Shown here one piece after another: positions 1-23,624 of a DNA stretch of 23,624 bases (positions are counted from its first letter, which is position 1; every line of letters starts with the position of its first letter). The notes under the pieces are model-generated. The model was not told the origin of the DNA, searched no databases, and worked only from the letters and a program-made list of their open reading frames with translations. This DNA is from Bacteroidales bacterium (GTDB lineage: Bacteria > Bacteroidota > Bacteroidia > Bacteroidales > Rikenellaceae), in contig CASPAC010000022.1 in the NCBI GenBank assembly GCA_949419965.1, positions 1 to 23,624 on the forward strand. The letters run 5' to 3'. A program made the translations under genes and the position numbers.

Positions 1-484
1 TGGCGATCTCCATCCACCGCAGCACGTCCAGCCGGTCTTTCCACCCCATGCGGATGGCCCGGCCCTCGCTCTGCCCGTGGAAATAGAGGTCGGGCAGCAG
101 GATGTTGTAACCCAGGTCGCGGTTGTACAGATAGCCGATCATCAGCATGCGGACCGCGTTGTCGGTATACCCATGCACGATAACGGCCGTGCGGTCGGTC
201 GGCTTGGGCGCAAAAGCATAGATGGCGTGCAGCCGCTCGCCCTCGGCACCGACGATCGTGGTGTCGCGCAGGGCGCCCGTGGTTTCGAGGCTGTCCAGCC
301 AAGGCTCCAGGAAAGGATATTCGGCAGTCATGACCTCGCGGGCCGCAGCGTTGCGGGCGCGCATGGTCTTGCGGGGCGTGAGCGAATAGGCCAGCAGGTA
401 GAGGCTGCCGCCGGCGACGGCACCCACAGCGACGGCCGCAACCACGGCCGTCCAGCGCAATGTTTTTTTCAATCGAACCGACAT
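1..484 (-). CDS. Alpha/beta hydrolase, N-terminal part (runs off window)
   Basis: Reading the minus strand from the ATG at 484 gives an open frame to the window edge (about 161 residues). It starts MSVRLKKTLRWTAVVAAVAVGAVAGG, broken here as a basic N-terminus followed by a hydrophobic Ala/Val/Gly segment (residues about 9-30), so a membrane anchor or signal peptide is likely. Around residue 100 it has VIVHGYTDNAVRM, then LPDLYFHGQSEG and MGWKDRLDVLRWM. These match the oxyanion-hole HG motif and the early strands of serine alpha/beta hydrolases of the YqkD/BAAT-like type. The nucleophile elbow lies outside the window, so catalytic competence and substrate are unknown. It follows tdh on the same strand after about 100 nt. 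Confidence 0.8.
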   Translation of the reverse strand, partial: MSVRLKKTLRWTAVVAAVAVGAVAGGSLYLLAYSLTPRKTMRARNAAAREVMTAEYPFLEPWLDSLETTGALRDTTIVGAEGERLHAIYAFAPKPTDRTAVIVHGYTDNAVRMLMIGYLYNRDLGYNILLPDLYFHGQSEGRAIRMGWKDRLDVLRWMEIA

Positions 485-500
485 TTTACTCAGCAGCGGG

Positions 501-562
501 AAAAAGCCCCGACGGTGACCTCCGCAAGCGGCAAGAACCGCGCCGGAACGGGACCGTCGGAG
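501..562 (-). terminator. Possible intrinsic terminator after tdh
   Basis: Inverted arms CCGACGGT (509-516) and ACCGTCGG (553-560) enclose a GC-rich loop of about 36 nt. On the minus strand the second arm is followed by GGGGCTTTTT. The loop is long, so this is only a weak call; the hydrolase gene downstream may still be cotranscribed. Confidence 0.3.
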
Positions 563-586
563 CGAAATACGATCAACGGAACGGCG

Positions 587-1537
587 TCAGGCCACGCCGA
601 ACTTCAGCCGGATGTGCTCCAGCATGTCGTCGGTCATGCGCGAGAGGTCCCACTCGGGTTTCCAGCCCCACTCCTCGCGGGCGCAAGTATCGTCGAGCGA
701 ATTGGGCCAGCTCTCGGCGATGGCTTTCTTGACGGGGTCTACGTCGTAGTCCATCTTGAAGCCGGGCATGCGCTTCTTGATCTCGGCACAGATGATTTCG
801 GGCGTGAAGCTCATCGACGCAAGGTTGAAGCTGTTGCGGTGGACGAGTTTGGCGGGATCGGTCTCCATCAGTTCGACGCAGGCCCGCAAGGCATCGGGCA
901 TGTAGATCATGTCCATGTAAACGTCGCTCGGGATGGGGCAGGTGAAACGGCCCGACCGCACGGCCTCGTAATAAATCTCCACGGCGTAGTCGGTCGTGCC
1001 GCCGCCGGGCAGCGTGACGTTGGAGATGATGCCGGGGAAGCGCACCGAACGCGTATCGACGCCGTATTTATGGTGATAGTAGTTGCCCAGCATCTCGCCG
1101 GTATACTTGCAGATGCCGTAGATGGTCGTGGGCTGCATGATGGTGTCCTGCGGCGTGCCGTCCTTGGGCGACGAGGGGCCGAAGGCGCCGATCGACGAAG
1201 GGGTGAAGAGGGCGCAATGGTGCTGGCGCGCCACTTCGAGCGAATTGTTCAACGCCCCCATGTTGACGCTCCAGGCCATCTGGGGGTTGCGCTCGCCGAC
1301 GGCCGAAAGGAGCGCCACAAGGTTGAAGATCGTGTCGATATGGTAGCGGGCGACGATGGAAGCCATGGCCGTGGCATCGAGGGCGTTCAGCACCTCGAAA
1401 GGTCCGGCCTCGCCCAGTTCGCGGCAGTCGCGCATGTCGGTGGCCACGACGTTCGAATCGCCGTAAATCTTGCGCAGATGGCTTGTCAACTCGGAACCGA
1501 TCTGACCGCCGGCGCCTACGATAAGGATTTTCTTCAT
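587..1537 (-). CDS. tdh: L-threonine 3-dehydrogenase, SDR type
   Basis: A 316-residue protein of the extended short-chain dehydrogenase family. It oxidises L-threonine to 2-amino-3-ketobutyrate with NAD+ in the cytoplasm, the first step of threonine breakdown to glycine and acetyl-CoA. The N-terminus MKKILIVGAGGQIGSEL has the Rossmann GxxGxxG motif. The catalytic set is visible as TPSSIGAFG (Ser) and YGICK (Tyr-x3-Lys). The stretch RFPGIISNVTLPGGGTTDYA, then EIYYEA, is the signature that separates SDR-type Tdh (Flavobacterium and animal type) from UDP-sugar epimerases. The frame stays open far upstream, but that part crosses tRNA-Thr and has no family similarity, so the start at 1537 is chosen. 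No kbl partner is visible in the window. Confidence 0.93.
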   Translation of the reverse strand: MKKILIVGAGGQIGSELTSHLRKIYGDSNVVATDMRDCRELGEAGPFEVLNALDATAMASIVARYHIDTIFNLVALLSAVGERNPQMAWSVNMGALNNSLEVARQHHCALFTPSSIGAFGPSSPKDGTPQDTIMQPTTIYGICKYTGEMLGNYYHHKYGVDTRSVRFPGIISNVTLPGGGTTDYAVEIYYEAVRSGRFTCPIPSDVYMDMIYMPDALRACVELMETDPAKLVHRNSFNLASMSFTPEIICAEIKKRMPGFKMDYDVDPVKKAIAESWPNSLDDTCAREEWGWKPEWDLSRMTDDMLEHIRLKFGVA

Positions 1538-1598
1538 GGGTTGTGAGTGATGATTCGGAAGTAAAGGTAGAAAAATAATGCGAAAGTTGCACATTTTT

Positions 1599-1629
1599 TT
1601 TGTCTTTTCATTTTTCTTGTGTACTTTTG
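1599..1629 (+). promoter_or_regulatory. Bacteroidetes promoter for tRNA-Thr
   Basis: -33 element TTTG (1599-1602) and -7 element TACTTTTG (1622-1629), spacer 19 nt, about 20 nt before the tRNA. This fits the sigma-ABfr consensus TTTG/TAnnTTTG. Confidence 0.7.
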
Positions 1630-1650
1630 CATCGCTCTTGATGAGAAAAT

Positions 1651-1722
<72 letters not shown>

Positions 1723-1738
1723 CGAACGAGGAGCAGAG

Positions 1739-1768
1739 AAACCCGCCCTGCAAAGGGGCGGGTTTTTG
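1739..1768 (+). terminator. Intrinsic terminator after tRNA-Thr
   Basis: Perfect GC-rich hairpin, AACCCGCCC paired with GGGCGGGTT around a short loop, followed by TTTTTG. Confidence 0.85.
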
Positions 1769-1769
1769 T

Positions 1770-2006
1770 ATTAAATAGGTCACCGCCGAAGCGGGAGCCG
1801 CAGTTGCACCCAGGCGGGCGGACGAACAGCCCGGAGCATCCGTCAGATCGCCCGCAGCACTTCGGAGTCCGGCGGAAAAGAGGGAAAGAAGAAAGAAGCA
1901 ACACAAAAAAGGCGTTCCGGAAGAGACGGAAGCGGACAAAATACCTATCTTTGCCCCGGCCGGCAAGTCGCGCAGCACATGCCGAGTACGGCGGAACCGG
2001 ATAAAA
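1770..2006. other. Intergenic, no gene seen
   Basis: No plausible coding sequence on either strand. It is purine-rich near 1880-1925, and a lone TATCTTTG (1946-1953) resembles a -7 element but lacks a good -33 partner. Confidence 0.5.
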
Positions 2007-2148
2007 TTTGCCGTTGCGCCCGCCTTGCACTATCTTTGCAGAAAATAGGTTGCGTCTCAGCAGTATTCAAGCGAGACTTGATACTGCGTTCGACTTACAC
2101 TATCTTTGCAGAAAATAGGTTGCGTCTCAGCAGTATTCAAGCGAGACT
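2007..2148 (+). promoter_or_regulatory. Tandem duplicated promoter segment
   Basis: A 51-bp segment is repeated exactly at 2028-2078 and 2098-2148 (offset 70 bp). Each copy carries the -7 element TATCTTTG (2031-2038 and 2101-2108). Each has a -33 element exactly 20 nt upstream: TTTG at 2007-2010 and TTG at 2078-2080. Both point at the kinase gene starting at 2193. Confidence 0.7.
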
Positions 2149-2192
2149 GACACTGCGCACGATCCGCACCTATCGCACAAACCGCTTCGTCC

Positions 2193-2942
2193 ATGAAACT
2201 GCATATCGCCCCCTCCTACGAACACCTGCGTCCCCAACTCGAACGCCTGCCGGAACTATTCGCCGCCGGAGCGGGCGAGACGCTCCATGCAGGCCGCAAC
2301 ACGATCCGGGTCATCGAAATGGGGGGCCAGCGCCTGGCGGCCAAGCGGTTCAAGCGCCCCAACGCATTCAACTCGCTGGTATATGCCTACCTCCGCAAGA
2401 GCAAGGCCCAGCGGGCGTATGAACACGCGCAGCGGCTGCGCGCCATAGGCATCGACTCGCCCGAACCGATCGCGTGGTGCGAAATCCGCCGCAACGGAGT
2501 GATCGCCGACACCTACTTCGTCGCACGCTACACCTCGTTGCGCCCGCTGCTCGATGCGATCGAACGCTACCCGGCGGACGACAGCCGCGCGGTTCTGGAG
2601 TCTTTCGCCGCCTTTGCGGCCAACCTCCACAAACTCGGCGTGGAACACAAGGATTTCAACAGCACCAACACGATCTACGCCTGCGACCCCGCAACGCAGG
2701 ACTACAGGTTCCAGCTGATCGACATCAACCGCATGCGCTTCCACCCCCGGGCGCTTTCGCCCGACCAGGGAATCGCCAATTTCCAGCGCCTGACCGGCCG
2801 TACGGACGCGTTCCTCTACATCCTCGACCGCTATGCGGCCGTCCGCGGACTGGAGAGCTTCGCGACTCGCCTGCAAGGCGCCCGCTGCCGGCTGAACTTC
2901 AGGTATCGCCGCCGCCTCAAATACAAGCTCCGGCGGCGATAA
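2193..2942 (+). CDS. WaaP/Kdo-kinase-like lipopolysaccharide kinase family protein
   Basis: 249 residues. The family phosphorylates sugars of the LPS inner core (heptose or Kdo) at the cytoplasmic face of the inner membrane, with a protein-kinase-like fold. Visible motifs: LAAKRFKRP (residues about 47-55, the ATP-binding Lys of the N-lobe), GVEHKDFNSTNTI (about 149-161, the HxDxNxxN catalytic loop), and LIDINRMRF (about 173-181, the metal-binding acidic motif in place of DFG). The C-terminus is strongly basic (RYRRRLKYKLRRR), consistent with peripheral binding to acidic membrane lipid. It has its own duplicated promoter and no LPS genes beside it, so the exact substrate is not determined. Confidence 0.82.
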   Translation: MKLHIAPSYEHLRPQLERLPELFAAGAGETLHAGRNTIRVIEMGGQRLAAKRFKRPNAFNSLVYAYLRKSKAQRAYEHAQRLRAIGIDSPEPIAWCEIRRNGVIADTYFVARYTSLRPLLDAIERYPADDSRAVLESFAAFAANLHKLGVEHKDFNSTNTIYACDPATQDYRFQLIDINRMRFHPRALSPDQGIANFQRLTGRTDAFLYILDRYAAVRGLESFATRLQGARCRLNFRYRRRLKYKLRRR

Positions 2943-2975
2943 GGCCCCGCCGGCGCCAAAAAACGCCGCCGAAAT

Positions 2976-3007
2976 TTGGATACGGCAGTTTTTTTACCTA
3001 AGTTTGT
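2976..3007 (+). promoter_or_regulatory. Promoter of the phe/aro operon
   Basis: -33 TTTG (2976-2979), 20-nt spacer, -7 TAAGTTTG (3000-3007). Transcription would start near 3012-3015, at or just before the leader-peptide ATG, so the leader mRNA has little or no 5' UTR. Confidence 0.72.
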
Positions 3008-3014
3008 AACCGTT

Positions 3015-3092
3015 ATGACGACTCAGAACTTCGCATGCTTCTTTTTCGGCTTTTTCTTCGGGACGGAGAAAAGCGGGACGGCGTGCGTCTGA
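3015..3092 (+). CDS. Phenylalanine-rich leader peptide
   Basis: A 25-codon frame starting at ATG 3015: MTTQNFACFFFGFFFG, then TEKSGTACV, then TGA at 3090-3092. It has seven Phe codons, six of them in the seven-residue stretch FFFGFFF (3039-3059). It lies between a good promoter and an intrinsic terminator directly ahead of prephenate dehydratase, the committed enzyme to phenylalanine. This is the layout of pheL-type leader peptides: ribosomes stall at Phe codons when charged tRNA-Phe is scarce. The composition is far from that of neighbouring proteins, and no other role is apparent. Confidence 0.85.
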   Translation: MTTQNFACFFFGFFFGTEKSGTACV

Positions 3093-3146
3093 TCGACAGC
3101 GAACAGCACAGAAACAAAATCCCGCTTCACCGAGCGGGATTTTCTT
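3069..3146 (+). promoter_or_regulatory. Transcription attenuator (antiterminator/terminator switch)
   Basis: Terminator: AAAATCCCGCT (3116-3126), loop TCACCG, AGCGGGATTTT (3133-3143), then CTT. Competing antiterminator: AAGCGGGA (3070-3077) is the exact complement of TCCCGCTT (3120-3127), the left terminator arm. The upstream strand lies within the last codons of the leader peptide. A ribosome stalled on the Phe codons would leave it free, while one reaching the stop codon would cover it and let the terminator form. This is inferred from sequence. Confidence 0.82.
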
Positions 3147-4004
3147 ATGTCGGGAACCATGAAACGGATAACCATTCAGGGCGTGGCGGGCTGCTACCAC
3201 GAGACGGCCGCCCGGGGCTTCTTCGGCGACGAACCGATCGAAGTGCTCCCCTGCGCCACCTTCGAGGAGCTTTTCGCACGGCTGGAGGCCGACCCCGCGC
3301 TATTGGGTGCGGCGGCCATCGAGAACACGATTGCAGGATCGCTGCTTCCCAACCACGAACTGCTGCGGCGCAGCCGGCTGCGCATCGTGGGCGAATACAA
3401 GCTGCGCATCTCGCACATGCTGGCAGCGCTCCCGGGGCAGTCGCTCGACGACATCCGCGAGGTGCGGTCGCACCCCATCGCACTGATGCAATGCACCGAC
3501 TTCCTCCAGACCCGCCCCGCCATGACGGTAGTCGAACGCGACGACACGGCGGGCAGCGCCCGCGAGATCGCCCTGGAACGCACGGCCGGCACGGCTGCCA
3601 TCTGCAGCGCCGATGCCGCAGCGCTCTACGGACTCGACATCCTGGCCCGCAGCATCGAAACCAATCCCCACAACTTCACGCGGTTTCTGATCCTGGCCGA
3701 CGCAGCGCAGGCCGCGGAGTTCGCCGACCCGGCGCACACCGACAAAGCCTCGCTGCTCTTCACGCTGCCCCACACTCAGGGAAGCCTCTCGAAAGTGCTG
3801 ACGCTGCTTTCGTTCTACGGAATCAACCTCACCAAGATCCAGTCGCTGCCCATCGTCGGGCGCGAATGGGAGTACCGGTTCTACGTCGACGTGACGTTCG
3901 ACGACCTCGCCCGTTACCGCCAGGCCGTCGCTGCGGCGCGTCCGCTGACAAGCGAATTCCGCATTCTGGGCGAATACGCCGCATATCCCAACCCCACCCT
4001 CTGA
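3147..4004 (+). CDS. pheA: Prephenate dehydratase
   Basis: 285 residues. It converts prephenate to phenylpyruvate in phenylalanine synthesis. The N-terminal catalytic domain has ITIQGVAGCYHE, AAIENTIAGSLLPNHELL (family IENxxxG motif) and NPHNFTRFLIL (the catalytic Thr-Arg-Phe motif). A C-terminal ACT domain (about residues 195-275) has TQGSLSKVLTLLSFYGINL, then TKIQSLPI, the Phe-binding regulatory site, so feedback inhibition by Phe is expected. The chorismate mutase activity sits in the next gene rather than being fused here. The start at 3147 follows the attenuator directly; ATG 3159 (MKRITIQG) is an equally good family N-terminus. Confidence 0.94.
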   Translation: MSGTMKRITIQGVAGCYHETAARGFFGDEPIEVLPCATFEELFARLEADPALLGAAAIENTIAGSLLPNHELLRRSRLRIVGEYKLRISHMLAALPGQSLDDIREVRSHPIALMQCTDFLQTRPAMTVVERDDTAGSAREIALERTAGTAAICSADAAALYGLDILARSIETNPHNFTRFLILADAAQAAEFADPAHTDKASLLFTLPHTQGSLSKVLTLLSFYGINLTKIQSLPIVGREWEYRFYVDVTFDDLARYRQAVAAARPLTSEFRILGEYAAYPNPTL

Positions 4005-4015
4005 TACCGAGACCC

Positions 4016-5083
4016 ATGAACGACACCACCCCCACCCTGCTGCCGGGCGTCGAAAGCCGCCGCCCGCTCGTCATCGCCGGTCCGTGCAGCGCCGAGACCG
4101 AAGAACAGGTGCTCGCCAGCGCCCGGCAACTGGCCGCCGAAGGGGTCCGCATCTTCCGCGCCGGACTCTGGAAACCCCGCACCAAACCGGGAGGCTTCGA
4201 GGGCGTAGGCACGGCGGGCATCGCGTGGCTGCAACGCGTAAAACGCGAGACGGGCATGTATGTCGCGACCGAAGCGGCGACCCCCGCCCATGTCGAAGCG
4301 GCCCTCGCCGCAGAGGTCGATCTGCTGTGGATCGGCGCCCGCACGGCGGCCAACCCGTTCGCCGTGCAGGAGATCGCCGACGCATTGCGGGGCCACGACG
4401 TGCCGGTGCTGGTCAAGAACCCCGTGAGCCCCGACCTGGAGCTGTGGATCGGTGCCGTCGAACGCATCGGCAACGCCGGAATCCGACGTCTGGGAGTCAT
4501 CCACCGCGGTTTCACGTCGATCGACCGCAGCATCTACCGCAACCATCCGATGTGGGCCATCCCCATCGAACTGCGCCGGCGCTATCCGCAGCTGCCCGTC
4601 TACTGCGACCCGAGCCACATAGGCGGCAAACGCGAACTCATCGCGCCGCTCTCGCAGCAGGCCATGGACCTGGGATTCGACGGACTTTTCATCGAAGCGC
4701 ACCGTGCGCCCGACGAAGCGTGGAGCGACAAGGCCCAGCAGGTCACGCCCCGAGCCCTCGCCAAGATACTGCGCAACCTGGTGATCCGCGAAACGAGCGT
4801 CACGACCGAAAACCTCAACGAGCTGCGCGCGAAGATCGACAAACTCGACGACCGGCTCGTCGAACTTCTGGCCGACCGGATGAGCGTATCGCGCGAAATC
4901 GGCCGATACAAGAAAGAACACGCCATGCCGGTGCTGCAGGCGCAACGTTACGAGGAGTTGCTGGCGCGGCGTGCGGCACAAGCCGTAGAGTTGGGAATGG
5001 ACCGCGAATTCATGCGCACCGTACTGCAATTCATCCACGAAGAATCGATCCGCCAGCAGATGCAGCTGTTGGAAAAGGAGTAA
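4016..5083 (+). CDS. Bifunctional DAHP synthase / chorismate mutase
   Basis: 355 residues with two enzymes of aromatic amino-acid synthesis. Residues about 15-260 form a type I-beta DAHP synthase (E4P plus PEP to DAHP): VIAGPCSAET, RAGLWKPRTKPGGFEGVG, VLVKNP, IHRGF, YCDPSHIGGKRE and IEAHRAPDEAWSD are its PEP- and metal-binding motifs. Residues about 265-355 form an AroQ-type chorismate mutase: ENLNELRAKIDKLDDRLVEL, then LADRMSVSREIGRYKKE. ATG 4016 lies 11 nt after pheA. With pheA, the pair makes DAHP and converts chorismate through prephenate to phenylpyruvate, a compact Phe branch under one attenuator. This order is common in Bacteroidetes. Confidence 0.94.
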   Translation: MNDTTPTLLPGVESRRPLVIAGPCSAETEEQVLASARQLAAEGVRIFRAGLWKPRTKPGGFEGVGTAGIAWLQRVKRETGMYVATEAATPAHVEAALAAEVDLLWIGARTAANPFAVQEIADALRGHDVPVLVKNPVSPDLELWIGAVERIGNAGIRRLGVIHRGFTSIDRSIYRNHPMWAIPIELRRRYPQLPVYCDPSHIGGKRELIAPLSQQAMDLGFDGLFIEAHRAPDEAWSDKAQQVTPRALAKILRNLVIRETSVTTENLNELRAKIDKLDDRLVELLADRMSVSREIGRYKKEHAMPVLQAQRYEELLARRAAQAVELGMDREFMRTVLQFIHEESIRQQMQLLEKE

Positions 5084-5096
5084 CGGCCCGCAGCGA

Positions 5097-5471
5097 CTAC
5101 CGGTTTTCGCTGCGCACCCGCTGCCGGTCGGCCAGGATCGCCTCCATGTTTTCGGCTGCCCAACCGATCAGGGCATTGACATGCGGCAGGAGCGACCGCG
5201 CACGTTCGGTAAGGGCGTATTCTACCCGGGGCGGAATCTCGGGATAGACGCTGCGCGTCACCAAACCGTCCTCCTCCAGCGTGCGCAAGGTCACGGTCAG
5301 CATCTTCTGCGAGATGTCGGGCAAGGCACGCAGCAGCTCGCCGAAACGCATCGACGGCGAGCGGTCCAAGGTGTAGATCACCAGCAGCGACCATTTGTCG
5401 CCCAGCCGAGCCAGCACATTGCGGATCGGGCACTCGGGACACAAAGCATCCCGCAAAGTCGTTCTGTCCAT
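5097..5471 (-). CDS. HxlR-family transcriptional regulator
   Basis: 124 residues from ATG 5471 (an upstream in-frame ATG at 5522 gives a less typical N-terminus). CPIRNVLARLGDKWSLLVIY is the HxlR/MarR-like winged-helix start with the conserved N-terminal Cys (CPECP), often redox- or electrophile-sensing. FGELLRALPDISQKMLT is the recognition helix, and PRVEYALTERARSLLP is the wing and C-terminal helix. It converges on the DAHP synthase gene (13-nt gap). The regulated gene is not evident; the upstream side is the orphan lectin cassette and gene-free DNA. Confidence 0.88.
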   Translation of the reverse strand: MDRTTLRDALCPECPIRNVLARLGDKWSLLVIYTLDRSPSMRFGELLRALPDISQKMLTVTLRTLEEDGLVTRSVYPEIPPRVEYALTERARSLLPHVNALIGWAAENMEAILADRQRVRSENR

Positions 5472-5559
5472 GGTTCGTACTTTCGGATAGCATGCAGCGC
5501 AGACGCGATTCCGGCCGGCCAAGAGATGCTAACCAAGTTGAATTCAAACACCGAAACAA

Positions 5560-5590
5560 TCGTCGGTTTACAAAAGTAAGCAAAAATCTT
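5560..5590 (-). promoter_or_regulatory. Probable promoter of the HxlR gene
   Basis: On the minus strand a -7-like TACTTTTG (complement of CAAAAGTA, about 5569-5576) lies about 100 nt before the start codon, in an AT-rich patch. The -33 match is imperfect. Confidence 0.4.
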
Positions 5591-5652
5591 TCAGCAATCG
5601 ACGCATAGCAACATGCCGCAAACGAAACCGGCATAAAAAGCAACTTCTGCAG

Positions 5653-5892
5653 ATGCTGGACGCAGCGCACGGAAAGAGCCGAAGCGCGGGTCGCAACGCT
5701 CAATGGGCCCATGTAGTCCGTGCCCAGGCGAAAGAAACCCGAACCGTGACTGCCGGCACCGCAAGACGCCGCCGCATAGTAGGCGCCCCACGTGCCGACG
5801 CGCGCCAAGTCTCCCGAAGACTCGTGGCGGTAGCCCGCAGCAGGCGCTGATAAGCAATCGCTCAAAGGAATGCGGCGGAGGGTGCGGAACAA
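5653..5892 (-). repeat. Orphan DGR variable-lectin cassette (truncated copy)
   Basis: A lone copy of the cassette arrayed at 15.8-21.3 kb, on the same strand. Minus-strand reading: PAAGYRHESSGDLARVGTWG, then AYYAAASCGAGSHG, then SVATRASALSVRCVQHL, continuing to a stop about 15 codons later. The upstream element is cut short: part of the CAATCGCT motif remains (5856-5863) but the hairpins and the AGATTC-CGCAATCC block are missing. It has no adjacent RT or host gene. The part before YRHESSG is nearest to cassette 3 (also YRHESSGG/VGTWG). It is a stray retrohoming or recombination product, or a relic of a former target. Confidence 0.75.
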
Positions 5893-6015
5893 TGGTTTTT
5901 GTTACGATTGCCGGTGTGTCGTTCGGCTCTTCGAGCCGTGCCGGCCGCAGCCTTGGCCGGCGGAGGCCCGCAAGCGTGCCCCGCAGGTTGCGACCGAATC
6001 CCCGACAGACTTACT

Positions 6016-6100
6016 TTGTCATCCTGAGCGTAAGCGAAGGATCTATTTGGGGAAAGGTTACAGATTCTTCGTCGATCTTCCGATCTTCTCAGAATGACAA
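6016..6100. repeat. TGTCATCCTGAG-type dispersed inverted repeat
   Basis: Outer arms TTGTCATCCTGAG (6016-6028) and CTCAGAATGACAA (6088-6100), with AGCGAAGGATCT and AGATTCTTCG inside. I recognise this as a widespread short intergenic repeat in Bacteroidetes and other phyla. Only one copy is seen here. Confidence 0.65.
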
Positions 6101-6148
6101 TGCTGTCTTTGCATTGAATCATTTCCTTTCGGGCACTCATTCAAGTGC

Positions 6149-6202
6149 TCGCCCGGGCCGGCTGCGGGGGTCGCATCTCCGATGCGAGGCCGGCCCCGGG
6201 CG
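6149..6202. repeat. Large GC-rich inverted repeat
   Basis: GCCCGGGCCGGC and GCCGGCCCCGGGC flank an inner GCATC-TCC-GATGC hairpin, giving one extended stem-loop. There is no T-run on either side and no gene in reach. Role unknown. Confidence 0.5.
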
Positions 6203-6729
6203 CAAGGCCAAAGACCTTGAAATGCCCATTACTTGTACATTGTTCGCAAACTCCGCAGCAGACTGGAATAAGCAACTGGCGGCAACGCGAGTAGGTAAAG
6301 AGAAAAGATGCTCGGGCGACTGCGGTTTGTAGAAATACAATCCGGCTTCAGCCGTGCGAGCCGAAGCCCCGCCCTGCGGAGGCTCGCAAAACTCGCTCCG
6401 CCGGCTTCGGCACGAAAATATCTCCAACACTGCTCTCAAAACCGAACTCGGCGGCGGCTCGCGCAACTTTGCGAGTTACCCCGTAAACAACAAATTCCTT
6501 TAATCCTCCCGCGCCATTACACCGCCAGCGGACTGCTGAATCTACATACCTCGCTGACAAGAGCCCTAACCCCTGTCACTCCGGGTGTGAAGTTGCCGGA
6601 AGCGAAGATAGCACGAAAAAGTCATGCGACATAATTCCATGGGCTTGCTGCCGGGAGGGGTGCCGCTGCGGCTGCCGCCCTGCAAAGGGCGAATAAAACG
6701 GGTGAGCCGCAAATAGTTCGTCGGTTTTT

Positions 6730-6759
6730 TGCAGATTTGAGAAAGTTTGCCTACTTTTG
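6730..6759 (+). promoter_or_regulatory. Promoter of tRNA-Ser(GGA)
   Basis: T-rich -33 element ending TTTG, about 20 nt, then -7 TACTTTTG (about 6752-6759), about 11 nt before the tRNA. Confidence 0.65.
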
Positions 6760-6769
6760 GGCTCCGATT

Positions 6770-6860
6770 GGAGAGGTGCAGGAGTGGTTGAACTGGCCCG
6801 CCTGGAAAGCGAGTAAACGTCAAAAGCGTTTCAGGGGTTCGAATCCCCTTCTCTCCGCCA
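6770..6860 (+). tRNA. tRNA-Ser(GGA)
   Basis: Class II tRNA with a long variable arm (AACGTCAAAAGCGTT). The acceptor GGAGAGG pairs with TCTCTCC, the anticodon loop is CTGGAAA (anticodon GGA), and the T arm is GGGG TTCGAAT CCCC. The CCA end is encoded (6858-6860). Confidence 0.95.
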
Positions 6861-6875
6861 AAGAACTGGAATAGC

Positions 6876-6909
6876 AAAAAACTGCAAACATGATGTTTGC
6901 AGTTTTTTT
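6876..6909 (+). terminator. Terminator after tRNA-Ser(GGA)
   Basis: AAAACTGCAAACA / TGTTTGCAGTTTT hairpin with a two-base centre followed by T7. The A-run on the other side could also let it work on the minus strand. Confidence 0.85.
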
Positions 6910-7014
6910 GTTTCCGGGCGGCAATGCGGATTCATACGCAGTTCCCATGCGGGAAACTACTTGTTCCGACAATCCGTCCGGGAATAGTTGCGACCGGAAT
7001 GTGTCAGGGGACCA

Positions 7015-7054
7015 TAAAAAAATCGCTGTGCGCCGACTGCCCCTCGCCCGGCGC
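7015..7054 (-). terminator. Terminator of the B12-regulated operon
   Basis: On the minus strand, arms GCGCCG (complement of 7049-7054) and CGGCGC (complement of 7030-7035) are followed after 7 nt by seven T. It lies just beyond the nucleoside hydrolase stop codon. Confidence 0.55.
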
Positions 7055-7077
7055 CCGGCCGATGCGACAACTCTTTT

Positions 7078-8592
7078 TCAGGCGGTCCCGGTCACGGGCT
7101 CCAGCTCGAATATCTCGTGACGGTCGAAATCGAGCCAATAGTGAAGCGCAAGTTCGCGGACATACTGCCAGTAAGCCTCCGTCCGATCGCCGTGAAGCTC
7201 GACACCGCGGCGGACGTCGCGCCGGATCCGCTCGGCGTATTCGGGTTTGAGCCGCAGCCGGATCGTCTTGTCCTTGAACCGGAAAAGCGCTTCGGGCCGC
7301 GGCGCGTCGACCGCCGCCACACGGATCAGTCCATGCCCCACGGAAGCCCCCGTACCGACCTGCAGCCCGTCGTTCATGCAGCTCACCGGCGGCGTATGCC
7401 CGGCGTAGGTCGTCACCTCGATGTCGTCGACCCCGATGTTGAAATACTCGCGGGCCCGGATACCCATCTTGACCCCGACGGTAGCGTAGATGCCCAGGTG
7501 GCCGTGCAGTTCGTTGGTCAGCACGCATGCGCGCCATTCGCTCGGACCATAAAGCGCGATGGCCTGGCCGATGATCGGCTCGACGTCACGAGCGTAGCAG
7601 ACCGCATCGGTGGGAAATCCGTAGAAAACACGGCTCTCGGCATCGGGCTTGCCCCGCAGCAGCGGAAGCATCGACGAACAGAAGCACTCCGGATCGCGGA
7701 ACGTGCACGCCGAGACGTTGTAGGTGAGTTGTTTCCGGTCGAAAAGCTCGGGATGGAACAGATAGAGCGCCGCCAGGTCGTCCCAGGCACCGAGATGGCT
7801 CTCTGCAATCGACTGCGAGAGCGGCAGGCAGCGATGCGTGGTCACAATGCGCCGGGCATAGGGCGTGGCCACGGTAGCCACCGAATCGATCCACGCGGCA
7901 GAGATCGGGACCGGCCGGATCGAAGAGACCATCGCCGTGGGGATGCCGCTGGCCAGCACCCGGCAGGCCGCCGCGGGATCGGCCCGGTAGTTGGCGCCTT
8001 CGAGCGGCCGGATGCAGTCGTTGTACCACACGATGCGGGCGATGCGCTCCTTCAGATCGGGGCGCGCGGAGCACAAGGCGTCGATGTTGGTGAGCGAGCC
8101 GAGCGCCACGAGCGTCACCGTCTCCTCTTCGCCTTCGATGGTCGCGGCCAGCAAGTCGCAGGCCTCGGGACAATCCGCCTGTTCGACATGGCCCCACTCC
8201 ACCTGCCCGGCCCGCGCACGCCACGCGGGAGCCTCCGCACCGGTGGGCCGGCCGCAACCGACGGGAATGCCCTCGTGGTGGAAGTGGCGGAGCAATGCGC
8301 AGAGACATGCGGCGGTGCGCTTCGGACTTTGGGCGCCCTCGGAAGCGGTGAGGGCGAGCACTTCGACCTCGCGGTTGCCCAGAAGCAGGCAGATGGCGCG
8401 CAGGTCGTCGGGGGCACCGTCGGTATCGACGATGACGTGGTAACGCGCCTTGCCCGAATGAGCCAGACAGGGAGTTGCCAGCAGCAACGCCAGCAGAAGC
8501 AGGCATCGTTTCGACAAACCAAGAGCGAAACGGAACTTGCTTAAGCTATGCCGAGGCGGGAAAATCTGCCCGGCAGGAAACGTATGTTTCAT
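7078..8592 (-). CDS. Nucleoside hydrolase domain fused to FmdE-like domain, exported
   Basis: 504 residues from ATG 8592. A hydrophobic segment RCLLLLALLLATPCLAHS (about 29-46) suggests export. Residues about 50-350 resemble inosine/uridine-preferring nucleoside hydrolases: VIVDTDGAPDDLRAI is the Ca-binding DTDxxxDD motif, and VALGSLTNIDAL follows. From about 358 a second domain resembles FmdE (formylmethanofuran dehydrogenase subunit E): ELHGHLGIYATVGVKMGIRA, with SCMNDGLQVGTGAS (about 404-417) at the metal/Cys site. It is third in the riboswitch-led operon, 57 nt after the PKD-like lipoprotein, so a role in periplasmic corrinoid handling (for example cleaving the nucleotide loop base) is a guess. 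The first 28 codons overlap a dispersed repeat; TTG codons after it could be the real start. Confidence 0.8.
   Translation of the reverse strand: MKHTFPAGQIFPPRHSLSKFRFALGLSKRCLLLLALLLATPCLAHSGKARYHVIVDTDGAPDDLRAICLLLGNREVEVLALTASEGAQSPKRTAACLCALLRHFHHEGIPVGCGRPTGAEAPAWRARAGQVEWGHVEQADCPEACDLLAATIEGEEETVTLVALGSLTNIDALCSARPDLKERIARIVWYNDCIRPLEGANYRADPAAACRVLASGIPTAMVSSIRPVPISAAWIDSVATVATPYARRIVTTHRCLPLSQSIAESHLGAWDDLAALYLFHPELFDRKQLTYNVSACTFRDPECFCSSMLPLLRGKPDAESRVFYGFPTDAVCYARDVEPIIGQAIALYGPSEWRACVLTNELHGHLGIYATVGVKMGIRAREYFNIGVDDIEVTTYAGHTPPVSCMNDGLQVGTGASVGHGLIRVAAVDAPRPEALFRFKDKTIRLRLKPEYAERIRRDVRRGVELHGDRTEAYWQYVRELALHYWLDFDRHEIFELEPVTGTA
8507..8564 (-). repeat. Copy of the CCTCGGCATAG dispersed repeat inside a gene start
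   Basis: The minus strand reads TTTTCCCGCCTCGGCATAGC, then TTAAGCAAG...TTGTCGAAACG. It matches the 75-bp repeat duplicated at 20751-20900, with most bases conserved. Here it encodes residues about 10-29 of the nucleoside hydrolase, just before the hydrophobic signal segment. Confidence 0.65.
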
Positions 8593-8649
8593 GATAAAAG
8601 ATATTTGCACCGCCTGCGGGCGATGCAAATATCGGACCTCGGGAGTGCG

Positions 8650-10377
8650 CTACTCCTGACAATTGCAGTCGCGGAAATCGCACACTTCGGTCGATGATTC
8701 GCCCAGATTGCCGCTTTTGGCCTGGACGCCCGTCTGCACCATCACGAAATCGACGTATCGGAGCTGGGCCGGGCAGCCGTCGAACCGCACGGCATCGGCT
8801 ATGCGGAAGCGGTTGACGTTGGCGGCCGCTTCGACGTTGGGATCGTCGTCGGGCCGGTCGACCGAACTGAAATTGTCGGCATAGCCCCATTCGTAGGGCG
8901 GATTGATCCAGTCCTGCCCGTCGAAATAGTTGCGTGCTTCGAGCCGCGTGCCGCGCAGGGTGTAGCTCTCGCTGTCGACCCAAGCGGGATAGTAGGTGTC
9001 CTGGGTGTGGAAGTTCAGGTAGTCGACCGTGCCGCTTCCGCCCCGGTTGTCGCGCCAGGCCACGCCCATGCCGGGGGCGGTGGGCCGATAGTAGGTGACG
9101 GCATATTCCTGCCAGGTCGAAGATTTGCCGTATTCGGAACCTTTCAGTTCGTACCAGGTGTCGTTGGGCAGGCCGTCGCCGTTCTCGTCCTGCATGACAT
9201 AGACGATCCCCGGCTCGGAGGAGGTGGCGAACGAATTGCCGCCTATGGCCAGGTCGTAGCCGCCCGTACACCCGACGCTGTGGTCGAAACCTACGACAAT
9301 GCGGCCGCCGAAAGCGCCCAGCGACACGAAAGCGTTCGGCTTGGCCAGCTGGCGTTCGGCCCAGGCGCAGGCCTCTGCCATCGTGCCGGCGCTGTAGTTT
9401 TCATTGATGAACTGCCCCGGAGCCGGCAAATATTCATAGACCCGTGCGGCGACCGCCGAACTTGCAGCAGTGCAGGGTCGCCGGTAGGTTCCCTCGGGAG
9501 CGCAGACCTCGACGGTCAGCTCCTGCGAAACGGTGAACGAGCTTTCGCCTTCGCCGCCCGAAGCGGTGACGACCACGCGGTGGATGCCCTGCTCCGACGA
9601 TGCGAAACACAAGGCCGGTTCGGCCCCCTGCTGCAAGACGGCGCCCTCCTGCGTCCAGGTGAAGACGACACCCTGCGTGCGTGCGATGTCGAGCGGTGTC
9701 AGGCGGATCGTGCGCCCGGCAGCCATGCGGTATTCCGTGGCGGCGAAACTCCAGGAGAAAGGCAGCTCGTCCGGCGCGCAGACCTTAACGCTCGTTTCGA
9801 CGCTCGTTTCGCCGTCGTCGTTCGACGCAGTGAAGCGCAGGCGGAAAGTGCCCGTCTCGTCGCTCCGAAAAGTATAGTTGCATTCATCGGACACTTCGCG
9901 GCCATCGACGCTCCAAACATAACGCGTAGGGATGGACGTACGGGCCACGGCGGGCGACAACCGCAGCTCGCTGCCCGCCGCGATCGTACACTCCCGGCCC
10001 GCCTCGGGCAGCGAAACGACCGGGATTTCGAGCTCCACGGTCTCAATGCGCAGCTCCTCGCAAGCGGTGCCGCCGGAAGCGGTCACCTCGATGCGGACGA
10101 AGGCCGTGCCGACGCTCCCGGCGCGGTAGAGCAGCGTAGGTTCGGTACCGATGACGCATCCCTCCTGCGTCCAGCAGAAAGAGGCGTAGCCGGCATATTC
10201 GTAGCGGGGGGCGATCTCCAGCTCGCGCCCCGTCTTGACGGTGTAGACGCCCGAGGGATCGTCGAGCAGAATGCGGGGCGGGCTGTCGGTGGTGATCGTG
10301 TCGTCGCGGTTGCACGACGACACGATCAGCGCCACGGCCAAACCTGCCAGACAGGCGAATCTCATCATGGAAGCCAT
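8650..10377 (-). CDS. PKD-like surface lipoprotein of a B12-uptake locus
   Basis: 575 residues (ATG 10377; the MM start at 10368 gives a tidier signal). LAGLAVALIVSSCN is a lipoprotein signal with Cys near residue 22. Three immunoglobulin/PKD-like repeats follow, seen as FCWTQEGC, YVWSVDGREV and FTWTQEGAVL, each ending in VxVTASGG- or FTASNDDG-type strands. The C-terminal 250 residues carry YEYLPAPGQFINE, SVGCTGGYDLAIGGNSF, VMQDENGDGLPNDTWYEL and RFRIADAVRFDG, a cell-surface protein family I associate with Bacteroidetes cobalamin loci. It starts 3 nt from the end of the DUF4465 gene. Likely role: surface capture of corrinoid, or a structural part of the uptake complex; ligand unproven. Confidence 0.75.
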   Translation of the reverse strand: MASMMRFACLAGLAVALIVSSCNRDDTITTDSPPRILLDDPSGVYTVKTGRELEIAPRYEYAGYASFCWTQEGCVIGTEPTLLYRAGSVGTAFVRIEVTASGGTACEELRIETVELEIPVVSLPEAGRECTIAAGSELRLSPAVARTSIPTRYVWSVDGREVSDECNYTFRSDETGTFRLRFTASNDDGETSVETSVKVCAPDELPFSWSFAATEYRMAAGRTIRLTPLDIARTQGVVFTWTQEGAVLQQGAEPALCFASSEQGIHRVVVTASGGEGESSFTVSQELTVEVCAPEGTYRRPCTAASSAVAARVYEYLPAPGQFINENYSAGTMAEACAWAERQLAKPNAFVSLGAFGGRIVVGFDHSVGCTGGYDLAIGGNSFATSSEPGIVYVMQDENGDGLPNDTWYELKGSEYGKSSTWQEYAVTYYRPTAPGMGVAWRDNRGGSGTVDYLNFHTQDTYYPAWVDSESYTLRGTRLEARNYFDGQDWINPPYEWGYADNFSSVDRPDDDPNVEAAANVNRFRIADAVRFDGCPAQLRYVDFVMVQTGVQAKSGNLGESSTEVCDFRDCNCQE

Positions 10378-10380
10378 GCG

Positions 10381-11202
10381 CTATTCAAAACGGACAGCCA
10401 CGTCGTCATAGGCGAAATAAGCTGGCGTATTGAGCCCCCATTCGCCCGTGCGCGAACCCTCCATCGTGAAGGCGATCCGGGCCACCTTGCCCAGCGACGA
10501 AAGGTCCCACCGGGTCCAGTCGGCAACAATGTCGGTGTCTTTGGCCAGGTAGAATTCGCAGGTGCCCGTCTGCGTGCCGGCGGCGTTGAGACCCGTAGCC
10601 ACGATTTTCAGCCAATCGCCCTCGGCAAAGGGGCCGCCGCTCCAGTCGCCGTTCTTGATGTTGTTGAGCGCATAGCTCGTGTTGACCACCCACATGTGGT
10701 CCACGACGCGCTCCTTGCCGTCCATGAAGCGGAACGAAGGCTGTTTCGCCACGTTGTCGTTCGCGCCGTTGTGGATGCAGAAATTCTTCGAACCGTTGTG
10801 GCCGCCGTTGCTCTCGAAGCAGACCGAAAGCTGGCGCGTATAGTCGCATTGGGCGATGTCGGTTTCCACGTAGTTCGACACGGCGTGGCCGCCGCCCCAG
10901 AACTGCCGGTCGCCCCGGCTGTCGGCGAGTTCCGATGCGAGGAACGTGTTGTCCGCGTCGTTCCAGTTGTAGATCCACGTGCCGCCCTCGTCCTTGGGGT
11001 AAAGCAGGGCGCCGTCGTATTCCTTGGTGTCGATGAGCGACGACCAGTCGGCGAAGCCCTTGCCGCCGTTGTCGGTGCCTTTGTAGTCTCGGTCCTCGAA
11101 CGTCAGCACACGCAGCGTGTATTCGGGGTCGTCGTTGTTGTCGCAGGCCGTCAGCCCGAGAGCCAGCAGCGCGAAAGGCAGGAGTTTGAAGAGATTTTTC
11201 AT
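10381..11202 (-). CDS. btuH: DUF4465 lipoprotein, BtuH-like B12-binding protein
   Basis: 273 residues. MKNLFKLLPFALLALGLTAC is a lipoprotein signal peptide with lipobox LTAC (Cys20) and acidic residues after it (DNNDD), the usual surface-export signal in Bacteroidetes. The body, with FADWSSLIDTKEYDGALLYP, FWGGGHAVSNYVETD and AYFAYDDVAVRF, matches DUF4465. BtuH of Bacteroides, a surface B12-binding lipoprotein, belongs to this family. A cobalamin riboswitch lies upstream on the same strand. The frame is open well upstream of 11202, but that region is riboswitch leader, so the start with the signal peptide is chosen. No BtuB transporter gene is in the window. Confidence 0.85.
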   Translation of the reverse strand: MKNLFKLLPFALLALGLTACDNNDDPEYTLRVLTFEDRDYKGTDNGGKGFADWSSLIDTKEYDGALLYPKDEGGTWIYNWNDADNTFLASELADSRGDRQFWGGGHAVSNYVETDIAQCDYTRQLSVCFESNGGHNGSKNFCIHNGANDNVAKQPSFRFMDGKERVVDHMWVVNTSYALNNIKNGDWSGGPFAEGDWLKIVATGLNAAGTQTGTCEFYLAKDTDIVADWTRWDLSSLGKVARIAFTMEGSRTGEWGLNTPAYFAYDDVAVRFE

Positions 11203-11228
11203 TGCTTTTCCGTTTATTTGAGTTCGTA

Positions 11229-11266
11229 CAAAAAAAATTCGGCCGTGTCCTTCGGGGAACACGGCG
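11229..11266 (-). terminator. Intrinsic terminator between riboswitch and btuH
   Basis: On the minus strand, GCCGTGT (complement of 11260-11266) pairs with ACACGGC (complement of 11242-11248) and is followed by CGAA and a T-run (11230-11237). It sits about 120 nt after the B12 box and about 30 nt before btuH, so it may be the switch's expression platform. Confidence 0.7.
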
Positions 11267-11382
11267 CAACGAAAAATCAAAACGGCTTCTTGCTGGATTG
11301 CCGCCTGCACTGTCGGGGCGGCGGACCGGTCGCTGTTTCGATTCTCGCCCGTACTCCCGCAGGCAGCAAATCCCATGGCGCA

Positions 11383-11562
11383 TCGGCAGGTCTTCTGACT
11401 TGTTCCTTTTCTGCGCCTTCCCGGCCTCGGGGCCAGTGGCTGGTTGCAGAACCTTTTCGCTCCTTCGAGGGAGCCGGAACTCACAGCAACGGGTATTGTC
11501 GCAGATTCTCACTGCATTCCCTTTTCATTCCGTCGCGCCGCAGGCGCTCGGGAAAACCTTTG
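11383..11562 (-). promoter_or_regulatory. Cobalamin riboswitch
   Basis: The minus strand carries the B12 box AAGTCAGAAGACCTGCC (complement of 11385-11401). In order upstream are GGGAATGCAGTGAGAATC, TACCCGTTGCTGTGA, GCCACTGG and GGGAAGGCGCAG, all conserved blocks of the adenosylcobalamin aptamer with the expected spacing. It precedes the btuH-like operon, which it should repress when corrinoid is plentiful. Confidence 0.95.
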
Positions 11563-11568
11563 CGGCGG

Positions 11569-11600
11569 CAAAGATAGGAATAATTTTCGAATCCTCCCTA
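11569..11600 (-). promoter_or_regulatory. Promoter of the B12-uptake operon
   Basis: The complement of CAAAGATA (11569-11576) is TATCTTTG, a -7 element just upstream of the aptamer. The -33 element is not clear. Confidence 0.5.
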
Positions 11601-11608
11601 CCGAAACG

Positions 11609-11637
11609 AAAAAAGCCGCCCGATCGGTCGGACGGCC
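11609..11637 (-). terminator. Terminator of the cupin gene
   Basis: On the minus strand, hairpin GCCGTCCGA / TCGGGCGGC followed by T6, 70 nt beyond the cupin stop. Confidence 0.8.
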
Positions 11638-11707
11638 CGGAAAAACTTCGGTTCGACGGCACCCTGCGCAGCAGCGGGTTGCAGACGCTTTCCGGCAGGA
11701 CAGAGCG

Positions 11708-12157
11708 TCACCACTTCACCGCTTCGTTCAGAATCTCGCCGTCAGCGGCATCATCGGCGCCGAAGGTGCCGGCCCGGTACTGCACGCAGAGCATCGCCAA
11801 AGGTGCCGTGCCGTTGTTGCGCACCGAACGCCGGCCCGCGGGAGCCACCCGCACCACGCTGCCCTCGGCTACCGGGAAGACCTTGCCGTCGACCTGGAAC
11901 TCGCCCGTGCCGGAAAGGAAGAAGTAGAGTTCTTCATGCGCTTTGTGCGTGTGAAGGAACCCGGTTTCGGTGCCCGGCCGGAAGAGCTGAAACGAAAATT
12001 CGCCGCCCGTCGTACCGGCGGCCGCACCTCCGAACACCTTGCCCGGAATCTTGATTTCGGGGCCGAGTTCCAGAAGATAGTCGCCCAATTCGCTGAATTT
12101 GCCCGCATCGACCGCATTGAAATTTGCACCCGACGCAATCATCCGAATCTCTTTCAT
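11708..12157 (-). CDS. Cupin-domain protein
   Basis: 149 residues forming one small beta-barrel. The conserved cupin motifs are present: GFLHTHKAHEELYFFLSGTG (HxH...E metal ligands, about residues 67-86) and PVAEGSVVRVAPAGRRSVRN (second motif, in which the usual His is Arg). A four-residue metal site may therefore be incomplete. Substrate unknown. It stands alone between its own promoter and terminator. Confidence 0.82.
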   Translation of the reverse strand: MKEIRMIASGANFNAVDAGKFSELGDYLLELGPEIKIPGKVFGGAAAGTTGGEFSFQLFRPGTETGFLHTHKAHEELYFFLSGTGEFQVDGKVFPVAEGSVVRVAPAGRRSVRNNGTAPLAMLCVQYRAGTFGADDAADGEILNEAVKW

Positions 12158-12220
12158 GGAATCGTTTTTTTTGTAGTTATCTTAATAGTTTCTGAAAGAT
12201 TGTAAATTACCTTTCGAGTG

Positions 12221-12251
12221 CAAATATAAGACAGACAACAATTGTTATCAA
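12221..12251 (-). promoter_or_regulatory. Promoter of the cupin gene
   Basis: On the minus strand, TTG (complement of 12249-12251), exactly 20 nt, then TATATTTG (complement of 12221-12228), a textbook Bacteroidetes promoter about 65 nt before the start codon. Confidence 0.75.
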
Positions 12252-12664
12252 GTAGACACCTATAAGTCAGATAGTTACTTTTTCGTAAGAATTGACATCA
12301 GCGTATCTCTCGCCGAACCTTTTTTTAAGGAGATATTATCTTAATTTCAAGTCCAGCCCCATGTCACGAATAATTTACCATAATAAAAGTAAGTCGGCAT
12401 GGATTCGAAAATCGGTTTTCCGGGGCCGGAACCCAAAAAACAGCAGAACTCACGTTCTGCCGCTGCAATCCTTTCCGGCGGAAAGAGGGGGATTCGAAGT
12501 GCGGAGCACTCGCGGGACGACCGTTGAAAATTAAGAATTCGTTTCGTCCCGCACCCCCTGTTATTTGTGAGCAGGGCCTTTTCCTGAAAGAAGATTGCGC
12601 CGAGCGGAGCGAGCGAAAAAGTCGGCGCCGGGCTGAAAAATTGTTTTCCAAAGCCGGCGCCGAC
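12252..12664. other. Intergenic, holds a degenerate tRNA-end duplicate
   Basis: No coding sequence seen. It contains the partial copy of the tRNA-Ser 3' end and terminator described separately, and AT-rich DNA on the cupin side. Confidence 0.5.
12413..12498 (-). repeat. Degenerate copy of tRNA-Ser 3' end plus terminator
   Basis: This aligns with 12642-12728. Both share GTTTTCC, GCCGG, a poly-A run, GCAGAACT...GTTCTGCCGC, GCAATC, GGAAAGAG and GGGATTCGAA. The copy includes the terminator hairpin and the T-arm and acceptor of the tRNA but none of the 5' two thirds. This could be a recombination scar (att-like) or a decayed second tRNA gene. Confidence 0.65.
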
Positions 12665-12694
12665 AAAAAAACGGCAGAACTGATGTTCTGCCGC
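12665..12694 (-). terminator. Terminator of tRNA-Ser(TGA)
   Basis: On the minus strand, CGGCAGAAC / GTTCTGCCG hairpin with loop ATCA, then T7. Confidence 0.85.
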
Positions 12695-12708
12695 GCAATC
12701 TTCGGAAG

Positions 12709-12793
12709 CGGAAAGAGAGGGATTCGAACCCCCGGAACCTTGCAGTTCAACGGTTTTCAAGACCGCCGCAATCGACCACTCTGCCATCTTTCC
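12709..12793 (-). tRNA. tRNA-Ser(TGA)
   Basis: Class II cloverleaf on the minus strand. The acceptor GGAAAGA pairs with TCTTTCC, the anticodon loop is CTTGAAA (anticodon TGA), a long variable arm follows, and the T arm is GGGGG TTCGAAT CCCTC. CCA is not encoded. Confidence 0.95.
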
Positions 12794-12935
12794 GGGAGCA
12801 AAAGTAACATGTATTTTCGATTCTGCCAAATGTTCGTGCCGCAAACGGGGACGGCCGGGCCCGGTCGTCCCGAAACAAAGAGCCGGCGACGAAGCGGATT
12901 TTCGGCAGAAAATTCCCGAATCTGCGAAAATTCCA

Positions 12936-12943
12936 TAACTTTG
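12936..12943 (+). promoter_or_regulatory. -7 element of the HU/aminotransferase promoter
   Basis: TAACTTTG matches TAnnTTTG about 130 nt before the HU start. The -33 match is weak. Confidence 0.5.
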
Positions 12944-13070
12944 CGGTAGCTCAACGATTGTCCGGCCGCGCCCCGGCCCGTCCGGCACGGTTTTCCGTGC
13001 CGCGATGTCCGTTCCGGGCCGTTTCCGGACCGCCGTCGGGAGCCAAGTTCCACTTCACGACACCCGCCCT

Positions 13071-13331
13071 ATGAACAAAACGCAATTCGTCGAAGCCGTC
13101 GCCCTCGACTCCAACATGACCCGGCTCGAAGCCCGCAAGGCGGTCGACGCCATGATCCGGATCACGAACCGCACGTTGCGCGAAGGCGACCGACTGACGA
13201 TCACGGGACTGGGTACGTTCAGCATCCAGCACAAAACCGAGCGTGTGGGCCGCAATCCGCGTACGGGTGCCGCCGTGAAGATTCCGGCCCGCAAAGTCGT
13301 GAAGTTCCGTTCCACGGTAGAAATCGAATAA
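13071..13331 (+). CDS. HU/IHF-family DNA-binding protein
   Basis: 86 residues, the normal HU length. The N-terminal helices MNKTQFVEAVALDSNMTRLE, the sheet TITGLGTFSIQHKTERVGRN and the arm motif GRNPRTG with AVKIPARKVVKF are all present. The arm prolines that intercalate into bent DNA are retained. As a dimer it bends and compacts DNA. It lies 4 nt before the aminotransferase gene and is probably cotranscribed with it. Which HU paralogue this is cannot be told. Confidence 0.93.
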   Translation: MNKTQFVEAVALDSNMTRLEARKAVDAMIRITNRTLREGDRLTITGLGTFSIQHKTERVGRNPRTGAAVKIPARKVVKFRSTVEIE

Positions 13332-13335
13332 CCCC

Positions 13336-14529
13336 ATGCCCAAGCTTTCGCAACGCGCCGAGCTGATGCCGGCCTCTCCGATCCGCAAACTCGTGCCGCT
13401 GGCCGAAGCCGCACGCGCACGAGGCGTCAAGATCTATCACCTCAACATCGGCCAGCCCGACCTGCCGACCCCGCAGGTGGGGCTCGACGCACTGAAGAAG
13501 ATCGACCGCACGATCCTGGAGTACAGCCCCAGCGACGGCTACAGATCGTTGCGCGAGAAGCTCGCCGGCTACTACGAGCAGTATCAGATCAAACTCTCGC
13601 CCGACGACATCATCGTCACCACGGGCGGTTCCGAGGCCGTATTGTTCGCTTTCATGTCGTGCCTGAGCCCCGGCGACGAGATCATCGTGCCCGAACCCGC
13701 CTATGCCAACTACATGGCGTTCGCCATCTCGGCCGGCGCCACCATCCGTCCGGTCGTCTCGTCGATCGAGCAGGGATTCGCCCTGCCCGACGTGGCGGAG
13801 TTCGAGAAGCTCATCAATCCCCGCACGCGCGGCATCCTCATCTGCAACCCCAACAATCCGACGGGGTATCTCTACTCACGGCGCGAGATGAACCGCATCC
13901 GCGACTTGGTGAAGAAATACGACCTCTTCCTCTTCTCGGACGAGGTCTACCGCGAGTTCATCTACACAGGATCGCCCTACATCTCGGCCTGCCATCTCGA
14001 GGGCATCGAGCAGAACGTGGTGCTGATCGATTCGGTGTCGAAGCGTTACTCCGAGTGCGGCATCCGCATCGGGGCGCTCATCACCAAGAACAAGGCGGTG
14101 CGCGACGCCGTCATGAAGTTCTGCCAGGCGCGCCTCTCTCCCCCGCTGCTGGGTCAGTTGGTCGCCGAGGCTTCGATCGACGCACCGCGCAGCTACAGCA
14201 CCGAAATCTACGAGGAGTACATCGAGCGGCGCAAATGCCTGATTGACGGTCTGAACCGCATTCCGGGCGTCTACTCGCCCATCCCCATGGGCGCTTTCTA
14301 TACGGTCGCACGGCTGCCGGTCGACGACTGCGACAAGTTCTGCGCCTGGTGCCTCTCGGAGTTCAGCTACGAGAACGAAACCGTCATGTTGGCTCCGGCA
14401 TCGGGCTTCTACTCCGATCCCGCCTACGGCCGCAACGAGGTGCGCATCGCCTACGTCCTCAAGAAGGAGGACCTCGAGCGGGCGCTGCTCGTCTTGCGCA
14501 AGGCGCTCGAAGCCTACAACGCCAGGTAA
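13336..14529 (+). CDS. PLP-dependent aminotransferase, class I/II (aspartate aminotransferase-like)
   Basis: 397 residues, usual length of fold-type I aminotransferases. Motifs: NIGQPDLPTP (substrate loop, 37-46), TTGGSEAV (PLP phosphate, 95-102), NPNNPTG (171-177, Asn contacting PLP), SDEVYREF (201-208, Asp-Tyr pair) and IDSVSKRYSECGIRIG with Lys236 as the Schiff-base lysine. The C-terminal NEVRIAYV has the Arg that binds the substrate carboxylate. It is probably an aspartate or broad-specificity amino-acid aminotransferase; the exact substrate cannot be read. It follows HU and ends at a strong terminator. Confidence 0.9.
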   Translation: MPKLSQRAELMPASPIRKLVPLAEAARARGVKIYHLNIGQPDLPTPQVGLDALKKIDRTILEYSPSDGYRSLREKLAGYYEQYQIKLSPDDIIVTTGGSEAVLFAFMSCLSPGDEIIVPEPAYANYMAFAISAGATIRPVVSSIEQGFALPDVAEFEKLINPRTRGILICNPNNPTGYLYSRREMNRIRDLVKKYDLFLFSDEVYREFIYTGSPYISACHLEGIEQNVVLIDSVSKRYSECGIRIGALITKNKAVRDAVMKFCQARLSPPLLGQLVAEASIDAPRSYSTEIYEEYIERRKCLIDGLNRIPGVYSPIPMGAFYTVARLPVDDCDKFCAWCLSEFSYENETVMLAPASGFYSDPAYGRNEVRIAYVLKKEDLERALLVLRKALEAYNAR

Positions 14530-14536
14530 CAGCATT

Positions 14537-14567
14537 CGGGGCGGCCGTCTGGCCGCCCCGGCTTTTT
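14537..14567 (+). terminator. Terminator between aminotransferase and RT genes
   Basis: CGGGGCGGCC / GGCCGCCCCG with loop GTCT, then GCTTTTT. It touches the RT stop codon on the other strand, where no T-run follows. Confidence 0.85.
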
Positions 14568-15760
14568 CATCGCATCTCTTTCTTGGCTTCTTCCTTCGTC
14601 TTCTTGAAGGGTACGAACTTGCGATAGTAGGGCGTAAAGTAGCCCTTCTCAAGCAGCCATTGGTTGCGTTCGATCAGTTTGCGCGTGTAGTTCTGGCAGT
14701 TGAGATGCCGCATGTAGCCCAGGTAGGAGTTGACCGTGGCCACCATCATGCTCGCGGGGCGGTGTTCGGCGCTCCGCATCTGGCGGTTGATCCGGCGCTT
14801 GGTCTTGTTCACAAGGTAGCGGCGATAGGGTTTGATGTTGGCTCCCAGAAAATTGACTCCTTTGGTCACTTCCTGTAGATAAATCTTGTCGGGATGCAGC
14901 ATCAGGCCCAGTTCATCTTTCAGGAAATTGCGGATGATGGGCACCAGCTGCATCAGCTTGGCTTTGTCGGTGCCGACAATGTAGAAGTCGTCAACATAGC
15001 GGCCATAATGTTTCATCCGCAGGGTCCGTTTGATAAAGTCGTCGAGTTTCGACAGGTAAACGTTGCTGAAAAGTTGCGACGTCAGGTTGCCGATGGGCAG
15101 GCCGCAGCCGTCGGGCGTGTGGAACAGGCTCTTCGAACGGGGCAGTCCGATCCATTGGCGCTGCGTGCCGCGCACTTCGCAGTTCTCGGTCGGGTCGTTG
15201 AACACGATTTCGCGGGACAGATAGCGCACCAGATCGTAGTCGAGATACTCTTCCCAGGTCTTGCCGTCGAAAGCACGGCGCTTGGCGAAGCGGTCGAGTT
15301 TCTCCATGATGATATTGAACAATATCTGCCGGTTGATGTTCATGAAATAGCCTTGTATGTCAAGTTTCAGCAGGTAGCATTTCCATTGGAAGTTGTTCGA
15401 GCACGAGCGGATGTGGTGTTCCAGGCGCGCAATGCCGAAATGGGTGCCCATGCCCTTGCGGCAGGAGTAGCTGTCGGTGATGAAGGTGCGTTCGAAAAGC
15501 GGGGCTACATAGTTGCACAGCAGGTGGTGCACCACACGGTCGCGGAAATCGGCCGCGAAGATTTCGCGTTTGACCGGTACGTTGGTCATGAAGCATATGC
15601 TGCGGCCCACCTTGTAGCGGCGTTCGTCGATCTCGTGGAAGAGTTCGATCAGATTGGCTTCGAGGTCCATCTCGAAACGCAGTTGGCTGAGGGTGTTCCG
15701 CTTGTTTTCGCGGGCATCGTAGTAGGCCCGGAAAACATCAGTCAAAAGTTTTTCGTTCAT
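14567..15760 (-). CDS. Diversity-generating retroelement reverse transcriptase
   Basis: 397 residues. It copies a template-repeat RNA into cDNA with errors at adenines, and the cDNA replaces the variable repeat of a target gene. RT blocks in order: FAADFRDRVVHHLL (68-81), SYSCRKGMGTHFGIARLEHH (97-116), LLKLDIQGYFMNIN (130-143, first catalytic Asp), GLPIGNLTSQLFSNVYLSKL (220-239), YGRYVDDFYIV (252-262, catalytic YVDD) and LHPDKIY with GVNFLGANIKPYRRY. GNLTSQ in place of the QGxxxSP of retroviral, retron and group II RTs marks the DGR class. There is no maturase or endonuclease domain. It is last in the msl-avd-array-RT unit, starting about 40 nt after cassette 1, and no further sequence lies between it and the convergent aminotransferase. 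Confidence 0.95.
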   Translation of the reverse strand: MNEKLLTDVFRAYYDARENKRNTLSQLRFEMDLEANLIELFHEIDERRYKVGRSICFMTNVPVKREIFAADFRDRVVHHLLCNYVAPLFERTFITDSYSCRKGMGTHFGIARLEHHIRSCSNNFQWKCYLLKLDIQGYFMNINRQILFNIIMEKLDRFAKRRAFDGKTWEEYLDYDLVRYLSREIVFNDPTENCEVRGTQRQWIGLPRSKSLFHTPDGCGLPIGNLTSQLFSNVYLSKLDDFIKRTLRMKHYGRYVDDFYIVGTDKAKLMQLVPIIRNFLKDELGLMLHPDKIYLQEVTKGVNFLGANIKPYRRYLVNKTKRRINRQMRSAEHRPASMMVATVNSYLGYMRHLNCQNYTRKLIERNQWLLEKGYFTPYYRKFVPFKKTKEEAKKEMR

Positions 15761-15800
15761 AGGGTATCGTTAAATAATTAGGTAAAACAGCTCCGCACAG

Positions 15801-16158
15801 ATGCTGGACGCAGCGCACGGAGAAGCCGTTGGCCCGGTTGTCGTTATTCAACGGGTTCATGCGACTTGCGTCGCAGAAGAAACTGCCTGCATGGAGGTTG
15901 CCCGAGGCGTAGGACGACGAGGACCACCAGTGGCCGTTCGCGCCGACGTCAGCCAAGGCTCCCGTCGTATAATGGCGGTAGCCCGTAGCAGGCCCAAGCG
16001 CAATCGCTGGATTGGATGCACCGAAGAGACGCAACGGCTTCGGTGCAGGCTGGAATGGACAACTGGCTTCTTCGCGGCGGTTATCCGGCCGAGCCAGTGG
16101 ATTGCTGAATCTGTGGCCGCTCTGACACGGACCGTAGTCCGCACCACTCGGGGCCGGG
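15801..16158 (-). repeat. DGR cassette 1 (RT-proximal)
   Basis: The lectin part reads GYRHYTTGALADVGANGHWW, loop SYASGNLHAGSFFC, then MNPLNNDNRANGFSVRCVQH. The upstream element carries hairpin P2 with arms 16017-16026 / 16038-16047 (TGCACCGAAG/CTTCGGTGCA) and P3 with arms 16062-16068 / 16092-16098 (ACTGGCT/AGCCAGT). It is the nearest candidate template to the RT, but is not especially adenine-rich. Confidence 0.88.
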
Positions 16159-16227
16159 AGCCGTTTTTGCTCCGAATACTCTATTCGGTTCCAAATATAG
16201 TCAAAAAAGATCATAAAACAGCAGTAG

Positions 16228-16585
16228 ATGCTGGACGCAGCGCACGGAAAGGGCCGAGGCTCGCGTAGCGTTGTTCAGCGGGTTCACCCACGTCGCGTTG
16301 AAGTTCAGGTTGCCCGCACGGCTGGCGTTGGCGCCATCGGCCGCAAAGGGGGACGAAGAGCGGTAGTTGCCCTCCGTGCCGACGGCCGTCAAGGCTCCCG
16401 CTCCCGCACTGCGATAGCCCGCAGCAGGAGCACGTCATGCAATCGCTGGATTGGGTGCACCGCAGGAGCGCTCCGGCCGCTTCGGTGCAGACTGGCATGC
16501 ACAGCTGACGCGGTAGCGCCAGCGGATTGCGGAATCTACTCGGCCTCGCTGACCGGGACCTTGGTCTCCGCCATTCCGGACCGGG
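16228..16585 (-). repeat. DGR cassette 2
   Basis: Lectin part: YRSAGAGALTAVGTEGNYRS, loop PFAADGANASRAGNLNF (three codons longer than most), NPLNNATRASALSVRCVQHL. A TGA in the lectin frame lies just before PAAGYR, so the upstream part is not read as protein. P2 arms 16456-16462 / 16483-16489; P3 arms 16504-16511 / 16516-16523 with one A-C mismatch. Confidence 0.88.
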
Positions 16586-16632
16586 GTGTGCCGTATTACG
16601 ATCGGAAAAGGATAAAAAAACAGCCCTCGTAG

Positions 16633-16992
16633 ATGCTGGACGCAGCGCACGGAAAGGGCCGATGCCCGGTTCGCGTTGTTCAGTGGGTTCACGTTGTCCG
16701 CGTTCAGGTTCAAGTAGGCCGAATTGATACTGCCGGCAGCATAGGACGACGAGGCATGGTAGAGGCCCCACGTGCCGACGTTCGCCAAACCTCCCGACGA
16801 CTCGTGGCGGTAGCCCGCAGCAGGCATCGGAAACAATCGCTGGAGTGAATGCTCCGGAGGAGCAGGCGCAGAGGCCAACTCCGGAGCAGACTGGGTTGAA
16901 CAACTGATGCCATGATCGAACAAGGCCGTCAGTGGATTGTTGAATCTACCGACCGCACTGACAGAAGCCGTAGCCTCCGCCATTCAGGGTCA
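16633..16992 (-). repeat. DGR cassette 3
   Basis: Lectin part: GYRHESSGGLANVGTWGLYH, loop SYAAGSINSAYLNL, NPLNNANRASALSVRCVQHL. P2 is a perfect 10-bp stem, TGCTCCGGAG (16850-16859) with CTCCGGAGCA (16879-16888). The outer pair AACAATC/GATTGTT differs from GCAATC/GATTGC elsewhere but still pairs. Confidence 0.88.
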
Positions 16993-17051
16993 AGGGAGCG
17001 TTTTTTATCGGGTAGTTTCAGGAGCGCGGCGTCGGAAACGATTCCGCGTAG

Positions 17052-17409
17052 ATGCTGGACGCAGCGCACGGAGAAACCGTAGGACCGATTGTTCGCATTC
17101 AGCGGGTCCAAACGGTCCGAATGAAAGTACAGGTAGCCGGCATCGTACGAGTTGCCCGAACCGCCAAAGGACGACGACGACCAGCAGAGTCCCTCGCCAC
17201 CGACACCGCCAACGGCTCCCGTCAGCGTGCGGCGGTAGCCCGCAGCAGGCATTGGCGCAATCGCTGGGTTGAATGCGCCGAGGATATGTTACGTTGCTTC
17301 GGCGCAGGCTGGAGTGCATAGCTGACCGGCCCGTCGCGGATGCCGGCAGCGGATTGCGGAATCTACAACCGCACTGGCAAAAGCCCGTAGCCTCCGCCAC
17401 TCCGGGTCG
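17052..17409 (-). repeat. DGR cassette 4
   Basis: Lectin part: GYRRTLTGAVGGVGGEGLCW, loop SFGGSGNSYDAGYLYF (two codons longer), DPLNANNRSYGFSVRCVQHL. P2 TGCGCCGA (17274-17281) with TCGGCGCA (17299-17306); P3 GCTGACCGGC (17321-17330) with GCCGGCAGC (17342-17350). Confidence 0.88.
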
Positions 17410-17471
17410 GGGGAATCCGTTTCCGAGCGCCGCATTTTCCGGTTGCGGAAACGATTAAAACAGCTTCGCAG

Positions 17472-17822
17472 ATGCTTGGACGCAGCGCACGGAAAGGGCG
17501 TTAGCCCGGTTCGCGTTGTTCAGCGGGTGCAGGTCGCCCGAACCGTAAGCCAAATGGCTCGCGTTGACATTGCCCGCAAGCAGAGGCGACGAAGCGTAGT
17601 AGGCGCCCCACGTGCCGACGCTCACCAAGGCTCCCGACGCGTTGTTGCGGTTGCCCGTAGCACCCGGGACAATCGCTGGATTGGGTGTTCCGGAGGAGTT
17701 CGGCAGCAACTCCAGGACAGACCGGAATGTACAACTCACAGGCCGCACGGCGGTCGGTGAGTGGATTGCGGAATCTGCGGACCTCGCTGGCCGGAGCCTT
17801 GACCCCGGCCATTCCGGGCCGG
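17472..17822 (-). repeat. DGR cassette 5
   Basis: Lectin part: GNRNNASGALVSVGTWGAYY, loop PLLAGNVNASHLAY, HPLNNANRANALSVRCVQ. The 3' junction has an extra A (GTCCAAGCATC), shared only with cassette 7 and the target end. P2 GGAGTT (17695-17700) with AACTCC (17708-17713); P3 ACTCAC (17734-17739) with GTGAGT (17757-17762), a stem unlike the others. Confidence 0.87.
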
Positions 17823-17917
17823 CAAGCTGTTTTTCGGCGTGTTTGAGCGTCTTTTCGCAGTTTGTATGGGATAGTCGATAGAAATTAAATTAAATTAAAT
17901 TAAACAGCTCTCCGTAG

Positions 17918-18272
17918 ATGCTGGACGCAGCGCACGGGAAAACCGTTCGCCCGGTTGTTGTTGTTCAGCGGGTTCACTACGGTGGCATCGAAGCCGAGGT
18001 TGCCCGCGTTGACGCTGCCGGAGGCGTTGGGTGACGAGGACCAGGCGAAGCCGCTCGCGCCGACGCTCGTCAAGGCTCCCGTCTCACGGTTGCGGTTGCC
18101 CGTAGCGAGAAGTGAGCCGCAATCGCTGGTTTGAATGTGCCGAAGGGGTCTGGCAGAGCCGCTCCGGCGCAGACTGGGATGTACAGCTGACCATGTTTTC
18201 GGGGCATCGTCAGCGGATTGCTGAATCTACCCGGCCGCGCTGGCAAAAGCCGTGGCCTCCACCACTCCGGGC
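17918..18272 (-). repeat. DGR cassette 6
   Basis: Lectin part: GNRNRETGALTSVGASGFAW, loop PNASGSVNAGNLGF, NPLNNNNRANGFPVRCVQHL. It has four consecutive AAC codons after NPL, the most template-like run in the array, and shares FPVRCVQ with the target. P2 TGTGCCG (18136-18142) with CGGCGCA (18165-18171); P3 GCTGAC (18186-18191) with GTCAGC (18209-18214). A short TTAAA microrepeat (17886-17903) sits in the gap beside it. Confidence 0.88.
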
Positions 18273-18331
18273 CGTAGAAAAAGCTGTTTTTTAGGGATTC
18301 CCCCGTCGGGCGGGCAGGAACGGCCTTGCAG

Positions 18332-18688
18332 ATGCTTGGACGCAGCGCACGGAAAAGGCGTTGGAACGGTTGTTCCAGCCAAGCGGGTTCACGTTGCTCG
18401 CGTTGAAGTCCAGGTTGGCTGCGTAGATCTCGCCGGCAGACCGCGGCGACGAAGACCAGTAGTAGCCGGCCGCGCCGATGCCCGCCAAGACTCCCGTCTC
18501 ACGGTTGCGGTTGCCCGCAGCACCCGGTTTTCCGGCAATCGCTGGATTGATCGTCCCGAGGAGTTCTTTCCGAGGTCGCCCCGGGACAATCTGGGATGAA
18601 CAGCTGGTCGGCGCCTCACGGCCCGGCCAGCGGATTGCGGAATCTGCGACCGCGCTGACAGAAGCCGTGACCTCCGCCATTCAGGGTC
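18332..18688 (-). repeat. DGR cassette 7
   Basis: Lectin part: GNRNRETGVLAGIGAAGYYW, loop PRSAGEIYAANLDF, NPLGWNNRSNAFSVRCVQ, with the GTCCAAGCATC junction. P2 GTCCCG (18553-18558) with CGGGAC (18582-18587); P3 GCTGG (18603-18607) with CCAGC (18627-18631). Confidence 0.87.
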
Positions 18689-18733
18689 TTGGCCGTCCGA
18701 CCGCTCTCCGAGTCGAACGGCTTCCAGGGGTAG

Positions 18734-19081
18734 ATGCTGGACGCAGCGCACGGAGTAGGCATTCGCACGGTACCAGCCATTCAGCGGGTTGACGTTGCCC
18801 GCAGTGAAGTTCAAGTTGCCTGCGCTGACACTGCCGGAGGCAGCGGTCGACGACGACCGGTAGTTGCCCTCGGTGCCGATGCCGCCCAAAGCACCCGTCT
18901 CACGGTTGCGGTAACCCGCAGCAGGGGTTTCATAACAATCGCTGGATTGAATGTCCCGGAGGAGTTCGGCAGCTCCGGCACAGACTGGGATGCAGAGCTG
19001 GCGTGCGAACCGCCGCCAGCGGATTGCGGAATCTACCCCACCGCTCTGACCGAAGCCGTAGCCTCCGTCACTCCGGGTCCC
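18734..19081 (-). repeat. DGR cassette 8
   Basis: Lectin part: GYRNRETGALGGIGTEGNYR, loop TAASGSVSAGNLNF, NPLNGWYRANAYSVRCVQHL. P2 CCGGAG (18956-18961) with CTCCGG (18973-18978); P3 GCTGGCG (18997-19003) with CGCCAGC (19014-19020). Confidence 0.88.
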
Positions 19082-19140
19082 GGAGAGCCGTTCGTCGGAG
19101 AGTTCTTGCCGCTTCGGACGGGTCGGAAACAGCTTTGCAG

Positions 19141-19497
19141 ATGCTGGACGCAGCGCACGGAAAGACCGTACGCCCGGGACGTGTAGTACAGCGGGCTCAC
19201 GCCGCCCGCGCCGAAGTGCAGGAAGCCCGCGTAGATATTGCCGGACGCATAAGTCGACGAGCACCAGACGCCGCCCTCGGCGCCGACGCCCGTCAAGGCT
19301 CCGCCGTCACGGTGGCGGTAGCCCGCAGCAGCCGAAACGTGGTGTGGCAATCGCTGGATTGATCGTCCCGAGGAGTTCCTTCCGAGGTCGCTCCGGTACG
19401 ATCTGGGATACATAGCTGGCAGTCGTGACACCGCCAGCGGATTGCGGAATCTGCGATCACACTGACCAGAGCCTTGGCCCGGGCCACTCCGGATCCG
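19141..19497 (-). repeat. DGR cassette 9
   Basis: Lectin part: GYRHRDGGALTGVGAEGGVW, loop TYASGNIYAGFLHF, SPLYYTSRAYGLSVRCVQHL. P2 outer arms GATCGT (19361-19366) with ACGATC (19398-19403); P3 GCTGGC (19415-19420) with GCCAGC (19433-19438). Confidence 0.88.
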
Positions 19498-19560
19498 GTC
19501 GGTTCGGTTCTATCTTCGGGTAAATCGCGCCGGTTCCACGGCATGAATCAGCTCGTATAG

Positions 19561-19906
19561 ATGCTGGACGCAGCGCACGGCGAAGCCGTTCGCCCGATTC
19601 GGGTTGCCAAAAGGGTTCACTGTGCTTGCAATGAAGTATACGGAGCTCGCGTTGATGTTGCCGGCGGCGTTCGACGACGAGCCCCAGTACTCGCCGTTCG
19701 TGCCGGCGCCGCCCAAGGCTCCCGTTTCACGGTTGCGGTTGCCCGCAGCCCCGTATTTGTAGCAATCGCTGGTCTGATCGTCCCATAGAGGTGCTATGGG
19801 GTGATCTGGGTTGCATAGCTGACCTCGCCTTCGGGATGCGGTCAGCGGATTGCGGAATCTATCCACCGCTCTGACAGAGGCCTTGACCGCCGTCACTCCG
19901 GGTCGG
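19561..19906 (-). repeat. DGR cassette 10
   Basis: Lectin part: GNRNRETGALGGAGTNGEYW, loop SNAAGNINASSVYF, NPFGNPNRANGFAVRCVQHL. P2 CCCATAG (19782-19788) with CTATGGG (19794-19800), a stem sequence unique in the array; P3 GCTGACC (19818-19824) with GGTCAGC (19840-19846). Confidence 0.88.
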
Positions 19907-19960
19907 AGAGCTGTTTCCCGTGCCGTTCGGCAGGAAATCCAGGTAAGAAAACGGCCGCAG

Positions 19961-20314
19961 ATGCTGGACGCAGCGCACAGGGAAACCGTTGGACCGGGCA
20001 TTGTTGTTCAGCGGGTTCACCCACGTTGCGTTGAAGTTCAGGTTGCCCGCGTCGCGAGGGACCGTGCCGCCGAAGGACGACGAGGACCAGGCGTAGCCGT
20101 TCGCGCCGACGCTCGCCAGGGCTCCCGTGTCGTTGTGGCGGTAGCCCGTAGCTATGTTGTGGCAATCGCTGGTTTGAATGCGCGAGGGATGCTCTGTAGT
20201 CGCCCCGGCGCAAACTGGGATGAAAAACTGACGGATTCCGGGATGGAGGACCGCCAGCGGATTGCGGAATCTATCGACCGCTCTGGCGCAAACCGTGGCC
20301 TGCGCCACTCGGGG
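19961..20314 (-). repeat. DGR cassette 11
   Basis: Lectin part: GYRHNDTGALASVGANGYAW, loop SFGGTVPRDAGNLNF (one codon longer), NPLNNNARSNGFPVRCVQHL. P2 is short (TGCGC 20179-20183 with GCGCA 20208-20212); P3 pairing is weak. Confidence 0.87.
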
Positions 20315-20367
20315 TGACAAGCCGTTTTCGGTATCATACTTTTGGATAAAAAGCAGCTTCCGCATAG

Positions 20368-20723
20368 ATGCTGGACGCAGCGCACGGAAAAACCGTTGGA
20401 GCGGTTGTTCGCATTGAGGGGGTTCACCCACGTCGCGTTGAAGTCCATGTTGCCCGCGTTGATATTGCCGGACGCAAAGGTCGACGAGGACCACACGTAG
20501 CCGTTCGCGCCGACAGCCAGCAAGGCTCCCGTGCCCACACGGTCGCGGTAGCCCGCGGCAGGATTTGATATGCAATCGCTGGATTGGATGTTCCGAGGGA
20601 GCATCGCAACCTCGGTCTAACCTGGGATGAAAAGCTGACGATGCGCCGTTCGGACGCCGACAGCGGATTGCTGAATCTACTCGGCCGCACTGGCAAAAGC
20701 CGTGGCCTCTGCCATTCCGGGTC
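20368..20723 (-). repeat. DGR cassette 12
   Basis: Lectin part: GYRDRVGTGALLAVGANGYV, loop TFASGNINAGNMDF, NPLNANNRSNGFSVRCVQHL. One extra codon lies in the first segment. P2 CCGAGG (20593-20598) with CCTCGG (20610-20615). Confidence 0.88.
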
Positions 20724-20732
20724 GGAGGAGAG

Positions 20733-20938
20733 CTGTTTTTTATCGTTCGAATTCTTGCACCTTTTCTCGCCTCGGCATAGTCCGAACAAGTTCGGCTCTG
20801 CGCTCGGCTTATCGAAAACGTTCAAATTCTTGCACCTTTTCTCGCCTCGGCATAGCTCAAGCAAGCTTGGCTCTGCACTCGGCTTATCGAAAACGTTGAA
20901 AAATGCTCAATGTGTCAAAGAGCCCGGATAAAAAACAG
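20733..20938. repeat. Enlarged inter-cassette gap with inverted ends and tandem 75-bp repeat
   Basis: The gap between cassettes 12 and 13 is about 230 bp rather than 35-100. It is bounded by a perfect 12-bp inverted repeat, CTGTTTTTTATC (20733-20744) and GATAAAAAACAG (20927-20938). Inside are two tandem copies of a 75-bp unit (20751-20825 and 20826-20900), each with ATTCTTGCACC, CTCGCCTCGGCATAG and CTCGGCTTATCGAAAACGTT. The same unit is related to 8507-8564. Confidence 0.8.
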
Positions 20939-20952
20939 TCGTTCCGGGATAG

Positions 20953-21337
20953 ATGCTGGACGCAGCGCACGGGAACAGCGTTCGCACGGTTCGTCCACTC
21001 CAGAGGCGACGCGGTGGCCGCATGAAAGTAAAGGATACCGCCGCAATACACGTGGACTCCGTCTGCTGCAAAGGGCGACGAACACCAATAGTAGCCGTTC
21101 GTGCCGACAGCACCCAAGGCTCCCGTCGCGTTGTGGCGGTAGCCCGAAATTGTGATGAGCAATCGCTGGAATGAATGTCCCGAAGAGACCTTGCGGGCGC
21201 CCCGGTACAATCTGGGATGGACAACTGACAGCGGTCGGAGGGCGGGGGGATGAATCCGTCCCGGGACTCTGCGTCAGCGGATTGCTGAATCTACTTCACC
21301 GCACCGGCACGAACCGTAGCCCGCACCGTTCCGGGTC
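20953..21337 (-). repeat. DGR cassette 13 (avd-proximal)
   Basis: Lectin part: GYRHNATGALGAVGTNGYYW, loop PFAADGVHVYCGGILYF (three codons longer, as in cassette 2), SPLEWTNRANAVPVRCVQHL. The upstream element is about 30 bp longer than in other cassettes, and its P2/P3 pairings are poor. Confidence 0.86.
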
Positions 21338-21353
21338 GAAAACAGCTGTTTTC
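21338..21353. repeat. 16-bp palindrome at the array's avd end
   Basis: GAAAACAGCTGTTTTC is a perfect palindrome. It joins the two half-motifs (AAAACAGCT and AGCTGTTTT) that border many inter-cassette gaps. Confidence 0.7.
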
Positions 21354-21359
21354 TATCGT

Positions 21360-21770
21360 TTATTCGAGTCCTTCGGCCAGAGCGTCGCTTTCGGGTTCGG
21401 CGTCGGGCGTGCGGGACTTGTTTTTGTCTTTCTGGGTATACTTCTGCCATGCGGTCAGCTGGCGGGATATGGTCTCCAGGTTGTCGCAGAGCAGGGCGTA
21501 TTGTTTGGTCGAGAGTTGCTGGGTGTCGTGGAGCAGGCGTACCAGCAGCTTCACGGGCACGAGTTGTTCGCGGGCCTGTTCGATCAGAGGCGCCTTTTCG
21601 GAGGTCAGATTGGCGCGGTAGATGCTGATGCAGAGCCCCAAAATCTCTTTCTTGAGCGATTCGCCCAGCGTGTAGCGGCTTTCGCGTCGCATGTTGACCG
21701 AGAATTTCACCACCTGCAGCAGCAGGTCGTAGGTCGCCTTGAAAACCGGCAGGTTGTCATAAATAGCCAT
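21360..21770 (-). CDS. avd: Avd, accessory variability determinant of the DGR
   Basis: 136 residues, mostly helical, of the four-helix-bundle (S23-like) family. In DGRs, Avd forms a pentamer that binds RT and the template RNA and is needed for cDNA synthesis. Visible: MAIYDNLPVFKATYDLLLQV (family N-terminus), VNMRRESRYTLGESLKKEIL (Arg/Lys-rich second helix, nucleic-acid binding), then AREQLVPVKLLVRLLHDTQQ and YALLCDNLETISRQLTAWQK. The last 25 residues are acidic and disordered. It overlaps msl by 14 nt, so translation is coupled. It precedes the cassette array on the same strand. Confidence 0.9.
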   Translation of the reverse strand: MAIYDNLPVFKATYDLLLQVVKFSVNMRRESRYTLGESLKKEILGLCISIYRANLTSEKAPLIEQAREQLVPVKLLVRLLHDTQQLSTKQYALLCDNLETISRQLTAWQKYTQKDKNKSRTPDAEPESDALAEGLE

Positions 21771-23016
21771 CGATCTCTTTTTTCAAGTCTGCAACAAATA
21801 ATAAACATTCTACGGGCGTCGCCGCTTCCAAGCGGAATTCGCGGATCAGGCGCACTACCCGTTCTTCTTTCGTTTCACGCCGGTTCTCGTCGCAGCTTCC
21901 GGGCCGCGGCCCGGAAAGCGCAGGTCCTTCGTTGCGGAGGGCGGTGCGGCAGGGTTGCGATCGGTCGCCGGCCGGTCGTCCGGGGTCCGGCTGCTGGTAC
22001 GTCCGGCCCGTAGCACCGGTATCGGCCGCTCCGGCCAGTCGGGCGAGAGCCTGCGGCATCGCGGCTGTCAAACCATCGGTCCGCGCCGCGCCGGTCACCA
22101 AGGCGTTCGCTTGCGGCGTTGCCGCCTGCCAATCGCTTGTCCGCACCGCGTCGGCCAGCATTGCCATTTCCGGGACCAGCCCCGTCCGGAGCATCGCCAT
22201 CGCGGCTTCGCGGTCCGCCGGCAGCAGGAGCTTCCCGTTTGCGGTCATTTCCCCGCGCCCCGCGCCGGAGCCCTCGGCTTTACCGAGTGCCTCCCGAGCG
22301 GTATCGGGCCGGATTTTGCGTAGCAAACGCCGCAGCCACGTCGTTTTTTCCGGCTTCTCTTCCGGACTTTCATTGCCCGTTTCCGCGCCGTATCTCCGGC
22401 CGGCAGCGGTCGGTTCGGACCGCTCACCTTCGGATCCGGACAGCTCGCCGCAGGGCACCACAGACCCCGTCGTCTCGCTCCGGTCGGTCTCCGTCCCGGC
22501 GGTTCGGAAGGCTCCTTGTTCCACAGCCCCCCTTCCCCCCGTCGTTTGCACCGGTTGCTTCGGCCCCGTCGTGCCGGCCGCAAGGGCCGGAGTGCCGGGT
22601 AACAGGTCGGCCGGATGCACGAACAGATTGCCTGTTTTCTCGCCTCGTCCCAGCGTCGGGAGATAGGCTTTGCTGCTTCCGCGGGGTCGTCGTTCCTTGA
22701 GGGGAAGCGACGCTTTCCACGTCTCGCAGGCATGCGTGTCGATGTCATCCTCGAGAGTTATCTCTATCCGTCCATCGGAGAGAGGTTCGGGCGCCGCAGG
22801 AAAATACTTGGCGAGCGCCACGGCCGGAAACCCTATCGACGCCATCTCGCGAGCGCAGTACTTGATGCGTTTCTTGGATGGTTTGAAAGTGGAAATCCGG
22901 CTCACGCATGCGAATGCCGACCGGTCGTAAGCCTTGTAAAAAAGACCTTCGGGATAGAGAACGATCTGGTTTGCGTTCCGATCCTCCCGGTGGGCGATTT
23001 CTTCGAAGAAGCGCAT
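21757..23016 (-). CDS. MutS-like (MSL) DGR accessory protein
   Basis: 419 residues from ATG 23016. The first 75 or so resemble MutS domain I (mismatch-binding): QIVLYPEGLFYKAYDRSAFA corresponds to the FxxxGDFYExFxxDA region, and EMASIGFPAVALAKYF to MAGIPYHAVENYL. After about residue 110 there is a long low-complexity Gly/Ala/Pro/Arg linker, then a helical end (ETKEERVVRLIREFRLEAAT, then PVECLLFVADLKKEIDGYL). There is no MutS ATPase. MSL genes are known DGR partners. The role is not established; binding of mismatched target/cDNA duplexes is an inference. The frame is open further upstream to a TTG at 23259, but that part is low complexity and overlaps the CAAGATA repeats, so ATG 23016 is preferred. 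Confidence 0.75.
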   Translation of the reverse strand: MRFFEEIAHREDRNANQIVLYPEGLFYKAYDRSAFACVSRISTFKPSKKRIKYCAREMASIGFPAVALAKYFPAAPEPLSDGRIEITLEDDIDTHACETWKASLPLKERRPRGSSKAYLPTLGRGEKTGNLFVHPADLLPGTPALAAGTTGPKQPVQTTGGRGAVEQGAFRTAGTETDRSETTGSVVPCGELSGSEGERSEPTAAGRRYGAETGNESPEEKPEKTTWLRRLLRKIRPDTAREALGKAEGSGAGRGEMTANGKLLLPADREAAMAMLRTGLVPEMAMLADAVRTSDWQAATPQANALVTGAARTDGLTAAMPQALARLAGAADTGATGRTYQQPDPGRPAGDRSQPCRTALRNEGPALSGPRPGSCDENRRETKEERVVRLIREFRLEAATPVECLLFVADLKKEIDGYL

Positions 23017-23256
23017 GTAACTCTCGTTTGCCGGGAAATCATCGGGCGTGGGGTCGTCGGTTTCGGATGTGGTCGTCGTATCGGGTTCCGAGGGATTTCC
23101 TGGCGGCAGGCACCGTAAGGAAGACAGGCGGCGAAGCGAAGCCGGGCGGTCGATGATCGGTCGAGCGGACCGGGTGCTTCGGAGTGTCTCCGTCTTCGGA
23201 GCGACAGGCGACTTGCGCGATAATTCCCTTGGAAAACCGGGAGAGTCGTCAGCCAA

Positions 23257-23337
23257 CAAGATAGCGGCAAGATAATTCTCGTCGCTCGCAAGATAATTAT
23301 GATTTTTATCTTGCGTTATCTTGTCGTTTGCAAGATA
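23257..23337. repeat. CAAGATA/TATCTTG iterated heptamer cluster
   Basis: Six copies in 81 bp: CAAGATA at 23257, 23268, 23289 and 23331, and TATCTTG at 23307 and 23317. It lies in the AT-rich region between the target-gene terminator and msl, where an msl-avd-array-RT promoter is expected. It may be an operator or protein-binding array. Confidence 0.7.
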
Positions 23338-23473
23338 GCGATCGGAAGATTACGAGAAAGAACGTCCAAAAAGTCCGAAAACTCCGCAGTTCCGGTGGTT
23401 TCCAATAGCAAAAATAGTCTTTTTCGGGGAACTTTCAAAAAAATGACCCCAAAAATCGAAAAATTTTTCGACC

Positions 23474-23492
23474 GCCTTAAAGGCGGTATTCA
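23474..23492. repeat. Small inverted repeat downstream of target VR
   Basis: ACCGCC-TTAAA-GGCGGT hairpin, next to an AAAAATTTTT palindrome (about 23458-23467). Confidence 0.55.
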
Positions 23493-23494
23493 AA

Positions 23495-23523
23495 AAGGGG
23501 GCGCCTGAAAGCGCCCCCTTGAT
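23495..23523 (-). terminator. Terminator of the DGR target gene
   Basis: On the minus strand, AAGGGGGCGC pairs with GCGCCCCCTT around a short loop, followed by TTTTTG. It lies about 40 nt beyond the target stop codon. In phage BPP-1 a hairpin just after the VR is also required for target recognition, so this stem may have two roles (inference). Confidence 0.82.
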
Positions 23524-23563
23524 AAAACATCATGCGTTCGTCTCGCTTACGCTCGCTCACTGA

Positions 23564-23624
23564 TTATTCTTGGACGCAGCGCACGGGAAAACCGGCGGAA
23601 CGGTACCACGATTCGAGTGGGTTA
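23564..23624 (-). CDS. DGR target protein, C-terminal end of variable lectin domain (runs off window)
   Basis: Only the last 19 codons are in the window: NPLESWYRSAGFPVRCVQE followed by TAA (23564-23566). This is the C-terminal strand of a DGR-type C-type-lectin fold, and it aligns with the ends of all 13 cassettes. The residues at the variable positions (ESWY, SA) differ from every cassette. Unlike the cassettes (RCVQHL and no immediate stop) it ends in a proper stop codon and is followed by a terminator, as a real expressed gene would be. The N-terminal part, any signal peptide and the full VR lie beyond the window. Confidence 0.82.
   Translation of the reverse strand, partial: NPLESWYRSAGFPVRCVQE

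Follow-up and report, generated by a model that had tools for sequence, protein, structure and literature searches.

A diversity-generating retroelement that probably draws on a bank of structured template RNAs for one adhesin gene

Most diversity-generating retroelements (DGRs) described to date have one template and one or a few targets. In contrast, the 23,624-nucleotide stretch of DNA analyzed here (the window), from an Alistipes-type member of the Rikenellaceae, carries 13 cassettes between its avd and reverse transcriptase (RT) genes, raising the question of what a single DGR would do with so many. We conclude that the locus very probably belongs to a template-bank DGR, in which a single RT would draw on numerous structured template RNAs, copying one at a time into the variable end of one predicted adhesin gene.

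The array and its neighboring genes

The features recognized in the window, by position, are these.

5657..5860, minus strand: solo template cassette of the dispersed type; coordinates cover its template part, with an approximate 5' limit; 203 bases identical to C1:36437 of genome G001
14567..15760, minus strand: DGR reverse transcriptase, 397 aa; RVT_1 60.4 bits, GNLTSQ and YVDD in the translation
15801..16153, minus strand: template cassette 13; template/lectin end 15801-15992, RT-7-like RNA domain 15993-16153
16228..16580, minus strand: template cassette 12; RT-7-like 16432-16580
16633..16989, minus strand: template cassette 11; RT-7-like 16826-16989; its G001 copy is C1_58087
17052..17406, minus strand: template cassette 10; RT-7-like 17250-17406
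17472..17818, minus strand: template cassette 9; RT-7-like 17662-17818
17918..18271, minus strand: template cassette 8; RT-7-like 18112-18271
18332..18686, minus strand: template cassette 7; RT-7-like 18528-18686
18734..19077, minus strand: template cassette 6; RT-7-like 18928-19077
19141..19493, minus strand: template cassette 5; RT-7-like 19340-19493; one extra cassette here in G001
19561..19902, minus strand: template cassette 4; RT-7-like 19755-19902
19961..20314, minus strand: template cassette 3; RT-7-like 20155-20314
20368..20721, minus strand: template cassette 2; RT-7-like 20565-20721
20953..21335, minus strand: template cassette 1; RT-7-like 21152-21335
21360..21770, minus strand: avd accessory gene, 136 aa; DivGenRetAVD 54.4 bits (curated NCBIfam cut-off 80) and bAvd 38.8 bits (cut-off 40), both below cut-off
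21757..23259, minus strand: ORF lying between avd and target, with weak MutS_I similarity (13.6 bits, cut-off 20.6), true start uncertain
23564..23624, minus strand: target gene 3' end (variable repeat and stop), truncated by the window end; matches C7:98700 of G001

DGR-type RTs carry [I/L]GNLTSQ in place of QGxxxSP, and the translation of the array-flanking RT, a match to Pfam RVT_1, has this replacement. DivGenRetAVD is the sole NCBIfam match of the avd ORF, indicating homology at a score short of the cut-off. The initial annotation had called the flanking genes standard for a DGR, a description that suits the RT and, below cut-off, avd; the MutS-like assignment is weak. The RT gene is present (E<=1e-60) in 25 of 180 genomes of the genus, and a scan of viral_contigs with the RT as query found no relative.

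The 13 cassettes that had been annotated between these two genes are all borne out: each 3' motif lies on the minus strand at the first coordinate given above, with spacings of 400-585 bp, and a common 5' block and lectin-like end are present in all 13. We rejected a reading of the array as coding genes, as within the cassettes the variable-end frame is either interrupted or short, and target coding sequence lies upstream only at the target. In such G+C-rich DNA some cassettes are crossed by long open frames (up to 506 codons), none with any resemblance to the target body.

All 13 array cassettes match the full model of the Rfam family RT-7 (RF03028), with E values of 3e-13 to 9e-19 and scores of 63.8-84.2 bits, short of the Rfam gathering threshold (116.8). 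The original paper on this RNA family is reportedly Weinberg 2017. Because the match recurs in every cassette, the array is no chance repeat. Five matches above the gathering score occur in a related bank genome (G144), and single copies lie beside the RT in relatives G005, G130 and G168. For 38 of 56 extracted cassettes (length up to 180), 93% of pair cells are standard compared with at most 85% in shuffles, the structure having been derived from the alignment on which it is scored. In addition, the closing stem scores 22.6 for a cassette's own pairs versus 17.6 for cross pairs, a difference reached in 0 of 10,000 permutations (61 cassettes). Given this structured RNA domain, the cassettes look like templates rather than bare donors.

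At the opposite end, cassettes and target share CCGTGCGCTGCGTCC. A G+C-rich, A-poor 3' end common to DGR template and target is known as the IMH. Just 3' of this sequence the cassettes mostly run on into GCATCT or a near variant, whereas the target continues with its last codons and stop; for this reason the cassettes are likely mostly donors and the target the acceptor. The target is predicted to be a fimbrillin-type surface adhesin gene, and its structure model has a fimbrillin-like N-terminal fold. A C-terminal lectin fold was set aside, since the model pLDDT is under 50 there.

Tracing variable ends to cassettes

In G001, the closest available genome (89% of the window's words in common), we counted 14 arrayed and 74 dispersed cassettes (88 in all) alongside a single target gene that bears the same 3' motif. 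Five sites with two motif mismatches were excluded before arriving at these 89; in a control, the backwards pattern gave 2 matches versus 94 (up to two mismatches). A CAGCGATTGC-like block is present at all 88 non-target sites (two substitutions allowed). Thus, rather than the usual, though non-essential, single template per element, there are 13 in the window and 88 in G001. The initial annotation took the array itself to be the template bank. Its cassettes do qualify as templates, but the array cannot be the sole bank: most G001 templates are dispersed, the window has a solo cassette at ~5657, and the array is the smaller part.

The templates are stable: all 14 cassettes compared between the window and G001 differ at 0-5 positions per 203 bp. 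Apart from this, an array cassette has been gained or lost, apparently through recombination. The array comparison suggested earlier treated unchanged cassettes lacking any matching target variant as the unfavorable outcome; the templates are indeed nearly unchanged, yet variants match them. Although the templates barely differ, the target ends of the two genomes trace to different cassettes. The window end is identical over 54 of 54 bases, 16 of them constant 3' motif, to the dispersed cassette C7:98700, as identified in G001, and the next best has 10 mismatches.

Comparison of target variable repeats (VRs) with cassettes of their own genomes reveals differences almost solely at template adenines in G001 and in the further Alistipes-type genomes G142, G021 and, outside a 5' patch, G013. 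The G001 VR differs from C7:97306 at 6 of 187 bp, all six at adenines of the cassette, which make up 34 of the 187 positions (P 2.5e-5), and the best other cassette leaves 53 mismatches, 35 of them non-A; one row of this comparison is C7:97306 again, seen in a neighbor's flank. For G142, 22 of 22 differences fall at A (P 9.5e-19), with 22 non-A for the best of four further loci. The corresponding values for G021, with nine ambiguous VR bases set aside, are 16 of 17 (P 1.1e-10) and 14 non-A, again among four further loci. Those ambiguous bases were discarded as proof of adenine variation, only four of the nine lying on adenines. The G013 VR has 17 of 22 differences at A, and within the 3' 143 bp the count is 12 of 12 (17 non-A for the best of eight further loci); its five non-A differences all occupy a 5' patch, and it looks like a mosaic. 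Excepting this patch, the four VRs each fit one cassette of their own genome, just as anticipated by the proposal that alternative templates are banked to serve one or a few target genes.

In all four of these full-VR genomes the cassette used is dispersed, outside the array. Evidence that arrayed cassettes are used comes from three of the four database proteins described below, from the partial VR of L036 (G144 by its coordinates; 2 of 2 differences at A over 57 bp) and from G173. In the first DGR of G173, neither of the two cassettes gives a clean fit over a long alignment (17 A/11 non-A and 18 A/32 non-A differences), but a 70-bp segment of one does (13 A/0 non-A). The same is true of G018, with 19 A and 23 non-A differences over its long alignment and 8 A/1 non-A in a 70-bp segment. 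The second cassette of G015 fits, 7 of 8 differences across 88 bp being at A. G168 and G020 yielded no pairing of template and VR with a distinct adenine bias. Two targets were uninformative: the G016 VR (L034) is a run of N, and the G141 VR (L031) is fused to an array copy, a probable misassembly. A first scan of 14 loci for template and variable repeats found none in seven and 1-3 template-like windows in the other seven; loci with no visible template may have it elsewhere, as for L032.

Database alleles extend this picture. From 101 proteins we removed 44 that either were shorter than 500 aa or had no RCV close to the C-terminus. Of the 57 tested, four leave 0 of 52 residues unexplained by three different G001 cassettes, two of which sit in the array; one leaves 4 residues and 52 leave at least 8. 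P0001 and P0005 are each fully explained by cassette 2, and P0003 by C1_58087 or window cassette 11. Together with the adenine-located differences of the genomic VRs, these matches support the earlier suggestion that block exchange is combined with adenine mutation. The last 138 aa of the target, used as a query for more alleles, returned two proteins only, which were left unused. Related strains likely have different variable ends through the copying of different cassettes with adenine errors.

One might instead invoke silent-cassette gene conversion, a pilin- or vls-like DNA recombination with the RT incidental or separate. One target, many non-coding homologous cassettes, block exchange, the G013 mosaic and the apparently recombinational change in the array would all suit it. 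However, such exchange is free of base bias, and DNA gene conversion does not confine differences almost wholly to adenines, as is seen here (6/6, 22/22, 16/17 and 17/22); moreover, covarying RNA structure is kept in the cassettes, and RT and avd are kept alongside the bank. We consider this explanation very unlikely.

The state of the cassettes

Not every cassette need be functional. In G001, searching 1000 nt at the chosen stringency revealed no recognizable 5' RNA block for 24 of 88, and other repeats sit inside many RT-7-like loops, many of them in dispersed copies; part of the bank may therefore be dead. Allowing up to 1 mismatch, a promoter-like TAnnTTTG lies at the expected place in 11 of 49 dispersed cassettes, four exactly, and in 0 of 14 arrayed ones.

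The missing blocks and interrupted loops would also be expected if the cassettes were relics, left behind by ectopic retrohoming or by the decay of copies, and each genome had a single current template. This reading is extremely unlikely, given that the four database alleles need three G001 cassettes, that the G001 and window targets need two further ones, and that templates are near-invariant between strains. A many-target DGR, with each cassette serving its own gene, is almost certainly wrong: DGRs with several targets are known (PMC6642488), but target coding sequence lies upstream at only 1 of 89 G001 motif sites, which rules out many targets under this 3' motif, and different cassettes explain the same target locus in the window and G001.

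A bolder version of the template bank is possible but doubtful: a genome-scale RNA library for antigenic switching, in which dozens of template RNAs, each encoded separately, compete for one RT. Every round would exchange the entire binding face of the adhesin and mutate it as well, and mutated products would occasionally return to the bank, which would thereby archive past surfaces in heritable form. The G001 pair C1_60598/C1_61019, with 15 of 20 differences on adenines of 61019 (ungapped comparison), would be an example of write-back. In two close cassette pairs, separated by 2 and by 3 differences, every difference has an A on one side. Other close pairs have no adenine bias: C2_503555/C9_667 (2/6, A on either side), C4_167198/C9_8854 (4/13) and C1_20195/C2_67217 (6/17).

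A proposed mechanism and its relatives

Transcription, template choice and binding in this DGR are steps that we infer. Each cassette would be transcribed into one RNA comprising the RT-7-like 5' domain, the template and the closing stem. RT and Avd would then pick one such RNA, reverse transcribe it with adenine errors and use homology within the G+C-rich 3' sequence common to template and target (CCGTGCGCTGCGTCCA) to replace the target end. Later rounds drawing on different templates would exchange the entire binding surface, with mosaic VRs resulting whenever a round stayed incomplete.

Conventional Avd-type DGRs, exemplified by that of Bordetella phage BPP-1 and, in this genus, by G130 and G005, resemble the bank in their RT, RT-adjacent template and adenine-specific changes (16/16 in both G130 and G005), and in G130 the variable end is likewise at the target C-terminus. 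They differ in having one template, whereas the bank has 13-14 arrayed and up to 74 dispersed cassettes for one target. Like the bank, the pilE/pilS and vlsE systems of antigenic variation combine numerous silent donors with a single expressed surface gene and show block exchange and mosaics; adenine-specific differences, an RT and structured template RNAs set the bank apart. Elements predicted to have more than one template are also on record: 216 of 271 multi-VR DGRs had one template, so some have more, the Stenotrophomonas SKA14 DGR has two, and that of Pseudomonas costantinii, called atypical, has six with few adenine changes (PMC6642488). The passages of that source on such elements describe no genome-wide bank or template exchange at one target, and the literature searched yielded no published description of a template-bank DGR of this kind.

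If our reading is true, DGR surveys confined to the RT neighborhood miss templates and can call real VRs template-less. The findings suggest that RT-7 RNA functions as the 5' domain in the template RNAs of DGRs, and template choice becomes directly testable. Other relatives have a single template, a remoter lineage has a bank version with five cassettes in tandem, and this natural series, reaching up to 88, indicates how banks may grow. The bank would unite donor block switching and targeted hypermutation in one RNA-driven system.

A genome-wide bank of template cassettes

The 13-cassette array that the initial annotation placed between avd and the RT is borne out, with 3' motifs starting at 15801, 16228, 16633, 17052, 17472, 17918, 18332, 18734, 19141, 19561, 19961, 20368 and 20953 on the minus strand.

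Features of the window
14567-15760, minus strand: RT (RVT_1, 60.4 bits)
21360-21770, minus strand: avd (DivGenRetAVD, 54.4 bits, short of the 80-bit cut-off; sole NCBIfam match of this ORF)
23564-23624, minus strand: last 61 bases of the target gene, at the window's end
5657-5860, minus strand: solo cassette, distant from the array, with 203-base identity to its G001 counterpart

A 75-bp tandem repeat occupies 20744-20901, between cassettes 1 and 2. These cassettes are spaced 585 bp apart in the window versus 660 bp in the related genome G001, and thus G001 likely has one extra 75-bp unit. Outside the DGR, positions 2024-2174 hold about two tandem copies of a 70-bp repeat.

G001 is the closest genome compared, having 89% of the window's sampled words in common with it. 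It carries 88 exact sites of the 16-base 3' motif plus one with a single mismatch (five sites with two mismatches were excluded from this count), and a reversed control pattern yielded 2 matches versus 94. These 89 sites correspond to one target, 14 arrayed cassettes and 74 cassettes dispersed over ten contigs. Immediately 5' of the template, a CAGCGATTGC-like block is present in 88 of 88 cassettes when two substitutions are permitted, and tblastn finds target coding sequence upstream at the target site only. G001 has a multi-cassette bank and a single target with this motif. The earlier proposal of a bank of alternative templates is supported and enlarged: the bank in G001 is genome-wide and its array contributes 14 of the 88 cassettes. 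One dispersed cassette (C1:20195) resides downstream of a gene read as class II aldolase, and the related genome G141 carries the motif (C29:30671) at the matching place; the aligned stretch is 84% identical, with 27 mismatches in 113 aligned bases of the template part.

Adenine-limited matches between targets and single cassettes

Were the cassettes templates, each target VR would be expected to equal a single cassette save at that cassette's adenines. Targets from different genomes match different single cassettes in this manner. The G001 VR differs from cassette C7:97306 at 6 of 187 bp, all six at adenines (P 2.5e-5). Dispersed cassettes account for the VRs of genomes G142 (C25:16143; 22/22 differences at adenines, P 9.5e-19) and G021 (C2:86782; 16/17, P 1.1e-10, nine ambiguous bases excluded). 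For G013 (Alistipes muris), 17 of 22 differences from dispersed cassette C5:81332 are at adenines, including 12/12 in the 3' 143 bp of the VR. All five exceptions fall inside a 5' patch. Array cassette L032_7325 shows part of this patch's sequence, as would be expected of a mosaic VR. A partial VR in record L036 differs from an array cassette at two positions over 57 bp, both adenines. Among a subset of other cassettes (eight loci in G013, four in G142 and four in G021), the best alternative leaves 17, 22 and 14 non-adenine differences, respectively. The RT probably copies from dispersed loci, with cassettes likely acting as donors and the target as acceptor.

Two records are uninformative for this test: the VR of L034 consists of N throughout, and that of L031 is fused to an array copy. 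Assembly breaks are expected at a target VR because it matches a cassette. Short-read surveys may miss such targets, given that the VR is where the window stops, where L031 is fused and where L034 turns to N.

Cassette RNA and distribution in the genus

The cassettes contain a conserved RNA domain. All 13 array cassettes have an Rfam RT-7 match, each below the gathering score. Five records and G001 supplied 56 cassettes, and for 38 of these RNAalifold yields 44 pairs with 93% standard cells versus at most 85% over 500 shuffles (structure and score derive from one alignment), and the structure has 76 further pair types. The stretch preceding the domain pairs with that following the template better within than across cassettes (n=61; 0 of 10000 permutations). 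With at most one mismatch allowed, a Bacteroidota-type -7 promoter element is in place in 11 of 49 dispersed cassettes and in none of 14 arrayed ones. Transcription of the cassettes is presumed. The RT-7-like loops of many dispersed G001 cassettes (L054, L068 and L108, for example) contain other sequences that recur between cassettes.

The RT is present in 25 of 180 genus genomes (E<=1e-60), nine of which form a close group with at least 81% identity. Counts of the CYGTGCGCTGCGTCCA motif, targets included and some assemblies being incomplete, are 87 (G141), 49 (G016), 36 (G140), 24 (G013), 19 (G142), 13 (G021), 12 (G144) and 9 (G165); the motif is absent from five of six remoter RT genomes, and the sixth, G015, has one. 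RT-7 occurs in 17 of 180 genomes versus 0 of 14 controls, with 8 to at least 13 per genome across the nine bank genomes. Genomes G130 and G005 each carry a single RT-7 beside the RT and a single conventional template, with 16/16 differences at adenines. A second DGR of genome G173 (L168, contig 21) has five tandem RT-7 cassettes; its 774-residue target differs from cassette 3 only at adenines (9/9 over 156 bp), whereas the other four show 7-18 non-adenine differences. The RT of this lineage has about 52% identity, and thus a small tandem bank is present at that distance. The other DGR on this contig has two cassettes that fit its target imperfectly, and some remote cases give a less clean template-VR fit.

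Among the papers listed by full-text searches, a scope that leaves out preprints and most subscription journals, none concerns a template bank. Sections of PMC8144416, PMC4891356, PMC8867640, PMC10907252, PMC6642488 and PMC3521204 were consulted, and a term scan of PMC7517822 gave no match. Within these sections, T. denticola template types are reported to vary between strains, with several types per human sample (PMC4891356), and some predicted DGRs are mentioned as having two or six templates (PMC6642488).

Bank turnover and possible sharing among target bodies

The matching cassette differs between strains: the G001 target matches C7:97306, whereas the window's VR end equals G001 cassette C7:98700 at 54/54 bases (16 of these being the constant motif). 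Between the two genomes, templates differ by 0-5 bases per 203 in 14 of 14 cassettes, and cassette 5' parts by 0-3, except at 17477 (11) and 19145 (50, recombinant). The arrays are one cassette apart (G001's 61019). By inspection, window cassette 19141 joins a 61019-like 5' part to a 60598-like template, and thus recombination likely removed or added one array unit. G001 cassettes 60598 and 61019 have 20 differences, 15 at adenines of 61019. Mutated cDNA might have been written back here, or a VR duplicated; no such bias is seen in the other close pairs.

The target of G001 is predicted to be a lipoprotein of 751 residues (signal judged by inspection), with DUF4906 (54.6 bits) and FimA (35.1 bits) domains and a weak C-terminal FISUMP match (20.6 bits, cut-off 41.65). 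Using a model of homologue P0001, Foldseek finds that the predicted N-terminal fold resembles P. gingivalis PG49 (E 1.5e-12), a Parabacteroides fimbrial assembly protein (E 3.2e-9) and Mfa4 (E 5.3e-9); the variable C-terminus is a low-confidence prediction. The target probably functions in adhesion.

Database homologues whose C-terminus could be used numbered 57, each entry standing for a 90% cluster. In four of them (P0001, P0003, P0004 and P0005), a single G001 cassette together with adenine changes accounts for 52/52 VR residues. The cassettes are C1_62234 (twice) and C1_58087, both arrayed, and C3_116562. P0002 leaves four residues unexplained, and the remaining 52 at least eight each. The bodies of P0003-P0006 are about 64% identical to that of the G001 target. 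Because G001 cassettes fully explain the VRs of P0003, P0004 and P0005, these sequences suggest that distinct target bodies may share one bank.
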